64,000 bases of DNA, from assembly GCF_947500075.1 (NCBI RefSeq), contig NZ_CANMQS010000002.1, forward strand, positions 62,001 through 126,000, read 5' to 3'. The stretch is from an uncultured Sulfitobacter sp. GTDB taxonomy: Bacteria > Pseudomonadota > Alphaproteobacteria > Rhodobacterales > Rhodobacteraceae. Both the position numbers and the translations under genes were made by a program. How positions within the stretch are numbered: position 1 is the first letter of the stretch; each line of letters opens with the position of its first letter. Positions 1 through 64,000 of the stretch are shown one piece after another. Under the pieces are notes generated by a model. The model ran no database searches, was not told the DNA's origin, and saw only the letters and a list, made by a program, of their open reading frames with translations.

Positions 1-448
1 TGTCTATGTTGTAGTATCCCACCGGCAGGGAGATGGAGAACGGCAGGCCATAGACGGTGTTATCGAAGGTCGACAGCGACAGCATCGCCTCGTGATACCC
101 GTCCTTCTCGAAATCGGCCTCCGAAGCGATGAAGGGCTCCAGCGACTGCGCGATGCCCTTGTCGATCAGCGGCGCCTGACGGTTCAGACCCTGCATGGTC
201 ACATCGGGCAGGTTCCCTGCAACCGCTTCGCGGAGGATTGTGTTTGTGGCATCCTCGTAGCTCTCGTAGGTGGCGCGAAACTTCACCTCGATGTTCGGAT
301 GGGCTTCCTTGAAGGCGGGCATCATCGCCTCATAGGTCACGTCAAAGAGGTGGCTGTAGGGATAGGCAAACTCGATCGTTACCTTTTCCTCGGCGAAGAC
401 GGCGCTGGCCGACAATACCAGGACCATTGCAGTTGTGGTCAGTTTCAT
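1..448 (-). CDS. UgpB-like ABC transporter substrate-binding protein (partial)
   Basis: Periplasmic solute-binding protein of the carbohydrate uptake (CUT1) ABC family; only the N-terminal ~149 residues are in the window and the gene runs off the left edge. The ATG at 448 is followed by a Sec signal peptide (MKLTTTAMVLVLSASAVFA, then EE). The mature start, VTIEFAYPYSHLFDVTYEAM, and the following AFKEAHPNIEVKF are typical of the UgpB/MalE class. It is the last visible gene of a minus-strand ATPase-permease-permease-binding protein operon. A 122-nt gap carrying three hairpins separates it from the permease gene, an arrangement that often lets the binding protein be expressed more than the membrane parts. 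The substrate cannot be read from the sequence; glycerol-3-phosphate, a glycerophosphodiester or a sugar are all possible. Confidence 0.85.
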   Translation of the reverse strand, partial: MKLTTTAMVLVLSASAVFAEEKVTIEFAYPYSHLFDVTYEAMMPAFKEAHPNIEVKFRATYESYEDATNTILREAVAGNLPDVTMQGLNRQAPLIDKGIAQSLEPFIASEADFEKDGYHEAMLSLSTFDNTVYGLPFSISLPVGYYNID

Positions 449-508
449 TAGGTTTACTCCTGTTGCTGAGGCCTGACGGTTTGGCGATTGGCAGACCTCA
501 ATGATTTT

Positions 509-570
509 CCCCTGCAGGGGAGGTGATGGTCCCCTTGCGGGGCTATGGGTAGGGCGGGAGCGATCCCGCC
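509..570 (-). promoter_or_regulatory. three intercistronic hairpins between permease and binding-protein genes
   Basis: Three inverted repeats lie back to back: CCCCTGCAGGGG (509-520), CCCCTTGCGGGG (531-542), and GGCGGGA/TCCCGCC with a GCGA loop (553-570). The last one abuts the stop codon of the upstream permease gene. No U-run follows, so an RNA-stability or attenuation element is more likely than a full terminator. This is inferred from position and structure only. Confidence 0.5.
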
Positions 571-1533
571 TTACTTCATTCCAGACAATGTGATCCCCTC
601 GATGAAGCGGCGCTGCGCGATCAGAAACGCGACGATCAGCGGTGTGACGATGACAGTGGCTGTGGCCATCATGGGACCGAAGAACGACCCGTCTCCATCG
701 CCCTTGAACTCGCGCAGACCCAGCGGCGGCGTGAAGAGGTCCCGGTTGCCGGTCACGACGATGCGCGGCCAGAAGTAATCGTTCCAATGGGCCACGATGC
801 TGAAGATGGCGAAAGCCAGCAGCGCGGGGATTGCCGTGGGCAGCATGACGCGCCAGACGATGGCAAACTCGCTCATCCCATCCATCCGTGCCGCGTCGAT
901 CAGGTCATCGGGCACGGTCATGAAGAACTGGCGCATCAGGAAGATGCCAAAGACGGAGATCGTCCAGGGCAAGACCAAAGCCGCATAGGTGTTGGTCAGC
1001 CCCAGCTTGGCCAGCATGATGTAAAGCGGCAGTGCAATGGCATGGACCGGGATCAGCAGGCAGAACAGAACCAGCCCGAACACCGCCTCGCGGCCCCAGA
1101 ACTTCAGCTTGGCAAGCGCATAGGCAGCAGGCAGCGCCACGACAATCTGGATCAGAAAGATCGAGACGGTGACGACCACCCCGTTGAGCAGGTAGCGTAT
1201 CAAAGGCGCTTCGGTGAACGCCTTGGTGTAGTTGAAGACAACAGGGCGCATCGCGCATGCCGCTGTCGTTTCCGTCAGCAAAGCCTCCTGCACGCCAGCA
1301 TCATCCTCGTTGGGAAAACGCGACCGCGCCGCTTCAATATCGGCCCGGTCAGGCTGGCGCAGCGCAACGCAACGCGGATCGATCATCATCTCCTGCCGCC
1401 CAAAGAAGCCGCCTTCGCCTCGGTCGATCTCACCGGGGCTTTTGAAGGAGTAGCTGACCATCATGTAAAATGGGGCAAGCACAATGATTGCGCCAAAGAT
1501 CAGGACAAGATGTTTGAGCCAGTCGCGTGTCAT
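571..1533 (-). CDS. UgpE-like ABC transporter permease
   Basis: Inner-membrane permease (320 aa) of a CUT1-type importer. A first membrane segment at about residues 9-29 is followed by a long periplasmic insert (about 36-88) before the usual permease core. The cytoplasmic EAA loop reads DAARMDGMSEFAIVWRVMLP, the contact site for the ATPase. UgpE/MalG proteins are usually near 280 aa, so the insert of about 50 residues, containing two cysteines, makes this one long. The gene overlaps the upstream permease gene by 4 nt, indicating translational coupling. It is expected to pair with the 1530-2495 product to form the channel. Confidence 0.88.
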   Translation of the reverse strand: MTRDWLKHLVLIFGAIIVLAPFYMMVSYSFKSPGEIDRGEGGFFGRQEMMIDPRCVALRQPDRADIEAARSRFPNEDDAGVQEALLTETTAACAMRPVVFNYTKAFTEAPLIRYLLNGVVVTVSIFLIQIVVALPAAYALAKLKFWGREAVFGLVLFCLLIPVHAIALPLYIMLAKLGLTNTYAALVLPWTISVFGIFLMRQFFMTVPDDLIDAARMDGMSEFAIVWRVMLPTAIPALLAFAIFSIVAHWNDYFWPRIVVTGNRDLFTPPLGLREFKGDGDGSFFGPMMATATVIVTPLIVAFLIAQRRFIEGITLSGMK

Positions 1534-2495
1534 CCGTAATGCACCTTTCGCTCGACCAGCCAGCGCTGGATCAGGGTCAGAAACATCACGAAGACCAGAA
1601 ACAAGACGGTGATGGCGGATCCAATGCCGATCAGGTTCTGCTGAACGCCTTTCTCGAAAATCGCGAACATCATCACATAGGCAGATTTGTTCGGACCGCC
1701 GCCTTGTGGCCAGAAGGCCTCGATTGTGTCAAAGACCTGAAAGGCGCGGATGCAGGAAATGGTCACAACAAACACGGTTGTCGGCCCAAGCGCAGGCCAG
1801 GTGACCAACCGGAACCGCTCCCAGGCGCTTCTCGCCCCGTCCATTTCAGCAGCGTGATACAACTCGCGGTGCACGGAGGTCAGCCCTGCAAGGTACAGCA
1901 CCATGTTGAAGCCAAAACCCTGCCAGATGCCAATGAAGCACACGACCCAGATGGCATAGTCACGATCCCTCAGCCACAGCGGAAACCCGTCAGCGCAGCC
2001 GTTTCCAAAGAACGCGATGGCCTCCATCCATGTGCCACAGGCCATCGCCAGGGTCCGGTTCACCATCCCGATTGTTGGATGCAACATGAACTCCCAAGCG
2101 ATGGCCATCGCCAGCAGCGTTGCCATGACGGGCAGGAAATAGATTGTCTTGTAGATGTCACCGATCCGGCCAAGCGAATGCACCAGCATGGCCGCGCCCA
2201 GCCCCAGACCGACAGAGATCGGCACCACTGTCACCACATAGGTGAAGGTCGCGATGAACATCTTCTCGTAAGTTGAGCGGGTGAAAAGCCTTTCGTAGTT
2301 CTGCACCCCAACCCAGTCAAATCCCGGATTGCCCAAGGCGTAGTTGCTGAACGACAGCACGATTGCCACGCAGACCGGCACCAGCAGGATCAGGATCATC
2401 AGTGCCAGCGCCGGGGCTGCCAGACCCCAGGCCGTGCGCGCTTGCCGGTTCTCTTCCTTGCGCAGCGGTTGCAGATCCGCGTCAAGCACCGCCAT
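1530..2495 (-). CDS. UgpA-like ABC transporter permease
   Basis: Inner-membrane permease (321 aa) and partner of the UgpE-like protein. The N-terminal membrane segment (about 23-45) leads into the UgpA/MalF-type motif NYALGNPGFDWVGVQNYERL. The EAA loop is AAEMDGARSAWERFRLVTWP. A non-standard loop around residues 147-170 (AMACGTWMEAIAFFGNGCAD) carries two cysteines and is predicted to be periplasmic. The start ATG lies one nucleotide after the stop of the ATPase gene, so the two are co-transcribed. Confidence 0.88.
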   Translation of the reverse strand: MAVLDADLQPLRKEENRQARTAWGLAAPALALMILILLVPVCVAIVLSFSNYALGNPGFDWVGVQNYERLFTRSTYEKMFIATFTYVVTVVPISVGLGLGAAMLVHSLGRIGDIYKTIYFLPVMATLLAMAIAWEFMLHPTIGMVNRTLAMACGTWMEAIAFFGNGCADGFPLWLRDRDYAIWVVCFIGIWQGFGFNMVLYLAGLTSVHRELYHAAEMDGARSAWERFRLVTWPALGPTTVFVVTISCIRAFQVFDTIEAFWPQGGGPNKSAYVMMFAIFEKGVQQNLIGIGSAITVLFLVFVMFLTLIQRWLVERKVHYG

Positions 2496-2496
2496 C

Positions 2497-3651
2497 TCAG
2501 GCGACCTCGCTTGTCAAGTCGACCATGGCTTCGACGCTGCGCAAACGCTTTCCGCGCGCGTCAAAAACCAGTCCCACCCGCGTGTCGAAGCCCAGCCCAA
2601 CCTCCGCCCCAAGTCCCAGCATCTGCCGCTGCGCAGGTGTCGCCCGGAGGGTCACGCGCATTGCATCGTCGTCAAGCGCAATCTGGGCGAAGACTTCAGA
2701 GCCGAGGTTCTCGAAATGTACCACCCGGCCCGTCAACCGTGGGGTATGCTGCGTCAGGTGCAGCGCCTCGGGGCGCAATCCAAGCTGCATTATCTCCGGG
2801 GTGGCAGATGTGACGTGCCAATCCAGCGACCTGCCAAACAAGTGCAGGTCAGTGCCGGATCGTTCCAGCGGTAAGATGTTGATCTTGGGGGAGCCGATGA
2901 ACTCGGCCACGCGGATGTCATCGGGGTCTTCATAAATGATGTCAGGTGCGGCGCATTGCAAAATCTCGCCGTCCATCATCACGGCGATGCGGTCCGACAT
3001 GGTCATCGCTTCCACCTGGTCATGCGTCACGTAGATGAATGTTGCCGCAAGGTTCCGGTGCAGTTCCGCGATCTCCGCACGTGTCTGAACCCGCAGTTTC
3101 GCGTCGAGGTTTGACAGCGGTTCATCTAACAGAAATGCGGCCGGGTTCCGAACCAGCGCCCGGCCCAACGCCACCCGCTGTCGCTGCCCTCCGGACAGTT
3201 GCCCGGGCTTGCGATCCAACAACGCGGCAATTTCCAACATGTCTGCGGCGCGACTGACCTGGCTTGCGATGCGCGCGTTATGCGCTCTGGCACCAGGCAT
3301 CACGCTGCCCACAACAGGCAACCGCTGAAGGCCGTTCAATTCGCGCATCCGCAGCGGAACGGCGATGTTCTCGCCCACGCTCAGATGCGGGTAGAGCGCG
3401 TAAGACTGAAACACCATCGACAGGTTGCGATCGGCAGCGCGCGTGCCGGTCACATCAACCCCTCCAAGGGCAATATTGCCCGTCGTCGGGGCCTCAAGCC
3501 CGGCGATGATGCGCAACAGCGTGGACTTTCCACAGCCTGATGGACCAACGAGCGAGACGAACTCGCCATTGACCACATCCAGTGAGACACCTTTCAGGAC
3601 CGGTGTTTCCCCAAAGCGTTTGGTGATCGATGTAATAGACAGGTCAGCCAT
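2497..3651 (-). CDS. UgpC/MalK-family ABC transporter ATP-binding protein
   Basis: Cytoplasmic ATPase (384 aa) that energises the importer. Walker A is GPSGCGKST (about residues 37-45), the signature is LSGGQRQRVALGRAL, Walker B is FLLDEPLSNLDAKLR, and the H-loop histidine is in YVTHDQVEAMTMSDR. A MalK-type regulatory C-terminus (about 240-384) follows. Between the Q-loop and the signature there is an extra segment of about 20 residues (QRLPVVGSVMPGARAHN) compared with ordinary MalK proteins. It is the first gene of the operon; its promoter must lie in the 108-nt gap shared with the divergent LysR gene. Confidence 0.9.
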   Translation of the reverse strand: MADLSITSITKRFGETPVLKGVSLDVVNGEFVSLVGPSGCGKSTLLRIIAGLEAPTTGNIALGGVDVTGTRAADRNLSMVFQSYALYPHLSVGENIAVPLRMRELNGLQRLPVVGSVMPGARAHNARIASQVSRAADMLEIAALLDRKPGQLSGGQRQRVALGRALVRNPAAFLLDEPLSNLDAKLRVQTRAEIAELHRNLAATFIYVTHDQVEAMTMSDRIAVMMDGEILQCAAPDIIYEDPDDIRVAEFIGSPKINILPLERSGTDLHLFGRSLDWHVTSATPEIMQLGLRPEALHLTQHTPRLTGRVVHFENLGSEVFAQIALDDDAMRVTLRATPAQRQMLGLGAEVGLGFDTRVGLVFDARGKRLRSVEAMVDLTSEVA

Positions 3652-3759
3652 GCGATTCCCCCTCGGAACAGACCAACCTTACGTCGTGGCAGACTTAAGT
3701 TTTGTGACGTCATATTAGTGAAACCGATGGGTGCTATGGGTGATGGGAAAGGATCTGCC

Positions 3760-4623
3760 GTGCGCCCGAACCACCACCAATTCGAAGCGTTCGCCTATGT
3801 CGTTCGTGAAGGCAGTTTTTCCGCTGCCGCAGCCCGGCTGGCGGTGACGCAATCCACAATCACACAGCATATTGCCAAACTGGAAAAGAGCGTCGGCACG
3901 ATGCTCTTGGTACGGGGCCGCGATGGTGTGGAGCTTACCCCGACCGGGCAGGATTTCTACGATCTGGCTGACCGTATGGTCGCCCTTGATGCAGAAGTCT
4001 CTGAACGTCTGGAAGGGTTCAATGCAATGCAGGAAGGCAGGCTCAACGTCATCGGCAATGCGCCACAGCCTGCCTTGAGGATTATCGCCCGTTTCCGGCA
4101 GCGCTACCCGGATATCCGCGTTGATTTTGGTCTGCATGACTGGACGACAGCCACATCCATGATCCGCAGCCGGTTGGCCGATGTTGGGCTGATCACCGAT
4201 GCTCCGGAACATGAAACCTGGGAGCGTGTCCATATCGAGCGGTCCCATTACGTCCTCTACTGCCCTGCCGATCATCGACTTGCCCGACACGACGAAGTGT
4301 CGCTGAAGGATCTGCAACACGAAACGCTCATTGTGCCGGAAAAGGGATCGCTCACACAGCGCCTGCTTGCAAGGACCTGCAAGAACCACGACATCACGCT
4401 GACCCGCATGGTCACGATGACAACCTTTCCGCTGATGTGCGAAGCCGTGCTGCAAGGCATTGGTGTGGCGCTGTTTCTGCGCAACAGCAGCCTGATTCAG
4501 GACAATATCGCACAGATCGCCGTCAGCGAGATGCCGGACCCCCAGGATACCTATCTGATTGCAACCAAGGACCGCACGCGCCTGAAACTTGTCGCGGAAT
4601 TCATTAACGCAGCCGTTGTGTGA
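3760..4623 (+). CDS. LysR-family transcriptional regulator
   Basis: DNA-binding regulator (287 aa from GTG 3760). It has an N-terminal winged helix (FEAFAYVVREGSFSAAAARL, then TQSTITQHIAKLEKSVG) and a C-terminal periplasmic-binding-like effector domain. I chose GTG 3760 because AAAGGA sits six bases upstream and the reading begins just before the conserved helix; an upstream in-frame GTG at 3718 would add 14 residues. It is divergent from the UgpABCE-like operon, so it probably controls it. The intergenic region contains the palindrome TGACGTCA, but no convincing T-N11-A box was fixed. Confidence 0.85.
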   Translation: MRPNHHQFEAFAYVVREGSFSAAAARLAVTQSTITQHIAKLEKSVGTMLLVRGRDGVELTPTGQDFYDLADRMVALDAEVSERLEGFNAMQEGRLNVIGNAPQPALRIIARFRQRYPDIRVDFGLHDWTTATSMIRSRLADVGLITDAPEHETWERVHIERSHYVLYCPADHRLARHDEVSLKDLQHETLIVPEKGSLTQRLLARTCKNHDITLTRMVTMTTFPLMCEAVLQGIGVALFLRNSSLIQDNIAQIAVSEMPDPQDTYLIATKDRTRLKLVAEFINAAVV

Positions 4624-4767
4624 ACGTCTGAACCCTCCACCGGACGTTGGCTCACCGCAGCTGGCGGCACGTCAGATGCCAGGTATTCAGACAAGGCGCC
4701 GCACGTTTCAAGCGCAAGACAGACGTATGGCAATCTGCGATCACCCCGGTTTTTGACTCAAGGCTAT

Positions 4768-4829
4768 CATCCGACAGTTTCAGTCGGCCTCATGCGCCCC
4801 TCTTGCTGCCACTGATGTCGGGTGTGTGG
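4768..4829 (+). repeat. 62-bp interspersed repeat, copy 1
   Basis: Begins CATCCGACAGTTTCAGTCGG and ends GTCGGGTGTGTGG. A small hairpin (CCGAC, 7-nt loop, GTCGG) lies at its start. Near-identical direct copies occur at 5431-5493 and 21350-21411. The 4838 gene ends just beyond it. The 4624-4767 stretch upstream shows no gene. Confidence 0.85.
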
Positions 4830-4837
4830 AGAGGCTG

Positions 4838-5317
4838 TCATTCGGGATCAGCTATGGTCCGGCGTGAGGTCTGAATTGAGATGTCGGCTCGCTCTTCGAT
4901 TTTCTGGCCAAGGAGCTGCACTGTGTATGTTTCTTCAAAAGTTCTTCGTGGCCCGGGCTGTCGAATGCACATGGAAATGAAATTCAGAGGGGGAACACCA
5001 CATGGGAACAAGCGTTCGCGTATCCTGTACCTCCATGTACAGGTAAAGCCAGAACAAGATGCGCCATCAGCCTCAAAGGTTTTGATTGCACGCTCTGCGT
5101 TCATTCCTCGTGTCATCTCAAAGGCCGCGTTTCCAAGTAAATTACTGAAACTTCTGTCTCTTTCTAAGCTCGCGAATAGATCTTCTTGATATTTGCGCTG
5201 ATAGAGCTCAACCCGTTTTGCGCCAAGTTCAGTTTTTCCAAATGGGTTTGGACGAGCAGTTGAGCACGAGGTTGCTACCACTAGCGCTGAGATCGCGATA
5301 CCTAGCTCTAATCGCAT
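4838..5317 (-). CDS. putative lipoprotein of unknown function
   Basis: A 159-residue protein with a short hydrophobic N-terminus and a lipobox-like site (LVVATSC, Cys about 18), so probably an anchored lipoprotein, although the lipobox is weak. The mature part contains several cysteines (SCSGFTC, FPCGVPP, MCIRQPG) that could form disulfides. I do not recognise a family. The gene is isolated, lies between copies 1 and 2 of the 62-bp repeat, and is AT-richer than the surrounding core genes, which suggests a transferred cassette. Confidence 0.6.
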   Translation of the reverse strand: MRLELGIAISALVVATSCSTARPNPFGKTELGAKRVELYQRKYQEDLFASLERDRSFSNLLGNAAFEMTRGMNAERAIKTFEADGASCSGFTCTWRYRIRERLFPCGVPPLNFISMCIRQPGPRRTFEETYTVQLLGQKIEERADISIQTSRRTIADPE

Positions 5318-5430
5318 AATTATCCTTCCGGTGCTCTCACATCAAAAAGAAGAGGTTTTCTCTTCAGGTCTTCACCACTTACAAGAGAATTATTGTCAGT
5401 TGGCAATGGTCAACAAGGGTTGATAGCAGT

Positions 5431-5493
5431 CATCCGACAGTTTTAGTCGGCCTTATGCGCCCCTTTTTGCTGCCACCGATGGCGGGTGTGTGG
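5431..5493 (+). repeat. 62-bp interspersed repeat, copy 2
   Basis: Begins CATCCGACAGTTTTAGTCGG and ends GGCGGGTGTGTGG; about 90 percent identical to copies 1 and 3 by eye and in the same orientation. It is the left boundary of the aromatic-catabolism region. The remaining sequence between 5318 and 5679 shows no credible gene. Confidence 0.85.
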
Positions 5494-5679
5494 ACAATGC
5501 CGTCGTTGGGATTTGGGCATTCGCTGGCGCAGCATCACTTTGCACTCGCAGCGTGATTTTTGCTGCGATCATCTCAAATCTTGAAAGCGGACATTTCGCG
5601 CGCTTTTTCGAACACCTGATCCCAAGCGTTGCCAGAACGAAGGATCTGGTTTGTCAGAATTCAGCGCATTGGACTAAAT

Positions 5680-6570
5680 TCAGTTTTCTAGAGCTCCGCA
5701 ACTTTCGCTGAGTGCTTCTATCATCGCACGCATGCGTTTGTTTAGCCGACGATTGCTGCTGTGGACGACGTAAATGCCGTAATCGTTGTGACTCAGATGG
5801 GGCAACACGGGCACCAGAGCGCCCGCACTCAACTGTTCGTCCACTACGAACAAAGGCAATCGAATGATTCCATGGTCGTTCAAGGCCGCATCCACCAGAA
5901 ATGACCCATAATTTGACCTCAAGGCAGGGCGAAATGTGACCGTCCTACGTTTCCCCGCCTCGTCAAGAACCCAAGTGGCCCGACGTTCCGAGCCGTAGTG
6001 CAACAGCGGGTGTGAAGACAAATCCTCGATGCTCTGGGGTAAGTCACGTGCCTGAGAGTAAGTTCGGCTGGCAAACAGGCCGTGCCGGGTTGTGCCAATC
6101 CGATGACAATTCAACCCCTTCAATTCAGTCGCCGTAACACGCACGGCAAGATCGTAGTTTTCGTTTTCGAGATCGACGGTGCGGTCATCAAAGTCGATTG
6201 TTAGGTCAATTTGGGGGTGATCTTCGGCAAATCGAAAGAGCGCCGGCTTCAGGAAAGACAAACCGAATTCACGCGCGATGGTGAACGATAGTGGTCCCTT
6301 CAAAGCAAGGCTTTGTTGCATGAAATCCGCATCAAGATCATCGGCGTCAGCCACCATCCCGCTGGCCCGCTGATAGAGTTCTTGCCCTGCGCTTGTCACC
6401 TCCCATACGCGGGGTTGGCGATCGATCAATCGGACGCCATAGCGGTCCTCCAACTGGCTTAGCCTGCGACTGACCGCGGATTTAGCGATATTCATCGCTT
6501 CTGCGGCACGGGCGATACCGCCGCTATCTACGATTTTGACAAATAAACGTAGGTCTTCGATCTGGCCCAT
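5680..6570 (-). CDS. LysR-family transcriptional regulator
   Basis: A 296-residue regulator with the N-terminal helix-turn-helix DLRLFVKIVDSGGIARAAEA and AKSAVSRRLSQLEDRYGVRL, then an effector-binding domain. The sequence is of the CrgA/DhaR-like LysR branch, whose members often sense quinones, electrophiles or redox state. It is transcribed divergently from the six-gene operon beginning at 6775, so local control of that operon is likely. An imperfect GTTCGTAA...TTGCGAAC inverted repeat lies in the shared 204-nt intergenic region. Confidence 0.88.
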   Translation of the reverse strand: MGQIEDLRLFVKIVDSGGIARAAEAMNIAKSAVSRRLSQLEDRYGVRLIDRQPRVWEVTSAGQELYQRASGMVADADDLDADFMQQSLALKGPLSFTIAREFGLSFLKPALFRFAEDHPQIDLTIDFDDRTVDLENENYDLAVRVTATELKGLNCHRIGTTRHGLFASRTYSQARDLPQSIEDLSSHPLLHYGSERRATWVLDEAGKRRTVTFRPALRSNYGSFLVDAALNDHGIIRLPLFVVDEQLSAGALVPVLPHLSHNDYGIYVVHSSNRRLNKRMRAMIEALSESCGALEN

Positions 6571-6656
6571 CTTTAGTCTGCCTTTCCTCTTTCACCTAGC
6601 CAGCACGACTCTAAAGCTGCCGAGCGAGATGGATCTTGATAGCTTGAGTAACGTGC

Positions 6657-6691
6657 GTTCGTAAGAGCACAGGCGTTCTCAATTTGCGAAC
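6657..6691. promoter_or_regulatory. candidate LysR operator in divergent promoter region
   Basis: An inverted repeat with arms GTTCGTAA (6657-6664) and TTGCGAAC (6684-6691) matches at 7 of 8 positions. It lies between the divergent LysR gene and the secreted-protein operon, a typical place for a LysR site. No binding data are available. Confidence 0.4.
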
Positions 6692-6774
6692 CTAGAGGTC
6701 ACATTTTTCCGGCTATTGAAATTCTGTGCAACCTCTAGCTTGAAGAGTGTTCAATCACAAATCCGGAAACTCCA

Positions 6775-7992
6775 ATGTCACTGAAGAAATCACTTCTTGC
6801 TGCAAGCGCCTTGGCTTTGGTCGCGGCGGGTGCAGCGCAAGCCCAATCTATGTCCTCGGCTGGTGCCTTGGCATTTGACGACACCAACACTCTCTTTGTT
6901 GGCGATGCCAAAGCGGGACTTGTTCATGCGTTTGACTTGTCAGGCGCGCTTGTGGATCAGGCCGACTATCAGTTGGGCCGCGCGCAAACCTTTGAAGGAC
7001 GCACGATCTTCAATCATCTCGACGTTGAAATTGCAGCCCTTCTGGGCATAGAGGCAGCTGATGTCGTGATCAATGACATGGTAGTGCACAAGCCTACCAA
7101 ACAAGTTCTTCTTTCGATTCATCGCGGTCACGGTCCTGATGCCGAGGCGGTGATCATTGCGGTGAACAATGGTGCACTTGAACTGATTGATCTTGACGCG
7201 GCAGAGCATTCTTCGATGAGCGTTGGACCTGTTCCGACGTCCGAGACACTGGAGTTTGGGCAGCCGCTGAACACACTCGCAATCACAGACATCGATTACT
7301 ACAACGGTGAGCTTCTTGTGGCAGGCGTGTCGAATGAGGAATTCAGCTCCAAGCTACGTCGCATCCCGTTCCCTTTCACAAATGAGATCAGCACATCGTC
7401 GATCGAAATTTGGCATGCCGTGCACGCTCAATATGAAACTCGCGCTCCAATCATTTCTCAAACTGTGGCTGAGCTGGACGGTGTGCCAACGCTGATCGCG
7501 ATCTACGCTTGTACGCCAATCGTCAAAATCCCGCTCACGGATCTGACTGACGGCGCGGAGGTGCGCGGAACGATGATCGGGGAAATGGGCTTTGGCAACA
7601 CCCCGCTCGACATCGTTCCTTATGTCAATGGTTGGGACGGGACCAGCAATGTGGTTGTGACTAATTCCAACCGATCCGCGGCCTCGCTGAACATTGAAGC
7701 GATCGGCGCGGCCGAAGCAATGCCGCATGGCGAAGGTGTACAGAACGTGTTCTCGGTCGCCGGTGTTGATCAATTCCCATTGCCTATGAGTGGTACACTG
7801 CACCTGGACACGCTGGACGACACCTATGCGCTTGTTGTGCGCCGCAGCCCCGAGGATGTGCGCAACATGCAGTTGCACACGGTCCCAATGCCATTCTTCT
7901 TTGATCGTGCCGACCACGTGGTTGAGATGAACTTTGACGGCAGCCCCGATCCGTTCGGGTACAAGGCCGCTCCTCCGGTGGAATACAACTAA
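6775..7992 (+). CDS. secreted protein of unknown function, probable beta-propeller
   Basis: A 405-residue exported protein. Residues 1-23 form a Sec signal peptide (KKSLLAASALALVAAGAAQA, cleavage before Q). The mature chain has recurring strand-rich segments such as AFDDTNTLFVGDAKAGLVHAF and LAITDIDYYNGELLVAGVSN, which resemble NHL/YncE-type propeller blades. No catalytic motif is recognised. It is the first gene of an operon with a second secreted protein (one-base overlap in TAATG), pirin, glutathionyl-hydroquinone reductase, a CDGSH fusion and a hemerythrin. A periplasmic substrate-binding or redox role is only inference from those neighbours. Confidence 0.8.
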   Translation: MSLKKSLLAASALALVAAGAAQAQSMSSAGALAFDDTNTLFVGDAKAGLVHAFDLSGALVDQADYQLGRAQTFEGRTIFNHLDVEIAALLGIEAADVVINDMVVHKPTKQVLLSIHRGHGPDAEAVIIAVNNGALELIDLDAAEHSSMSVGPVPTSETLEFGQPLNTLAITDIDYYNGELLVAGVSNEEFSSKLRRIPFPFTNEISTSSIEIWHAVHAQYETRAPIISQTVAELDGVPTLIAIYACTPIVKIPLTDLTDGAEVRGTMIGEMGFGNTPLDIVPYVNGWDGTSNVVVTNSNRSAASLNIEAIGAAEAMPHGEGVQNVFSVAGVDQFPLPMSGTLHLDTLDDTYALVVRRSPEDVRNMQLHTVPMPFFFDRADHVVEMNFDGSPDPFGYKAAPPVEYN

Positions 7993-9077
7993 TGTCCACC
8001 CTAAGACGTTGGGTGCGGCGAGCTTTGCTCGCCGTTCTCCTTTCCAACCCTATACCAGTCTTTGCGGAAATTGTGGCACGACTGGACATCGAGACTGGCA
8101 ATGTTGTTCTGTCTGGGCTTGCATCAGCTGAACACCAAGCTGTGCTGGCGAAACCGGATGTCTTGCGTCTCCAGGTGGCGTCGTCGATGTCAGATCGCGG
8201 GATGTTGGTTTCCCTAGTCTCAGATAGTGGCGATATCTTGGTCGCCCCGCGGTTCCCGCTGCGCCCGGGCACCGACTATGCGCTGAAGCTGGACCTTCCA
8301 AAGAGCCAATTTGAGACCATCTTGACACTACCAGCGCCCGATGCAGAAGCCCCACAACTGATCGCCTTTGCTCCGTCTCAAGCGGTGCTCCCGGCCAACA
8401 TTTTGAGGCTTTATCTGACCTTCTCGCAGCCTATGGACAGTGGACAGTTGAGACAGTCTGTGACCTTGCTGCGCGCTGATGGCACGGAGGTACCGAACCC
8501 GTTCCTGAACCTCGAGACAGAGCTATGGGATGGCGCACAGACCCGCGCGACACTGCTTCTTGATCCCGGCCGGATCAAGCAAGGTGTTGGCCCAAATGCA
8601 GAGGTCGGTGCGCCGTTGGAAGCTGGCGAGAGTTATCGTCTGCGCGTAGCGGGCAATGTGCGTAGCGCGGCCGGGCAACCACTTGGCAGCGATGTTTCGA
8701 TCGCACTGCGTGTCGGGCCAGCGGAACGCCGCGCGATCAACCCAGAAACATGGCAGATCCTTGTGCCTCAGGCAGGGAGCCAATCACCACTCACGGTCGC
8801 CTTTGATCGGATAATGGACAGCGGTGCTGTCCGGCGATTGCTCACTCTGAATGCACCTGACGGTACCCAGATGGCTGGCCACATAACAACGGATGGCGGC
8901 GGCTGGTCCTTTGTGCCGGACGTGCCATGGCAGCCGGGTTCTTATGATCTCAAGGTTGATCCAGAACTTGAGGATGTGTCCGGCAATACGATTGGCGCAC
9001 CATTTGACGCAAAACCGGGCACAATCGGTTTGAGAACAGACCCCGTGCGCCTCTCCATCAACATTACGTCGGAATAA
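7992..9077 (+). CDS. secreted protein with bacterial Ig-like (Big_5-type) domains
   Basis: A 361-residue exported protein with an N-terminal signal (RRWVRRALLAVLLSNPIPVFA). Two segments, LRLYLTFSQPMDSGQLRQSV (about residue 135) and LTVAFDRIMDSGAVRRLLTL (about 260), carry the F(S/D)xxMDSG hallmark of SbsA/Big_5 Ig-like domains. The C-terminal strand-rich region (YDLKVDPELEDVSGNTIG) fits the same fold. No enzymatic motif is visible. Its start overlaps the stop of the propeller-like gene by one base, so the two secreted proteins are probably made together and may form a complex. Confidence 0.78.
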   Translation: MSTLRRWVRRALLAVLLSNPIPVFAEIVARLDIETGNVVLSGLASAEHQAVLAKPDVLRLQVASSMSDRGMLVSLVSDSGDILVAPRFPLRPGTDYALKLDLPKSQFETILTLPAPDAEAPQLIAFAPSQAVLPANILRLYLTFSQPMDSGQLRQSVTLLRADGTEVPNPFLNLETELWDGAQTRATLLLDPGRIKQGVGPNAEVGAPLEAGESYRLRVAGNVRSAAGQPLGSDVSIALRVGPAERRAINPETWQILVPQAGSQSPLTVAFDRIMDSGAVRRLLTLNAPDGTQMAGHITTDGGGWSFVPDVPWQPGSYDLKVDPELEDVSGNTIGAPFDAKPGTIGLRTDPVRLSINITSE

Positions 9078-9097
9078 GCCCACCAAAGGAGGTTTCC

Positions 9098-10012
9098 ATG
9101 TCCATTCGTCCCGCCATTGGCAGCTCACTTGCCCAACCCACGATGGAAGGCGCAGGTGTTCATTTGCATCGTGCCTTTGGCTTTCAGGAGCCTGAAGCAC
9201 ACGACCCTTTCCTGCTTCTGGACGACTTTCGCAACGACGATCCAGCAGCCTTTGAACGCGGTTTTCCATGGCACCCCCATCGAGGGATTGAAACGATCAC
9301 CTATGTGCTCGAAGGTTCGGTGGAGCATTCTGACAGTCTGGGTAACACCGGATCGCTCGGCGCGGGTGACATTCAGTGGATGACCGCCGGATCAGGTATT
9401 CTGCATCAAGAAATGCCAACTGGTAATGCACGCGGTCAGATGCACGGGTTTCAGCTTTGGGCCAACCTTCCGGGCAGCCTCAAAATGACAGCACCGCGCT
9501 ATCAAGATGTCGAGGCTACAGAGATACCCGAGATTGTCGACGATGATGGCACCGTCGTGAAAGTCGTGATCGGAGAGTTCTGGGGCAAGCGTGGTCCCGT
9601 TGATGGTATCGCGGCTGATCCGCTTTACCTAGATATCCGGGTGCCCGCTGGGTTGAAAAAGCGGTTCAAGGTCGACACCTATCGCAGCACTTTTGCTTAT
9701 GTTTTTGATGGGCAAGCGCGGTTCACAGATGCTTCGGCCCCTTCTGGCGTTCTGCTGGAAAAAGAGGTTGCCGGACAAGAGCTGAACATCCGCGACATGT
9801 CCGGCAATCGCACGTTGATCCGCTTTGGCACAGGCGACGATATAGAGGTTCAGGCAAGCCCAGAGGGCGTGCGCTTTCTGTTGGTCGCCGGGACACCGAT
9901 CAAAGAACCTGTCGCCTGGCATGGCCCGATCGTGATGAACACGAAAGCAGAGCTGCAGCAGGCCTTTGCCGAGTTGCGCAATGACACCTTCATAAAACCA
10001 TTAGACCACTAG
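9098..10012 (+). CDS. pirin family protein
   Basis: A cytoplasmic bicupin (304 aa) of the pirin family, some members of which oxidise flavonols such as quercetin and others act as redox-sensing regulators. The metal ligands are intact: His59 and His61 in PWHPHRGIET, His103 and Glu105 in GSGILHQEMP. Length and spacing match ordinary pirins. A strong AAAGGAGG ribosome site precedes ATG 9098. It follows the secreted-protein pair by 20 nt and precedes the glutathionyl-hydroquinone reductase by 11 nt, consistent with a role in handling phenols or quinones. Confidence 0.92.
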   Translation: MSIRPAIGSSLAQPTMEGAGVHLHRAFGFQEPEAHDPFLLLDDFRNDDPAAFERGFPWHPHRGIETITYVLEGSVEHSDSLGNTGSLGAGDIQWMTAGSGILHQEMPTGNARGQMHGFQLWANLPGSLKMTAPRYQDVEATEIPEIVDDDGTVVKVVIGEFWGKRGPVDGIAADPLYLDIRVPAGLKKRFKVDTYRSTFAYVFDGQARFTDASAPSGVLLEKEVAGQELNIRDMSGNRTLIRFGTGDDIEVQASPEGVRFLLVAGTPIKEPVAWHGPIVMNTKAELQQAFAELRNDTFIKPLDH

Positions 10013-10023
10013 AAGATCTGAGT

Positions 10024-11013
10024 ATGGGACTGCTTCAAGACGGCAAATGGGTCGACCAGTGGTACGACACAAAATCGAGCGGCGGCAGGTTCGTCCGAAA
10101 GGACTCAGCGTTTCGCAATTGGGTCACTGCGGACGGCGCTGCTGGTCCCACCGGGACCGATGGCTTCAAGGCTGAGGCTGGCCGATATCATCTATACGTT
10201 TCTTTGGCCTGCCCATGGGCGCATCGGACACTGATCTTCCGCGCGCTCAAAGGGCTAGAAGATATGATCGACGTTTCGGTCGTGAACTGGTTCATGGGCA
10301 AGGACGGTTGGACGTTTTCGCCCGGGGAAGGTGCTACGCCAGATCATCTTCATGGCTCGGAGTTTCTGTACCAAGTCTATACCACGGCTGATGCAACGTA
10401 CTCTGGGCGCGTTACCGTCCCCGTTTTGTGGGACAAGGTGCAAAACACGATCGTGTCCAACGAAAGCGCCGAGATCATTCGGATGCTGAATAACGCGTTT
10501 GACGAGATTGGTGCCAAACCCGGCGACTACTACCCCCAACCGTTGCGGGGTGAAATCGACGAGATCAACGAGCGCATCTACGACACTGTCAACAACGGCG
10601 TCTACAAAGCCGGGTTCGCCACCACACAAGACGCCTACGAAGAAGCGCTTGTACCGTTGTTTGATACGCTGGATTGGCTAGAAGAGCGTCTTTCGACACG
10701 CCGCTATCTTATGGGCAGCACACAGACTGAGGCCGATTGGCGGCTCTTTACCACACTCGTGCGTTTTGATCCGGTTTATGTCGGTCACTTCAAATGCAAC
10801 CTGCGTCGTATCGCGGATTACCAGAACCTGTTTGGCTATGTGCGTGACCTCTATCAGCAACCGGGCGTCGCTGAGACCGTCGACCTGCCTTACATCAAAA
10901 ACCACTATTACGGCAGCCATACGACCGTGAACCCGACAAGCGTCGTGCCTATGGGGCCGATTATTGACTACACCGCGCCGCATGATCGTGCGCGTTTGAA
11001 CAAGGAGACATAG
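10024..11013 (+). CDS. glutathionyl-hydroquinone reductase (Xi-class GST, YqjG/PcpF type)
   Basis: Cytoplasmic enzyme (329 aa) that uses glutathione to reduce glutathionyl-hydroquinones, rescuing hydroquinones trapped as GSH conjugates. The catalytic cysteine is Cys63 in SLACPWAHRT, the defining CPWA motif of the Xi class. The N-terminal SGGRFVRKDSAFRNWV and the C-terminal GST helical region (from about residue 180) with TEADWRLFTTLVRFDPVYVG match the family. PcpF, which serves chlorinated hydroquinone degradation, belongs here. Its place near a hydroxyquinol dioxygenase cluster supports a quinone-detoxification role. Confidence 0.93.
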   Translation: MGLLQDGKWVDQWYDTKSSGGRFVRKDSAFRNWVTADGAAGPTGTDGFKAEAGRYHLYVSLACPWAHRTLIFRALKGLEDMIDVSVVNWFMGKDGWTFSPGEGATPDHLHGSEFLYQVYTTADATYSGRVTVPVLWDKVQNTIVSNESAEIIRMLNNAFDEIGAKPGDYYPQPLRGEIDEINERIYDTVNNGVYKAGFATTQDAYEEALVPLFDTLDWLEERLSTRRYLMGSTQTEADWRLFTTLVRFDPVYVGHFKCNLRRIADYQNLFGYVRDLYQQPGVAETVDLPYIKNHYYGSHTTVNPTSVVPMGPIIDYTAPHDRARLNKET

Positions 11014-11014
11014 G

Positions 11015-12547
11015 ATGAGCAATCAAGCCGTTCCGATCATTGCTGCCAAAGCCCCAACCAAAGTCGCCCTGGAGGCCGGAAAAGACTACTTTTGGTGCCA
11101 ATGCGGTCGTTCCAAATCACAACCTTTCTGCGATGGTTCGCACGCTGGGACTGATATCACACCGCTGAAATTTACCGCCGAAAAAGACGGCGATGCAGCA
11201 TTGTGCCAATGCAAATCCACGGCCAATGGCCCTTTCTGTGACGGCTCGCATACCCGGCTCGGTGATCTGGCAGTGGGCGACGCAGCACCTGCACCCAAGT
11301 CGGACACCCCGCAGGCGACCCCAACCCCCGAGGAGCCTACAGTGGCCCGCATCCACGCGCTAGCCAAGGACGGGCTATCGAAACTGGGTCACCATGGTGA
11401 AATGGGGTCCATGGGTGTGCCTCGCAAAGATCTGCCGCATTGGGACGACATTCAGATACTTCCCGCGCAGATGGCGCGCAAACCGTTGTTGGACGACGCC
11501 TCGGTTTCTACGGCAATCACCATTGGACCACGTGCCAAAAGGCCCCTGCAACTCGATATCCCGCTCTTTGTCTCTGACATGAGCTATGGTGCGCTTTCTG
11601 AAGAGGCCAAAACCGCGCTTGCCCGAGGGGCCCAAATTGCAGGCACGGGCATTTGTTCAGGCGAAGGCGGCATGTTACCAGAAGAGCAGGCCGAAAATGC
11701 GCACTACTTCTATGAATTGGCTTCTGCACAGTTTGGTTGGTCGCTGGATCATGTTGCACACGTGCAGGCCTTTCATTTTAAGGGTGGTCAAGGTGCCAAG
11801 ACCGGCACTGGGGGTCACCTGCCAGGCAATAAAGTTCAGGGCAAAATAGCGGAGGTGCGCGGACTGAAGGAGGGCCAGGACGCGATTTCTCCAGCGACTT
11901 TCCCGGAGCTTCATACGCCGCAGGATTTCAAACGCATTGCCGATCAAGTGCGCGAACGCTCCGGCGGTATTCCTATCGGGTTCAAACTTTCGGCCAATCA
12001 CATCGAAGACGATATCGACTTTGCGTTGGAAGCGAGCGCGGACTACATCATCCTCGATGGACGCGGAGGCGGTACAGGTGCCGCACCATTGATTTTCCGT
12101 GACCATATTTCAGTGCCGACAATCCCGGCTTTGGCGCGTGCGCGCAAGCATTTGGATGCAAAGACCGGACGTGAAGTGACGTTGGTCATCACGGGTGGGC
12201 TGCGCGTTGCCGAGGATTTTGTCAAAGCCTTGGCGCTCGGTGCCGATGCGGTCGCTGTCAGCAATTCGGCTATGCAGGCAGTCGGCTGTATCGCGGCACG
12301 CATGTGCAATTCCAACAACTGCCCGGTCGGTGTTGCAACGCAAAAGCCCGAGTTGCGCAAGCGCCTTGACGTCCAAGTCGGGGCAGAACGCTTGGCACGT
12401 TATTTCGGTGCCAGTGTCGAGTTGATGCAAGTAATGGCCCGTGCATGCGGTCACGACAGCCTGTCCGACTTCACGCCGCGCGACATAACCAGTTGGAAAC
12501 GCGAAACAGCTGATCTGAGCGGTATTCGCTATGCCGGAGTTTCCTAA
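11015..12547 (+). CDS. double CDGSH iron-sulfur domain fused to glutamate-synthase-like FMN barrel
   Basis: A 510-residue fusion. The N-terminus has two CDGSH motifs: Cys28-x-Cys30 with CDGSH 39-43, and Cys64-x-Cys66 with CDGSH 75-79, each expected to bind a 2Fe-2S cluster. A Pro/Thr-rich linker (about 88-110) joins it to a GltB-type FMN-binding barrel. The barrel keeps the 3Fe-4S cysteines Cys425, Cys431 and Cys436 (C-x5-C-x4-C) and the KPGQGAKxGxGGxLPGxK-like loop (FKGGQGAKTGTGGHLPGNKV). The glutaminase domain of true glutamate synthase is absent, so the substrate is unknown. The gene starts one base after the previous stop. A multi-cluster redox enzyme is a fair inference. Confidence 0.88.
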   Translation: MSNQAVPIIAAKAPTKVALEAGKDYFWCQCGRSKSQPFCDGSHAGTDITPLKFTAEKDGDAALCQCKSTANGPFCDGSHTRLGDLAVGDAAPAPKSDTPQATPTPEEPTVARIHALAKDGLSKLGHHGEMGSMGVPRKDLPHWDDIQILPAQMARKPLLDDASVSTAITIGPRAKRPLQLDIPLFVSDMSYGALSEEAKTALARGAQIAGTGICSGEGGMLPEEQAENAHYFYELASAQFGWSLDHVAHVQAFHFKGGQGAKTGTGGHLPGNKVQGKIAEVRGLKEGQDAISPATFPELHTPQDFKRIADQVRERSGGIPIGFKLSANHIEDDIDFALEASADYIILDGRGGGTGAAPLIFRDHISVPTIPALARARKHLDAKTGREVTLVITGGLRVAEDFVKALALGADAVAVSNSAMQAVGCIAARMCNSNNCPVGVATQKPELRKRLDVQVGAERLARYFGASVELMQVMARACGHDSLSDFTPRDITSWKRETADLSGIRYAGVS

Positions 12548-12627
12548 GACGCATAGCTGTTCCTGCAATCGCTGACCTACTGGGCAGGCGCCAACCTGCC
12601 CACGTAGGACGTGAAAGGAGACGACCA

Positions 12628-13194
12628 ATGCTCGATACATACCAAATCCGCCAGGACGAGATGCCGAAAGACATGCGGCTGCTCCTGAACCATTTCCCCC
12701 GCGATAGTTGGGAGGCGCACCCTGGGTTCAAGGACAAGACGCGTCAATGGATGCACGCGCATCAGGGTTTTCGGATGTTGGCCGAACGCATTCGCGCGGA
12801 CACTGAATTGCTGCTCAATAAGGACATGGCAGCGGACGATTATGCCGCACGTTTGTCTTTTCTGGGCGGGAGGCTGGTCGGCAACCTTCATGGCCATCAT
12901 AGCTGGGAAGATCACAGCTATTTCCCAGAGCTCTCCGCCGCCGACCCGCGTTTTGATGCGGGTCTTGAGGTGCTGGAACAAGATCATGCTGATCTGGATG
13001 TCGTGTTGGAAGATTTTACCCGACAGGCCAATCGCGTGATCAAGTTGACCGCTTTGGACGAGGCCCAAACTTATAATGAGGCTGGCGCAATTCACGGACA
13101 GGCAAGTGTGATCGAAGCCTTTCTAAAGCGTCACCTAAGCGACGAGGAAGACCTCGCCGTTCCAATCATTCTGCAACACCGGCTGCGCGGTTAG
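12628..13194 (+). CDS. hemerythrin HHE-domain protein
   Basis: A 188-residue all-helical protein with His and carboxylate ligands spaced as in hemerythrin-like domains: His in MHAHQGFRML, HGHHSWEDHSYFPEL, LEQDHADLD, and LKRHLSDEEDLAVPIIL. Such proteins bind a diiron centre and sense or buffer oxygen, nitric oxide or iron. ATG 12628 follows a good AAAGGAG site. It is the last gene of the operon, 80 nt after the CDGSH fusion; an imperfect GGCAGGcgccaaCCTGCC hairpin lies in that gap. Oxygen or nitrosative protection of the neighbouring iron-sulfur enzymes is plausible but unproven. Confidence 0.85.
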   Translation: MLDTYQIRQDEMPKDMRLLLNHFPRDSWEAHPGFKDKTRQWMHAHQGFRMLAERIRADTELLLNKDMAADDYAARLSFLGGRLVGNLHGHHSWEDHSYFPELSAADPRFDAGLEVLEQDHADLDVVLEDFTRQANRVIKLTALDEAQTYNEAGAIHGQASVIEAFLKRHLSDEEDLAVPIILQHRLRG

Positions 13195-13259
13195 ACGATA
13201 TGCCCGTTTGCTCAGACCAACTTTGCCAGGACACCGAGAACTCGAAGGGGTGAAATTCT

Positions 13260-14195
13260 ATGAAAATCGACCCACGTCACCTCGAAATGCTCACGGCAAT
13301 TGTCACCCATGGTGGGGTCACCGAAGGGGCCAACGCACTTGGAAAAACACAACCAAGCGTGTCACGTTCAGTATCTGAGCTGGAAAAGAGGTTGGGCGTT
13401 CGTCTCTTTGAGAGTCGGAAGCGTCCGCTTCGTCCAACCGAATTCTGCAACCAGCTTGCACAATATGGGCGAACCATTTCCGAAGCGGGGAGATCCGCAA
13501 GCGAATACGTCATACGGTTCAAGCGGGGTCAGGCTGGGGCTGTTCGAGTGGCTGGGTCTCCCATTTTTATGGACGGAGTTGTGTCTCCGACACTCGCGGC
13601 TTTTCAAGCTGAATACCCGGCAATTACGATTGAGCAACGATACGGATATGTCCAAAAAATCCTCGATAGTCTGACTTCTGACCAGTTGGACATTGGTATC
13701 GTGCCCATCAGATCGTCTCAGGTACCAGCGGGTGTGAAGGCGCAACAACTCCTGCCTGGCCGCAACGTTATTGCGTGCAGACTTGGGCATCCTCTTGCCC
13801 GCCACCCGTCGCTCCTGGCCGAGGCATTGATCGACTATGCATGGATTGCGCCGCCGCCAGAAAGCCCACTTTATCACGATCTTCGAAGCGTTTTGGAAAG
13901 GATCGGTGTCACAGATCTCAAAGTTAGTTTTTCGGGTGGTTCGCTCGCATCTGTTTTGAACTTTCTTCACGAATCTGATGCGTTGACGGTTTTGCCTTAT
14001 TCTGTGGTCTACAGACTAAGTCGGCAAAACACGCTTTCGGCTTTACCGCTCCCGATTGGGGATCCGGACCGACATTTGTGCGCCTTAACTCCAGCGGCTT
14101 CTCCTGATTTTCCGGCGCGGACCAGGCTGCTTCAATACCTTGGGGCAGAGTTGTCGTCGCTGAATGATCTTATGAACATGCACGACTCCGTTTAG
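13260..14195 (+). CDS. LysR-family transcriptional regulator
   Basis: A 311-residue regulator with the N-terminal helix HLEMLTAIVTHGGVTEGANA and KTQPSVSRSVSELEKRLGVRL, followed by a ligand-binding domain. It precedes the maleylacetate reductase gene on the same strand. The gap between them carries the perfect palindrome ATACCAATTTGGTAT, a T-N11-A LysR box. It is the likely activator of the hydroxyquinol-type operon 14317-21239, with a pathway intermediate as effector; that is inference from context. Confidence 0.88.
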   Translation: MKIDPRHLEMLTAIVTHGGVTEGANALGKTQPSVSRSVSELEKRLGVRLFESRKRPLRPTEFCNQLAQYGRTISEAGRSASEYVIRFKRGQAGAVRVAGSPIFMDGVVSPTLAAFQAEYPAITIEQRYGYVQKILDSLTSDQLDIGIVPIRSSQVPAGVKAQQLLPGRNVIACRLGHPLARHPSLLAEALIDYAWIAPPPESPLYHDLRSVLERIGVTDLKVSFSGGSLASVLNFLHESDALTVLPYSVVYRLSRQNTLSALPLPIGDPDRHLCALTPAASPDFPARTRLLQYLGAELSSLNDLMNMHDSV

Positions 14196-14215
14196 CTAAT
14201 CGACCCGTCTACCAC

Positions 14216-14230
14216 ATACCAATTTGGTAT
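14216..14230. promoter_or_regulatory. palindromic LysR-type operator (T-N11-A)
   Basis: ATACCAATTTGGTAT is a perfect 7+7 inverted repeat around one base, with the T-N11-A spacing of LysR sites. It lies between the LysR gene and the maleylacetate reductase start, about 90 nt before the latter. Confidence 0.6.
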
Positions 14231-14316
14231 ACAGATTTGCAGCAATTCGATCCTACCGACACATACTGCCCGCTAGTCTTTCCACAATGAGTTATTCCGC
14301 ATGGCGCGAGGAAGCG

Positions 14317-15369
14317 ATGTCAACATCGTCTGAAAATCAAAGGGTTTTGTTCGGAGCGGGTGTCAGGCACAGCCTTTCCGAAGAGGTGTCCCGCCTAGGA
14401 TGCGCACGAGCTCTGATTTTATCCACGCCGCCACAGTCATCGTCAGCCTTGGACATTGCGGCCGATTTGGGTGGGCTGTCCGCAGGCGTGTTCTCCAAAG
14501 CCGCCATGCATACTCCGACACATGTTTCTGAGGAGGCTGTCCAGCACGCTCGGGAGGTGAACGCCGACTGCGTTGTCGCCGTAGGTGGCGGTTCGACGAC
14601 TGGGCTTGGAAAAGCCATCGCATTGCGCACAGGCCTGCCGCAAATTGTGATCCCAACGACCTATGCAGGCAGCGAAGCAACGCCAATTCTCGGGCAAACT
14701 GAAGGCGGCGTAAAGACCACCTTGACCGACAAGAAGGTGCTCCCTGACGTCGTTCTGTATGACCCGGAACTCGTTGTAACGCTTCCCGTCGGTATGACCA
14801 TAACGTCGGCATTGAATGCGATGGCGCACGCAGCGGAAGCTCTTTATGCGCGCGATAAAGACGCCGATAGCACAAATCTTGCGATCGGTGGGCTAAGGTC
14901 TTTTGCGAATGCATTGCCTGATGTCTTGCGTGCTCCGGACGATATCGCCGCAAGGGAAGAAACGTTGCGAGGTGCATGGGCGTGCGGCGCGGTTTTGGGC
15001 CGGGTTGGCATGGCGCTGCATCACAAGCTTTGCCACACGCTCGGCGGCACTTTTGATCTGTCACACGCAGACACGCACGCCATTGTTCTGCCTCATGCCA
15101 TTCACTTCAATGAGCAGGCTGTTCCTGAATTATTGAAACCAATTAGCGATCTGTTGGACGGCTCTTCGCCGGGACTTGCACTGTGGCGTTTCGCCAAAGA
15201 TCTCGACGCACCAATGTCGCTCAAAGACATCGGCCTTGTTGAAAGCGATCTCGACAGAGCAACCGAAGTGGCTCTCGGAAAGCCTTACTGGAACCCGCGT
15301 GAGATCACCGCTGAGGGTATTCGTGAACTATTGCAGAACGCCTGGGACGGCACTGCCCCAATCCATTGA
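14317..15369 (+). CDS. maleylacetate reductase
   Basis: NAD(P)H-dependent iron-containing-alcohol-dehydrogenase-fold enzyme (350 aa) that reduces maleylacetate, or its chloro form, to 3-oxoadipate. Features are the nucleotide motif VVAVGGGSTTGLGKAIAL, the PTTYAGSEATPILG loop, ALNAMAHAAEALYA, and the metal-type histidines in MALHHKLCHTLGG and LSHADTHAIVLPH. I chose ATG 14317 because GAGGAAG lies just upstream and the length then matches the family; in-frame starts at 14287 or earlier would extend it. It is followed eight bases later by the ring-cleavage dioxygenase gene. Confidence 0.92.
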   Translation: MSTSSENQRVLFGAGVRHSLSEEVSRLGCARALILSTPPQSSSALDIAADLGGLSAGVFSKAAMHTPTHVSEEAVQHAREVNADCVVAVGGGSTTGLGKAIALRTGLPQIVIPTTYAGSEATPILGQTEGGVKTTLTDKKVLPDVVLYDPELVVTLPVGMTITSALNAMAHAAEALYARDKDADSTNLAIGGLRSFANALPDVLRAPDDIAAREETLRGAWACGAVLGRVGMALHHKLCHTLGGTFDLSHADTHAIVLPHAIHFNEQAVPELLKPISDLLDGSSPGLALWRFAKDLDAPMSLKDIGLVESDLDRATEVALGKPYWNPREITAEGIRELLQNAWDGTAPIH

Positions 15370-15376
15370 GGACAAG

Positions 15377-16291
15377 ATGACGACTGACGCAGACATAGCA
15401 GAGATCATTAAGCACCTGCCCAAGGCATATTTCACTGAGGATGACTCAGCCGATGTCGTCACAGGGCAAAATGTGAATGCCAAAGACGCCCGCCTGAAGA
15501 AAGCTATGGAAATCATCACGCGTCATCTGCACGCGGCGATCAAAGAGATCGAGCCTTCCCAGGAGGAGTGGATGAAGGCGATCCTTTTCCTCACTGCGAC
15601 GGGCCACAAAAGCGACGACTGGCGACAGGAATTCATTCTGTTGTCGGATGTGCTCGGCGTGTCAATGCTGGTCGATGCGATCAATTCGCGTCGCCCCAAA
15701 GGCGCGTCCGAGAATACTGTTCTGGGACCTTTCCACGTCGGAGGCACACCCGAATATGAGATGGGCTTCAATATTTGTTTGGATGGCAAAGGTGAGGATA
15801 TGGTTGCCCGCGGCCGGGTGCTGGATGTCGATGGCAATCCACTTGAAGGGGTCAAGATAGATGTCTGGCAAGCTAATGACGAAGGCTTCTATGACGTTCA
15901 GCAAAAGGGCATCCAACCAGACTTCAACCTCCGTGGTGTTTTTCGCACTGGGGCCGATGGCACCTATTCGTTCAAAGCCGTGCGCCCGCAGCATTATTCC
16001 ATCCCTGATGATGGGCCAGTCGGAGAGTTGCTCTATGCCCTTGGCCGGCATCCCTATCGGCCTGCCCACCTCCACTACATCATCGCCAAAGAAGGCTACG
16101 ACGAAGTAACGACCCACATTTTCGATCCTGATGACATCTACATCAATAACGATGCAGTTTTTGGAGTGAAGGAAAGCCTGATCGCAGAATTCGTGAAGGT
16201 CGAAGACCCCAAGAAAATTGCTGAAATGGGTTTTGAAGGGCCATTTTATTGGGATGTTGAATTCGATTTCGTTTTGGCACCAAAAACTTAG
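15377..16291 (+). CDS. intradiol dioxygenase, hydroxyquinol 1,2-dioxygenase type
   Basis: Non-haem Fe(III) ring-cleavage enzyme (304 aa). It has the N-terminal helical dimer domain seen in catechol and hydroxyquinol 1,2-dioxygenases, then the intradiol core from about residue 105 (NTVLGPFHVGGTP). The iron ligands are visible: Tyr172 in ANDEGFYDV, Tyr207 in PQHYSIPDDGP, His231 and His233 in RPAHLHYII. Adjacency to maleylacetate reductase argues for hydroxyquinol (giving maleylacetate) over catechol as substrate; chlorocatechol-type substrates cannot be excluded. ATG 15377 has a GAGG site five bases upstream. Confidence 0.9.
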   Translation: MTTDADIAEIIKHLPKAYFTEDDSADVVTGQNVNAKDARLKKAMEIITRHLHAAIKEIEPSQEEWMKAILFLTATGHKSDDWRQEFILLSDVLGVSMLVDAINSRRPKGASENTVLGPFHVGGTPEYEMGFNICLDGKGEDMVARGRVLDVDGNPLEGVKIDVWQANDEGFYDVQQKGIQPDFNLRGVFRTGADGTYSFKAVRPQHYSIPDDGPVGELLYALGRHPYRPAHLHYIIAKEGYDEVTTHIFDPDDIYINNDAVFGVKESLIAEFVKVEDPKKIAEMGFEGPFYWDVEFDFVLAPKT

Positions 16292-16294
16292 GAA

Positions 16295-17125
16295 ATGACG
16301 ACGCCTTGCATCATATGTGTCGCCATTACTGGGTCTCTGCCGCGAAAGGCAATGAACCCCGCAGTGCCGATTTCGGTATCCGAACAGATCGAAAGCACCC
16401 AAGAGGCATTCGAGGCCGGGGCCACAATTTGTCATGCACATGTTCGCAACGGGGACGAGACGCCATCCAGCGATCCAGAGAAGTTTGCGCGGTTAAAAGA
16501 GGGCATTGAACAGCACTGTCCCGGTATGATCGTGCAGTTTTCAACGGGCGGTCGTTCTGGTGCGGGCAAAGACCGTGGCGGTATGCTGAGCCTGCGTCCG
16601 GACATGGCCTCGTTGAGTGTTGGCTCGAATAACTTTCCGACCCGCGTCTATGAAAACCCGCCTGATCTGATCGATTGGTTGGCCGCTGAAATGCGCGCCT
16701 ATGACATCAAACCTGAAATCGAAGCATTTGATCTGAGTCACATACTCAAGGCGGCCGAGATGCACCGGGCCGGTGCCATCGCCGGAACACCATATGTGCA
16801 GTTTGTGATGGGTGTAAAAAACGCAATGCCCGCGGATAGGCGAGTATTCGACTTCTATGTCGAAACAGTCACGCACCTCTTTCCAGGTTCGCCTTGGTGC
16901 GCCGCCGGTATCGGGCGGGAGCAGGCAATATTGAACGATTGGGCGATTGCGGCTGGCGGTCACGCCAGAACTGGTCTCGAGGACAACATCCGTCTGGATC
17001 GCAACACATTGGCCCCCTCCAATGCTGCGCTCGTTCGAAAAACTGCAGAAATCTGCGCGATTTACGACCGCCCAATCGCAACGCCATCCCAAGCACGCAG
17101 CATTCTCGGCCTTAGGCCGGTTTGA
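16295..17125 (+). CDS. BKACE/DUF849 beta-keto acid cleavage enzyme
   Basis: A 276-residue zinc-dependent TIM-barrel enzyme of the family of 3-keto-5-aminohexanoate cleavage enzyme, which condenses a beta-keto acid with acetyl-CoA to give an acyl-CoA plus acetoacetate. Zinc ligands His47 and His49 lie in TICHAHVRN, and PRKAMNPAVPIS and EIEAFDLSHI are family motifs. Length is normal. It starts four bases after the dioxygenase stop, so is coupled to it. In this setting 3-oxoadipate, the product of maleylacetate reductase, is the obvious candidate substrate (giving succinyl-CoA plus acetoacetate); this assignment is inference. Confidence 0.87.
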   Translation: MTTPCIICVAITGSLPRKAMNPAVPISVSEQIESTQEAFEAGATICHAHVRNGDETPSSDPEKFARLKEGIEQHCPGMIVQFSTGGRSGAGKDRGGMLSLRPDMASLSVGSNNFPTRVYENPPDLIDWLAAEMRAYDIKPEIEAFDLSHILKAAEMHRAGAIAGTPYVQFVMGVKNAMPADRRVFDFYVETVTHLFPGSPWCAAGIGREQAILNDWAIAAGGHARTGLEDNIRLDRNTLAPSNAALVRKTAEICAIYDRPIATPSQARSILGLRPV

Positions 17126-17137
17126 AAGGAAACTCAC

Positions 17138-17791
17138 ATGCCTGACACTGATACTCTCGACAATGAAGCGCGCAGCTCAGCCGCAGCGTTTCAAGCCCGC
17201 AACCTTTTAGCGGACGAAACGACGCTGCAACTGCTGTTTACCGAAGCCCGCACACATTACGGCTGGCAGGATCGCGACGTCAGCGAAGACACTCTGAAAT
17301 CGCTATATGAAATCGCAAAAATGGGCCCGACGTCGATGAACCAGCAACCGATGCGGGTGATCTTCGTGCATTCAGAGGACGCGAAGGATCGGCTGGAGCC
17401 CGCGCTTTTTGAAGGTAACCGGCCAAAGATGCGTAGTGCTCCGGTAACCGCGATCATCGCCTATGATCTGAACTTTTGGGAGGAACTGCCAAACACATTT
17501 CCACCCAACCCAGATGCACAGGAGATCTTCAAGAACAATGCAACTGCAGCGCAGGTGAACGCGTTTAGAAACGGCACTCTGCAGGGGGCATATTTCATGT
17601 TGGCTGCGCGGGCCGTCGGGTTGGACGTCGGCGGCATGTCTGGTTTCGAAAATGCCAAGGTGGACGAAGAATTTTTCCACGGCTCCTCGTTGAAATCCAA
17701 TTTTCTGGTGAACTTGGGATATGCCGATACGTCGAAGATCTTCCGAAGATTACCTCGCCTCGATTTCGAAACCGTTTGCGAAACAATCTGA
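17138..17791 (+). CDS. nitroreductase-family flavoprotein (RutE/HadB-like)
   Basis: A 217-residue FMN-dependent oxidoreductase. The motifs EIAKMGPTSMNQQPMRVIFV, KMRSAPVTAIIAYD and AYFMLAARAVGLDVGGMSGF match the RutE/HadB subgroup, known for malonic semialdehyde reduction and broader enal or quinone reduction. AAAGGAAA precedes ATG 17138. In an aromatic-degradation operon it could keep hydroxyquinol reduced by acting on 2-hydroxybenzoquinone, or remove a reactive aldehyde. The sequence alone does not decide between them. Confidence 0.85.
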   Translation: MPDTDTLDNEARSSAAAFQARNLLADETTLQLLFTEARTHYGWQDRDVSEDTLKSLYEIAKMGPTSMNQQPMRVIFVHSEDAKDRLEPALFEGNRPKMRSAPVTAIIAYDLNFWEELPNTFPPNPDAQEIFKNNATAAQVNAFRNGTLQGAYFMLAARAVGLDVGGMSGFENAKVDEEFFHGSSLKSNFLVNLGYADTSKIFRRLPRLDFETVCETI

Positions 17792-17803
17792 GTGGAGAAC
17801 GAA

Positions 17804-18196
17804 ATGGCAGAGCCGACGATCACAAAGGACGACATCCTGAAAGCCACTCAAGGCATGCTGCAAAAGCAGTTCTACGTGGTTTCCACGAGCCCAACTGATG
17901 GGATGGAGCCTGTCATGGCTGCCTTGGAGGAGCATTTGGCCTTCTTGGTCAAGCTTGGCCAGGATGGGATCCTTTTTGGTGCAGGACCTCACTGGGCCGA
18001 TGATGAGCACAGCTGGCACGGCGAAGGCATGGTGATCCTTCGCGCCGACAGTCTTGCGCATGCCACTGAAATCGCGGGCGAAGATCCGATGCACTCAAGT
18101 GGAGCACGGAAATTCACGGTGCGCCCATGGCTACTTAACGAAGGCGGAATGAACGTTCAATTCGATTTTTCGACTGGCATCTACACCGTTACTTGA
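17804..18196 (+). CDS. YCII-domain protein (TftG-like family)
   Basis: A 130-residue protein of the YCII superfamily, a dimeric alpha-beta barrel with a His-Asp pair. Candidate dyad residues are His44 (ALEEHLAFL) and Asp94 (IAGEDPMHS). ATG 17804 was chosen because GGAG lies six bases upstream; GTG 17792 is an in-frame alternative. TftG of the 2,4,5-T pathway, a YCII protein, removes chloride from 5-chlorohydroxyquinol next to a hydroxyquinol dioxygenase and a maleylacetate reductase, so the neighbourhood is suggestive. The protein here is longer than TftG, and the function is not established. Confidence 0.8.
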   Translation: MAEPTITKDDILKATQGMLQKQFYVVSTSPTDGMEPVMAALEEHLAFLVKLGQDGILFGAGPHWADDEHSWHGEGMVILRADSLAHATEIAGEDPMHSSGARKFTVRPWLLNEGGMNVQFDFSTGIYTVT

Positions 18197-18216
18197 AACA
18201 TCTTAGGGAGGAAAAA

Positions 18217-19263
18217 ATGAAAAATCTCATTTCAGCCGCAGCGATCTCGCTCGCCGGCGTTACAGCACAAGCAGAAACTTACGAACTAACGATGGCATCA
18301 AGTCATCCGACAGTGCTGCCGTGGGTTGGCCAGTTGTCGACATTGGTTGTCGCTGAAACCAATAGCCGCCTCGAAGCTATGGGCTCCGGAGACAGGGTTG
18401 AATGGACAGAAGCCTACGGTGGATCGCTTTATGGGTTCAAGGATACGCTGGAAGCTGTCGGCGACGGTCTGACCGATGCTGGCTGGGTGGGCACACTTTG
18501 GGAAGGGTCGAAAATGCCCCTTCAGAACATGACCTACTTCACACCGTTCATATCGGATGATCTCGTCGCGACATTGCAGATCATGAACGAACTGCATCGT
18601 GAGTTGCCGGAGCTTCAAGCCGCCTGGGATGACCAGAATGTCGTCTTTCTCGGTGCCAGCGGAGTCGAGACCTATCACCTGATGACCAATTTTCCGGTGA
18701 ATTCTATTGCGGATCTGGAAGGGCGGAAGATTCTTGCTCCAGGTCCATCCGCGAACTGGATCAAGCATCTGGGTGCGGTGCCCGTCAATGGTGCGCTTCC
18801 GACTTACTACAATCAGGTCCAAACCGGCGTGGCCGATGGCATGGTCATCATCTTGACCGGCGCGTTTCCGAACAAACATTACGAGGTCGCGCCATATGTG
18901 ACACTCGTCGGCTTGGGAGCTCAAATGACGGGTGGGCTTGGGATCAATAAAGACATTTGGGAAGGCTTGTCTGGCGACGTTCGAAAGGTCCTGACTGAAC
19001 TCGGCGAAGAATACACAGTGGCTCACGCCCAAGAGGTGATGGCGCGTTACGACAGCTTCCTCGCGAAACTTCCCGAAGTTGGCGCCACGGTAACCGAGCT
19101 TCCTGCCGCGGACGTTGAAGCGTGGGCTTCAAATATGCCGAACCTTGCCGGGGAGTGGATCGCCGCAAACCAATCAGACGGCGCCGATGCAGTGCTCGCC
19201 GCATACATGGAGAAGGTCCGCGAAGCCGGGCTTGATGCACAGATCGACTGGGCATCCAAGTAA
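18217..19263 (+). CDS. TRAP transporter solute-binding protein (DctP family)
   Basis: Periplasmic binding protein (348 aa) that captures the transported anion for the TRAP permease. The signal peptide is MKNLISAAAISLAGVTAQA. Family features are the start TYELTMASSHP, the core AYGGSLYGFKDTLEAVGDGL, and the arginine in ADLEGRKILAPGPSANW expected to grip a carboxylate. AGGGAGG sits upstream of ATG 18217. Since it is the operon's only transporter, the ligand is probably an aromatic or related organic acid that feeds the ring-cleavage enzymes. Confidence 0.92.
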   Translation: MKNLISAAAISLAGVTAQAETYELTMASSHPTVLPWVGQLSTLVVAETNSRLEAMGSGDRVEWTEAYGGSLYGFKDTLEAVGDGLTDAGWVGTLWEGSKMPLQNMTYFTPFISDDLVATLQIMNELHRELPELQAAWDDQNVVFLGASGVETYHLMTNFPVNSIADLEGRKILAPGPSANWIKHLGAVPVNGALPTYYNQVQTGVADGMVIILTGAFPNKHYEVAPYVTLVGLGAQMTGGLGINKDIWEGLSGDVRKVLTELGEEYTVAHAQEVMARYDSFLAKLPEVGATVTELPAADVEAWASNMPNLAGEWIAANQSDGADAVLAAYMEKVREAGLDAQIDWASK

Positions 19264-19280
19264 AGAAACGGGGGCGCACA

Positions 19281-21239
19281 ATGCTGACTTCAGCTTCATT
19301 TCGCCACGGAACGAACAAGACGGTAGGCGCAGTCTCTGCGCTTACCGGATTTGTCAGTGGTGCCGCATCCATCTGGATTTTCTGCCTCATGATCCTGATT
19401 TGCTCAGACATCATTGGGCGCTCCATTTTCAACGCGCCGGTTCAAGGCGTTGCAGAAATCGTGGCCAATTCCATCGTTGCAATTGTTTTCTTGCAGGCGG
19501 CACATGCGTTGATGTGCGGTCGCATGACCCGAACAGACATCCTGGCGGGTTGGCTGGAAAAAGAACGACCTTTCTCTGCCGGTGCAATGCGCATCGCATT
19601 TCACCTCGCTGGCTTTGTTGTCTTTGCTCTTATCGCGCAGGGTACGTGGCCAAAACTTGTCGACGCTTGGGTCGAAGGGGAGTTCTTTGGGGCGCAGGGC
19701 GTTTTTACCGCGCCGGTTTGGCCCATCAAGGCGTGCCTCTTTGGTGGTTCGTTGCTGACTGCGTTGGCATTTGCGGTTCAGGCGCTGAATGATTTGAAAG
19801 AGGTTGCCAACTCAGGCCGGTTGTCGCCCCTTCGCGTCAGACACTCAGTCATCACCAAACCAAAGGGCTGGCCGTATCTGATTGCTTTCGTGACGGTTGT
19901 TGTCATTGGCTATGCAATTTTCTGGGCTGACCTGGGCCGTATAGAGGTCGGATTGGTCGCCATTGGTTTTATGCTGCTTCTCATCTTTTCTGGAGCCCAT
20001 ATCGCGGTCGTTTTGATCCTTCTTAGTTTCCTTGGCATCTGGCTGATCCGGGACAACCCGACAGTGGCGATGCGGTCACTCGCCCTCGCTGCAGATGGGG
20101 CTATCAACCGTTATCTGTTTGGCGTGGTGCCATTGTTCGTGCTGATGGGGCTGATTGTCGATGTGGCTGATATCGGCAAGGATGCCTACCGCGTCGCGGC
20201 ATGGCTCCTGCAGCGGATTCGCGGCGGGCTGGGTATTGCGACTGTGGCGGCGAATGCTGTCTTTGCGTCGATTACCGGGATCTCCATCGCGTCAGCAGCT
20301 GTATTTTCCCGGGTGGCGGTGCCACAGATGGTGGCCAACGGGTACAGCAATCGGTTTGCTTTGGGCGTTGTTGCCGGTTCATCGGTGCTGGGAATGCTCA
20401 TCCCTCCCAGTCTTTTGCTGATCATCTATGGCGTCTTGGCTGAACAATCGGTTGGAGCTCTTTTCTTAGCGGCAATCGTTCCGGGTGGTATTCTGGCCTT
20501 GGTGTTTGGCGTCGGCATTTACCTGATGGCCGTTATTCGACCGAAATCCGTCATGCAATCTGAACGGCCTGTGACCATCGAAGGCGAAACGTGGGTCACG
20601 GCGGTGCAAAAACTGCTCCCAATCGCGGCGCTGGTGGTGATTGTGCTGGGCGGCATTTATTCGGGGTTCTTTACGCCAACAGAAGCTGGCGCCGCAGGAG
20701 CCGCGGCCGCTATTCTTGTTGCCCTCGTAAAGCGAAGCCTCACATGGGCCAAATTCTGGCGTGTGCTGGTGGATACAGGTTTGGTTTCTGTCTCGATTCT
20801 GATGCTGATCATCGCTGCGTCAATGTATTCACGTATGTTGACTCTTTCGACGATCCCGCAAGAGACCACCCAGTTCTTTGCTGGAATGGGACTCAGCTTG
20901 ATGGGGTTCATGATGATCTATCTGGTGCTTGTTATCATTATGGGCATGATTCTGGACAGCACGTCGATCATGCTGATTTTGCTTCCGCTGTGCCTTCCGA
21001 TTGTGACCGAACTTGGCGGTGATCTGATTTGGTTTGGGATTGTCACCGTCATTGCCGTTGAAATTGGGCTGCTGACACCACCGTTCGGACTGACTGTTTA
21101 TGTGGTGAAGGCCACCATCGCGGATCGAAGTACAACTTTGGGTGACATCTTCGCTGGCACTTTCCCTTTTGTGATCATGATGACGATTGTCACTTTGCTC
21201 CTAACATTCTTTCCAGCATTGAGCTTGTTCTTTGAATGA
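19281..21239 (+). CDS. fused TRAP transporter permease DctQM
   Basis: A single 652-residue inner-membrane protein combining the small DctQ subunit (about residues 20-180, with ICSDIIGRSIFN and VFLQAAHALMCGRMTRTDIL) and the large DctM subunit (about 200-650, with GVVPLFVLMGLIVDVADIGK, VVAGSSVLGMLIPPSLLLII and LDSTSIMLILLPLCLPIV). Fused QM subunits are common in TRAP systems. It follows the binding-protein gene by 17 nt and ends the operon; a strong hairpin follows directly. Confidence 0.93.
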   Translation: MLTSASFRHGTNKTVGAVSALTGFVSGAASIWIFCLMILICSDIIGRSIFNAPVQGVAEIVANSIVAIVFLQAAHALMCGRMTRTDILAGWLEKERPFSAGAMRIAFHLAGFVVFALIAQGTWPKLVDAWVEGEFFGAQGVFTAPVWPIKACLFGGSLLTALAFAVQALNDLKEVANSGRLSPLRVRHSVITKPKGWPYLIAFVTVVVIGYAIFWADLGRIEVGLVAIGFMLLLIFSGAHIAVVLILLSFLGIWLIRDNPTVAMRSLALAADGAINRYLFGVVPLFVLMGLIVDVADIGKDAYRVAAWLLQRIRGGLGIATVAANAVFASITGISIASAAVFSRVAVPQMVANGYSNRFALGVVAGSSVLGMLIPPSLLLIIYGVLAEQSVGALFLAAIVPGGILALVFGVGIYLMAVIRPKSVMQSERPVTIEGETWVTAVQKLLPIAALVVIVLGGIYSGFFTPTEAGAAGAAAAILVALVKRSLTWAKFWRVLVDTGLVSVSILMLIIAASMYSRMLTLSTIPQETTQFFAGMGLSLMGFMMIYLVLVIIMGMILDSTSIMLILLPLCLPIVTELGGDLIWFGIVTVIAVEIGLLTPPFGLTVYVVKATIADRSTTLGDIFAGTFPFVIMMTIVTLLLTFFPALSLFFE

Positions 21240-21243
21240 CCGC

Positions 21244-21270
21244 TTTTCACGCCGCAAAGCGGCGTCAAAA
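21244..21270. terminator. hairpin after the TRAP operon
   Basis: ACGCCGC-AAA-GCGGCGT (21249-21265) is extended by TTTT/AAAA across a C-C mismatch. It lies five bases after the DctQM stop. The pairing is strong, but no true U-run follows on the plus strand, so termination may be partial. Confidence 0.55.
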
Positions 21271-21329
21271 ATAGTGCAGCCGCAGTGATTCTTTCGCTGC
21301 ACGCGCACGCAGCGCAAAAGCTGAATTGA

Positions 21330-21411
21330 CAGGTTGGGCTCAAACCTGCCATCCGACAGTTTCAGTCGGCCTCATGCACCTCTCTTGCTGCCAACGATCT
21401 CGGGTGTGCGG
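21330..21411 (+). repeat. 62-bp interspersed repeat, copy 3, preceded by a hairpin
   Basis: A CAGGTT-(7 nt)-AACCTG hairpin (21330-21348) is followed by the repeat (21350-21411), which begins CATCCGACAGTTTCAGTCGG and ends TCGGGTGTGCGG. It is a direct copy of 4768-4829 and 5431-5493 and forms the right boundary of the catabolic region. Confidence 0.85.
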
Positions 21412-21458
21412 GGCGAAGCTGCCTTTCGCGGCACCGCTGCACACACTAGAGTATCAGT

Positions 21459-21923
21459 ATGTACAGAATGAAGCCCGGGAACAAACAGGACCCGGAACGC
21501 AGATGGGCGCTCCCCGATAGGGTCTTCTTCGGGAATGGGGCCTGTCACATCCTTGCTGGCGTGTATTTGCGGCAGGCTCATCTTCCAGCATTCTATGCAG
21601 AACGCATTGTCCCAGGCAAGGGCTTTGCCGGAAATCACATATACGTCACGAACGGTACATTGGCCTTTGATTATCACGGCTATTCTATGCGCAATCGCTT
21701 GGTCCGCTACTATACGAACAACTGGGCTGGCGCGTATTCAGAAGGGTGGAATTGCCGTCTGGAACGGGTGGACTTTGATCTCCTCTGCACGGCGGACCTG
21801 AACGAACGGAAAATGTTGGGACCAGACCAATACAGGTACGACCCGGTTGAACGAGCAAGGACCTATCTGGCCAGGATCAATCACGATAAAGCCTCCGCGA
21901 AAGCGATGCTTGACTGGCAATAG
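21459..21923 (+). CDS. hypothetical protein
   Basis: A 154-residue soluble protein rich in Tyr, Arg and Asn (IYVTNGTLAFDYHGY, VRYYTNNWAGAYSEGWNC), without signal peptide or membrane segment. I do not recognise its family. No clear ribosome site precedes ATG 21459; an internal ATG at 21468 (MKPGNKQDPERRW) is possible. It stands alone just after copy 3 of the repeat, so its origin may be tied to that junction. Confidence 0.55.
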   Translation: MYRMKPGNKQDPERRWALPDRVFFGNGACHILAGVYLRQAHLPAFYAERIVPGKGFAGNHIYVTNGTLAFDYHGYSMRNRLVRYYTNNWAGAYSEGWNCRLERVDFDLLCTADLNERKMLGPDQYRYDPVERARTYLARINHDKASAKAMLDWQ

Positions 21924-22028
21924 GTCGTGTCCCATTGACCTCCCTCCAGCCCCCCCAAACACCCACCTTGCCGCCGCACGATGTGCGTCTGGTGAGCGCT
22001 TTGGCCCCCAAGCCGCCATCCGCCCCTC

Positions 22029-22054
22029 TGTGGATAACTCTCAATCTATCCACA
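22029..22054. promoter_or_regulatory. inverted pair of DnaA-box-like sites
   Basis: TGTGGATA (22029-22036) and TATCCACA (22047-22054) form a perfect 8-bp inverted repeat with a 10-bp spacer. The first, extended to TGTGGATAA, equals the DnaA consensus TTATCCACA on the minus strand. A CGCTA-AATA-TAGCG hairpin (22071-22084) follows. The rest of 21924-22189 has no gene; TATACT at about 22159 could be the -10 box of the OmpA-family gene. Confidence 0.5.
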
Positions 22055-22189
22055 AAATGTCGAGTGGACCCGCTAAATATAGCGTTCCTGCTTCACAGGC
22101 CCCAAAATCTTGCTTACCGTCGCGGCAGGGCGCAAACGGGATTCGCCTCCCGCGCGCTATACTGGGGAACGAGAAAAAGGAACGAAGCA

Positions 22190-22765
22190 GTGAGACACAC
22201 ACTCTCCAAAACTGCGCGTGCCGTGGCAGGGGTGGCACTGGCCGCAGCACTGTCCATACAGGCACCAAGCGCACAGGCACAGACACCCTCGCAGGAGGGC
22301 CGGGACAAAGGCATCTACACACCCACCATCTGGGTCGACCCGGACGGCTGCGAGCATTGGGTGATGGACGACGGCGCCGAAGGCTACATGACACCGCACA
22401 CCAACCGTCAGGGCATTCCGGTCTGCCGCCGGGGCAATGTCTGCGGCGTGATGCCGTCGGATCAGTTCTTTGCCACCGACAGCTACCGCATCCACAAAAA
22501 GGGCCGCGCGCGTCTGGCGGAGTTCTTCAAGACCACCGGTGCTGTATCCTACATCATCACCGGCCACACCGACAGCCGTGCCTCTGATGAATACAACATG
22601 CGCCTGAGCTTCAACCGCGCCACAGCGGTGGCCAAGATCGCCAACGCATCGGGCGCCAGGATCGCGGATGTCCGCGGCTACGGCGAACGCCTGCCAGCGG
22701 CCACCAACAGCACCGCCCACGGCATGGCCAAGAACCGCCGCGTCGAAATCATCTGCATCCGCTAA
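22190..22765 (+). CDS. OmpA-family protein with WVDP-GC-HW module
   Basis: An exported protein (191 aa from GTG 22190, with AAGGAA seven bases upstream). Residues 1-30 are a signal peptide ending APSAQAQ. A module at about 47-66 follows the pattern IWVDPxGCxHWxxDDGxEGY. The C-terminus (about 88-191) is an OmpA-like peptidoglycan-binding domain: YIITGHTDSRASDEYNMRLS, RATAVA, RGYGERLP and NRRVEIICIR. It probably tethers to the cell wall from the periplasm or outer membrane. The next gene encodes a small lipoprotein with the same WVDP module, so the pair likely arose by duplication and may work together. Confidence 0.87.
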   Translation: MRHTLSKTARAVAGVALAAALSIQAPSAQAQTPSQEGRDKGIYTPTIWVDPDGCEHWVMDDGAEGYMTPHTNRQGIPVCRRGNVCGVMPSDQFFATDSYRIHKKGRARLAEFFKTTGAVSYIITGHTDSRASDEYNMRLSFNRATAVAKIANASGARIADVRGYGERLPAATNSTAHGMAKNRRVEIICIR

Positions 22766-22780
22766 GGGGACCTGAACGTG

Positions 22781-23101
22781 ATGAAAACCAAGATATTGCT
22801 GATCACAGCCTGTGCCTTTGGCCTCAGCGCCTGTGCCGACTTCGAAGGCGGCCTCGGACGGGGCTACCCCTCTGACAAGACCGTCGACCGGGGCTTTGAC
22901 AAAAAGCACCTCAGCCAGCTTCAGGCCGGCATCTGGGTCGATCCAAACGGCTGCGACCACTGGATCATCGACGATGGCGTCGAAGGGTATCTCTCCGCCC
23001 GGCTGGACAAATACGGCAAGCCAGTCTGCTCTGGCGTGGCACCGCCCACACAGACGGTTGGTGATTTCAAAGGCGGCTCTTCCGTCCGGGATCCCAACTG
23101 A
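22781..23101 (+). CDS. small lipoprotein sharing the WVDP-GC-HW module
   Basis: A 106-residue lipoprotein. MKTKILLITACAFGLSAC is a good lipoprotein signal, with Cys18 as the lipidation site. Residues about 51-70 repeat the IWVDPxGCxHWxxDDGxEGY module of the OmpA-family protein 15 nt upstream. A GTG at 22778 directly before the ATG is an alternative start, better spaced from AGGGGA. There is no OmpA domain, so this looks like a truncated paralogue. A terminator follows at 23150. Confidence 0.8.
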   Translation: MKTKILLITACAFGLSACADFEGGLGRGYPSDKTVDRGFDKKHLSQLQAGIWVDPNGCDHWIIDDGVEGYLSARLDKYGKPVCSGVAPPTQTVGDFKGGSSVRDPN

Positions 23102-23149
23102 TTTGCCATACCTGGGGGCAAACATCTGCCCAGGAAAGCCCACAAACGG

Positions 23150-23178
23150 GGCCGGCGTGTTGCACATGCCGGCCTTTT
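23150..23178 (+). terminator. rho-independent terminator
   Basis: GGCCGGC (23150-23156) pairs with GCCGGCC (23168-23174) across an 11-nt loop and is followed by TTTTGCGTTTT. It lies 49 nt after the lipoprotein stop, ending that operon before phoH. Confidence 0.7.
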
Positions 23179-23259
23179 GCGTTTTCTCCCCCCAAAAGGG
23201 GGCTACACGACTCAAGCCCGACACCCTACATCAAGCGCTTCAACCAAAAGGACAGTGTT

Positions 23260-24270
23260 TTGCCCGCAGATACCGCCATGACCGGCACACCCGTGCCCCC
23301 GAAGGTTCTGGAATTTCCCGACAACCGCCTGCTGATTGACCTCTGCGGCGCCTATGATGCGCATCTGGCCGCCATCGAAAAGGCACTGGAGGTGCAGATC
23401 GTGCGGCGCGGCAATCAACTGTCGGTGATGGCAGAGGATGAAGCGGCGCAGGCGCAGGCCGAGGTGGTGCTGAATACGCTCTACACCCGGCTGGAATCGG
23501 GCCGCGCGGTGGAACCGGCGGATGTGGACAGCCTGCTGCGCATGGGCACCTCCGCCGAAGACACCGGCAGCCGCGCGGGCGACCAGATCGAAATGCCCAT
23601 CGCAGGCGGCGTCGAAATCCAGACCCGCAAGAAACGGGTGGAGCCGCGCACAGCCGCGCAAAAGGCCTATGTGCAATCGCTCTTCGACAATGAACTGGCC
23701 TTCGGCATCGGCCCTGCGGGCACCGGCAAAACCTATCTCGCCGTCGCCGTGGGCGTGAGCATGTTCATCGGCGGCCACGTTGACCGGATCATCCTCTCCC
23801 GCCCGGCGGTGGAGGCGGGCGAAAAGCTCGGCTATCTGCCCGGCGACATGAAGGACAAGGTCGATCCCTACATGCAGCCCTTGTATGACGCGCTCAATGA
23901 CTTCCTGCCGGGCAAGCAACTGGCCAAACTCCTGGAAGACAAACGCATCGAAATCGCGCCGCTGGCCTTCATGCGCGGCCGGACACTCTCCAATGCCTTC
24001 GTGGTGCTGGATGAGGCGCAGAACGCGACCTCGATGCAGATGAAGATGTTCCTGACGCGCCTTGGCGAAGGCTCGCGCATGGTGATCACCGGTGACCGCA
24101 CCCAGATTGATCTGCCGCGCGGCACCCAATCGGGGCTGGCAGATGCCGAACGCCTGCTGAAAACGATCCCCAAGATCAGCTTCAACTACTTCACCTCCAA
24201 GGACGTGGTGCGCCACCCGCTGGTGGCAGCCATCATCGAAGCCTATGAGGCGGATACGGGAAACACCTGA
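23260..24270 (+). CDS. PhoH-family ATPase
   Basis: Cytoplasmic P-loop protein (336 aa). The Walker A motif is GPAGTGKTYLAVAVGV and Walker B is FVVLDEAQNATSMQMKMFLT, with MVITGDRTQIDLP as a helicase-like motif III. An N-terminal KH-like region precedes it. PhoH proteins are linked to RNA metabolism and commonly sit beside ybeY, as here. TTG 23260 is preferred because AAGGA lies seven bases upstream; ATG 23278 is the alternative. Confidence 0.92.
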   Translation: MPADTAMTGTPVPPKVLEFPDNRLLIDLCGAYDAHLAAIEKALEVQIVRRGNQLSVMAEDEAAQAQAEVVLNTLYTRLESGRAVEPADVDSLLRMGTSAEDTGSRAGDQIEMPIAGGVEIQTRKKRVEPRTAAQKAYVQSLFDNELAFGIGPAGTGKTYLAVAVGVSMFIGGHVDRIILSRPAVEAGEKLGYLPGDMKDKVDPYMQPLYDALNDFLPGKQLAKLLEDKRIEIAPLAFMRGRTLSNAFVVLDEAQNATSMQMKMFLTRLGEGSRMVITGDRTQIDLPRGTQSGLADAERLLKTIPKISFNYFTSKDVVRHPLVAAIIEAYEADTGNT

Positions 24271-24387
24271 TGCACTGGCGTCCACCTTCCGCTCCCCGCG
24301 CAGCCCCTCTACAATCTCCCCCTTCACAGCCGGTGCCCGCAGACCTGTCGTCCTCACCCGCGGGCCCTGTCCGGACCACCGGCCTTG

Positions 24388-24417
24388 CCCCTCTTTTTGG
24401 CCGAAAATATCCCTCCG
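24388..24417 (-). repeat. GGGATATTTTTGG-type interspersed element
   Basis: Read on the minus strand this contains GGGATATTTTCGGCCAAAAA followed by GAGGGG. An almost identical inverse copy is at 53498-53523, and related forms are at 31377-31403 and 47037-47062. It lies in the 190-nt gap between phoH and ybeY, where I see no gene. Confidence 0.6.
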
Positions 24418-24463
24418 CAACAGCCGCGCCGAACGGACCTTCAGCCGGTAAAGCGCTGGTGTG

Positions 24464-24979
24464 ATGGACAACCTCGACATTGTGGTGGAAACCTCTGCCT
24501 GGGAGAGCATCGACCTTGAACCGCTGGCCGCGACGGCCTGCGAAACCACCCTGCGCTTCCTCGCGCTGCCGCCTGACCTGTGCGACGTCACGATCCTCGC
24601 CTGCGACGACGCGGCGATTGCAGCACTGAACGCCACCCACCGCAACAAACCCACGCCCACCAATGTGCTGAGCTGGCCCGCCGCAGAACGCGGGGCGGCG
24701 ACACCGGGCGGCGCGCCGCTGCCGCCAACCCCCGATCCCGATGGCACGCTGCCCCTCGGCGACATCGCGCTGGCCTATGAAACCTGCGCGGCTGAGGCCG
24801 AAGAGGCGGGCACGCCGATGAGGCACCACACCACACACCTGATCGTGCATGGGGTGTTGCATCTTCTGGGCTATGATCACGAAACCGACCCCGATGCGGC
24901 TCTCATGGAAGGGCTTGAGGTCAAAATACTTGGCAAAATGGGTCTCGATAACCCATATAGGGTTTCACAGGCAGAGTGA
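24464..24979 (+). CDS. ybeY: endoribonuclease YbeY
   Basis: Zinc-dependent single-strand RNase (171 aa) involved in 16S rRNA maturation and ribosome quality control. The defining metal motif HGxLHLxGYDH is present as HGVLHLLGYDH near residues 128-138. The N-terminal ALNATHRNKPTPTNVLSWP and LGDIALAYET are also family motifs. GTG 24461 immediately before the ATG is an alternative start. It sits between phoH and corC, the usual alphaproteobacterial order. An Ala/Pro-rich insert (AAERGAATPGGAPLPPTPDP) lengthens the middle loop. Confidence 0.94.
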   Translation: MDNLDIVVETSAWESIDLEPLAATACETTLRFLALPPDLCDVTILACDDAAIAALNATHRNKPTPTNVLSWPAAERGAATPGGAPLPPTPDPDGTLPLGDIALAYETCAAEAEEAGTPMRHHTTHLIVHGVLHLLGYDHETDPDAALMEGLEVKILGKMGLDNPYRVSQAE

Positions 24980-25005
24980 CTGCCTCTTAACAAGCACAGG
25001 ACCCA

Positions 25006-25914
25006 ATGGGCGACACTGACGATTCTTCTGACGCAGCGCGGGGCGCGCATGCGGATCAGACACACCCGGATGACGACACAGCGGACGACAGTCCGGCGCC
25101 GCAGGGCGGCTTTTTCTCTCGGGTGATCGGGGCGCTCAGCCCCTCGGACACGGAAAACGACAACGAATTCACAGCGGCCCCCGTGGACCGGCTGGGCGCA
25201 CGCGGCATGGCCAACCTGCGCCGGATGCGGGTCGATGACGTCTCTGTCCCCAAGGCGGACATCATCGCAGTGTCCCTGACCACGGACATGGATGAACTGG
25301 TGTCGGTCTTCAAGGAAAGCGGGCTGACCCGCCTGCCGGTCTATGACGGCACGCTCGATACACCCGTCGGCATGGCCCACCTCAAGGATCTGGCCCTGCA
25401 ATACGGCTTCAACGGCAAGCCGAGGAACTTCGATCTGCAAAAACTGATCCGCCCGCTGCTGTTTGTGCCCCCCTCCATGGGCATCGGCGTGCTGCTGACC
25501 AAGATGCAGGCCGAACGCCGCCACATGGCGCTGGTGATTGACGAATACGGCGGGGTCGACGGCCTTGTGACCATCGAAGACCTGATCGAACAGGTCATCG
25601 GAGAGATCGAGGACGAGCACGACATCGACGAAGGCATCTACTGGACGCAGGAAAAACCCGGCACCTATCTGGCGCTTGCCAAAACCCCGCTGGAGGATTT
25701 CGAAGCGGAGATCGGCCATTCCCTGACCGACCACGACGACGTGGACGAGGAAGAGATCGAAACGCTCGGCGGGCTGGTCTTCATGCTGTCGGGCCGGGTG
25801 CCTGCGCGCGGCGAAGTGGTGCTGCACCCGGACGGGCCGGAATTCGAAGTGATCGACGCGGATCCGCGCCGGATCAAACGGCTGCGGGTGCGCACGACCG
25901 TGGCGCAAGGATGA
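25006..25914 (+). CDS. corC: CorC/HlyC-type CBS-domain protein
   Basis: Cytoplasmic protein (302 aa) with an acidic, Asp-rich N-terminus (about 1-50), two CBS domains (about 75-205: MRVDDVSVPKADIIAV and LVIDEYGGVDGLVTIEDLIE) and a C-terminal CorC_HlyC domain (about 220-300). CorC proteins are associated with magnesium/cobalt efflux and with membrane integrity. The next gene, lnt, overlaps by four bases, the typical coupling of these two. Confidence 0.9.
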   Translation: MGDTDDSSDAARGAHADQTHPDDDTADDSPAPQGGFFSRVIGALSPSDTENDNEFTAAPVDRLGARGMANLRRMRVDDVSVPKADIIAVSLTTDMDELVSVFKESGLTRLPVYDGTLDTPVGMAHLKDLALQYGFNGKPRNFDLQKLIRPLLFVPPSMGIGVLLTKMQAERRHMALVIDEYGGVDGLVTIEDLIEQVIGEIEDEHDIDEGIYWTQEKPGTYLALAKTPLEDFEAEIGHSLTDHDDVDEEEIETLGGLVFMLSGRVPARGEVVLHPDGPEFEVIDADPRRIKRLRVRTTVAQG

Positions 25915-27404
25915 TCCGCACCCTGCGCGGCTGGCAGCTTGTTGCGCTGTCGGGCCTCGCGGGGGCCGTGGGCGCCTTCGGGCAGGCGCCTTACAATTTT
26001 CCCGCATTGATATTGGCCGCGATGGCTCTGGCCGCCTTCCTGTTTGAAGACAGTGCCACGCCGCGCCGCGCCCTGCTGGTGGGGGCGGGCTTCGGCTTTG
26101 GCTATTTCGCCCATGCGCTGCAATGGATCGTGTCGCCCTTCATGGTGGATGTGGCGCGCCACGGCTGGATGGCCCCCTTTGCGGTGGTGTTTCTGGCCGC
26201 AGGCATGGCGCTGTTCTGGGGCGGGGCGTTCTGGGCCGCGCGGCGGCTCGCGCCTGTGCGCTGCTGGCCGCTGATCCCCTGCTGGGCGGGGGCGGAGCTG
26301 TTGCGCGCCTATGTCTTCACCGGCTTTCCCTGGGCGTCGCCCGCACAATCCACCGTTGACGTGCTGGCGGGGCAGGGGCTGGCCTGGGTTGGCCCGCATG
26401 GGATGAACACGGCCTTGGTGGCCGCTGCGGTGATGATCGGCACCTCCGCGCCCTGGCCCTTGATACGCCGCTATGGCCAAGGGGTTTTGGCCTTTGTGCT
26501 GGCGGTCCCCATGGTGCTGGGCATCGCCCGCCCCGATGCCGCCCTGACCGACCACACCCTGCGCCTCATCCAGCCCAACGCCGCCCAACGCGACAAATGG
26601 GACCCAGACAAAATCCCGGTCTTTTTCCAGCGCCAGCTTGATTTCACCGCCCGCCCGCCCGCCGCGGGCCAGCCCACGCCCGATCTGGTGATCTGGCCCG
26701 AAAGCGCAATCCCCTGGTCCCTGCACCACGCCGAAAGCGCACTGGATGAGATCGCCGCCTCGGCGGGGACATCGCAGGTCGCCCTCGGCGCGCGCCGGGT
26801 GGAGGGCAACCGGATCTACAACGCGATGGTGGCGCTCGCACCGGACGGAGCTGTGGCGGAAAGCTATGACAAACATCACCTCGTGCCCTTTGGCGAATAC
26901 ATGCCCTTTGGCGATCTGCTGGCGCGCTTTGGCATCCACGGTCTGGCGGCGCGCGACGGGAACGGATATTCCGCAGGCCCCGGCGCGGCGCTGATGGATT
27001 TCGGCCCGTTGGGCCGCGCGCTGCCGCTGATCTGCTATGAGGCGGTCTTTGCCCATGACGTGAACGCCGCCCCTGAGCGGCCTGCGTTCCTGATCCAGAT
27101 TACCAATGACGCATGGTTCGGCCGTGCTGCTGGCCCGCGCCAGCATCTGGCCCAGGCCCGCATGCGCGCGATTGAGCAGGGCCTGCCGCTGGCGCGTGCG
27201 GCCAACACCGGCATCTCCGCGATGATCGACCCCTACGGGCGTATTCTGCGCGCGCTGCCGCTCAATGAGGCAGGCTTTGTCGATGCCGCATTGCCCGCGC
27301 CGCTGCCGCCCACGCTCTATGCCCGCACGGGTGATCTGCCGATCACCGCCGCACTCCTCCTCGCGCTGCTTGTCGCAGCTGTGACGCGGCGCCGCGACGT
27401 TTAG
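25911..27404 (+). CDS. lnt: apolipoprotein N-acyltransferase
   Basis: Inner-membrane enzyme (497 aa) that adds the third acyl chain to lipoproteins. Six or more hydrophobic segments (about 1-210) lead to a nitrilase-like periplasmic domain. The Glu-Lys-Cys triad is visible: Glu in LVIWPESAIPW, Lys in YDKHHLVPFGEYMP, Cys in LPLICYEAVF. A final membrane segment (about 470-490) closes the protein. The four-base overlap with corC couples their translation. Confidence 0.94.
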   Translation: MIRTLRGWQLVALSGLAGAVGAFGQAPYNFPALILAAMALAAFLFEDSATPRRALLVGAGFGFGYFAHALQWIVSPFMVDVARHGWMAPFAVVFLAAGMALFWGGAFWAARRLAPVRCWPLIPCWAGAELLRAYVFTGFPWASPAQSTVDVLAGQGLAWVGPHGMNTALVAAAVMIGTSAPWPLIRRYGQGVLAFVLAVPMVLGIARPDAALTDHTLRLIQPNAAQRDKWDPDKIPVFFQRQLDFTARPPAAGQPTPDLVIWPESAIPWSLHHAESALDEIAASAGTSQVALGARRVEGNRIYNAMVALAPDGAVAESYDKHHLVPFGEYMPFGDLLARFGIHGLAARDGNGYSAGPGAALMDFGPLGRALPLICYEAVFAHDVNAAPERPAFLIQITNDAWFGRAAGPRQHLAQARMRAIEQGLPLARAANTGISAMIDPYGRILRALPLNEAGFVDAALPAPLPPTLYARTGDLPITAALLLALLVAAVTRRRDV

Positions 27405-27446
27405 ACGTTGACCTGACGAATCCCCCCGGATAAGCCCAATCCACAT

Positions 27447-27494
27447 CGCCACAACGGCTTCCTGACGTGGCGCGCATGTTTATCAGCTGGAGCA
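27447..27494 (+). ncRNA. SAM/SAH riboswitch upstream of metK
   Basis: A compact H-type pseudoknot can be drawn. P1 is CGCCAC (27447-27452) with GTGGCG (27467-27472). Within the loop, GCTTCC (27457-27462) pairs with GGAGC (27489-27493). The core CAACGGCTTCCTGACGTGG matches the conserved SAM/SAH motif known from Rhodobacterales before metK. The GGAGC strand is also the ribosome site of metK, four bases before ATG 27498, so ligand binding should block initiation and give feedback control of S-adenosylmethionine synthesis. Confidence 0.92.
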
Positions 27495-27497
27495 CTT

Positions 27498-28679
27498 ATG
27501 TCCCGTCAAAACTATGTCTTCACCTCGGAATCCGTGTCCGAGGGGCACCCGGATAAGGTCTGCGACCGCATTTCCGACGCCGTGCTGGATGCCTTCCTTT
27601 CCGAAGAACCACAGGCCCGTGTCGCAGCAGAGACCTTTGCCACCTCCGGCATGGTGGTCATTGGCGGGGAGGTCGGCCTGTCCGATCAGGACCGGCTGAA
27701 AGACTACATGGGCCGCATCAGCCAGATCGCCCGCGACTGCATCAAGGACATCGGGTACGAGCAGGAGCATTTCCACTGGAACACTTGCCACGTGCTGAAC
27801 TTCCTGCACGAACAATCCGCCCATATCGCCCAAGGGGTCGATGCCTCCGACAACAAGGACGAAGGGGCAGGGGACCAGGGGATCATGTTCGGCTACGCGG
27901 TGGATGAAACGCCGGAGTTGATGCCCGCCCCCATCCAGTATTCCCACGCGATCCTGCGCCGCCTGGCCGAGGTGCGCAAAGACGGCACCGAACCGACCCT
28001 GCGCCCGGATGCCAAAAGCCAGATCAGCCTGCGCTATGAAGACGGCAAACCGGTGGAAGTCACTTCCATCGTGCTCTCCACCCAGCACGAAAGCATCGAC
28101 CAGACGTCGGACGACATCCGCGCCATCGTGGAGCCCTATATCCGCGAAGTGCTGCCTGCGGAATGGATCACGGAGGCCACCGAATGGTGGGTGAACCCCA
28201 CCGGCACTTTTGTCATCGGCGGCCCGGACGGCGATGCAGGTCTGACCGGGCGCAAGATCATCGTAGACACCTACGGCGGTGCGGCCCCCCACGGCGGCGG
28301 CGCGTTTTCGGGCAAGGACCCGACCAAGGTCGACCGCTCTGCCGCGTATGCGGCGCGCTATCTGGCCAAGAACGTGGTGGCCTCCGGCCTGGCCCGCAAA
28401 TGCACGATCCAGCTCAGCTATGCCATCGGGGTCAGCAAACCCCTGTCGATCTATTGCGACACCTTCGGCACCGGGCAAGTGCCCGAAACCGCGATCGAGG
28501 CGGCTGTGGCGCAATGTATGGACCTCACCCCGCGCGGCATCCGCGAACACCTGCAACTGAACAAACCGATCTATCAGCGCACCGCGGCCTACGGCCACTT
28601 CGGCCGCGCGCCGGATGCGGATGGCGGGTTCAGCTGGGAAAAGACCGATCTGGTGGATGCGCTGAAAGCCGCAGTGTAA
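27498..28679 (+). CDS. metK: S-adenosylmethionine synthetase
   Basis: Cytoplasmic enzyme (393 aa) making S-adenosylmethionine from methionine and ATP. Motifs are [20 protein letters not shown] at the N-terminus, [12 protein letters not shown], the nucleotide loop [20 protein letters not shown], and [20 protein letters not shown]. Length is standard. Translation is expected to be controlled by the SAM/SAH riboswitch overlapping its ribosome site. The next gene overlaps by one base (TAATG). Confidence 0.96.
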
Positions 28680-29401
28680 TGCGGCGCGGCCTGGCGGCGG
28701 GGCTTCTGGCGGCAGGCCTGGGGCTCTGCCTGTCCCTGCCTGTGGCCGCGCAGGATGAACAACCGTCCGGCAGCCCGCAGAAAGAGGCACCAACCGCCAC
28801 ACCAGACAGCGCAGCAGACAAAGCGCCCGACACCTCCCAACGCTACCGGGTCGACGGCACCAGCCTGATCTTCGACACCGTCGCCAAGCTGGAGGGCAAG
28901 GAACGGGGCGTGCGCGGGTCAGACGTGAAAGCGCTGCGCAACCTGCTGCGCCGCCACAGGGGCATCACGGTGCTGGAACTGGAATCTACGGGTGGCAATC
29001 ACTACGCCTCCATGGAAATCGGCGCGCTGGTGATCGACTTTGGCCTCGACACCCATGTGCGCAACATCTGCGAAAGCTCCTGCGTGACGATCTTTCTGGG
29101 CGGCACCAACCGCACGCTGGCGCGGGGCGGGCGGCTGGGCTTTCACCAGCTCTACTGGACGCCCGATGATGTTGAGGAATACTACAAGGACAACAAGGAA
29201 TGGGGCGAATGGGACACCCCCTTCGATTTTGCCTCATGGATGTATCAGGACACCCAGACCGAAACCTTCAACCGGCTGAGCTACATGATCAACCGCGGCG
29301 TTGACCCGACCTTCGCGATCCAGAGCCTGCGCAAACCCGATGCCTCCATGTGGCGCCCCTACCGCGCGGTGCTGCTGGCCGCAGGCGTGCTGACCGAGTA
29401 A
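28679..29401 (+). CDS. exported ClpP-fold (COG3904-like) protein
   Basis: A 240-residue periplasmic protein. The signal peptide is RRGLAAGLLAAGLGLCLSLPVAA. A low-complexity linker (about 25-60) leads to a ClpP/crotonase-like domain with LELESTGGNHYASMEIGALV, ICESSCVTIFLGGTNR (possible nucleophilic serine) and GGRLGFHQLYW (possible histidine). COG3904 proteins are predicted periplasmic proteases or binding proteins; activity has not been shown. ATG 28679 overlaps the metK stop, so it is read through from metK. Confidence 0.8.
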   Translation: MRRGLAAGLLAAGLGLCLSLPVAAQDEQPSGSPQKEAPTATPDSAADKAPDTSQRYRVDGTSLIFDTVAKLEGKERGVRGSDVKALRNLLRRHRGITVLELESTGGNHYASMEIGALVIDFGLDTHVRNICESSCVTIFLGGTNRTLARGGRLGFHQLYWTPDDVEEYYKDNKEWGEWDTPFDFASWMYQDTQTETFNRLSYMINRGVDPTFAIQSLRKPDASMWRPYRAVLLAAGVLTE

Positions 29402-29453
29402 CCGCGCCGCCCGCGGTCCGCAGATCCTGCCGCCTGCACCTCACTCTCCGCAC

Positions 29454-29586
29454 AGCCGCCTCTTCCAAATGGTTCAAAAAACCCTGCCAGAGGCTTGAAA
29501 TCTGTACCACATCACCCGCTGCCTGAACCACAGGGCAGCGGCCTCCCACCGCCCTCAGCCGCCCCTTCCAAATGGTTCAAGAAACC
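29454..29586. repeat. pair of 30-bp direct repeats in intergenic DNA
   Basis: CAGCCGCC followed by a TTCCAAATGGTTCAA core occurs at 29454-29483 and again at 29557-29586, differing at very few positions. A strong hairpin ATGAGGGT/ACCCTCAT (29595-29615) and a GC-rich CCGCCGCC/GGCGGCGG hairpin follow. The 29402-29706 gap contains no gene I can support. Confidence 0.6.
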
Positions 29587-29706
29587 TCGGGCGTATGAGG
29601 GTGGAAAACCCTCATCCCGCCGCCCCCCGTGGCGGCGGCACAGCGCATGCCCCAAGCGCGACGCAGCGGAGGTTCCCCGCAAGCCTGGCCCCCGCGCCAA
29701 CCCGTC

Positions 29707-30480
29707 TCAATGCAACGGTCTGCGAAAGGGAGAGGGAGGCCTGCGGGGGGCTGACGGGTCAGGCGCTGCCACCGGGGCAGGCCCATCCGGCACCGGCTCC
29801 AGATCGGCAAAGAGCGTTTTGCCCTGATGCCGTTCCAGCGCCAGCAGGAAATGCCACAGATCCATGCAGCTTTGCTCAATCGCCTGCCGGGGCGTGGTGC
29901 TGTCCATCCCGGCAGCGTCGGGCAAGGCCCGCACCTGACGCATCATGCGGCTGAGCATGGGTTTGATGTCGCGGGCGCATTGGCCTGCAAAATGCGCCAG
30001 CACCGCTTCGACTTCCGCCCGCCGGAAGGTCTGGTTTTCCAGCTTTACCGCCAGTGCGGATTTCTGGAGCGCATTGGCCACCGCGCGCTCGAACGTGGGT
30101 TTGGTCAGTTCTTCCTTGGTCAGGTAATCGCTGCATCCGTCCTCGATCGCGCGCCGGGCAATGGCATCATGGCCCTGTCCGGTGACCATCAGGATGCCGG
30201 CCGTGCAGTTGCGCGCCGACATCCGCACCCGCGCCAGCGCATCAAGACCGGTGCCGTCAGGCAGTTGATAATCCAGCATGATCAGATCGAACCGTGCCGC
30301 CTCAAGCGCGGTGTCGAAGGCGGCAAGGGTGGCGGCATTGGTCACCGCGCACTTCTGCTCAAGCCCGGAACAAAGCCGCGCCAGCCGGTGCCGGTCAAAC
30401 CGTTCATCATCCAGGATCAACACATGGAGCGGCGTCAACTGCGGGTCCGGGGCCGCGCGCAGGGCAGGGGGCATGGGCAA
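29707..30480 (-). CDS. response regulator with uncharacterised output domain
   Basis: A 257-residue cytoplasmic protein. Residues about 18-140 are a receiver domain: acidic pocket LILDDERFD, phosphoacceptor Asp in LIMLDYQLPDG, switch residue in GILMVTGQG, and Lys in DYLTKEEL. The C-terminal 110 residues are helical (VEAVLAHFAGQCARDIKPML) with a Pro-rich tail and no DNA-binding helix-turn-helix. The output is unknown; it may act by protein contact. No histidine kinase is adjacent. Confidence 0.82.
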   Translation of the reverse strand: MPMPPALRAAPDPQLTPLHVLILDDERFDRHRLARLCSGLEQKCAVTNAATLAAFDTALEAARFDLIMLDYQLPDGTGLDALARVRMSARNCTAGILMVTGQGHDAIARRAIEDGCSDYLTKEELTKPTFERAVANALQKSALAVKLENQTFRRAEVEAVLAHFAGQCARDIKPMLSRMMRQVRALPDAAGMDSTTPRQAIEQSCMDLWHFLLALERHQGKTLFADLEPVPDGPAPVAAPDPSAPRRPPSPFRRPLH

Positions 30481-30583
30481 GGGTCCTTTTGCGTCTCACC
30501 CCCCCGTGGTAGCGGGCAATCCCCTAACACCGCGTGAACACGTGCCGGTTGCCGCTGTGGGACGGGCGCGCTAAAGGCGGCGC

Positions 30584-31303
30584 ATGACGCATGATACCCC
30601 TGATCCCGAACGCCCCCGGCGCAATTTCTATGGACGCCTCAAAGGCAAGACGCTCAAGGCGTCCCAACGGCGCTATCTCGAAGAGGACCTTGCCGCCCTG
30701 TCCCCCGGTGCGGTCAGCTGGGAGGACAACCCGGCCCGCAGGCCGCTGGATCCGGACGCCCTTTTTGGGGGCAAGCCCGTCTGGCTTGAGATTGGCTTTG
30801 GCGGCGGCGAGCATCTGGTCCATCAGGCCGCTTCCAACCCGGATGTCGGCATCATCGGCTGCGAGCCCTATATCAACGGGGTGGCGATGCTGCTGGGCAA
30901 GATCCGCCGCGCCGGCGTGGAGAACCTCGCCGTGCACCCCGGCGACGCGCGCGACCTGTTTGACGTGCTGCCCGAAGCCTCGGTGGCGCGGGCGTTTTTG
31001 CTTTACCCTGACCCCTGGCCCAAAACCCGCCACCACCGCCGACGGTTCGTGACCGAGGAACATCTGGTGCCGCTGGCGCTGGTGATGCAGCCCGGTGCGC
31101 TGTTGCGGGTGGCGACGGATATTGAGGATTACGTGCGCCAGACCCTGGAAGAGGTGCCGCGTCACGGGTTTGAATGGCTGGCGGAGCGCCCTGCGGATTG
31201 GCGGGAGCCCTGGGATGACTGGCTGTCCACACGCTATGAGCAGAAGGCGTTGCGCGAAGGCCGGGTGCCGCATTATCTGACGTTCCGGCGGATGCAGGCC
31301 TAA
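30584..31303 (+). CDS. trmB: tRNA (guanine-N7-)-methyltransferase
   Basis: SAM-dependent enzyme (239 aa) forming m7G46 in tRNA. The AdoMet motif is WLEIGFGGGEHLVHQA, followed by GCEPYINGVAMLL, LLYPDPWPKTRHHRRRFV (the PDPWPKxRHxKRR signature) and ATDIEDYVRQTLEE. Length is normal. It starts divergently from the response regulator. Three hairpins follow before aroA. Confidence 0.94.
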   Translation: MTHDTPDPERPRRNFYGRLKGKTLKASQRRYLEEDLAALSPGAVSWEDNPARRPLDPDALFGGKPVWLEIGFGGGEHLVHQAASNPDVGIIGCEPYINGVAMLLGKIRRAGVENLAVHPGDARDLFDVLPEASVARAFLLYPDPWPKTRHHRRRFVTEEHLVPLALVMQPGALLRVATDIEDYVRQTLEEVPRHGFEWLAERPADWREPWDDWLSTRYEQKALREGRVPHYLTFRRMQA

Positions 31304-31310
31304 GCATTGA

Positions 31311-31403
31311 GCGGGCAAGCCCGCGTTTGATTTCATGAATTTCGCTGAAGCGAAATTGGACGAGGCTCTGCCTCGTGCTCCGGGATATTCATGGAGAAAA
31401 GAT
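31311..31403. repeat. tandem hairpins plus GGGATATTCATGG element after trmB
   Basis: Three perfect hairpins follow one another: GCGGGC-aa-GCCCGC (31311-31324), AATTTCGCT-ga-AGCGAAATT (31338-31357) and ACGAGGC-tct-GCCTCGT (31360-31376). Then comes GCTCCGGGATATTCATGGAG and AAAAGA. The last hairpin plus element recurs at 47017-47062. The function could be termination or mRNA stabilisation. Confidence 0.6.
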
Positions 31404-31478
31404 GGGGGGCGGCGGGGGCTTGGCATGGACGCCTCTGTTGGGCTGCGGTAGAAGCGGCGGGAAAGAACGGGGAATGTT

Positions 31479-32831
31479 ATGTCGAGCCATGGTGATCCAA
31501 TTCCGATGACATCTGCGGCCTGTGGGCCGCTCACAGGGGTGGCCGAAGTGCCGGGGGACAAGTCGATTTCCCATCGGTCGTTGATCCTGGGCGCGATGTG
31601 CATTGGTGAGACGACCATTGCGGGTCTGCTGGAGGGGCAGGATGTGCTGGATACGGCCAAGGCGATGCGCGCCTTTGGGGCGGAGGTGAGTGATCTGGGC
31701 GGCGGCAATTGGTCGGTGCGCGGGGTTGGTGTTGGCGGGTTTGCGGAACCAGACGGGGTGATTGATTGTGGGAACTCCGGCACCGGCGTGCGGTTGATCA
31801 TGGGGGCGATGGCGACCTCGCCAATCGTGGCGACCTTCACGGGAGATGCGAGTTTGAACGGGCGGCCGATGGCGCGGGTGACAGATCCGCTGGCATTGTT
31901 CGGCTGTCAGGCGGTGGGGCGCACGGGTGGGCGTTTGCCGATGACGCTGGTGGGGGCCGTGGAGCCTGTGCCGGTGCGCTATGTGGTGCCGGTGCCTTCG
32001 GCGCAGGTGAAATCGGCGGTTCTGCTGGCGGGGTTGAATGCGCCCGGTCAGACTGTTGTGATCGAGGCGGAAGCGACACGGGATCATACGGAACGGATGC
32101 TGGCGGGATTTGGTGCGGAGATTTCTGTGCAGGAGACCGAAGAGGGGCGGGAGATCACGCTGACGGGGCAGCCGGAGTTGCGCGCTCAGCAAATTGAAGT
32201 GCCGCGTGATCCGTCTTCGGCGGCCTTTCCGGTTTGTGCGGCGTTGATTGTGCCGGGCTCCGATGTGCTGGTGCCGGGGATTGGGCTCAATCCGACGCGG
32301 GCGGGGTTGTTCACCACGCTGCGGGAGATGGGGGCGGATCTGGCTTACGAGAACGCGCGTGAGGAAGGCGGGGAGCCGGTGGCGGATCTGCGGGCGAAGT
32401 TTTCGCCGGGATTGAAGGGCATTGAAGTGCCGCCCGAGCGCGCGGCTTCGATGATTGATGAATATCCGGTCCTGTCCGTGGTGGCGGCCTTTGCCGAAGG
32501 GCAGACGGTGATGCGCGGCGTCAAGGAATTGCGCGTGAAGGAAAGCGACCGGATTGATGCGATGGCCACCGGGCTGCGCGCCAATGGGGTCGAAGTTGAA
32601 GACGGGCCGGATTGGTGGATCGTCAACGGTTTGGGGCATGGCAATGTGCCCGGAGGCGCTGTTTGTGCCAGCCATCTGGATCACCGGATTGCGATGTCGT
32701 TTCTGATCCTCGGCATGGCGGCCAATGCGCCGGTGAAGGTGGATGATGGCGGGCCGATTGCCACGTCCTTTCCGATCTTTGAGCCGCTGATGGGGGCCTT
32801 GGGCGCGCAGGTGAGCAGGGACCGCGCGTGA
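31479..32831 (+). CDS. aroA: 3-phosphoshikimate 1-carboxyvinyltransferase (EPSP synthase)
   Basis: Shikimate-pathway enzyme (450 aa) joining shikimate-3-phosphate and PEP. Motifs are [43 protein letters not shown] and [13 protein letters not shown]. It carries the four class II signatures: GDKS, SAQVK, RDHTE and NPTR, the type exemplified by the Agrobacterium CP4 enzyme. The stop overlaps the GTG start of cmk. Confidence 0.95.
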
Positions 32832-33448
32832 ACGGGTTCACTGTCGCCATTGACGGGCCTGCGGCCTCGGGCAAGGGGACGATCAGCCGGGCTGTGGCGG
32901 AGGCCTTTGGCTTTGCGCATCTCGATACCGGGCTTTTGTACCGGGCGGTGGGCGCGCGGGTGTTGGAGGGGGTGACGCCCGAAGATGCTGCCCGCGCGCT
33001 GGTGCCGGAGGATCTGGAGAGCGATGCCCTGCGCACGCCGGAGGTTGCGCAAGCCGCCAGCCGGGTCGCGGCGGTGCCGGAGGTCCGGGCGGCTTTGGTG
33101 GATTTCCAGCGCACATTTGCAGCGCGCGCAGGCGGTGCGGTGCTGGACGGGCGCGACATTGGCACGGTGATCTGTCCGGGCGCGCAGGTGAAGCTCTTTG
33201 TCACTGCCAGCCGGGAGGTGCGTGCGCGCCGCCGCTGCGCGGAGTTGCAGGGCAAGGGGCATGATGTGACGCTGGAGGAGGTGCTGGCCGATGTCACCGC
33301 GCGGGATGCGCGGGATATGGGCCGGGCGGATGCGCCTTTGCGCGCGGCGGCGGATGCGGTGGAGATTGACACCACCGACATGAAGATTGCCGATGCGGTT
33401 GCGGCCGCTGTGGCCCTTATCAAGGCCAAGCGGGTGGATCATTCCTGA
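32828..33448 (+). CDS. cmk: cytidylate kinase
   Basis: Cytoplasmic kinase (206 aa) converting CMP and dCMP to diphosphates. The P-loop is [18 protein letters not shown], and [23 protein letters not shown] and [13 protein letters not shown] are family motifs. GTG 32828 overlaps the aroA stop (GTGA). In alphaproteobacteria rpsA usually follows soon after; here it lies 9.4 kb downstream. Confidence 0.95.
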
Positions 33449-33569
33449 TCCTGCTGTCCGGGGGGCATGGCCCGTCGATCCAGAGCATATGTCATAAAGG
33501 AAGCGGCGCCGCCCCGAAGGGAGGGTCGGTGATCCTGACCGGGAAGCCCGGTAATGCGCGTCTTGCAGG

Positions 33570-33640
33570 GGTTGGGGTATCCCCAACCGAATAGACCCGT
33601 TTGCCCCGCATGTGTCAGACGCAGGGCTTGGTTAACCAAG
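33570..33640. promoter_or_regulatory. hairpin and 14-bp palindrome downstream of cmk
   Basis: GGTTGGGG-TAT-CCCCAACC (33570-33588) is a perfect 8-bp hairpin. CTTGGTTAACCAAG (33627-33640) is a perfect palindrome and may be an operator for the gene at 33761. No T-run follows the hairpin. Otherwise 33449-33760 shows no gene. Confidence 0.4.
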
Positions 33641-33760
33641 ACCGAGGTATAGAGGGATCGTGTTAAGGTTTCCTGACCTGATCGCGCGGTGCTCACCCAA
33701 AGGTGCATGGTTTGAAACATGGATTGGGACTACCTTTGGGGTAACAAAGGAGAGCCTGAT

Positions 33761-34348
33761 ATGATCCGTTTCCCTCTGATGCCGCTGACGGCTGCTGCCT
33801 TGATGGCGCTGGCCTCTTTCAGTGCCAGTGCCCAGACCACCCCGACCGAAGAGCCACCCGCTGAGGTCCTGCCCGAGGTTGGGCCGGAGGCCGAAGGGCC
33901 GATGACCATGGCGCGGCTGGGGGAGATTGTGCTGGCGCTGGACCCGGACGCGCGCGCACAGGGGCCTGCGATTGAATTCACGCTGGATGATATCCCGGTC
34001 ATCGTCATTGCGGATGCCCGCGCGGATCGGATGCGGGCGATGGTGCCGATTGCCAGCGCCGACGGGTTAAGCGCGGCGGACTTGATGCGGATGATGCAGG
34101 CGAATTTTGATAGCGCGCTGGATGCGCGCTATGCCGTGGCGAACGGGCGGCTCTGGGGGGTGTTCATCCACCCGCTGTCGCCACTGGAGAAGGATCAGTT
34201 CCTGTCGGGGCTGGTGCAGACGGTGACCGTGGCGCGGACCTATGGCACGGCCTATTCCGGTGGCGCGCAGATCTTTGGCGGGGGCGATACCAACGGGATT
34301 TACCGTGAGTTGCTGGAGGAGCTGAAGAAGAAGGGCGAGGCGCTTTGA
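33761..34348 (+). CDS. exported protein of unknown function (possibly YbjN-like fold)
   Basis: A 195-residue protein with a signal peptide ending SFSASAQ, then a Pro/Glu-rich stretch (TTPTEEPPAEVLPEVGPEAE). The mature domain (about 45-170) alternates strands and helices, with NFDSALDARYAVANGRLWGV and FIHPLSPLEKDQFLSGLVQT, reminiscent of YbjN/type III chaperone-like folds. That resemblance is by eye only. ATG 33761 follows AAAGGAG; an upstream in-frame ATG at 33719 lacks a ribosome site and would bury the signal peptide. Confidence 0.75.
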   Translation: MIRFPLMPLTAAALMALASFSASAQTTPTEEPPAEVLPEVGPEAEGPMTMARLGEIVLALDPDARAQGPAIEFTLDDIPVIVIADARADRMRAMVPIASADGLSAADLMRMMQANFDSALDARYAVANGRLWGVFIHPLSPLEKDQFLSGLVQTVTVARTYGTAYSGGAQIFGGGDTNGIYRELLEELKKKGEAL

Positions 34349-34446
34349 CGGTCTGAATCCGCCGGAGCCGTGTCGCAAACCGGGCAGAAACACGCCGCAT
34401 CGCGCGGGCAGGGTTGAGGGGTGATCCCAAATCCCGGTGAGGCCCG

Positions 34447-35445
34447 ATGAAAGACCCCAAAGACGACGCCCCGATGAGCCGGGAGTGGCACTACTTTCCT
34501 GACCTGCCACTGGCCAACCCGTCGATTTTTCAATGGCCACCCGATCCGCGCTTTCTGCTGGGCTGGTTGCGGCGCAACTGGCTGACGTTGAGCGAGCGGG
34601 TGATGATTTTGGTATTGGCCATGGTGCTGTGGCTGGTGGCCTATCCATCGCTTGAGACGGCACAGACCTTCGCTTTTGGCTGGGTGTTTCAGACCTGGGC
34701 GGTCAACATGGGGATGATGATCACCATCGCGGGCGGGCTGCATTGGTATTTCTACATGCGCCGAGGGCAGGGCAAGCGGCTGAAGTTCGACCCGCGCGAG
34801 CAGGCCAGGAACAACCGGCTGTGGCAGTTCTCCAATCAGGTGCATGACAATATGTTCTGGTCCCTGACCAGCGGGGTGGCGCAGCTGACGGCGTTTCAGG
34901 TGGGGGTGATGTGGCTGATGGCCAACGGCTACGCCCCGGTGATCACGCTGGCGGAAAGCCCTGTGTGGTTTGTGGTCTGGCTGATGCTGCTGCCGGTGTG
35001 GTCGGCGTTTCATTTCTATTGGGTGCACCGGCTGCTGCATGTGCCTGTGCTGTATAAACACGTGCATTCCCTGCATCATCGCAACGTCAACATCGGCCCG
35101 TGGTCGGGGCTGTCGATGCACCCGGTGGAGCATCTGCTGTATCTGACCACGCTGCTGGTGCATGTGGTGGTGGCCTCGCATCCGGTGCATCTGATCTTTC
35201 ACGTGATTTATCAGGGGCCGGGGGCGGCGATGACGCATACAGGGTACGAAGATCTGCTGATCCGCGACAAGCGGCGGCTGGCCTTGGGGACATTTTATCA
35301 CCAGCTCCACCACCGGTATTATGAGTGCAACTACGGCAATCAGGAGATGCCCTGGGACCGCTGGTTCGGGACCTTCCATGACGGGACGGAGGCGGGGCGG
35401 GCGGCGACGAAGGCGCGCAAGCGGGCGATGTATGGAAAGGTGTGA
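34447..35445 (+). CDS. sterol desaturase/fatty acid hydroxylase family protein
   Basis: An integral membrane diiron oxygenase-family protein (332 aa). Membrane segments lie near 55-75, 85-105, 150-170 and 185-205. The histidine boxes are HRLLH, HSLHH, HPVEH and HQLHH (in YHQLHHRYYECNYG), which would bind the two irons. Members hydroxylate or desaturate sterols, carotenoids or fatty acids; the substrate here is unknown. It is a stand-alone gene in the segment between cmk and rpsA. Confidence 0.88.
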   Translation: MKDPKDDAPMSREWHYFPDLPLANPSIFQWPPDPRFLLGWLRRNWLTLSERVMILVLAMVLWLVAYPSLETAQTFAFGWVFQTWAVNMGMMITIAGGLHWYFYMRRGQGKRLKFDPREQARNNRLWQFSNQVHDNMFWSLTSGVAQLTAFQVGVMWLMANGYAPVITLAESPVWFVVWLMLLPVWSAFHFYWVHRLLHVPVLYKHVHSLHHRNVNIGPWSGLSMHPVEHLLYLTTLLVHVVVASHPVHLIFHVIYQGPGAAMTHTGYEDLLIRDKRRLALGTFYHQLHHRYYECNYGNQEMPWDRWFGTFHDGTEAGRAATKARKRAMYGKV

Positions 35446-35574
35446 GGGGGGCGATTAGGCGCAAAGCAAGACGGGGTATCGTCTGTGCCGGTAAGGCGAT
35501 CTGACCTTCATTCTCTGCCACTTATGGTGCGGCTTGTGTGTTTCTTCTCACTGACCCAAACAGCCTGACGGATT

Positions 35575-35597
35575 CGCCTGCCCAAGCGGGGCAGGCG
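35575..35597. terminator. strong hairpin in intergenic region
   Basis: CGCCTGCCC-AAGCG-GGGCAGGCG, a perfect 9-bp stem about 130 nt after the desaturase-family stop. No T-run follows. The rest of 35446-35806 shows no credible gene. Confidence 0.4.
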
Positions 35598-35806
35598 ATG
35601 GCCTGGAGGCGACGCCTTGTTCCGGGCTGGGGGGCGGGAAATGGCTGGTCTGAGCCCAATGTGACAAATGCTGCGCTGCGCACGAACGTCTGCAATCGCG
35701 ATGGCGTCATCTGATCCGATAGCCGACAGGACACGCTATGGAGTTCATGAATCCGCCATCTTTGTCAGCTTGTCGATGCCCCATGTCCCGGAATAGAGTT
35801 GACGTG

Positions 35807-36271
35807 ATGAAGTCGCTCAAATTCCTTAAGGCTACCGTTGCCGATGTGGTACCGCTCAGCGGGTTGATCCAGCGCACAATCCGCGTTTCAAATGCTAGGG
35901 ACTATGGTCAAAAATCAATTGATATGCTGTGCGCGATTTTTGAACCGGAGCCGCTCGTCGAAAGACTCGAAAATGAGGCTATTCTTTTGTGTTTCTCGGG
36001 TGCCAGTCTTGTTGGCACTGTGGGGCTGAAAGGTAACTATTTGCGATCATTGTTCGTGGACCCAGCGTTTCAGGGGCAAGGTCTAGGCAAAGTGCTGGTT
36101 GCAAGAATTGAAGAAGAAGCGCGACAGAGAGCAATCCCGGAAATGATGCTTCATTCCTCACTAACAGCGCGGGAGTTTTACGCGGCTCTTGGCTATGAAT
36201 TTGTGGAATTGCAATCATACCCGGAAGGGCCATTCGTCTTGATGAGAAAGCCGCTTAATGTGCGCCCGTGA
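35807..36271 (+). CDS. GNAT-family N-acetyltransferase
   Basis: A 154-residue acetyltransferase. The acetyl-CoA motif A is LRSLFVDPAFQGQGLGKVLV, followed by a typical motif B in AREFYAALGYEFVELQSYPE. The acceptor is unknown. ATG 35807 begins the domain; a longer reading from 35738 adds a poor, Cys-rich leader. Codon use is more AT-rich than in nearby housekeeping genes, which suggests acquisition. The 36272-36508 gap that follows has no gene. Confidence 0.82.
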   Translation: MKSLKFLKATVADVVPLSGLIQRTIRVSNARDYGQKSIDMLCAIFEPEPLVERLENEAILLCFSGASLVGTVGLKGNYLRSLFVDPAFQGQGLGKVLVARIEEEARQRAIPEMMLHSSLTAREFYAALGYEFVELQSYPEGPFVLMRKPLNVRP

Positions 36272-36508
36272 AATACCTTGCGCCACGAAAGACCGGCAGT
36301 GACTTTTGCCAATGTGTTGCGGCCGTCTGTTGAAGCCTCAGGTCGGAGCAGACATTCGTTTCCGCAAGGCTGAGGGCAGCAAAGTCCGCATACCGCACAC
36401 GCCCCCTCACCCCCCCCCAAAAAAAAGTGATCACCCCCACCGCACTCAATCATTGATCCCCCCGCACATTCGCGCCTAGGCTCAACCCACCCCATGAAAG
36501 GAACGCCC

Positions 36509-36952
36509 ATGCGCCTGCTGTTGTCCCTCCTCCTCTCCGCGCTGGCCTTGCCCGCGCTTGCCGCCGACGGCACGCGGATACAGGTCAAAGGTGAGATCAT
36601 CGACACCTGGTGTTATTACTCCGGCGTCATGGGCGGACCGGATTCCGTGGTGGGTTCAGCCCATCATACCTGTGCGCTGTGGTGCAGTGCTGGGGGCATT
36701 CCGGTGGGGATGCTGGCGGAGGATGGCACGGTCTACATGATCCTCAAGATGGCGGGCGACGAGAATGCCAATGGCGGCGATACGATTCTGAAGATGGCCG
36801 CCCATACGGTGGAGGTCGACGGGATGCACTATACACGCGACGGGCTGGATTATCTGGTGGTGTCGGATGTGGTCTCTGATCTGGATATCCAGAACAAGAC
36901 GCATGAAGACTATGGCAACGTCCCTTCCTTCTCTATCCCGGATCCGAATTGA
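36509..36952 (+). CDS. exported Cys/His-motif protein, putative metal-handling
   Basis: A 147-residue periplasmic protein with a signal peptide (MRLLLSLLLSALALPALAA). The mature domain has Cys35 (IIDTWCYYSG), His52-His53, Cys55 and Cys59 (AHHTCALWCSAGGIP), a likely metal or disulfide site, followed by a strand-rich barrel-like part. ATG 36509 has AAAGGA six bases upstream; ATG 36494 is in frame but lacks one. Its stop overlaps the start of a related protein, and the third gene encodes SCO1, so copper delivery is a reasonable guess. Confidence 0.78.
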   Translation: MRLLLSLLLSALALPALAADGTRIQVKGEIIDTWCYYSGVMGGPDSVVGSAHHTCALWCSAGGIPVGMLAEDGTVYMILKMAGDENANGGDTILKMAAHTVEVDGMHYTRDGLDYLVVSDVVSDLDIQNKTHEDYGNVPSFSIPDPN

Positions 36953-37512
36953 TGAAACATCTGATAGCTTTGTTGACGCTCGCCGCCACCCCGCTGGCCG
37001 CTCAGGATTTTTCCGAAGGGTCGGGGGCCAAGACCTGGAACCTTTATGCAGAGGTGCCCGCGAGGTTCGAGGCGACCGTGGTGGACGTTCTATGTGACCT
37101 CACGGGCGATTGCCCGGAGAACTGCGGCGATGGCACGCGGCAGTTGGGCCTGCTGCGCTCTGCCGATGATGTGATGGTCTTCCCGCTCAAGAACAACCAG
37201 CCGGCCTTTACCGGCGCTGCGACGGATCTGTTGCCCTATTGCGGGCAGACCGTGACCGTGGACGGCTTGCTGATCGAGGATGAGGATTTCCCGGTCAAGA
37301 ACATCTATCTGGTGCAGACCGTGACCACCGCGGACGGCACCACTGCGAAGGCCAACCAATGGACCAAGGAATGGGCCAAGGCCAACCCCGATGCCAAGGG
37401 CAAGGGCCCATGGTTCCGCCGCGATCCGCGCGTGAAGGCGATCATCGCGGAGGAAGGCTATCTGGGTCTGGGGCTGGAGACCGACGAGGCCTATATCGCC
37501 GAGAATTTCTGA
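36952..37512 (+). CDS. exported Cys-rich protein, paralogue of the preceding gene
   Basis: A 186-residue periplasmic protein; the signal peptide ends ATPLAAQ. The segment VVDVLCDLTGDCPENCGDGT (Cys48, Cys54, Cys58) lines up with the Cys motif of the upstream protein, and TVTVDGLLIED matches its later barrel strands, so the two look like diverged paralogues. A C-terminal extension (KANQWTKEWAKANPDAKG) is unique. It is linked by one-base overlaps to both neighbours (TGATG), including the SCO1 gene. Confidence 0.75.
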   Translation: MKHLIALLTLAATPLAAQDFSEGSGAKTWNLYAEVPARFEATVVDVLCDLTGDCPENCGDGTRQLGLLRSADDVMVFPLKNNQPAFTGAATDLLPYCGQTVTVDGLLIEDEDFPVKNIYLVQTVTTADGTTAKANQWTKEWAKANPDAKGKGPWFRRDPRVKAIIAEEGYLGLGLETDEAYIAENF

Positions 37513-38123
37513 TGCCTCTGCTGCGCGCGCTCTGCGCGGCACTGCTGCTGGGCGGGCCCGCGCTGGCGAATGAGCCGTTCCCGCTGGCGCTGGGCGGGGC
37601 CTATGAGCTGATCGACCAACACGGCCAGACCCGCACGCAGGCGGACCCGCAGGGGCGCGCGCAACTGGTGTTCTTTGGCTACATCAACTGCCCCGACATC
37701 TGCACCGCCGCTCTGCCGCTGATGGCCGAGATCACGGATGCGCTGGCCGAGGACGGCATCGCGGTCACCCCGGTGATGATCACCATCTCCCCCGACCGCG
37801 ACACGGTGGAGAGCATGGGCGCGCCTTTGGCGGCGATCCACCCCGATTACATCGGCCTGACCGGGGATGAGGCGGCTCTGGCTGCGGTCTATGACGCCTT
37901 CGGGGTGGAGATCACCCCGATCTTTCAGGACCCCGAGCATGGGTGGATCTACGCGCACGGGTCGTTCATCCATCTGCTGGACGGGGCAGGGGAGTTGCTG
38001 ACCCTGATCCCGCCGATTTTGGGGGCAGAGCAGGCGGCGGGGATTGCGTTGGGGTATCTGGGGGGTGAGGTTTGTGTGATGACTTCAATTGGAAAGCAGA
38101 GAGTTGCCAGAACAGGATATTGA
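37512..38123 (+). CDS. SCO1/SenC-family copper chaperone
   Basis: A 203-residue thioredoxin-fold protein with an N-terminal signal or anchor segment. The copper motif CxxxC is in YINCPDICTAALP, and the candidate third ligand His lies in YAHGSFIHLLD. SCO proteins deliver copper to the CuA site of cytochrome oxidases. The last ~15 residues (VCVMTSIGKQRVARTGY) read into DNA shared with the KAP NTPase gene and do not look like a normal SCO C-terminus, so the original end may have been replaced by an insertion. Confidence 0.87.
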   Translation: MPLLRALCAALLLGGPALANEPFPLALGGAYELIDQHGQTRTQADPQGRAQLVFFGYINCPDICTAALPLMAEITDALAEDGIAVTPVMITISPDRDTVESMGAPLAAIHPDYIGLTGDEAALAAVYDAFGVEITPIFQDPEHGWIYAHGSFIHLLDGAGELLTLIPPILGAEQAAGIALGYLGGEVCVMTSIGKQRVARTGY

Positions 38124-39477
38124 CGAGATATGGAATGACGACCTCTTAGGGTATCGAGAGCGAGGTGATGCTTTCACCAGCCTCGTCACGTCGATTGAAG
38201 ATCACCGCACCATATCAATTGAAGCAGGATATGGACGCGGTAAGACGTTCTTTCGAGAGCGATGGGCCAAGCAGCTAAAGGCTTCCGGCGAATGTGTTGT
38301 GGAGATAGACGCACGCCTGTCCGATCATTCCGGTGGCCCGGTCATTACTTTTTTGGGGGCTTTGCTTAATCACGTACCGAAAAATGATGCAGAGAAGTGG
38401 CGAAGCGCGGTTGATGTTGGAAAGAAGATCGCGGTTGGTGGCGCAAAGATAATTAGCAAAGCCGTCCTGCGTGAGGGGGCCGAAGAACTGTTTGATCAAA
38501 TGTCGCCCGCGGATGGCGACGCTGGCGTGTTTGAAGAGATCGCCAAGGCAGCAGGAGAGGATCTGTCGAAAGCTGCAGGTGACGCAATTGCCAGGCAACT
38601 GTCGGCAGAGAAGACACGTCTTGAATTGAATGAGCACTTGAAGGTGCTCCATGCGCAAATCACAGCAGAGAGAGACACTGACCGTATCATTGTGCTCATC
38701 GACGAATTGGACCGATGTCATCCGGACTATGCCATAGCCTTGTTGGAGGCGATGAAGTTGGTCTTCGATCAGGACGGCTTTGTTTTCATGCTGATGGTCA
38801 ATCGTGAGTATCTGGAGAACATTGCTGCGCGTCGATTTGGTGGGGCAGTTGAAGGGGAGTTCTACATCGAAAAGTTCGTTGATTTGCGGCTTAAACTGGA
38901 AGCGGATGCCGCGAGTATGGCTGCGGCTACCCACGTTCTGACCTTGCAATTGGAATTGGAGAAACCGCTAAGCGAACATCCCGCTTTCGGTGTTGAGGCT
39001 GCAGCAAAGCTTGCGCACGAGCTTGGTCCAAGATCTGGCCTTTCGATGCGGCAGATCAAGAAAACGATTGAACGTGTCGACTTATGTTGTCGGATTTACC
39101 GTAGTGAATATATAGATTTGCCATTGTTGATTTGGCTCGCATTTACGGAGGGCACGGAAGCCAATGACATTCAGTCCAAATTTGGGAAATCCACTTTTCC
39201 TCGATCGGAAATGACACCGGAGAACGGTCACCAAGTCATGGAGAGGCAAAACAGCAATAAAACAAGGGAAGGACATGGGAAATACACTGCGAAAATTGAC
39301 CATGAAATCAATGCCAAATACCCAGAGTTTCTAACCCTTGAGCGGCATCAGATGCATATCCCAGATGACGGAAAGGACTACTTTCCATGGTACTGCATCT
39401 ACTACTTCTTGGCACCACACTACATACCGGATCATGAAGCAATGTTGGATGCCGTTCACAGGCTTCAGGTGGACTAG
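38089..39477 (+). CDS. KAP-family P-loop NTPase
   Basis: A 462-residue soluble NTPase from TTG 38089; no nearby ATG is in frame. Walker A is AGYGRGKTFFRERW (about 46-59) and Walker B is IVLIDELDRCHPDYAIALLE, the KAP signature. No membrane segments are visible, unlike many KAP proteins. KAP NTPases are scattered among bacteria, plasmids and phages, and some act in exclusion or defence. This gene is clearly AT-richer than its surroundings, overlaps the SCO1 end by 35 bases and has no partner gene, consistent with recent acquisition. Its function is unknown. Confidence 0.82.
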   Translation: MESRELPEQDIDEIWNDDLLGYRERGDAFTSLVTSIEDHRTISIEAGYGRGKTFFRERWAKQLKASGECVVEIDARLSDHSGGPVITFLGALLNHVPKNDAEKWRSAVDVGKKIAVGGAKIISKAVLREGAEELFDQMSPADGDAGVFEEIAKAAGEDLSKAAGDAIARQLSAEKTRLELNEHLKVLHAQITAERDTDRIIVLIDELDRCHPDYAIALLEAMKLVFDQDGFVFMLMVNREYLENIAARRFGGAVEGEFYIEKFVDLRLKLEADAASMAAATHVLTLQLELEKPLSEHPAFGVEAAAKLAHELGPRSGLSMRQIKKTIERVDLCCRIYRSEYIDLPLLIWLAFTEGTEANDIQSKFGKSTFPRSEMTPENGHQVMERQNSNKTREGHGKYTAKIDHEINAKYPEFLTLERHQMHIPDDGKDYFPWYCIYYFLAPHYIPDHEAMLDAVHRLQVD

Positions 39478-39517
39478 AGACCAGCACTGCAACGGATGCA
39501 TGTCTCCGACAACCCCA

Positions 39518-39946
39518 CTACTCCTGCACCGCCTCCAGATACACCAACAACCCCGCCAACTCCCGCGGGGTGGGGGTCAGCACGCCGTCGATCTCAACCG
39601 GTACGAGGTCCTCGGCCATCTCCGCGCCGAACTGGGGCATGACGCGGGCGAGGTGGCCGTTTTCGGGATCGCCGTAGATGTAGCTCAATGCGCGGGCGGC
39701 GGGGAAGGTGCCGCCGTTTTGGCGGCTCAGGGTCGTCAGGTTCACAGGCGCGGTGGCAAGGTCACCCGCCGCTGCCCCGGTGCCCCGGCCATCGGCCCCG
39801 TGACAGGCCGCGCAGTTCTGCGCAAAGAACGCGGCCCCGTCATCCACCGTGGGCATCGTCTGGTTCTGACGGTTGAAATCCGTGCAGGCGGCAAGGGCCA
39901 CCAAAGCACCTCCGCCTGCGATTGCTGCCATGATCGTCCTGTACAT
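39518..39946 (-). CDS. lipoprotein c-type cytochrome
   Basis: A 142-residue single-haem cytochrome. The leader is MYRTIMAAIAGGGALVALAAC, with a lipobox ending at Cys21, so it is likely membrane-tethered in the periplasm. The haem motif is NCAACHGADG, and a distal Met is in LARVMPQFGAEM. ATG 39946 follows AAAAGGGAC. It lies downstream of the SpoIIAA/STAS-like gene on the same strand and may share its FNR-controlled promoter. The electron partner is unknown. Confidence 0.9.
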   Translation of the reverse strand: MYRTIMAAIAGGGALVALAACTDFNRQNQTMPTVDDGAAFFAQNCAACHGADGRGTGAAAGDLATAPVNLTTLSRQNGGTFPAARALSYIYGDPENGHLARVMPQFGAEMAEDLVPVEIDGVLTPTPRELAGLLVYLEAVQE

Positions 39947-40064
39947 GCGCGTCCCTTTTTGGATCACTCTATGACCTGTGGTGCCCGCCGCAAGCCCTGC
40001 TTGCCCGCAGGCGGTCGGTTGCCGTCCTGTGTCGCCGCCACCGTCCCGCGCGGGCAGGGGCGGG

Positions 40065-40481
40065 TCACACCGGGAAATTCTCATCCTCTGCGTCGTCGCC
40101 CGCATCGCCCGGCTCCCCACCGCCGAGCCAGGCTTCGGCTGCCGCTGCGCCCGACAGGGTGAAGCTTTTGATCTCCAGCCCAGGAAAGAGCGCGCCTTCG
40201 ATTTCCGCCGCGCTGCGGATCCATCCGGTGTCACACAGCACCGCGCATTTGCTGAACCGGCCGATCAGGCTGAAGAGCTTGGGCATCAATTGGAGTTCCA
40301 CCACCAGCGCCCCCGGCGTCGGCATTTCGAAATCGGCAATGCGGTAGAGCATCTTGCCGCCGCTCATGCCTTCGGATTGCGCCAGCAGGGTCTCAAGGCC
40401 TGCGCGCATGGCGTCGGCATCAATTTTGCCGGTGAGGTCAAGGTCCAGTCGGTTGGCGGATGGTTTCGAGACGTTCAACAT
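40065..40481 (-). CDS. SpoIIAA/STAS-like protein
   Basis: A 138-residue cytoplasmic protein resembling the SpoIIAA-like (STAS-related) family: LDLDLTGKIDADAMRAGLET, KMLYRIADFEMPTPGALVVE and IKSFTLSGAAAAEAWL. Such proteins often bind lipids or nucleotides; the role here is unknown. It ends in an acidic tail (DAGDDAEDENFPV). The start at 40481 has AAAGGA upstream, and an FNR box (40538-40551) sits about 63 nt before it, implying oxygen-regulated expression. Confidence 0.8.
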   Translation of the reverse strand: MLNVSKPSANRLDLDLTGKIDADAMRAGLETLLAQSEGMSGGKMLYRIADFEMPTPGALVVELQLMPKLFSLIGRFSKCAVLCDTGWIRSAAEIEGALFPGLEIKSFTLSGAAAAEAWLGGGEPGDAGDDAEDENFPV

Positions 40482-40537
40482 GCGTGGATTCCTTTGGCTG
40501 CTGTCCCCGAGGATGCGCGGTTTTTGCACGGGCTGCG

Positions 40538-40551
40538 TTGATGCAGGTCAA
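40538..40551. promoter_or_regulatory. FNR/FnrL-type binding site
   Basis: TTGATGCAGGTCAA fits the TTGAY-N4-RTCAA consensus of FNR-family regulators and closely resembles FnrL boxes of Rhodobacteraceae. It faces the STAS-like and cytochrome c genes on the minus strand. The remaining 40482-40837 stretch has no gene I can support. Confidence 0.7.
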
Positions 40552-40837
40552 TCTGGGGCGGATCAGGTGCGGGCCTGTGGCAGGATGCGGTGGTCTTGCT
40601 GCGCTATGTCATGGGGTACCTCATCTTCGGTGATGATGAAGCAAAACCACATGGGACCGGCAAACGCTCTGACGGTTATGGATTTTCAACACGCATCCCG
40701 GAGGGGCTTTGTCCGTCTCTGCGGTTGGGTGGTGACAGGCGGTGAGGATGTCGCGCGTGATTGGGAATGTCGGGCGGTGGAATGAACTTAGGGTGAAGCG
40801 TTTGCCTCGTCTGGAATTGCTGCTTAGTACAAGTCTT

Positions 40838-41239
40838 ATGTTTGAACCTCCAATGCGCCATCCGACCAAAGAAGCAATTGACTTCATTGCGAACCGACTG
40901 GACTTGCCGAACTACGCTGAGATGCAGGACTGGGAATTTGAAGTTTCTGAACCGTCAGGCCTCCCTCAATATCTAACTCTTTTTGAAGAAGTGCGGGGTA
41001 GGGACGATGTGCGATTTGTTCTTGCAGACATGATCATACAGGCATTTGAGAGCGCTGATTTCAAACTTTCAGCCAACTCGGATTGGGCGGCGTTTCTGTC
41101 ATCGCTCTCGGAACGCATCGACATTCACGGGTGGCAAATATGGTATTGGGCGAGTTGGGATGTCGAACTTGAGGCTGTATGGCGGGTCAGCCCAAGTATG
41201 CGGGAGTTGTGCGAGACACACTTTTCGGAGCAGGGGTAG
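40838..41239 (+). CDS. hypothetical protein
   Basis: A 133-residue soluble, acidic protein (AIDFIANRLDLPNYAEMQDW, GWQIWYWASWDVELEAVWRV) with no signal peptide. The family is not recognised. ATG 40838 is the likely start since the preceding in-frame residues look non-coding. It is more AT-rich than its neighbours, like the KAP and GNAT genes of this segment, and probably belongs to the acquired material between cmk and rpsA. Confidence 0.5.
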   Translation: MFEPPMRHPTKEAIDFIANRLDLPNYAEMQDWEFEVSEPSGLPQYLTLFEEVRGRDDVRFVLADMIIQAFESADFKLSANSDWAAFLSSLSERIDIHGWQIWYWASWDVELEAVWRVSPSMRELCETHFSEQG

Positions 41240-41425
41240 CATTGGTCTCCTTGGCTGTCCGCTGCGCCCCGCACAACCCTCCCAGCAAACAAAACCACCC
41301 GCGACCGCCGTCACACCTACCCGCCGACCAGAGCGGCCCGTCGGAACGGCCCCTTTCCGCCCCGCGCGACCCACCGCTATACTGCACTTCACCGATACCC
41401 GGATCTGCAACCGAAAGGGCGGCGC

Positions 41426-41947
41426 ATGGCCACACTCACGACAGCCCCCACGCTGACCACACAGCGGCTGGTTTTGCGGGGACCCGAGCGGGAGGATCTG
41501 CCCGCGCTCACCCGCTTCATGACCTCTGCCCCGTCGATGATCGCACAGGGAGAGACGGTCACGGCGGAGCAGGCGTGGTTCGGCTTTCTGACCGGCGTTG
41601 GCCATTGGCAGTGGCATGGCTTTGGCTTCTTCACGGTGGTCCTTCGGCAAACCGGGCACCCCGTGGGCCGGGTGGGGCTGCTCAAACATGCGGGCTGGCC
41701 GGATGTGGAACTGGCCTGGCATCTGTTTGAAGGTGCGGAGGGCAAGGGCTTTGCCACGGAAGCGGCGATTGCGGTCAAGACATGGGCGCATGAGGGTCTG
41801 GGGCTGGACCGGCTCTACAGCTACATCGACCGGGGCAACACAAGGTCGCAGGCGGTGGCAGGAAGGCTTGGCGCGGTCACGGACGGGACGCGCGCGCCCC
41901 ATGAGCCGGAGGCGGAGGTGTGGGTGCACCCGGTGGAAGACCCGTGA
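41426..41947 (+). CDS. GNAT-family N-acetyltransferase (RimJ/RimL-like)
   Basis: A 173-residue acetyltransferase of the Acetyltransf_3 type: start TTQRLVLRGPEREDLPALTR, core VGRVGLLKHAGWPDVELAWH, acetyl-CoA region EGAEGKGFATEAAIAVKTWA, and SYIDRGNTRSQAVAGRLGAV. The acceptor could be a protein N-terminus or a small molecule; the sequence does not tell. The gene stands alone. Confidence 0.88.
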   Translation: MATLTTAPTLTTQRLVLRGPEREDLPALTRFMTSAPSMIAQGETVTAEQAWFGFLTGVGHWQWHGFGFFTVVLRQTGHPVGRVGLLKHAGWPDVELAWHLFEGAEGKGFATEAAIAVKTWAHEGLGLDRLYSYIDRGNTRSQAVAGRLGAVTDGTRAPHEPEAEVWVHPVEDP

Positions 41948-42007
41948 GGCAGGCAAGCCGCCCATTGGACTGCAATCACAGTGGCGTCTTCAGCCGCGCT
42001 GGCCGTT

Positions 42008-42487
42008 CTATCCGCCGCAGCGCATCCGGGTGAAGAAGAGCCGTTCGTCGCGGAGCGAGGCAAGCAGCCCCTCGGCCCGAACTGCAAAATCGAATGCCTG
42101 ATCATATCCCAGCCACGTACAGCGTCCATCCGCGCGGATCACCTGCTCGGCCTCGGCGATGAAACGCTGTAGACTCGGGGCAGGGCGGTTGCGTACTTTT
42201 TCATTGCATTCATTGTACAGAGCCACAGCATTTTGCACCTGTTGCCGGATGACGGCCATGCAATCGGAATTCGGGATCGGCATTCCGTTGGACAGCACAA
42301 CCGGTGCCGATTCCAGTCGTGTGACCATGTAAGTTGTCTCTCCCGCCTCTCCCAAGTGCGGGGCGTCGAATTGCTTCCATGAGATCATGGTGGAGCCGAC
42401 CTGTGCCTGATACCTGTTTGAACTGCCAGTGGAGGTGCAGGCGGTCAGCATCCCGCAAGCGATGAGAAGGGCGAGGGCGTTTTTCAT
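42008..42487 (-). CDS. putative lipoprotein of unknown function
   Basis: A 159-residue lipoprotein: MKNALALLIACGMLTAC has a good lipobox ending at Cys17. The mature part includes SDCMAVIRQQVQNAVALYNE and CNEKVRNRPAPSLQRFIAEA, which looks helical. No family is recognised. The 42487 start has a purine-rich AGGGGCC upstream. Confidence 0.72.
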   Translation of the reverse strand: MKNALALLIACGMLTACTSTGSSNRYQAQVGSTMISWKQFDAPHLGEAGETTYMVTRLESAPVVLSNGMPIPNSDCMAVIRQQVQNAVALYNECNEKVRNRPAPSLQRFIAEAEQVIRADGRCTWLGYDQAFDFAVRAEGLLASLRDERLFFTRMRCGG

Positions 42488-42736
42488 TTCAGGGGCCTTT
42501 TGTGGTGGTGGTACGCGGTGCTGTTGACTGCCTACGCGAAACCGGAAGCAGGTTAAACACGGAAAGGTTGTGTTTGGCCTTGATAGCCGCCTCCGGCACC
42601 GGAGTGCCAGTGCCAGACAGCACATCGCCGCTCATACAGGCCGGGGCGCATCCGCCCCCTTGCACCCATGGCGCATATCGCCTATACGCGCGCTGTCTAA
42701 GGGGCGGATACACGCACCGGACGTGATATCCTGAGC

Positions 42737-42766
42737 AGGGTCGGATTTGTCCGGCCCTCTTTCTTT
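42737..42766 (+). terminator. hairpin with T-rich tail in the rpsA leader
   Basis: AGGGTCGGA (42737-42745) pairs with TCCGGCCCT (42750-42758) across a TTTG loop, followed by CTTTCTTTAT. It lies 125 nt before rpsA. It may end upstream transcription or attenuate rpsA. The rest of 42488-42890 is a leader or promoter region with no gene. Confidence 0.6.
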
Positions 42767-42890
42767 ATCCCGACCGGAACTCGCCCCAAGGTCCAATTTT
42801 CACCGTCACACCGAAGGTGGGCACCCAGCAAAGACCGGCGGAGACAACCGCACGGCCAGAAACAAACGCTAAAAGGAAACGCATACTTAC

Positions 42891-44564
42891 ATGTCAAACG
42901 CTATGGACGAATTTGAAGCCCTTCTGAATGAGAGCTTCGAGATGGACACACCCGAAGAGGGGTCTGTTGTCAAAGGCAAGGTCATTGCCATCGAGGCCGG
43001 TCAGGCCATCATCGACGTCGGCTACAAAATGGAAGGCCGAGTTGAGCTGAAAGAATTTGCCGATCCGGGCGAAGCGCCCAAGATCGAAGTTGGCGATGAG
43101 GTTGAAGTCTTCCTCCGCCAGGTTGAGAACTCCCGCGGTGAAGCGGTTATCTCCCGTGAGATGGCGCGCCGGGAAGAGGCCTGGGATCGTCTGGAAAAAG
43201 CCTATGCCGCAGAAGAGCGTGTCGAAGGCGCGATCTTTGGCCGTGTCAAAGGCGGTTTCACTGTGGACCTTGGCGGCGCTGTTGCGTTCCTGCCCGGCTC
43301 CCAGGTCGACGTGCGCCCCGTGCGCGATGCAGGCCCTCTGATGGGTCTCAAGCAGCCGTTCCAGGTTCTGAAAATGGACCGTCGCCGTGGCAACATCGTT
43401 GTCTCGCGTCGTGCGATCCTCGAAGAGAGCCGTGCCGAGCAGCGCGCCGAAGTGATCGGCAACCTGACCGAAGGCCAGACGGTCGACGGTGTGGTCAAGA
43501 ACATCACCGAATACGGTGCGTTTGTGGACCTTGGCGGTGTCGACGGCCTGCTGCACGTGACGGACATGGCATGGCGCCGTGTGAACCACCCGTCCGAGAT
43601 CCTCGCCATTGGCGAGACGATCAAGGTGCAGGTCATCAAGATCAACAAAGAGACACACCGCATCTCCCTCGGCATGAAGCAGTTGCAGGAAGATCCATGG
43701 GATCTGGTTGCGGCGAAGTACCCGCTGGAATCCTCCCACACAGGCCGCGTGACCAACATCACCGATTACGGTGCCTTTGTTGAGCTCGAGCCCGGTGTTG
43801 AAGGTCTGGTCCACGTCTCCGAGATGTCCTGGACCAAGAAGAACGTGCACCCCGGCAAGATCGTCTCCACCTCTCAGGAAGTGGAAGTCATGGTGCTGGA
43901 AATCGACGGTGCCAAGCGCCGCGTCTCCCTTGGCCTCAAGCAGACCATGCGCAACCCATGGGAAGTGTTTGCAGAAACACACCCCGAGGGCACGGAAGTC
44001 GAAGGCGAAGTCAAGAACATCACCGAATTCGGTCTGTTCGTGGGTCTGCCCGGCGACATCGACGGCATGGTGCACCTCTCCGATCTGTCATGGGACCAGC
44101 GTGGCGAAGAAGCCATTCAGGACTACCGCAAAGGCGACATGGTTCAGGCCGTTGTCTCCGAAGTGGACGTCGAGAAAGAGCGGATTTCCCTGTCGATCAA
44201 AGGTGTTGGCGGTGACAAGTTCGCCGAAGCTGTGGGCGGCGTGAAGCGCGGCTCCGTGGTGACGGTGAATGTGACCTCCATCGAGGATGGTGGCATCGAA
44301 GTGGAATACGAAGGCATGAAAGCCTTCATCCGCCGCTCCGATCTGTCCCGTGACCGTGCCGAGCAGCGCCCCGAGCGTTTCTCTGTCGGCGACAAGGTTG
44401 ATGTGCGCATCACCAACGTCGACGCGAAGGCGCATCGTCTGGGTGTCTCCATCAAGGCCCGTGAGATTGCCGAAGAGAAGGAAGCGGTTGAGCAGTATGG
44501 CTCCTCCGATTCCGGTGCATCCCTGGGTGATATCCTCGGTGCCGCTCTGAAGGGCGACGAATAA
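42891..44564 (+). CDS. rpsA: 30S ribosomal protein S1
   Basis: RNA-binding ribosomal protein (557 aa) with six S1 domains; repeats such as VVKNITEYGAFVDLGGVDGL, VTNITDYGAFVELEPGVEGL and VKNITEFGLFVGLPGDIDGM are visible. The acidic start (MDEFEALLNESFEMDTPEEG) is typical. AAAAGGAAAC lies upstream. It brings mRNA to the 30S subunit. A long leader hairpin before it and a perfect terminator after it mark a separate transcription unit. Confidence 0.97.
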   Translation: MSNAMDEFEALLNESFEMDTPEEGSVVKGKVIAIEAGQAIIDVGYKMEGRVELKEFADPGEAPKIEVGDEVEVFLRQVENSRGEAVISREMARREEAWDRLEKAYAAEERVEGAIFGRVKGGFTVDLGGAVAFLPGSQVDVRPVRDAGPLMGLKQPFQVLKMDRRRGNIVVSRRAILEESRAEQRAEVIGNLTEGQTVDGVVKNITEYGAFVDLGGVDGLLHVTDMAWRRVNHPSEILAIGETIKVQVIKINKETHRISLGMKQLQEDPWDLVAAKYPLESSHTGRVTNITDYGAFVELEPGVEGLVHVSEMSWTKKNVHPGKIVSTSQEVEVMVLEIDGAKRRVSLGLKQTMRNPWEVFAETHPEGTEVEGEVKNITEFGLFVGLPGDIDGMVHLSDLSWDQRGEEAIQDYRKGDMVQAVVSEVDVEKERISLSIKGVGGDKFAEAVGGVKRGSVVTVNVTSIEDGGIEVEYEGMKAFIRRSDLSRDRAEQRPERFSVGDKVDVRITNVDAKAHRLGVSIKAREIAEEKEAVEQYGSSDSGASLGDILGAALKGDE

Positions 44565-44594
44565 ACCCTTTGCGGGTTTGACACGTCAGAACAC

Positions 44595-44625
44595 AAGGCC
44601 CCGCAGTTTGACTGCGGGGCCTTTT
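44595..44625 (+). terminator. rpsA rho-independent terminator
   Basis: AAGGCCCCGCAG (44595-44606) pairs perfectly with CTGCGGGGCCTT (44612-44623) across TTTGA, ending in TTTTG. It is 31 nt past the rpsA stop. Confidence 0.85.
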
Positions 44626-44723
44626 GCATGTGCTGGGGGCGTGCAGCAGGGGGTAATCCCCTTTTGGTTGTTGCCGTGCCATCGGCTTGCTAGAAAAGGG
44701 GACTGTAAACAAAGGTAAATTCA

Positions 44724-45359
44724 ATGAAGAATGTCATTTTAGCAGCCGCTTTTTTGCTCGGCGCCCTGTCTGCGCAAGCCGCGACGATCAATGAAGGGTC
44801 AACTGATTTCACGAATCAAAGCATCGGAGCCGTCCCGCTGTCACCGGCCCCATCGGCATTTGATCTGTCCGATATCGGGATCAACACGGTCAGCGGCAGC
44901 TTGTCGGCGACATGCGATCCGTTTTCCCAGCCGTCCTGCACGGGGGGCGATTTTTCCGACAGTTTCTCGGTCTTTCTGAACCCGAACCGGGCGATCCAGT
45001 CGGTCACCTTCTCTGTCTTTGACGCTGTGGCGAGCTTTGGCGGGAATGATCAGGGCCAGACCAATGACATCACGTTCACCATTGCCGAGAGCATTGGCAA
45101 CGTCGCCTTTACACTGGACACGATCAGCGGCAATGGGTCGGGTGGTTTGTTCATCACCAACGCCCCCGTCAATGGCATCTTCAACTTCGCGATTCAGGCC
45201 TCCTCCGGTCCTTTCCCAACGGATGTGATTTCGGCCAAGTGGCGTCTGGATATCGGCGTGGCGGACATCACACCCTCCTCTGTACCGCTGCCTGCGACGG
45301 CGTTGCTGTTGCTGGGAGGGCTGGCGGGTCTGGGCATGGCGCGCCGCCACCGGTCGTAA
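44724..45359 (+). CDS. VPLPA-CTERM-type exported protein
   Basis: A 211-residue secreted protein. The signal peptide is MKNVILAAAFLLGALSAQA. The body is Ser/Asn/Gly-rich with beta strands and one Cys pair (CDPFSQPSC). The tail VPLPATALLLLGGLAGLGMA followed by RRHRS is a VPLPA variant of the PEP-CTERM sorting signal, for processing by a dedicated rhomboid/exosortase-type system and likely surface display or extracellular polysaccharide association. The function of the body is unknown. Confidence 0.85.
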   Translation: MKNVILAAAFLLGALSAQAATINEGSTDFTNQSIGAVPLSPAPSAFDLSDIGINTVSGSLSATCDPFSQPSCTGGDFSDSFSVFLNPNRAIQSVTFSVFDAVASFGGNDQGQTNDITFTIAESIGNVAFTLDTISGNGSGGLFITNAPVNGIFNFAIQASSGPFPTDVISAKWRLDIGVADITPSSVPLPATALLLLGGLAGLGMARRHRS

Positions 45360-45617
45360 GCGCATGCAACCAGCGGCTGGGGGCAAGGCGCGCCCTGCCG
45401 CGGGAGCGAATCGCCATGGGCCAGAAAAGGGGGCCGGCAGGTCTCTGCGGTGCGGTTGGTCCATTTGTGTCAGCAGATTGGCGGAAAACCCCCCGATAAC
45501 AGCGCCTTCGGCGCAGGAAAATGAGATCAGGGGGCAAACCGTCCCTTCACGGGTGCGGCCAATGTTCCTATAGTCATTGAGGAAAAATACAAAGAATAAC
45601 CCTTGGGGGGGTAAAAT

Positions 45618-45902
45618 ATGATCCGGTCAGAACTCATTCAGAAAATCGCCGACGATAACCCGCATCTCTATCAGCGGGATGTGGAGCGGATTGTGAACAC
45701 CATCTTTGATGAGATCACCGGAGCCATGGCCAAGGGCGACCGGGTGGAACTGCGCGGCTTTGGCGCGTTTTCGGTTAAAAAGCGCGATGCGCGTGTGGGG
45801 CGCAACCCGCGTACCGGAGAAACCGTGCAGGTCGAGGAAAAGCATGTGCCGTTTTTCAAGACGGGCAAACTGCTGCGTGACCGGCTGAACGGGCGCGCCT
45901 GA
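45618..45902 (+). CDS. ihfB: integration host factor beta subunit
   Basis: A 94-residue DNA-bending protein. [40 protein letters not shown] and the DNA-intercalating RNPRTGE segment are typical of IHF-beta. It works with IHF-alpha in replication, recombination and promoter control. The stop overlaps the lapA start (TGATG). A GCGCC-TTC-GGCGC hairpin (45502-45514) lies in the 258-nt gap upstream, which has no gene. Confidence 0.96.
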
Positions 45903-46252
45903 TGCGGTATGTTCGGTATGCCTGTATCGCGGTTTTTGCGATTGCGCTGATTTCTGTCGCTTTGGCCAATCGGGCCATGGTCGATCTGAAAGTGCTGCCG
46001 GATGAGATTGCCGGGCTCTTTGCGGTCAACCCGCAGGTGACCCTGCCGCTGTTTTTCGTGATCCTTGGATCCATCGTGGCGGGGCTGCTGGTCGGCTTTG
46101 TCTGGGAATGGATCCGCGAGCACGCGCAGCGCGCCGAAGCGGCCAAACAGGCCCGAGAGATGCGCCGGCTGGAGCGTGAAGTGGCGCGCCTGAAGAGCGA
46201 GAAGCACGAAGGCCAGGACGAAGTGCTGGCGCTGCTGGACAAGGCCAGCTGA
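45902..46252 (+). CDS. lapA: LapA-domain (DUF1049) membrane protein
   Basis: A 116-residue inner-membrane protein with two transmembrane segments (about 5-22 and 41-63) and a cytoplasmic coiled-coil tail ([20 protein letters not shown]). LapA-like proteins help lipopolysaccharide assembly. It is translationally linked to ihfB, the standard order in many proteobacteria. Confidence 0.88.
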
Positions 46253-46260
46253 GGCAGGCG

Positions 46261-46908
46261 ATGTCCGCTCAGATCCATGTGAAAATCTGCGGGGTGACCC
46301 GTCCAGAGGATATTGCAGCCGTCGCGGATGCGGGCGGGCGCTATATCGGGTTGAATTTCTTTCCCAAATCGCCGCGATACGTGGCGCCCGCGCAGGCGGC
46401 CGCACTGGCGGCGGGCACACCTGCGGGCATCTGCAAGGTCGCGTTGGTGGTCAATCCGACGGATGCGGCACTGGACGCGCTGGTGGCGGAGGTGCCGATG
46501 GATATGATCCAGCTGCATGGCGCGGAGACACCGGCGCGCGTGGCGGAAATCAAGGCGCGATATGGTTTGCCGGTGATGAAGGCGGTGGCCATTGGCGGGC
46601 CGGAAGATCTGGCGGCATTGGACGCCTACGCCGCTGTGGCGGACCAATTGCTGGTGGATACCAAGCCGCCCAAAGGCGCGGATTTGCCCGGCGGCAATGG
46701 GCTGGCGTTTGACTGGTCGCTGATCGCGGGCCGCCGCTGGCCGGTGCCGTGGATGCTGGCGGGGGGGCTGAACGCGCAGACGGTGGCAGAGGCCATTCGG
46801 GTGACAGGCGCGCGGCAGGTTGATCTGTCTTCGGCGGTGGAGCGCGCGCCGGGGGTGAAGGATGCGGGATTGATTGCGGCGTTTTGTAAGGCGGCGGGTG
46901 TGGCGTAG
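46261..46908 (+). CDS. trpF: phosphoribosylanthranilate isomerase
   Basis: A 215-residue TIM-barrel enzyme of tryptophan synthesis. [62 protein letters not shown] and [15 protein letters not shown] are the family motifs. It follows lapA after eight bases; a canonical terminator ends the unit. Confidence 0.95.
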
Positions 46909-46936
46909 TTTCGAATTGCTCCGCAATCCGACCGGG

Positions 46937-46960
46937 AGGGGGCCTGCGGCCCCCTTTTTT
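46937..46960 (+). terminator. trpF rho-independent terminator
   Basis: GGGGGCC-TGC-GGCCCCC (46938-46954) followed by TTTTTT, 29 nt after trpF. Confidence 0.9.
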
Positions 46961-47016
46961 GTTTTGGGGGTGTGGGTCACATTGACGGATTTGCCTTTGG
47001 GATGCGGCGCGCCTTT

Positions 47017-47062
47017 CGGAGGCTCTGCCTCCGGACCTCCGGGATATTTATGGAGAAAAGAG
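47017..47062. repeat. hairpin plus GGGATATTTATGG interspersed element
   Basis: A GGAGGC-tct-GCCTCC hairpin is followed by GGACCTCCGGGATATTTATG, then GAGAAAAGAGG. The same unit occurs at 31360-31403. It lies between the convergent trpF and phosphomannomutase genes. Confidence 0.65.
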
Positions 47063-47073
47063 GGGGGGCGGGG

Positions 47074-48570
47074 TCAGAGGGTTTGGTCGTATTCGCCGAC
47101 GTTGGGCTCGGTGCGGATGACGGTGTCGATGTCGGCGAAGATAGCGCGGAGTTCGGCGTCGGACTCCGGGCTTTCGCAGACGACGACGAGGTTGGGGGTG
47201 TTGGAGGAAGCGCGCACCAGGCCCCAGCCGCCATTGTCGAGGATCACGCGGGCGCCGTTGACAGTGACGACCTCCTTGATGGTGCGGCCGCCGATGGTGT
47301 CTCCGGCCTCATGTTTGGCGACGAGTTTGGCGACCAGGCGGTCGAGCGTGTCGTATTTTTCCGTGTCGGCGCAATAGGGGGACATAGTGGGGGAAGAGAA
47401 GGTCTGGGGCAGGGCGCGGCGCAGGTCGGACATGCTCTTGTCCGGGTTGCGGTCCATGAGTTTGCAGATTTCCACAGCGACGCGCAGACCGCAGTCGTAG
47501 CCGCGGCCCACCGGTTCCGCGAGGAAGTAGTGGCCGGATTTTTCAAAGCCTGCCAGCGCGCCGATTTCCTTGACCCGGCGTTTCATGTGGCTGTGACCCG
47601 TCTTCCAGTAGTCGGCTTTGGCGCCGTATTTCTGGAGTTCCGGGTCGGAGGCGAAGAGGCCGGTGGATTTGACGTCTGCCACGAAGGTTGAATTTGGGTA
47701 GAGCCTGGCGAAGTCGCGGGCCATGATCACGCCGACCTTGTCTGCGAAAATCTCCTCACCCTCGTCATCCACCACGCCGCAGCGGTCGCCGTCACCGTCG
47801 AAGCCGAGCGCGAAGTCAGCACCGGAGGCTTTGACCGATGCGCTCATGTCGTGGAGCATTTCCATGGCTTCGGGATTGGGGTTGTAGTGCGGGAAGGTGT
47901 AGTCGAGTTCATTGTGGCTGGCGACGACGTCGACGCCGATGCGTTTGAAGAGTTCAGGTGCGAAGGCGGAGGCCGTGCCGTTGCCGGTGGCGCAGACGAC
48001 CTTGAGAGGCCGCGTCATTTTGAAGTCACCGACAAGGTCGTCGAGGTAGGCTTCGCGGACACCCGGCACAAATTCATATGTGCCGCCCGCGCGGGGCTGG
48101 CCTTCGCCACCCAGCACGATGTCGCGGAGTTCGCCCATCTCATCGGGGCCGTGGGTGAGGGGGCGCTCAAAGCCCATTTTCACGCCGGTCCAGCCGTTGG
48201 GGTTGTGGGACGCGGTGACCATGGCGACGGCGGGCGCATCGAGGTGGAACTGCGCGAAATAGGCCATGGGGGAGAGGGCGGGGCCGATGTCACGCACGTG
48301 GATGCCTGCCTGCATCAGGCCCAGCATCAGCGCGTTCTTGATCGACAGCGAATAGTCGCGGTAGTCGTTGCCGACGGCGATCACCGGGTCGATCCCACGG
48401 CGGTGCATTTGCGTGCCGAGGCCGAGGCCGAGAGCGGTGATGCCCGGCAGGTTAATGTCATCGGGGTATTTCCAGCGGGCGTCATATTCACGGAACCCCG
48501 TGGGGGTGATCATCGCATCGCGCAGGAATTCCCAGGTGTTCTGGGTCACGGTGGGGGCGGGTTTGGTCAC
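47074..48570 (-). CDS. phosphomannomutase/phosphoglucomutase
   Basis: A 498-residue alpha-phosphohexomutase. The active-site serine is in AMVTASHNPNGWTG, the metal loop is FALGFDGDGDRCGVVDDE, and the sugar loop is EKSGHYF. It supplies mannose-1-phosphate or glucose-1-phosphate for polysaccharide. It lies downstream of kdsA and the capsule-export genes on the same strand, so it probably serves surface glycan synthesis. Confidence 0.93.
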   Translation of the reverse strand: MTKPAPTVTQNTWEFLRDAMITPTGFREYDARWKYPDDINLPGITALGLGLGTQMHRRGIDPVIAVGNDYRDYSLSIKNALMLGLMQAGIHVRDIGPALSPMAYFAQFHLDAPAVAMVTASHNPNGWTGVKMGFERPLTHGPDEMGELRDIVLGGEGQPRAGGTYEFVPGVREAYLDDLVGDFKMTRPLKVVCATGNGTASAFAPELFKRIGVDVVASHNELDYTFPHYNPNPEAMEMLHDMSASVKASGADFALGFDGDGDRCGVVDDEGEEIFADKVGVIMARDFARLYPNSTFVADVKSTGLFASDPELQKYGAKADYWKTGHSHMKRRVKEIGALAGFEKSGHYFLAEPVGRGYDCGLRVAVEICKLMDRNPDKSMSDLRRALPQTFSSPTMSPYCADTEKYDTLDRLVAKLVAKHEAGDTIGGRTIKEVVTVNGARVILDNGGWGLVRASSNTPNLVVVCESPESDAELRAIFADIDTVIRTEPNVGEYDQTL

Positions 48571-48596
48571 TGTGTATACTCTTTATTCAGCGGGGA

Positions 48597-49430
48597 TCAG
48601 AAGGTCAGCGGGTGCGCCTTGGCCAGCGCATCGAACTGCATCAGGACCTTGATGAGGGCAGGCATCTGGTCAAGGTAAATCATGTTGGGGCCATCGCTGG
48701 GCGCGCGGTCAGGGTCTTCGTGGGTTTCCATGAAGAGGGCGGCCACGCCGATGGCGGCCGCCGCGCGGGCCATGACGGGGGCAAATTCACGCTGGCCGCC
48801 GGAGGAGCCGCCAAGACCACCCGGTTGGGCGACGGAATGGGTGGCATCCATCACCACCGGATAGCCGGTTTGGGCCATCTGCGGCAGGGAGCGCATGTCC
48901 GCCACAAGGGTGTTGTAGCCGAAGGCGGTGCCGCGTTCGGTGAGCAGGATTTTGTCGTTCCCGGTGCTGGCGATCTTGTCGACCACATTGGCCATGTCCC
49001 AGGGGGCCATCCACTGGCCCTTCTTGACGTTCACGGCTTTGCCGGTGTTGCCTGCGGCCAGCAGCATATCGGTCTGGCGGCACAGAAAGGCGGGAATTTG
49101 CAGCACATCGACAGCCTCAGCCGCGATGGCGCATTGGCTTTCCGTATGCACATCCGTCAGCACCGGCACGCCGTTGGCGCGGCCCACTGATTGCAGGACC
49201 TTCAGCCCTTCGTCGATGCCCAGACCGCGCTTGCCGGAAAGCGACGTGCGGTTGGCTTTGTCATAGCTGGCTTTGAAGATGAACTGCGCGCCGACGGCCG
49301 CGCAGGCTTCTTTCATCTTGCCTGCGATCATCTGGGCGTGGTCGGCGCTTTCCAGCTGGCAGGGGCCAGCGATGACGGTCAACGGGCGGTCATTGCCGAT
49401 GAGGACGTCACCAACGGGGACTTGGGTCAT
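48597..49430 (-). CDS. kdsA: 3-deoxy-8-phosphooctulonate synthase
   Basis: A 277-residue enzyme making Kdo-8-phosphate from arabinose-5-phosphate and PEP. Motifs are IAGPCQLESADHAQ, FKASYDKANRTS, VLTDVHTESQ, FLCRQTDMLLAAGNTGK and MDATHSVAQPGG. Its start overlaps the kpsE stop by four bases, suggesting that Kdo supply is tied to capsule export; Kdo is the usual phosphatidylglycerol linker of such capsules. Confidence 0.95.
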   Translation of the reverse strand: MTQVPVGDVLIGNDRPLTVIAGPCQLESADHAQMIAGKMKEACAAVGAQFIFKASYDKANRTSLSGKRGLGIDEGLKVLQSVGRANGVPVLTDVHTESQCAIAAEAVDVLQIPAFLCRQTDMLLAAGNTGKAVNVKKGQWMAPWDMANVVDKIASTGNDKILLTERGTAFGYNTLVADMRSLPQMAQTGYPVVMDATHSVAQPGGLGGSSGGQREFAPVMARAAAAIGVAALFMETHEDPDRAPSDGPNMIYLDQMPALIKVLMQFDALAKAHPLTF

Positions 49431-51169
49431 GAGGTTACCTGTTCTCGCAAGATCGACGCTGTCAGGGACAGCATGAGGTAGATGCCCGCAAAGACGAGGA
49501 AAGCCAAGATCGTGTTCTCAAATGCTTTCGGATAGGTTGGTTCCTGCGGGGCCACAGGTTCCACCGCGATGGTCAGATAGCGGACCTGACGGCCCGCCTC
49601 GGTCCGGGCCTGTTCCATCGCCGTCTGCGCGCTTTGCAGGACCATGTCGGCAGCGGCCAGATCGGCCTGGGCCAGCTGCATGGTCACGGCCTGCTGGGCC
49701 AGTGAATTGTCGCCGGCGGTGGCGCTGGTCATCTTTTCGCGCAGGCGGTCAAGTTGCGCGTTCAGGCGGTCCACATCGCCCTGAGCGCCGTCCACTTTGG
49801 CGCGGTTGGGGCGGGCGTTGTCCAGCAGGGCGGCCAGTTCGAGTTCTTTCTCGATCAGCAGCCCTTCGTAGGTGCTGATCTGACCGCGGATGGAGGCGAT
49901 CTGCGCTTCGGGATCGACGCCGTTTTCGACCTGGAGCGTGATCAGCGCCTCTTGCGCGGCGCGGCGGTTGGCCTGTGCGGTTTCAAACCCGTTGCGGGCG
50001 TCGCGCATGCCATCTTCGCGCTTTTGCTTGGACAGGTCGTTGACCCGTTCTTCGGCATAATCGAGCAGGCTGCGGGAGAAATCCTCAGACACCTGGGGAT
50101 TGGCGGCAATCACCTCCATCCGGATCACCCCTTCGGTGGGGTCATAGCCGATTTTGACGTTTTTCTTGTAGATGCTGTAGGCGTCTTCGTTGGTGGCGTT
50201 TGCTTCGAGCCGCTGGATGGCATCCACTTCCTCAGACGCGAAATGGGATTTGAAGCCGCGGTCTTCATCCAGCCTGAGCATGGCATCCTTGGATTGCAGA
50301 TAGGCCTGCGTCGCGATGCTGTCGGCGGAGTTGGCGAATTGCGTGGGCAGGATGTTGCCAAACGGGCTGGTGCCGCCGCCGCCTTCGCTCTGGATGATCA
50401 GGAACTGGCTTGTGGTGGCGTACATCGGGGTGGCGATGTTGTAGAAGTAATAGCCCACCGCAAAGGTCGGGATGAAGACAAAGAAGGCCAGCCGGACCAG
50501 CAGCAGCCCGAGCTTTTTGCGGCGGCGGCGGGAGATGTCGCGCTGAATCTCCATGATCTCCGCCTGGCGGCGTTCGGCGGGGCTGACGTCACTGGAGGGC
50601 AGGCCGGGCACACCGGGCGCGCCAATCGGCATGGTCTGCGGCAGTTGCACAGGGCCTTTGCCGGCAGGGGCCTGTCCGGTTGTGGCGGGGGTGTTTTCAC
50701 CCTGCGGCACCACCAGCTCCAGCATGTTGGCGCGCTGGAACGGGTCGATGCCCTTGGCGCGCAACAGGCGCACGGCGTCAAAGTCCGACGTGGGGGCAAG
50801 CCCGTGTTTCTGCGCCACCCGGCGGGCCATGCGCAACTGGCGACCGGTCAGCCCCTCGCGGCGGATGGCGTCGATGTCCTGTTCGCCGCTGACTTCACCG
50901 GGGCTGGACACTTCGCCCGCTTTGGTGGCGGTGGCGGCGGGCTGGGGCGCGCTGATGGCGGGCGGTTCGGGGGCAGGCGCGGGGCGCGGGCGCTGCGGCG
51001 CTGCGTCGGGCACTGCGGCGGCGGCGGACGGGCCGAGCGGCGCGGGATCAGGTGCCGCATCCGGTTGGGGCGCGCGCACGGCGGCGGCCCCGCCGGCGCT
51101 GCCGGTGGTTTGCATGACGGGCGTGCTCCGCTTGATGCGGAACTTTCTAGCCTTGGGTTTCGTAGTCAT
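49427..51169 (-). CDS. kpsE: KpsE/CtrB-like capsule export inner-membrane protein
   Basis: A 580-residue polysaccharide co-polymerase/export protein. The KpsE core runs from the first membrane segment (about 219-243, ahead of YFYNIATPMYATTSQFLIIQ) through a periplasmic coiled coil (about 390-520) to the second membrane segment (about 548-572). The N-terminal 215 residues are an added cytoplasmic part: Pro/Ala-rich, with a compact helical module at about 98-152 (DIDAIRREGLTGRQLRMARR). The usual KpsE is near 380 aa. It overlaps kpsT by 23 bases. Confidence 0.88.
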   Translation of the reverse strand: MTTKPKARKFRIKRSTPVMQTTGSAGGAAAVRAPQPDAAPDPAPLGPSAAAAVPDAAPQRPRPAPAPEPPAISAPQPAATATKAGEVSSPGEVSGEQDIDAIRREGLTGRQLRMARRVAQKHGLAPTSDFDAVRLLRAKGIDPFQRANMLELVVPQGENTPATTGQAPAGKGPVQLPQTMPIGAPGVPGLPSSDVSPAERRQAEIMEIQRDISRRRRKKLGLLLVRLAFFVFIPTFAVGYYFYNIATPMYATTSQFLIIQSEGGGGTSPFGNILPTQFANSADSIATQAYLQSKDAMLRLDEDRGFKSHFASEEVDAIQRLEANATNEDAYSIYKKNVKIGYDPTEGVIRMEVIAANPQVSEDFSRSLLDYAEERVNDLSKQKREDGMRDARNGFETAQANRRAAQEALITLQVENGVDPEAQIASIRGQISTYEGLLIEKELELAALLDNARPNRAKVDGAQGDVDRLNAQLDRLREKMTSATAGDNSLAQQAVTMQLAQADLAAADMVLQSAQTAMEQARTEAGRQVRYLTIAVEPVAPQEPTYPKAFENTILAFLVFAGIYLMLSLTASILREQVTS

Positions 51170-51806
51170 AGAGCTGTTTCGCTTCTTCCAAGGTGTCGAA
51201 CATATGCAGTCTGCCCCCCAGCAGCACCGCCGCAGAGCGGGCGAATTTCTCCAGCGTGCCGGGCTGGTGGGAGACGATGATGATGGTGGTTGTGCGCAGG
51301 CGTTCTTGCAGCAGGTCGCCTGCTTTGCGGTTGAATTCAGCGTCCGTGGTGGACGGCATGCCTTCATCGATCAGGTAGATGTCGAAATCCAGCGCCAGCA
51401 GCAGGGAAAACGAGAACCGTGCGCGCATGCCGGCCGAATAGGTGCCAAGGGGCTGGTCGAAGTATTCGCCCAAACCGCAGAGCCAGCGGCAGAAGCTTTC
51501 GACATAGTCGGGGTCCAGCCCATAGAGCCGCGCGATGTAGCGGGCGTTGTCCATGGCCGACAGGCGGGTGATCACGCCGCCCATGAACCCCAGCGGGAAG
51601 GAGATTTTGCAGTTGCGGCGGATTTCCCCTTCGTCGGGTTTTTCCAGCCCGGCCATCATGTTCACGAGGGTGGTTTTGCCGGTGCCATTGGGGGCCAGAA
51701 TGCCAAGCGACTGGCCAAGGTCCACGCGAAACGACGCCTTGTCCAGGATCACCTTATGCTGGGATCCTGTCCAGAAGGACTTGGATACGTTCTCAAACTC
51801 CAGCAT
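51147..51806 (-). CDS. kpsT: KpsT-like capsule export ABC ATPase
   Basis: A 219-residue ATPase of ABC-2 capsular polysaccharide exporters. Walker A is LAPNGTGKTTLVNMMAGLEK, the signature region is LGTYSAGMRARFSFSLLLAL, and Walker B is FDIYLIDEGMPSTTDAEF. Its membrane partner KpsM is not in the window, so it must lie elsewhere. Confidence 0.92.
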   Translation of the reverse strand: MLEFENVSKSFWTGSQHKVILDKASFRVDLGQSLGILAPNGTGKTTLVNMMAGLEKPDEGEIRRNCKISFPLGFMGGVITRLSAMDNARYIARLYGLDPDYVESFCRWLCGLGEYFDQPLGTYSAGMRARFSFSLLLALDFDIYLIDEGMPSTTDAEFNRKAGDLLQERLRTTTIIIVSHQPGTLEKFARSAAVLLGGRLHMFDTLEEAKQLYDYETQG

Positions 51807-51968
51807 GCCTGCTCCGGTTGCTGCTGTGAACCAATGGCTCCTATCCCTTTTAACAGGGCTTTCTTAAGGCTTTACGCACTGACTTGGGCATCATTATGTC
51901 CTAAAATGACGCAGAAGTACAACGTGCAAAGCCCCCGCAGGCGGAAGTGCGGCGGATTTGTCGGGGCG

Positions 51969-52011
51969 CGGAAACTTTCAAAGTTTCCGGCCGTTTTCTT
52001 TCAAAGAAAAC
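51969..52011. terminator. double hairpin, probable bidirectional terminator
   Basis: CGGAAACTTTCAAAGTTTCCG (21 nt, 51969-51989) and GTTTTCTTTCAAAGAAAAC (51993-52011) are nearly perfect back-to-back palindromes. They lie between the permease 3' end and the kpsT promoter region. The rest of 51807-52040 has no gene. Confidence 0.55.
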
Positions 52012-52040
52012 GAGGCCGGGAGGTTGGGGTGGCGCACCGA

Positions 52041-53072
52041 TCAGGCGACGGCCTGCCACGCAATGCCCGCCAGCATCGCGCCGATCAGCGCAAAGCCCAG
52101 ATACGCGGCAAAGACCCGCGGTTTGACCAGTGCCCAGACCGCGATGGCCGCCGGGATACAGCTGACGCCGCCTGCAATCACAAAGGACATGGCCGCTCCC
52201 TGCGTCATGCCCTGCGCCAGCAGCGCGTCGACCAGCGGCACAGCGGCGTAGCCGTTGAGGTAGGCAGGGGCCCCCACCAGCGCGCCCAGCAGGATGGGCA
52301 TCAGGCCTTCGCCGCCCAGAACACCTGCGATCATCTCGGCCGGGACATAGGTGAGCATGATCGCCTCAACCACATAGGCCAGCGTCAGCCATTTGATCAG
52401 GAACAGCGCATTTGTCAGCGCGGTATCGTTGAAGGTCGCGCGGCGGGCGCTGTCTTTCCAGAAGGCCCAGACGGGCGTGCCTGAGAAGGGTTTTTGTGCG
52501 CCACAACAACCTCCTACGGCGAGTTGTTCACGTAAAGGATCGGTGAAAAGCGCGGTTTGGGACATCGCCATCACCGCAAAGCCGCCCATCATCCCGATGC
52601 TGACCGCAGCAAGGGTTTTCGCAAGGGCAAAGTCAAAGCCCAGCGTGCCGGAGGTGATCGCGAACATCGCCGGGTCCATCAGCGGGGAGGCCAGCCAGAA
52701 GGCCATCACAGCCCCCAGCGGCGCGCCGACGGCCAGAAGCGCGGCGATAAAGGGAATGACTTCGCAGGAGCAGAAGGGCGACAGACCGCCCAGCAGGGCT
52801 GCCATGACGATCATCCGGGCAGGCGCGCCTTCGAACGCGCGGGCCAGCAGGGTCTCCGCGCCGCTGGCCTTGAGGTATGCGACAGCCATCACGGCGAAAG
52901 CGATGAATGGCGCGGTATGGGCCAGTGCGTTGCCGGTGAAAAGCAGGGTGGGCAAAAATTCGGGCCAGTCGAGCAGGGCAATCAGGACCAGCAGACCCCC
53001 CGTGAAGCCCCAGGCGCCGGGTGTCCAGATGCGCCGCGCCGCGCTGGCTTGCGTTTGCGTGGTGTCAGCCAT
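52041..53072 (-). CDS. YraQ/ArsP-like permease
   Basis: A 343-residue membrane protein with about eight segments. LLGGLSPFCSCEVIPFIAAL carries the conserved CxC of the permease family that includes the organoarsenical exporter ArsP. A second Cys pair is in VGGCCGAQKPFSG. ATG 53072 lies inside the end of the ArsR-family gene (8-base overlap), so both are co-expressed; export of a metal, metalloid or organic thiophile is likely. The exact substrate is not evident. Confidence 0.87.
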   Translation of the reverse strand: MADTTQTQASAARRIWTPGAWGFTGGLLVLIALLDWPEFLPTLLFTGNALAHTAPFIAFAVMAVAYLKASGAETLLARAFEGAPARMIVMAALLGGLSPFCSCEVIPFIAALLAVGAPLGAVMAFWLASPLMDPAMFAITSGTLGFDFALAKTLAAVSIGMMGGFAVMAMSQTALFTDPLREQLAVGGCCGAQKPFSGTPVWAFWKDSARRATFNDTALTNALFLIKWLTLAYVVEAIMLTYVPAEMIAGVLGGEGLMPILLGALVGAPAYLNGYAAVPLVDALLAQGMTQGAAMSFVIAGGVSCIPAAIAVWALVKPRVFAAYLGFALIGAMLAGIAWQAVA

Positions 53073-53403
53073 GGTGATGCCCCGTCTCAAGGCCTGCGTC
53101 CGCGCAGCATTCGGTCAGCAGGAAATGCGACAGCGCTTCGACTTCCGTATAGGCGACAGCGGCGCAGATGATGCTGCGGCCCTGACGTTCCTGTTTGACG
53201 AGGCCGGCAGCAGCCAGGATTTTCAGATGGTGCGTCAGGGTTGAGCCGGTCACGCCGGTCCGGTCGCCCAGATCGCCAATGCTCAGCCCCTGCGGCCCGG
53301 CGCGCACAAGAGTGCGGAGCACGCCGAGGCGTTGTTCGGACCCAAGGGCGGCGAAGCTGGCGGCGGCGCGGGTGAGCGTCGGGGGGGAGGAATCGGTTTT
53401 CAT
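53065..53403 (-). CDS. ArsR-family metal-responsive repressor
   Basis: A 112-residue winged-helix repressor: FAALGSEQRLGVLRTLVRAG and IGDLGDRTGVTGSTLTHHLK form the DNA-binding part. The C-terminus ECCADAGLETGHHHG has a Cys pair and a His triplet suited to metal or metalloid binding. ATG 53403 is preferred; longer readings lack a site. Two palindromes, one over the start codon and one upstream, look like its own operators. Confidence 0.9.
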   Translation of the reverse strand: MKTDSSPPTLTRAAASFAALGSEQRLGVLRTLVRAGPQGLSIGDLGDRTGVTGSTLTHHLKILAAAGLVKQERQGRSIICAAVAYTEVEALSHFLLTECCADAGLETGHHHG

Positions 53404-53463
53404 ATTTCTAGAGATATCGAAATATAAGTGCACCTGCAAGGTTATTTCGATGTTTGTCGAAAT
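53402..53463. promoter_or_regulatory. tandem ArsR-type operators
   Basis: ATATTTC (53402-53408) and GAAATAT (53419-53425) are perfect arms with a 10-bp spacer. ATTTCGA (53444-53450) and TCGAAAT (53457-53463) are perfect arms with a 6-bp spacer. They precede and overlap the start of the repressor gene. Confidence 0.6.
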
Positions 53464-53497
53464 AAAATCCGTCCCTCTGTGTGGCAGCTGTGGCACT

Positions 53498-53523
53498 GGG
53501 ATATTTTTGGCCAAAAAGAGGGG
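53498..53523 (+). repeat. GGGATATTTTTGG-type interspersed element
   Basis: GGGATATTTTTGGCCAAAAA then GAGGGG, inverse of the copy at 24388-24417. It lies between the ArsR-family and uracil-DNA-glycosylase genes. Confidence 0.6.
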
Positions 53524-53563
53524 CGGGGTTGGCCTGTCCGTTTAACGGGGTATCTATGGGGCG

Positions 53564-54163
53564 ATGAAGGACATGCGTGATGATCTGAGGGCCTGCACGA
53601 TCTGTGCGGCGCGTTTTGCTGCAACGGCAACGCGGCACAGGCCGAGGCCGATTGTCTGGTTCGCGCCCGAGGCGCGGATCCTGATCGCGGGACAGGCACC
53701 CGGCATGCGGGTGCATGAAGCGGGCAAGCCGTTCTGGGATGCCTCTGGCATGCGCCTGCGCGATTGGCTGGGGCTGGAGGAAGACGTCTTTTACGATCAG
53801 AGCCGCGTGGCGATTGTGCCGATGGGGTTTTGTTTTCCGGGCTACAACGCCAAGGGCAGTGATTTGCCGCCGCCGCCGGTTTGCGCGCGCACATGGCGCG
53901 CGCAGGCGCTGGCGATGGTGCCCGATGTGCGGCTGACGGTGCTGATTGGGGGCTATGCGATGAAGTATCATCTGGAGGGCTTCACCAAGGTCACCGATGC
54001 CGTGGCGGGCTGGCGCGACCATCCGCCGGGCGTCTTTGCCTTGCCTCATCCCTCGTGGCGCAATACCGGGTGGCTGAAGAAAAACCCGTGGTTCGAGGCC
54101 GAAGTGGTGCCAAGGCTGCGGGCAAGTGTGAAGGACGTGTTGCATGATGACCCCGCTGGATGA
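53564..54163 (+). CDS. uracil-DNA glycosylase family protein
   Basis: A 199-residue member of the UDG superfamily. LIAGQAPGMRVHEAGKPFWD and FALPHPSWRNTGW correspond to motifs 1 and 2. Four cysteines (Cys11, Cys14, Cys90, Cys107, spaced C-x2-C ... C-x16-C) match the 4Fe-4S arrangement of family 4-like enzymes. A DNA-repair role is expected, though some members have other functions. It overlaps the next gene by 20 bases. Confidence 0.88.
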   Translation: MKDMRDDLRACTICAARFAATATRHRPRPIVWFAPEARILIAGQAPGMRVHEAGKPFWDASGMRLRDWLGLEEDVFYDQSRVAIVPMGFCFPGYNAKGSDLPPPPVCARTWRAQALAMVPDVRLTVLIGGYAMKYHLEGFTKVTDAVAGWRDHPPGVFALPHPSWRNTGWLKKNPWFEAEVVPRLRASVKDVLHDDPAG

Positions 54164-54920
54164 GGCCCACGCCGCGATGATGGCCGCGCCGCAGGATGAT
54201 GCCGCCCGCCTGCGGTTTTATGAGCGCGTGGCGGATGTGGAGTTGTATCTGTTGTTGGAGGAGGAGGCGGTGGGGGATCAGGTGTCTCCGGTTTTGTACG
54301 CGCAAGACTATGTCATGGTCTTTGACCGGGCGGAGCGGCTGGCCGAACATGTGGGGGCGGAGGCGCCGTTCGTGGCATTGTCGGGCCGGTCGATTGCCGG
54401 CATGCTGGAGGGGCAGCCTCTGGGGCTGGCGGTGAACATCGGTGTGGCACCCTCGGAGATCCTGCTGCCGGCGGATGCGATGGACTGGCTGCGGCAGACG
54501 CTGGCCCATGAAGCGGGCGAGGTGGAAGCGAAGATCGACCGGGTGCTGCCGCCGGGTGGTTTGCCCGAGGTAGTGATTGCCGCGATTGACGCCAAGCTGG
54601 CCACCGCCACGGGCATGGCCGCAGGCGCGTTTCTGGTTGAGGTCGTTTATGACAGCGGTGGGCGGGGGCATTTGCTGGCCTTTGTGGGCGCGCAGGAGCG
54701 GGCGCGGGAGGCGCTGGTGCGGGCGGCCTCCGAAGCGCTGACCTTTTCGGGAGTGGAAGCGGGGGCGATGGACGTGGGCTTTTTCGCGCCGGATGATCCG
54801 GTGGTGGCCAAACTGGCGCGTGTGGGCTTGCGGTTTGACCTGCCGCAGGGCGAGGGTTTGCAACATACACCGCGCATGGCACCCGGCTCTGACCCCTCAA
54901 AACCGCCGATTTTGAAATAA
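54144..54920 (+). CDS. SseB-like domain protein
   Basis: A 258-residue cytoplasmic protein with an SseB N-terminal-like domain: FYERVADVELYLLLEEEAVG and FVALSGRSIAGMLEGQPLGL. A second half (about 130-250) repeats a similar strand-helix pattern (AAGAFLVEVVYDSGGRGHLL). Its function is unknown. ATG 54147 is an equally good start. Confidence 0.8.
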   Translation: MMTPLDEAHAAMMAAPQDDAARLRFYERVADVELYLLLEEEAVGDQVSPVLYAQDYVMVFDRAERLAEHVGAEAPFVALSGRSIAGMLEGQPLGLAVNIGVAPSEILLPADAMDWLRQTLAHEAGEVEAKIDRVLPPGGLPEVVIAAIDAKLATATGMAAGAFLVEVVYDSGGRGHLLAFVGAQERAREALVRAASEALTFSGVEAGAMDVGFFAPDDPVVAKLARVGLRFDLPQGEGLQHTPRMAPGSDPSKPPILK

Positions 54921-55048
54921 TTGTCACGGGGAAGGGCGCGCGCGCTCACATAAAGGGGAGGTCACGGAGCCGTGGGGTGCAATGGCAGGGCGACCCGCAT
55001 AGCTTACTCCCATCACCCGCCGGACAGGCCCTACAGGAGAACACCGCG

Positions 55049-55573
55049 ATGAACCGTTTCACCCTCACCATTGCCGCAGCCGCGACCGCGATCAGCATGG
55101 CAAGCGCTGCCTTTGCGGGCGAGCAATATGTTGACAACACGGGCTTTGCCGCCTCGGGCTTTGACGTTGTGGCGTATTTTGATCTGCCGCAGAACCCTGT
55201 GGGTCAGAGCCAGCCCGCGCCGGTTGCAGGCAGCAAGGCGTTCACCTCTGAGTATAATGACGCGACATTCGCCTTCTCCTCGGCTGAGAACAAGGCGAAG
55301 TTTGATGCCGATCCTGCGAAATACGCGCCGCAGTATGATGGCCATTGCGCCTATGGGGTGTCCAAGGGCGGTAAGGTCCCCGGCAACCCGACGCTGTGGC
55401 GGATTGTGGATGACAAGCTCTACCTGAACATCACCAAGAACGTGGTGGGCTTCTGGGAAGAGGACATTCCGGGCAACATCAATCTGGCCGAAGGCAACTG
55501 GCCGGGCATCGAAGGCGCACCGGGGTCGGACCGTGCGATCCCGAAGTATTCCAGCCCTGCGCCCGTCAACTGA
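55049..55573 (+). CDS. exported YHS-domain protein
   Basis: A 174-residue periplasmic protein; the signal peptide is FTLTIAAAATAISMASAAFA. The YHS domain includes GFDVVAYFDL, SEYNDATFAFSSAENKAKFD and APQYDGHCAYGVSKG, with a Cys-His pair likely to bind metal. The downstream rhodanese-like gene (18 nt away) is a frequent partner. ATG 55049 has CAGGAGAAC upstream. Confidence 0.9.
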   Translation: MNRFTLTIAAAATAISMASAAFAGEQYVDNTGFAASGFDVVAYFDLPQNPVGQSQPAPVAGSKAFTSEYNDATFAFSSAENKAKFDADPAKYAPQYDGHCAYGVSKGGKVPGNPTLWRIVDDKLYLNITKNVVGFWEEDIPGNINLAEGNWPGIEGAPGSDRAIPKYSSPAPVN

Positions 55574-55590
55574 TGAAAGGCGTTTGAGAT

Positions 55591-56082
55591 ATGTCTTCTG
55601 ATCTCCCTCGGTCGGAAACAGGCAAATCCCCGTCGCGCATCGCGCGGCGGGGTTTTGTGCTGGGTGGTCTGGCGGTGCTTGGTGTGGGCGCGTTGGGCTC
55701 TGCCCGGTGGTTCAATGTCTCGGCGCAGGTAAGCGGCGGTGATATGACCGCGCCCGAGGCGCGGGAGGCGGCACTGGCGGGAGAGATCACGCTGGTGGAT
55801 ATCCGCCGTCCGGACGAATGGGCGCGCACCGGCGTGCCCGAAGGCGGCGTGGGCATCGACATGCGCCGCGACGATTTCATTGCGGAGTTGCTGACGCAGA
55901 CGGGTGGAGACCGCGACACGCCGGTGGCGCTGATTTGTGCACGCGGTGTGCGGTCCGCACGGTTGAGCGCGCGGCTGAAAGAGGCCGGGTTCACGCGGAT
56001 CATCGACGTGCCTGAGGGTATGTTGGGATCGGGGGCAGGGCCGGGTTGGGTGAAACGCGGATTACCGGTGGTGCGCCAGTAG
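55591..56082 (+). CDS. exported rhodanese-like protein
   Basis: A 163-residue protein with a twin-arginine-like leader (ARRGFVLGGLAVLGVGALGS). The rhodanese domain has LVDIRRPDEWARTGVPEG and the active-site loop LICARGVRSARL with its cysteine. It would move sulfane sulfur or act in periplasmic redox. It is paired with the YHS gene. Confidence 0.88.
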   Translation: MSSDLPRSETGKSPSRIARRGFVLGGLAVLGVGALGSARWFNVSAQVSGGDMTAPEAREAALAGEITLVDIRRPDEWARTGVPEGGVGIDMRRDDFIAELLTQTGGDRDTPVALICARGVRSARLSARLKEAGFTRIIDVPEGMLGSGAGPGWVKRGLPVVRQ

Positions 56083-56181
56083 GGCGGGGCGCGTCAGGGC
56101 CGCTGTCTGCAGATGGGCGGAGCGGTCATGACACTGTCATAACACCACCGGGCGCGCACGCAATGGTGCTGTGCCCTGGCC

Positions 56182-57045
56182 TTAAGCCGCACCGTCACCA
56201 AGGTCGAGGGACGCGACAAACCTGCGCGCCACCTTTCCCGGCATGCGATCGCGAAAACGGATCATCACGTCGATTGAGCCGAAGTCAAAACCCGGCAGCA
56301 CCTCTACCAATGCACCCGTTGCCAGTTCCGCCTCAACTGAACCACGCATCACCATGACGGCGCCGACCCCCGCCCGTGCCAGACCCAATGCAGCGGCTCT
56401 GTTCGTCACTCTAAGCGTTTGGAAAAAGTGCAAAGGGAGCGGAGAGCCTTCTGGTGATGTTGCAACGAGCTTTCGATCAAGCTGGCTGTCGATCAACGCC
56501 CCTGCGACCGCGCCCTTTGGGCTGACGTTTACAGGGGCTCTGGCAACGACCACCAATGGCAGGTTTTGAGACGACCGGCTGCTGGCACCCGGCGCGACAT
56601 AGTCGGCCCGGATCGCGACTTCGACCGCGCCTGCGTGCAGGTCAATCACGCTGTCCGTCACATCGATATCGAAAACAACGTCCGGGTGCGCTGCGCGAAA
56701 GGCCAATATCCGTTCAGGCAGCCAGAACCCTGCCAATTCAACGGGCAATGTGATTGCCAGCGTGCCGACAAGGGGCTGCGCGTCCGATGTCAGATCCGTC
56801 AGCCCTTCGGCGGTTTCGATGATCCGTTGCGCTGCCGCATGGGCGTGCACCCCCGCTTCGGTCAAGGCAAAGCGGCGGGTTGTGCGGGTCGCGAGGGACA
56901 CGCCGAGTTCGGCTTCCAGTTCAGACAGGGCTTCAGACAACACCGGCACGGACAGGTTCAATCGCGCCGCCGCCCCGCGGATCGAGCCGGTCTGCGCAAT
57001 CGCGGCGAAATAGACCAGCCGCCGGAGGGTTTGATGCGATGCCAT
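56182..57045 (-). CDS. LysR-family transcriptional regulator
   Basis: A 287-residue regulator from ATG 57045: LRRLVYFAAIAQTGSIRGAA and SVPVLSEALSELEAELGVSL form the DNA-binding part, then an effector domain. A start at 57072 would add nine residues. It is divergent from the SnoaL-like gene at 57150 and probably controls it. Confidence 0.88.
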   Translation of the reverse strand: MASHQTLRRLVYFAAIAQTGSIRGAAARLNLSVPVLSEALSELEAELGVSLATRTTRRFALTEAGVHAHAAAQRIIETAEGLTDLTSDAQPLVGTLAITLPVELAGFWLPERILAFRAAHPDVVFDIDVTDSVIDLHAGAVEVAIRADYVAPGASSRSSQNLPLVVVARAPVNVSPKGAVAGALIDSQLDRKLVATSPEGSPLPLHFFQTLRVTNRAAALGLARAGVGAVMVMRGSVEAELATGALVEVLPGFDFGSIDVMIRFRDRMPGKVARRFVASLDLGDGAA

Positions 57046-57122
57046 ATTTGTTCGCCTGAACCTAATATTCAATTCTGTTATTCACATCTACTGAAAGATC
57101 TGCCAGAAGGCCAGTGTTGGGG

Positions 57123-57138
57123 CATTCAAACCTGAATG
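57123..57138. promoter_or_regulatory. candidate operator before SnoaL-like gene
   Basis: CATTCA-AACC-TGAATG is a perfect inverted repeat 12 nt before the SnoaL-like start, in the divergent LysR intergenic region. Confidence 0.35.
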
Positions 57139-57149
57139 AGGACCTGACC

Positions 57150-57623
57150 ATGAAAACACTTCAAACACTCGCGGCCGCTGCTGCCGCCGCGTTGATCTGC
57201 GCACCGGTTTTTGCCGGCGATATCGACACCGTCCGCAGCTTTTACACTGACCTGCTGACAACACCTGCGGATGCCACTTCGGAGGCTGTGCGCGCCGTCG
57301 TTGCGGAGGATTGGAAATCCACGCCGACCCCTTTGGGTGGGCCGGGCGCCGAAGGGTTTCTCACCACGCTTCAGGCCTTTGGCGGGTTGATCCCGGATCT
57401 GCGCTGGGAGGTGCAGGAGATCTGGCAGGACGGCGATACCTATATCGTGCGGGGCATTGCCACCGGCACGCCACAGGGGCCGTTCCTTGGAGTTGATCCA
57501 GAAACCGGCAAGAGCTTTGAGATCATGTCGATTGATGTGCACCGGGTTGAGGACGGACGTCTGAAGGAATCCTATCATATCGAGGAATGGCTGACCGCCA
57601 TTGGCCAGCTGACGGCTGAATAG
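57150..57623 (+). CDS. exported SnoaL-like (ester cyclase/NTF2-fold) protein
   Basis: A 157-residue protein with signal peptide LAAAAAAALICAPVFA. The NTF2-like core includes VRSFYTDLLTTPADATSEAV, EVQEIWQDGDTYIVRGIATG, TGKSFEIMSIDVHRVEDGRL and ESYHIEEWL. SnoaL-like proteins hydrolyse or isomerise small molecules; the substrate is unknown. ATG 57150 is preceded by GAGGA. It is regulated, probably, by the divergent LysR. Confidence 0.85.
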   Translation: MKTLQTLAAAAAAALICAPVFAGDIDTVRSFYTDLLTTPADATSEAVRAVVAEDWKSTPTPLGGPGAEGFLTTLQAFGGLIPDLRWEVQEIWQDGDTYIVRGIATGTPQGPFLGVDPETGKSFEIMSIDVHRVEDGRLKESYHIEEWLTAIGQLTAE

Positions 57624-57635
57624 ACACGAAAACGC

Positions 57636-57667
57636 CATGCGCCCGGTCCTGATGGATTGGGCGCATG
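57636..57667. terminator. hairpin between convergent genes
   Basis: CATGCGCCC (57636-57644) pairs perfectly with GGGCGCATG (57659-57667) between the SnoaL-like gene and otnI, suited to stop transcription from either side. Confidence 0.6.
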
Positions 57668-57681
57668 ATCCCCTATGGGTC

Positions 57682-58428
57682 TCAAGCGTGCGACGTCATC
57701 CACGCCGCCGCCTGATCCGGCTCCTGCGTTTTGAACTCAGCCCCCAGGGGTGTTTCCCATCCAAGGGCTGCGATGTGGTCAAAAATGGCGGTGTAGTTCA
57801 GCTCCCCGTGATCCGGCGCGCCCCGGTCGGGCACGGAGGCGAACTGGATATGGCCGATGAGCGGCAGCAGGTCCGTGAGCCGGCTCATCACGTCCCCTTC
57901 GGTCCGGCCCACGTGATAGCAGTCAAACATCAGCCGCAGGTTGGGGGCCCCGACGCTGGCGATGATCTGGGACGCCTGATCGGTGGTGTGCAGAAAGTAG
58001 CCCGGCGCGTCATGCCGGTTGAGCGGTTCGATCAGGATCATCCGGTCGGTCTGATCAGTCGCATAGGCAAGGTTTGCGTCAAATGCCGCGCGGGCCTCCG
58101 CACCGGAGGCAAAACCCGCCATCACATGGATCGCGCCGGCGTCAACCGCATCGGCATAGCGGATGGCTTGATCAATGGCGGCGCGGGCCTCAGCCTCCCG
58201 TCCCGGCAAGGCGGCCAAGCCGTTTTCACCGGGGTTGCCGCGTACCGTGTTCAGACCCAGCATCGGCAGCCCTGTGGCATCCAGAGCCGCGCGGACCTCT
58301 TCGGCGGGGGTGTCATAGGGCCAGTGGCATTCCACAGCGGCAAAGCCCGCAGCATGGGCCGCATGGATCGCCTCCGGCAGAGGGCGGTCGGTCCAGAGAA
58401 AGCCAAGGTTGGCGGAAAATCGGGTCAT
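57682..58428 (-). CDS. otnI: 2-oxo-tetronate isomerase (hydroxypyruvate-isomerase-like)
   Basis: A 248-residue TIM-barrel sugar isomerase. FSANLGFLWTDRPLPEAIHA, VECHWPYDTPAEEVRAALDA, ILIEPLNRHDAPGYFL, LMFDCYHVGRTEGDV and IGHIQFASVPDRGAPDHGEL match the Hyi/OtnI family, with metal carboxylates in the last two. It interconverts 2-oxo- and 3-oxo-tetronate. The start overlaps the otnC stop by four bases. Confidence 0.9.
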   Translation of the reverse strand: MTRFSANLGFLWTDRPLPEAIHAAHAAGFAAVECHWPYDTPAEEVRAALDATGLPMLGLNTVRGNPGENGLAALPGREAEARAAIDQAIRYADAVDAGAIHVMAGFASGAEARAAFDANLAYATDQTDRMILIEPLNRHDAPGYFLHTTDQASQIIASVGAPNLRLMFDCYHVGRTEGDVMSRLTDLLPLIGHIQFASVPDRGAPDHGELNYTAIFDHIAALGWETPLGAEFKTQEPDQAAAWMTSHA

Positions 58429-59072
58429 TGATCCCACTCCACATCAAATTTGGTCACCACCTGACTGATCTGCTCGGGCGACAGGGCCTGCGCGGGTAAC
58501 CCCCGCATCATCAGGGCCAGCTTTGCTGTGGCCTCCAGCTCTTCGATGGCATTACACGCGGCTTCCACCGTCTTGCCGGCAACGACGGGTCCGTGGTTGG
58601 CCAGCATGACCGCGGCGCGTTTGCCCGCAAGCCCGCGGACCGCATCGCCCATGGCCGGATCGCCCGGTACGAAGAATGGCAACAGCTTCACCCGGCCCAG
58701 CTGCATGATCGCGTAGGGCGTGAGCGGCGGCAGGAAGTTGTCGGCGTCGGCATCGGGCAGAAGGGACAGCGCGACAGAGTGGCAGGAGTGCAGATGCACC
58801 ACTGCGCCTGCGGTGCTGCGGGTGTCATAGAAGGCGCTGTGCAGCGGCATTTCCTTGGTGGGGGCATCGCCGTTGATCAGACGGCCCTGCGGATCGAACC
58901 GGCTGAGACGCGCGGGATCGAGCCTGCCAAAGCTGGTGCCGGTGGGCGAGACGAGAAGCCCGCCGTCTTCTGTGCGCGCCGAGATATTGCCGGTCGAGCC
59001 ATGGGTCAGCCCGCGATCAAAGAGGGATTTCGCCAGCAGGCAGATGTCCTCGCGCAGCTTTGCTTCCCTCAT
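58425..59072 (-). CDS. otnC: 3-oxo-tetronate 4-phosphate decarboxylase (class II aldolase fold)
   Basis: A 215-residue zinc enzyme. SLFDRGLTHGSTGNISARTE, VHLHSCHSVALSLLPD and VMLANHGPVVAGKTVEAACN carry the metal histidines of class II aldolases. It decarboxylates 3-oxo-tetronate 4-phosphate to dihydroxyacetone phosphate. It overlaps otnK and otnI by four bases each. Confidence 0.9.
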   Translation of the reverse strand: MREAKLREDICLLAKSLFDRGLTHGSTGNISARTEDGGLLVSPTGTSFGRLDPARLSRFDPQGRLINGDAPTKEMPLHSAFYDTRSTAGAVVHLHSCHSVALSLLPDADADNFLPPLTPYAIMQLGRVKLLPFFVPGDPAMGDAVRGLAGKRAAVMLANHGPVVAGKTVEAACNAIEELEATAKLALMMRGLPAQALSPEQISQVVTKFDVEWDQ

Positions 59073-60301
59073 CCGGCCAAGACTCCGGCAGCTTTTTCAA
59101 AGAAATCCTCCGCGCCGAAATTGCCGGATTTGAGCGCCACGACAAGCGCGGGTCCGGCGCGCAGGGCAGGCACGCCGGGGTCGATCTCGGGTCCGATTTG
59201 CAGCTCTTGCAGGGCAAGGGCTTCAACCACCGCGCCGGAGGTTTCGCCGCCTGCGGTGATGATCCGGGTGATGCCGGCCGCGACCGCAAGGCGGGCCAGA
59301 TCGGCAAAGAAGCCTTCAATCGCGGCGGCGGCGGCATCGCGGCCAAATTGCGTCTGGACGGCTTTCACCACCTGCGGATCGGCAGAACTGTAGACCAGCG
59401 GCAGCCCTTTGGCCGCCATCGCCCAATCCACCACGGCTGTCGCTGTGACGCTGGCGTGGAGGATGTCTTCGGCCCGCACTTCGCAGGTCGGGTGGGACGC
59501 GGCGTGGCGCGCGACCTGCGCCCGCGTCGCGGCAGAGCAGGACCCCGAAAGCGCCAGTGCCGGGCCGGATTGCCCCTGCCATGCCGGCGTGCCGGGGGTG
59601 CAGCCAAAATTGGCAGGCAATCCAAGGGCGACGCCCGAGCCGCCTGTGACCAGCTTGAGATCCGCAGCGGCGCGCCCGATCTCCATCAGGTCGGCGTCGC
59701 GGATGGCATCGACGACGATGTGCCGCTTGCCGTCGGCGTGCTCCGCCTGCAATGCCGCACCGATGGCATCGGCGCCTGCAAACACGGTCTGCGCATCAAC
59801 GTGGCCAATGGGGTAGGCGCTTTGCGGGGCCATCCAGCGGCGCAGATCGGCGTCCGTCATTGGGGTCAGGGGATGGTGTTCCATCCCCGATGCGTTCAGC
59901 AGCTTGTCCTGCACAAACAGATGCCCCTGATAGACCGACCGCCCGGTGCCCGGAAAGGCCGGGCAGACAATCACAGGGTCCGCCCCCAGCGCATCGGCAA
60001 GCGCATCCGCCACCGGGCCGATGTTGCCTTCCGGTGTTGAATCGAAAGTGGAGCAGTATTTGAAAAAGAATTGCGTGCATCCCTGCGCCTTGAGCCACGC
60101 CAACGCGGCAAGGGATTGCGCGACTGCCGCCGCCGGGTCGATGGAGCGGGATTTGAGCGATACCACACCGGCCTCCACCCCAGCCGCGGCGGGGGCGGCG
60201 GGAATGCCCGCGTATTGCACCACGCGCATGCCCTGTTTGGCCAGCGTGTTGGCAAGGTCGCTGGACCCGGTGAAATCATCGCCGATGCAGCCCAGTTTCA
60301 T
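59069..60301 (-). CDS. otnK: 3-oxo-tetronate kinase (DUF1537 family)
   Basis: A 410-residue four-carbon acid sugar kinase. The N-terminus LGCIGDDFTGSSDLANTLAK, the region FKYCSTFDSTPEGNIGPVAD and the C-terminal GGETSGAVVEAL nucleotide motif are diagnostic of DUF1537 kinases. Its genes next door are those of the published L-threonate/D-erythronate pathways. Confidence 0.92.
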   Translation of the reverse strand: MKLGCIGDDFTGSSDLANTLAKQGMRVVQYAGIPAAPAAAGVEAGVVSLKSRSIDPAAAVAQSLAALAWLKAQGCTQFFFKYCSTFDSTPEGNIGPVADALADALGADPVIVCPAFPGTGRSVYQGHLFVQDKLLNASGMEHHPLTPMTDADLRRWMAPQSAYPIGHVDAQTVFAGADAIGAALQAEHADGKRHIVVDAIRDADLMEIGRAAADLKLVTGGSGVALGLPANFGCTPGTPAWQGQSGPALALSGSCSAATRAQVARHAASHPTCEVRAEDILHASVTATAVVDWAMAAKGLPLVYSSADPQVVKAVQTQFGRDAAAAAIEGFFADLARLAVAAGITRIITAGGETSGAVVEALALQELQIGPEIDPGVPALRAGPALVVALKSGNFGAEDFFEKAAGVLAG

Positions 60302-61197
60302 GTCTGGTCTTCCGGCAGGACCAGTCCCGCCGCACGGGCATAGACCTTGGCGATGGCGGCGTCGTCTTCGCGGCCCAGACCCATCTCAACCGCGCGTTTG
60401 TATTGCGCCAGTGCGGTTTCGGTGAGGTGCGCCTGAAAGCCCGACGCTCTGGCGGCCTCCAGCACGATGCCCAGATCCTTGGGCCAGATGTTCACCTGAC
60501 TGTGGGGCGTGTAATCGCCTGCCACCACATGGGGCGCGCGGTTCTCCAGCATCCATGAATTGCCCGCGCATTTGGTGATCACCTCCACAAAGGTCTCAGG
60601 TTTGATGCCTTGGGTCATGCCGAATGTCAGCGCCTCCGCCATGGTGGCGATATGCACCCCGGCGAGCAGTTGATTGACCGCTTTCATCGCAGAGCCGGCA
60701 CCGGCTGCATCCCCAAGGTGAAAGACCGTTTCAGCCGTTGCGTCCAGAACCGGGCGCGCGGCGTCAAAGGCGGCGGCACTGCCGGAGGCCATGACGCCCA
60801 GCCGCCCTTCGCCCGCCTTGACCGATCCGCCCGATATCGGCGCATCAAGGTAGAGGACCGCATGGGCCGCGCAGCGCTGCTCCATCTGTTTGGCAAACTC
60901 CGGCGGGACTGTGGCACAGGCCATCACAACCGCACCGGGCCGCAGGCGCGGCACGATGCCGTCATCGCCAAAGAGCACGCTTTCCACCTGGGCTGCATTC
61001 AGCACAACGACCACCACCGCGTCCATGGTGAGGGCCGCATCGGCAACTGTCCCGTTCCTGCCGCCCTCTGCAATGAAGCGGGCGACATGCTCTGCCATGA
61101 CATCAAATCCATGCACGGTGTTGCCCGCGCGCAGGCAGCACCGGGCCATGCCGTAGCCCATCGACCCCAATCCAAAGACAGCGATATTCATGCTCAT
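60298..61197 (-). CDS. ltnD: L-threonate dehydrogenase-like (3-hydroxyisobutyrate dehydrogenase family)
   Basis: A 299-residue NAD-dependent dehydrogenase. The Rossmann motif is VFGLGSMGYGMA, the substrate loop YLDAPISGGSVKAGEGRLGV, and the catalytic lysine lies in AGSAMKAVNQLLAG. It would oxidise L-threonate to 2-oxo-tetronate, feeding otnI, otnK and otnC. All neighbours overlap by four bases. Confidence 0.9.
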   Translation of the reverse strand: MSMNIAVFGLGSMGYGMARCCLRAGNTVHGFDVMAEHVARFIAEGGRNGTVADAALTMDAVVVVVLNAAQVESVLFGDDGIVPRLRPGAVVMACATVPPEFAKQMEQRCAAHAVLYLDAPISGGSVKAGEGRLGVMASGSAAAFDAARPVLDATAETVFHLGDAAGAGSAMKAVNQLLAGVHIATMAEALTFGMTQGIKPETFVEVITKCAGNSWMLENRAPHVVAGDYTPHSQVNIWPKDLGIVLEAARASGFQAHLTETALAQYKRAVEMGLGREDDAAIAKVYARAAGLVLPEDQT

Positions 61198-62150
61198 GCC
61201 GGTTTCCTTTCGCGGTCTTTCAGGACGTGGGCGGCATCGCGCCGCGTGCTTTCCACCCGGTAGACTTTGTCCGAGGAGGTGATGAACATCGTATGGCCCG
61301 CAGCCCCGCCGAAGCAGATGTTCGAGGTTTGCTGCGGCAACCGGATTTTCCCGATCAGCGCCCCGTCGGGCGACAGGCAGTGAATGCCATCCAGCGCCGA
61401 GGTCCAGACGACCCCTTCGTGGTCCACCCGGAAGCCGTCCGGCACACCGGGGGCGACCACTGCAAAGACGCGCGGATTGCGCAGCACTGTTCCGTCCACA
61501 TCGAACATGCGGATATGATGCGGCAGGTCATAGTCGATGCCGGGAAAGCTCGCCCCTTTGATCGCGCCTGAATCCGCCACGTAGAGCCGTTTCTCATCGG
61601 GGGAGAAGGCAAGCCCGTTGGGTTTGTCAAAATCGGTCGCCACTGCATGCAGTGTGCCGTCGGGCGTGGCGCAGAAGACATAGCAGCCGCCGATCTCGCT
61701 TTCTGCAGGGTAGCCTTCGATGTCGGAATTGATGCCATAGGGCGGATCGGTGAACCAGATCGTGCCGTCTGACCGGACCACAACATCGTTGGGCGAATTC
61801 AGCCGTTTGCCCTCAAAGCTGTCGGCAACCACCTCCACCGCGTCTGGGTCCTGCGGGTCAATCCGCCGGAGCACCCGCCGCCCGCCGTGTTCGCAAGACA
61901 CCATCTGCCCGTTCAGGTCGAGGGTGTTGCCGTTGGCAAATTCGCTTTGGCCCAGGGCGACCTGCACGCCGGTGCGCTCAGACCAGCGCATCATCCGCTT
62001 GTTGGGGATGTCGTTGAAGAACAACTGCCCGTCCAGCCACACCGGCCCTTCGGTCCAGGTGAAGCCATCGGCGATTTGCTCCGGCGGGCGCGCGGTGTTG
62101 ACGTATTCCTCAAACAGCGGATCGACGGTGACGTAATGTGGTGCGGTCAT
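61194..62150 (-). CDS. SMP-30/gluconolactonase-family lactonase
   Basis: A 318-residue six-bladed propeller lactonase. Metal ligands are expected in TEGPVWLDGQLFFNDIP, LNSPNDVVVRSDGTIWFTDP, and LAFSPDEKRLYVADSGAIKG. In this operon it probably opens a four-carbon sugar lactone such as threonolactone to the acid used by LtnD. The ATG at 62150 is preferred over longer in-frame readings because it overlaps the permease stop by four bases. Confidence 0.88.
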   Translation of the reverse strand: MTAPHYVTVDPLFEEYVNTARPPEQIADGFTWTEGPVWLDGQLFFNDIPNKRMMRWSERTGVQVALGQSEFANGNTLDLNGQMVSCEHGGRRVLRRIDPQDPDAVEVVADSFEGKRLNSPNDVVVRSDGTIWFTDPPYGINSDIEGYPAESEIGGCYVFCATPDGTLHAVATDFDKPNGLAFSPDEKRLYVADSGAIKGASFPGIDYDLPHHIRMFDVDGTVLRNPRVFAVVAPGVPDGFRVDHEGVVWTSALDGIHCLSPDGALIGKIRLPQQTSNICFGGAAGHTMFITSSDKVYRVESTRRDAAHVLKDRERKPA

Positions 62151-63091
62151 GCGACGGCCCCTTTCCGAAGGGTTTGGAACAGCAACATGACAAGGATGAT
62201 CACCCCGAAGATGATGTTGCGCCATGCGTCGTCAATTTGCATCACCGACAGGATAGAGGTCAGCAGCGTGATGAACAGTGCCCCGCCAATGGTGCCAAAA
62301 AGCCCGCCGCGCCCGCCAAGGATCGACGTGCCGCCGATGACCACGGCGGCAATGGTGGGCAGCAGGAACGGATCGCCCATGCTTTGATACGCCTGATTGG
62401 CATAACCGGCCAGCATCACGCCCCCAAGAGCCGAACACATGCCCGCAATGGCGAAGGCGGCAAACACCACCGAGGGCGTGGATACGCCTGACAGGAATGT
62501 CGCCTTTTCATTGAACCCGATCGAGCGCAGGTAGCGCCCGAAGGGTGTGCGGGTCAGGAAAGCGGCCAGCCCGACAGAAATCGCGATCCAGATCAGGAAG
62601 CTGATCGGCAGGCCCAGCAGGTCTCCGGAGGCCATGGCGTTCATCAGCGGGCTGGATTCACCCTTGGGGTTGAACCCGCCGGTGTTGAGCACGGCCAGCC
62701 CCAGCAGCATCGAATTCACAGCCAGCGTCCAGACCATCGACGGGATGCGCAGGATGGCGACGCCGATGCCGTTGATCACTCCGATCAGCGCCCCGAAGGC
62801 AAGCGCCGCAGGCACCGCCAGAAACGTGAGCGTCGGGTTGCCCGTGCCCACAAGGGAGGTCGACAGGATCGCTGATCCGGTCAGCACCCAGGGCACCGAC
62901 AGGTCGATATGGCCCAGCAGGATGACAATGGTCGCACCCGTGGCCAGCAGGCCCAGAAAGGCGGCGATCTGAAGCTGTTGCGTAAGGTAATCGGCGCTGA
63001 GGATCTGCGGGAAGAACGCACTGCCTGCGAAGACCAGCAGGACCACGCCAAAATACGGCATCAGGCTGTCGATGGATATGGAACGCAGCAT
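62147..63091 (-). CDS. ribose-type ABC transporter permease
   Basis: A 314-residue inner-membrane protein of the RbsC/BPD-transp_2 family, with 8-10 hydrophobic segments and motifs LLGHIDLSVPWVLTGSAILS, ALAFGALIGVINGIGVAILR and VIGGTSILGGRGGLFGTIGG. It probably imports a sugar acid or lactone for the adjoining otn/ltn genes. The start overlaps the next permease gene by one base. Confidence 0.9.
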   Translation of the reverse strand: MLRSISIDSLMPYFGVVLLVFAGSAFFPQILSADYLTQQLQIAAFLGLLATGATIVILLGHIDLSVPWVLTGSAILSTSLVGTGNPTLTFLAVPAALAFGALIGVINGIGVAILRIPSMVWTLAVNSMLLGLAVLNTGGFNPKGESSPLMNAMASGDLLGLPISFLIWIAISVGLAAFLTRTPFGRYLRSIGFNEKATFLSGVSTPSVVFAAFAIAGMCSALGGVMLAGYANQAYQSMGDPFLLPTIAAVVIGGTSILGGRGGLFGTIGGALFITLLTSILSVMQIDDAWRNIIFGVIILVMLLFQTLRKGAVA

Positions 63092-64000
63092 CAGGCGTAG
63101 ACCTCCAGCTTGTTGCGTGCGCGCAGCACGTCCGCGCCACCAATCGCAATGGCAGCGGCGAGGATCAGCCCTTCGAACAAGGGCTGCGCCAGCGATGGAA
63201 TGCCGGAAAAGAACATCAGCGACGCGATGGTCTTGAGGATAAACGCCCCCGCAAGCGCGCCGATGAGCGAGCCGACACCGCCGCGCAGCAACACGCCGCC
63301 AAGCACCACCGCCGCGATGGAGTTCAGGGTGAACCCCGCCGAGATTCCGGCGTCGCCCGTGGTGGTGACGAAGCTGTAGAACAGCCCCGCCAGCCCGCCG
63401 AACACCCCGGCAAGCGTGAATGCCGCCAGTCGAATGAAACGGGTGTTGATGCCTGACTGAAACGCCGCTTGTTCGGATGATCCCAGCGCATAGAGGCCAA
63501 GCCCCAGACCGGTGCGCCGGAACGGCAGCCAGAAGCCGAAGATCGCGACGGCTGTGATGACCAGCGCGGTCGGAATGCCCAGAACATCCAGCGTCATCGC
63601 ATCGGCCAGATCATAGTTCACCGCACCGCCCGGCGTGGGCCTGAGCAGCAGCGCAATGCCCACAAAAATGGATGCCGTCGCCAGTGTCACCACAATCGGC
63701 TGGATGCGCCCGTAGACGATGATCAGCCCGTTGAGCAAACCACAAAGCGCGCCTGCCGCCACAACCGCCACCATCCCGAAGGCCATGCCAACCGCCGACC
63801 CCTCCAGCACATAGGAGGCCACGCAATTGGTCAGCGCCATCACCGCGCCGACGGACAAGTCGATCCCCCGCACCACCACGGCAAAGAACTGCGCGCAGGC
63901 GGCAAGGCCAAGGATCAGGCACTGGTTGGCCCAGATCGTCATCACATAGGTTGAGGCCCCACGCGGGTGGGTGCCCAGATAGGCGCTCAGAAGCGCGACC
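63091..64000 (-). CDS. ribose-type ABC transporter permease (partial, 5' end outside window)
   Basis: The second RbsC-like permease; about 303 residues are visible and the reading frame remains open to the right edge (start not seen; upstream residues LLSAYLGTHPRGASTYVMTI resemble the usual beginning). Core motifs are VVVRGIDLSVGAVMALTNCV, AAGALCGLLNGLIIVYGRIQ and VLGGVLLRGGVGSLIGALAG. It pairs with the 62147-63091 protein. The ATPase and binding protein should lie beyond 64000. Confidence 0.9.
   Translation of the reverse strand, partial: VALLSAYLGTHPRGASTYVMTIWANQCLILGLAACAQFFAVVVRGIDLSVGAVMALTNCVASYVLEGSAVGMAFGMVAVVAAGALCGLLNGLIIVYGRIQPIVVTLATASIFVGIALLLRPTPGGAVNYDLADAMTLDVLGIPTALVITAVAIFGFWLPFRRTGLGLGLYALGSSEQAAFQSGINTRFIRLAAFTLAGVFGGLAGLFYSFVTTTGDAGISAGFTLNSIAAVVLGGVLLRGGVGSLIGALAGAFILKTIASLMFFSGIPSLAQPLFEGLILAAAIAIGGADVLRARNKLEVYA

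Follow-up and report, generated by a model that had tools for sequence, protein, structure and literature searches.

Proposals that a BKACE (DUF849) enzyme completes aromatic breakdown go back to Bastard et al. 2014, as seen via PMC4922564, and, according to the available parts of later papers, have been made for the catechol branch of Ralstonia eutropha H16, where a COG3246 gene accompanies catBCD (PMC6449761), and for the protocatechuate branch of Methylobacterium (PMC8963497, PMC12379598). The initial annotation of the stretch described here knew of no established pathway of this form, a statement overtaken by these papers. In the Methylobacterium pca cluster, as far as its published description was available, the BKACE gene (DUF849/kce) lies by the ring-cleavage genes without pcaIJ or pcaF in the cluster, as in the present locus, which differs in using hydroxyquinol and maleylacetate instead of the protocatechuate branch; the H16 gene, in the portion of the paper available, is likewise a proposed beta-ketoadipate cleavage enzyme, but in the catechol branch. 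The classical hydroxyquinol pathway has the dioxygenase and maleylacetate reductase in common with our locus and differs in its ending (PcaIJ, PcaF). The name of the NCBIfam model NF053568, "3-oxoadipate:acetyl-CoA acetyltransferase", ends in CUPNH, which we take to denote Cupriavidus necator, and the model is presumably tied to Bastard et al. 2014. Our BKACE passes its cut-off and presumably catalyses the same reaction, but is encoded in a hydroxyquinol operon, in a genome that groups by its relatives with Rhodobacteraceae/Roseobacteraceae. No paper joining a BKACE ending to hydroxyquinol was found in a literature search; the activity is already known, and its use in the hydroxyquinol branch and its apparent frequency in the family appear to be little described.

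The window, a 64-kb stretch on contig C2, contains a one-strand series of genes running from a LysR regulator to a TRAP transporter (Table 1), which we consider, with high confidence, to be a hydroxyquinol catabolic operon in which the BKACE, by its predicted activity, is the last carbon-flow gene in place of pcaIJ and pcaF. Reductase, dioxygenase and BKACE genes had been annotated as consecutive, and coordinates and Pfam matches bear this out, with gaps of 7 nt (reductase/dioxygenase) and 3 nt (dioxygenase/BKACE); the reductase start was taken as 14317, the start in the open reading frame list (14224) being an upstream TTG. The LysR-type protein is probably the regulator of the cluster.

Table 1. 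Genes of the predicted hydroxyquinol cluster and its upstream flank (positions in the window).
Feature	Position	Strand	Evidence
Flanking redox genes: pirin, glutathionyl-hydroquinone reductase-like, CDGSH/FMN protein, hemerythrin-like	9098..13194	+	Pfam, PDB relatives
LysR-type regulator	13260..14195	+	Pfam HTH_1, LysR_substrate; kept beside cluster in L007, L126
Maleylacetate reductase	14317..15369	+	Pfam Fe-ADH; best solved relatives 3w5s, 3hl0 (maleylacetate reductases)
Hydroxyquinol-type 1,2-dioxygenase (intradiol)	15377..16291	+	Pfam; solved relatives 8r2x, 3n9t, 1tmx; four ligand residues
BKACE, 3-oxoadipate:acetyl-CoA acetyltransferase type	16295..17125	+	NF053568 491.2 bits; conserved Zn ligands, catalytic residues; Tyr145 absent
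RutE-like nitroreductase	17138..17791	+	NF003768 272.6 bits; Pfam nitroreductase
YciI-family protein	17804..18196	+	Pfam YCII
TRAP solute-binding protein DctP	18217..19263	+	Pfam DctP
Fused TRAP permease DctQ-DctM	19281..21239	+	Pfam DctQ, DctM

By sequence, the dioxygenase belongs with the hydroxyquinol rather than the catechol 1,2-dioxygenases, and hydroxyquinol is its predicted substrate; 6-chlorohydroxyquinol and hydroxyquinol 1,2-dioxygenases are its best solved relatives, with catechol dioxygenases behind. The four iron ligands annotated before were recovered as Tyr172, Tyr207, His231 and His233, which align in the solved relatives with the Tyr/Tyr/His/His positions that we take to be the Fe-ligand sites of intradiol dioxygenases. 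The rank of the 6-chlorohydroxyquinol enzyme as closest solved relative speaks for a different BKACE substrate, a beta-keto acid that is related to 3-oxoadipate or a substituted form of it, e.g. the chloro- or methyl-3-oxoadipate that a substituted hydroxyquinol would yield, as do the nitroreductase and YciI genes, which seem to us reminiscent of chlorophenol clusters. Such a substrate is nevertheless very unlikely: near relatives of the BKACE also accompany protocatechuate- and catechol-type dioxygenases, and plain 3-oxoadipate, the substrate that we favour, is the shared product. Relatives of the nitroreductase also lie near other hydroxyquinol-type dioxygenase genes (L125, L143, L150), and the enzyme may possibly hold hydroxyquinol in its reduced state. 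The flanking redox genes may belong to this conserved block as well; L126, which represents a different genus, retains all four upstream of the cluster, L007 retains just the hemerythrin-like gene, and the remaining 10 loci tested retain none.

The BKACE matched Pfam PF05853 (DUF849) with 304.5 bits (cut-off 24.8) and exceeded the NF053568 equivalog cut-off of 350 by 141 bits, so that its assignment to the 3-oxoadipate:acetyl-CoA acetyltransferase type, a predicted activity, is well supported. The Zn ligands His47, His49 and Glu229, together with Glu143, Arg225 and Asp230, are kept in 86/86 aligned BKACE rows (84 different); in Kce numbering we take their counterparts to be His46, His48, Glu230, Glu143, Arg226 and Asp231. 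A lysine-fermentation Kce was considered and rejected (244.6 bits, well under cut-off). At the place of Kce Glu14, which binds the substrate amine according to the available text of PMC10470551, the window BKACE has Leu15, and the 86 aligned rows have Leu (59) or Val (27). Residue 145, at Kce position 145, is Phe in every one of the 86 rows; it is also Phe, by alignment, in the deposited structures 3chv, 3fa5 and 3no5 of the same type, and Phe145 is therefore a trait of the subfamily, not of this gene. The statement in the accessible part of PMC12871164 that all BKACEs have Tyr at this position thus fails for the subfamily sampled. The same source describes BsfD, which has Phe at 145 and makes a different product, and the invariant Phe of the aligned rows would suit a BsfD-like acetylation plus decarboxylation instead of retro-Claisen cleavage. 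Of the alternatives weighed we hold this to be the least probable, since BsfD differs in further ways (PMC12871164, same part), the equivalog is named for the reaction of 3-oxoadipate with acetyl-CoA, adjoining SCOT genes suit acetoacetate, and the three structures share the Phe.

Retro-Claisen cleavage of 3-oxoadipate also fits the gene neighbourhoods. An intradiol dioxygenase gene (hydroxyquinol, protocatechuate or catechol type) was found nearby in 49 of 80 loci, these being the best 80 of at least 588 BKACE relatives and weighted toward the subfamily of the window. With overlaps included, the types were hydroxyquinol in 14, pcaHG in 22 and catechol in 16, catechol-type calls being based on 38–45% identity to the window dioxygenase and on two scans that stayed below curated cut-offs. 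No intradiol dioxygenase was present in the fetched flanks, some of them short, of 31 of the 80, and no neighbour beyond the BKACE region was shared by more than five of these 31 upon clustering by a longest-ORF rule, which often took antisense ORFs. The scoA gene directly follows the BKACE gene in 8/80 loci, as expected from an acetoacetate product, and at four places picked by eye in a sample of 100 genomes of the family a SCOT gene lay within 1 kb of the BKACE gene twice and at 2.2 kb once.

The order maleylacetate reductase–dioxygenase–BKACE–nitroreductase–YciI–DctP–DctQM is repeated in L007, L017 and L126, and as far as DctP in L006, where a short contig ends. Among the 100 family genomes a BKACE gene is adjacent at 5 of 14 hydroxyquinol-type dioxygenase places (one of the 14, in G059, stop-bearing) and not at the other nine, against about 0.0004 expected per place in a rough 4-Mb model; with the kept gene order, this led us to reject a chance neighbourhood. 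In another genome (L144) the slot filled by BKACE in the window holds the classical ending, in the order dioxygenase–PcaI–PcaJ–PcaF. The coupling is not general, since none of 13 hydroxyquinol-type dioxygenase places in other families of the class had an adjacent BKACE gene (one stretch ends 300 nt past the gene) and our genome was the sole entry common to the class lists for dioxygenase and BKACE; it does extend beyond the family, to loci labelled Labrenzia, Roseibium and SAR116. The tree group of hydroxyquinol-linked rows takes in L057 (dioxygenase 3.7 kb away) and L129 (long branch).

As annotated, the window yielded neither a PF01144 CoA-transferase nor a pcaF-type thiolase; own-genome matches lie on other contigs (CoA-transferase on C4; thiolases on C1, C3 and C6). 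A complete pcaIJF set elsewhere, named in the initial annotation as counter-evidence, was rejected, the genome having yielded one CoA-transferase pair, SCOT-like, and one pcaF over the cut-off, adjoining paaA. Dedicated 3-oxoadipate CoA-transferases were defined by a subunit A above 300 bits, a line between PcaI and SCOT types chosen after seeing the gap from 309.9 to 261.1 bits, or by an L156-type subunit, and the genome has neither (single subunit A match, 232.7 bits). A second NF053568 gene directly follows pcaHG.

In the 100 family genomes an NF053568-type BKACE was found in 60 of 66 ring-cleavers (in G029 and G043 as stop-bearing copies only; 3/78 BKACE places had an internal stop), and in 58/64 genomes with pcaH compared with 11/36 others, after two sub-cut-off pcaH places, each in a genome with another pcaH, had been dropped. 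A dedicated CoA-transferase was detected in 6/60 ring-cleavers with BKACE and in 6/6 without; counting intact copies only, the figures were 6/58 and 6/8 (Fisher 2e-4, related genomes treated as independent). The 54/60 without one favour the suggested co-occurrence of these families without pcaIJ/pcaF. The pathway might instead end classically through scattered genes, with the SCOT-like CoA-transferase and a PaaJ/PcaF-type thiolase acting on 3-oxoadipate and the BKACE employed elsewhere. Both partners exist in the genome, the SCOT-like pair might take 3-oxoadipate, and a SCOT-type subunit A is present in 59/60 BKACE-bearing ring-cleavers. The available text of PMC12442348, which notes that pcaI and pcaJ had until then escaped identification in roseobacters, also assigns pcaIJ and thiolases of R. 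nubinhibens in this manner: growth on 4-hydroxybenzoate was abolished in a mutant of the CoA-transferase gene read as pcaI, and loss of two thiolases together lowered the density attained. Its main text does not mention keto acid cleavage, acetoacetate, DUF849, 3-keto or aminohexanoate. The single pcaF mutant in the same text, however, grew like wild type, and pcaF barely responded to substrate. Moreover, PcaI and an above-cut-off pcaF are both missing from 18 of the 60 ring-cleavers with BKACE, and 4/6 BKACE-less ring-cleavers own a SCOT-type subunit A, yet all six also carry a dedicated CoA-transferase, as if SCOT alone were insufficient. We regard the scattered-gene ending as unlikely.

The BKACE ending is favoured because equivalog match, neighbourhood, gene content and slot replacement all agree, in line with the earlier prediction of succinyl-CoA and acetoacetate from 3-oxoadipate and acetyl-CoA. 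Points that weigh against it are the invariant Phe145, the loci and dioxygenase places that lack the linkage, and the three stop-bearing BKACE places in the family. The TRAP transporter would bring in an aromatic precursor, the dioxygenase, judged from its family, would open hydroxyquinol to maleylacetate, and the reductase, likewise, would yield 3-oxoadipate, whose acetyl unit the Zn-dependent BKACE would join to acetyl-CoA, giving acetoacetate and succinyl-CoA. The chromosomal SCOT-like CoA-transferase would then activate acetoacetate and a housekeeping thiolase split the product, so that overall, just as in the classical pathway, 3-oxoadipate and CoA would become succinate and acetyl-CoA. 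The predicted cleavage is supported, but the one-step shortcut does not hold to the end of the pathway, where acetoacetate needs a CoA-transferase and a thiolase.

Two textbook final steps are very probably replaced by one BKACE in this cluster. Phe145 offers a clean test of the role of Tyr in BKACEs, and the proposed ending cautions against assigning SCOT genes to the pathway on similarity alone. We see even chances that the textbook beta-ketoadipate ending is idle in most ring-cleavers of the family, that BKACE, SCOT and acetoacetyl-CoA thiolase form the common ending for hydroxyquinol, protocatechuate and catechol, and that the "pcaIJ" lately annotated in one roseobacter is really the acetoacetate-activating SCOT, which, if true, would explain the dispensability of pcaF in that organism. 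The BKACE ending predicts an acetoacetate intermediate and which knockouts stop growth and, if true, would supply a missing piece in the account of how aromatic compounds are broken down to the end by many alphaproteobacteria of the family.

The maleylacetate reductase, intradiol dioxygenase and BKACE genes, described as consecutive in the initial annotation, were each confirmed by Pfam, the gaps of 7 nt and 3 nt between them were verified on the window sequence, and the four iron-ligand residues reported for the dioxygenase were present. By sequence comparison, the dioxygenase was closer to hydroxyquinol enzymes than to catechol enzymes, and the nearest relatives of the reductase were maleylacetate reductases; for these two families, the conversion of hydroxyquinol by way of maleylacetate into 3-oxoadipate is established. 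Downstream of the BKACE gene, the cluster contains genes for a RutE-like nitroreductase, a YciI-family protein and a TRAP transporter with a fused permease. The window yielded neither a CoA-transferase nor a thiolase of pcaF type, as had been stated, and a ring hydroxylase gene was absent from the cluster. Two related clusters (L042 and L008) were scanned and carried an FAD monooxygenase-like gene 5' of the dioxygenase, with an ABC uptake system additionally in L042. The redox genes directly upstream of the window cluster, of which the glutathionyl-hydroquinone reductase-like one encodes a protein close to YqjG and 4fqu, may serve in protection against hydroxybenzoquinone; all four accompany the cluster in L126, which belongs to another genus, the hemerythrin-like gene alone does so in L007, and none does in the other 10 loci tested.

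Coordinates of the genes and loci (L, fetched loci of relatives; G, genomes of the family sample)
Feature	Location	Coordinates	Remark
Pirin, glutathionyl-hydroquinone reductase-like, CDGSH/FMN glutamate-synthase-like and hemerythrin-like genes	window	9098-13194	
Maleylacetate reductase	window	14317-15369	+ strand
Hydroxyquinol-type dioxygenase	window	15377-16291	+ strand
BKACE	window	16295-17125	+ strand
pca cluster of the own genome	L100	6524-10997	no pcaB recognised directly after it
Broken hydroxyquinol-type dioxygenase	L119 (G059)	7809-8681	several internal stop codons; apparent pseudogene
BKACE with one in-frame TGA	G029:C37	6607-7422	sole copy in the genome
BKACE with one in-frame TGA	G043:C29	108936-109754	sole copy in the genome
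BKACE with one in-frame TGA	G052:C11	1225028-1225849	
CoA-transferase pair between pcaG and pcaF	L156	1964-4826	PF01144; sequence unlike PcaIJ
CoA-transferase pair between pcaG and pcaF	L157	6297-9125	PF01144; sequence unlike PcaIJ
BKACE, then pcaF-type thiolase	L049	10001-12169	thiolase 81% identical to own-genome pcaF
Dioxygenase, then directly PcaI, PcaJ, PcaF	L144	4926-8369	hydroxyquinol-type dioxygenase

The window BKACE scored 491.2 bits (cut-off 350) against NF053568, the NCBIfam equivalog for 3-oxoadipate:acetyl-CoA acetyltransferase. Identity with Kce, the BKACE of lysine fermentation, was rejected (244.6 bits, where the Kce model needs 382). Residues were compared by alignment to Kce over 86 BKACE rows, 84 of them different: the zinc ligands, Glu143, Arg225 and Asp230 were kept in 86/86 and Ser83 in 85/86, and the position of Kce Glu14, reported in PMC10470551 to bind the substrate amine, was Leu in 59 rows and Val in 27. 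Residue 145, Tyr in Kce and, according to a 2026 preprint (PMC12871164), in all BKACE sequences, was Phe in the window protein and in all 86 rows; this is the one feature out of line. On sequence and gene context, the direct cleavage of 3-oxoadipate by the window BKACE that the initial annotation proposed is supported. The enzyme would yield succinyl-CoA and acetoacetate, and the acetoacetate would be recycled by an acetoacetate-activating CoA-transferase (SCOT, scoA) and a thiolase, so that the net balance would be that of the classical PcaIJ plus PcaF.

Five BKACE genes were found in the own genome, two of NF053568 type. The second of these is on contig C4, preceded by pobA, a fused pcaDC gene, pcaH and pcaG, and a single genome thus carries the enzyme beside two ring-cleavage dioxygenases. 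The sole CoA-transferase pair found (PF01144) is near topA, with an A subunit closest to succinyl-CoA:3-ketoacid CoA-transferases, and the single pcaF over the cut-off adjoins paaA.

Across 100 family genomes, NF053568 was present in 69, pcaH in 64, pcaF in 62, CoA-transferase subunit A (pcaI/scoA model) in 94 and a hydroxyquinol-type dioxygenase in 13 (14 places, one broken); no NF053568 BKACE was found in G059, the genome with the broken copy. Subunits scoring >300 bits with the pcaI/scoA model were classed as PcaI type and occurred in 12 genomes, in 6 of them ≤2 kb from pcaF. With Fisher values that treat related genomes as independent, BKACE occurred in 58/64 pcaH genomes vs 11/36 others (7e-10), and in 56/64 pcaH genomes when only intact copies were counted (2e-8). 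The 78 BKACE places comprised 44 within 6 kb of pcaH, 5 beside a hydroxyquinol-type dioxygenase and 29 near neither. Six ring-cleaving genomes were without BKACE; since four had PcaI and the other two a different CoA-transferase pair between pcaG and pcaF, all six had a dedicated CoA-transferase. The co-occurrence search proposed in the initial annotation, run on this sample, thus gave a dedicated CoA-transferase in 6/6 ring-cleavers without BKACE vs 6/60 with it (Fisher 1e-5, same treatment of relatedness), or 6/8 vs 6/58 for intact copies only (2e-4). The different pair had no NCBIfam match at 1e-20, and its second-subunit type was confined to these 2 of the 100 genomes. SCOT-type subunit A was found in 59/60 ring-cleavers with BKACE and 4/6 without.

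Among the best 80 of at least 588 BKACE relatives, a selection leaning to the window's subfamily, a hydroxyquinol-type dioxygenase was found in 14 loci (directly 5' of BKACE in 13), pcaHG in 22 and a catechol-type dioxygenase in 16, overlaps included; 31 had no dioxygenase of these types within the fetched flank. The scoA gene followed directly 3' of BKACE in 8 of the 80 and also in two fetched family genomes, where it resembled the SCOT-like subunit of the own genome much more closely than a PcaI. On a tree of the 86 BKACEs the hydroxyquinol label required 5 changes, 3 of them forced by well-supported branches. One gain with losses could explain this distribution; recruitment of BKACE to hydroxyquinol clusters more than once is favoured, because the hydroxyquinol-linked rows fall in separate groups (L017 with L042; L055; L065; L129), and the tree is no proof of it. 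Outside the family, BKACE adjoined the dioxygenase in 0/13 loci of the class, and in one such locus (L144) the classical ending occupies the slot held by BKACE in the window cluster.

The 3-oxoadipate-cleaving activity of BKACE is already named, and has already been proposed in other branches: PMC6449761 does so for the catechol branch of Ralstonia eutropha H16, and PMC8963497 and PMC12379598 for the protocatechuate branch of Methylobacterium. In literature searches with most subscription journals outside their coverage, no paper linking DUF849 or 3-keto-5-aminohexanoate cleavage to hydroxyquinol was found, none combined 'keto acid cleavage' with hydroxyquinol among the matches listed, and the sole match for hydroxyquinol, maleylacetate reductase and Rhodobacteraceae was a Yoonia paper (PMC10673129), whose only hydroxyquinol passage concerns chlorobenzene degradation genes and leaves BKACE unmentioned. 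According to PMC12442348, pcaF of R. nubinhibens hardly responds to 4-hydroxybenzoate and a pcaF mutant grows like the wild type, a double mutant of pcaF and a second thiolase reaches lower density, and growth on 4-hydroxybenzoate is lost in a CoA-transferase mutant; if R. nubinhibens has BKACE, the action of SCOT on acetoacetate would account for these results. To this the present analysis adds the hydroxyquinol branch and a pattern across the family.
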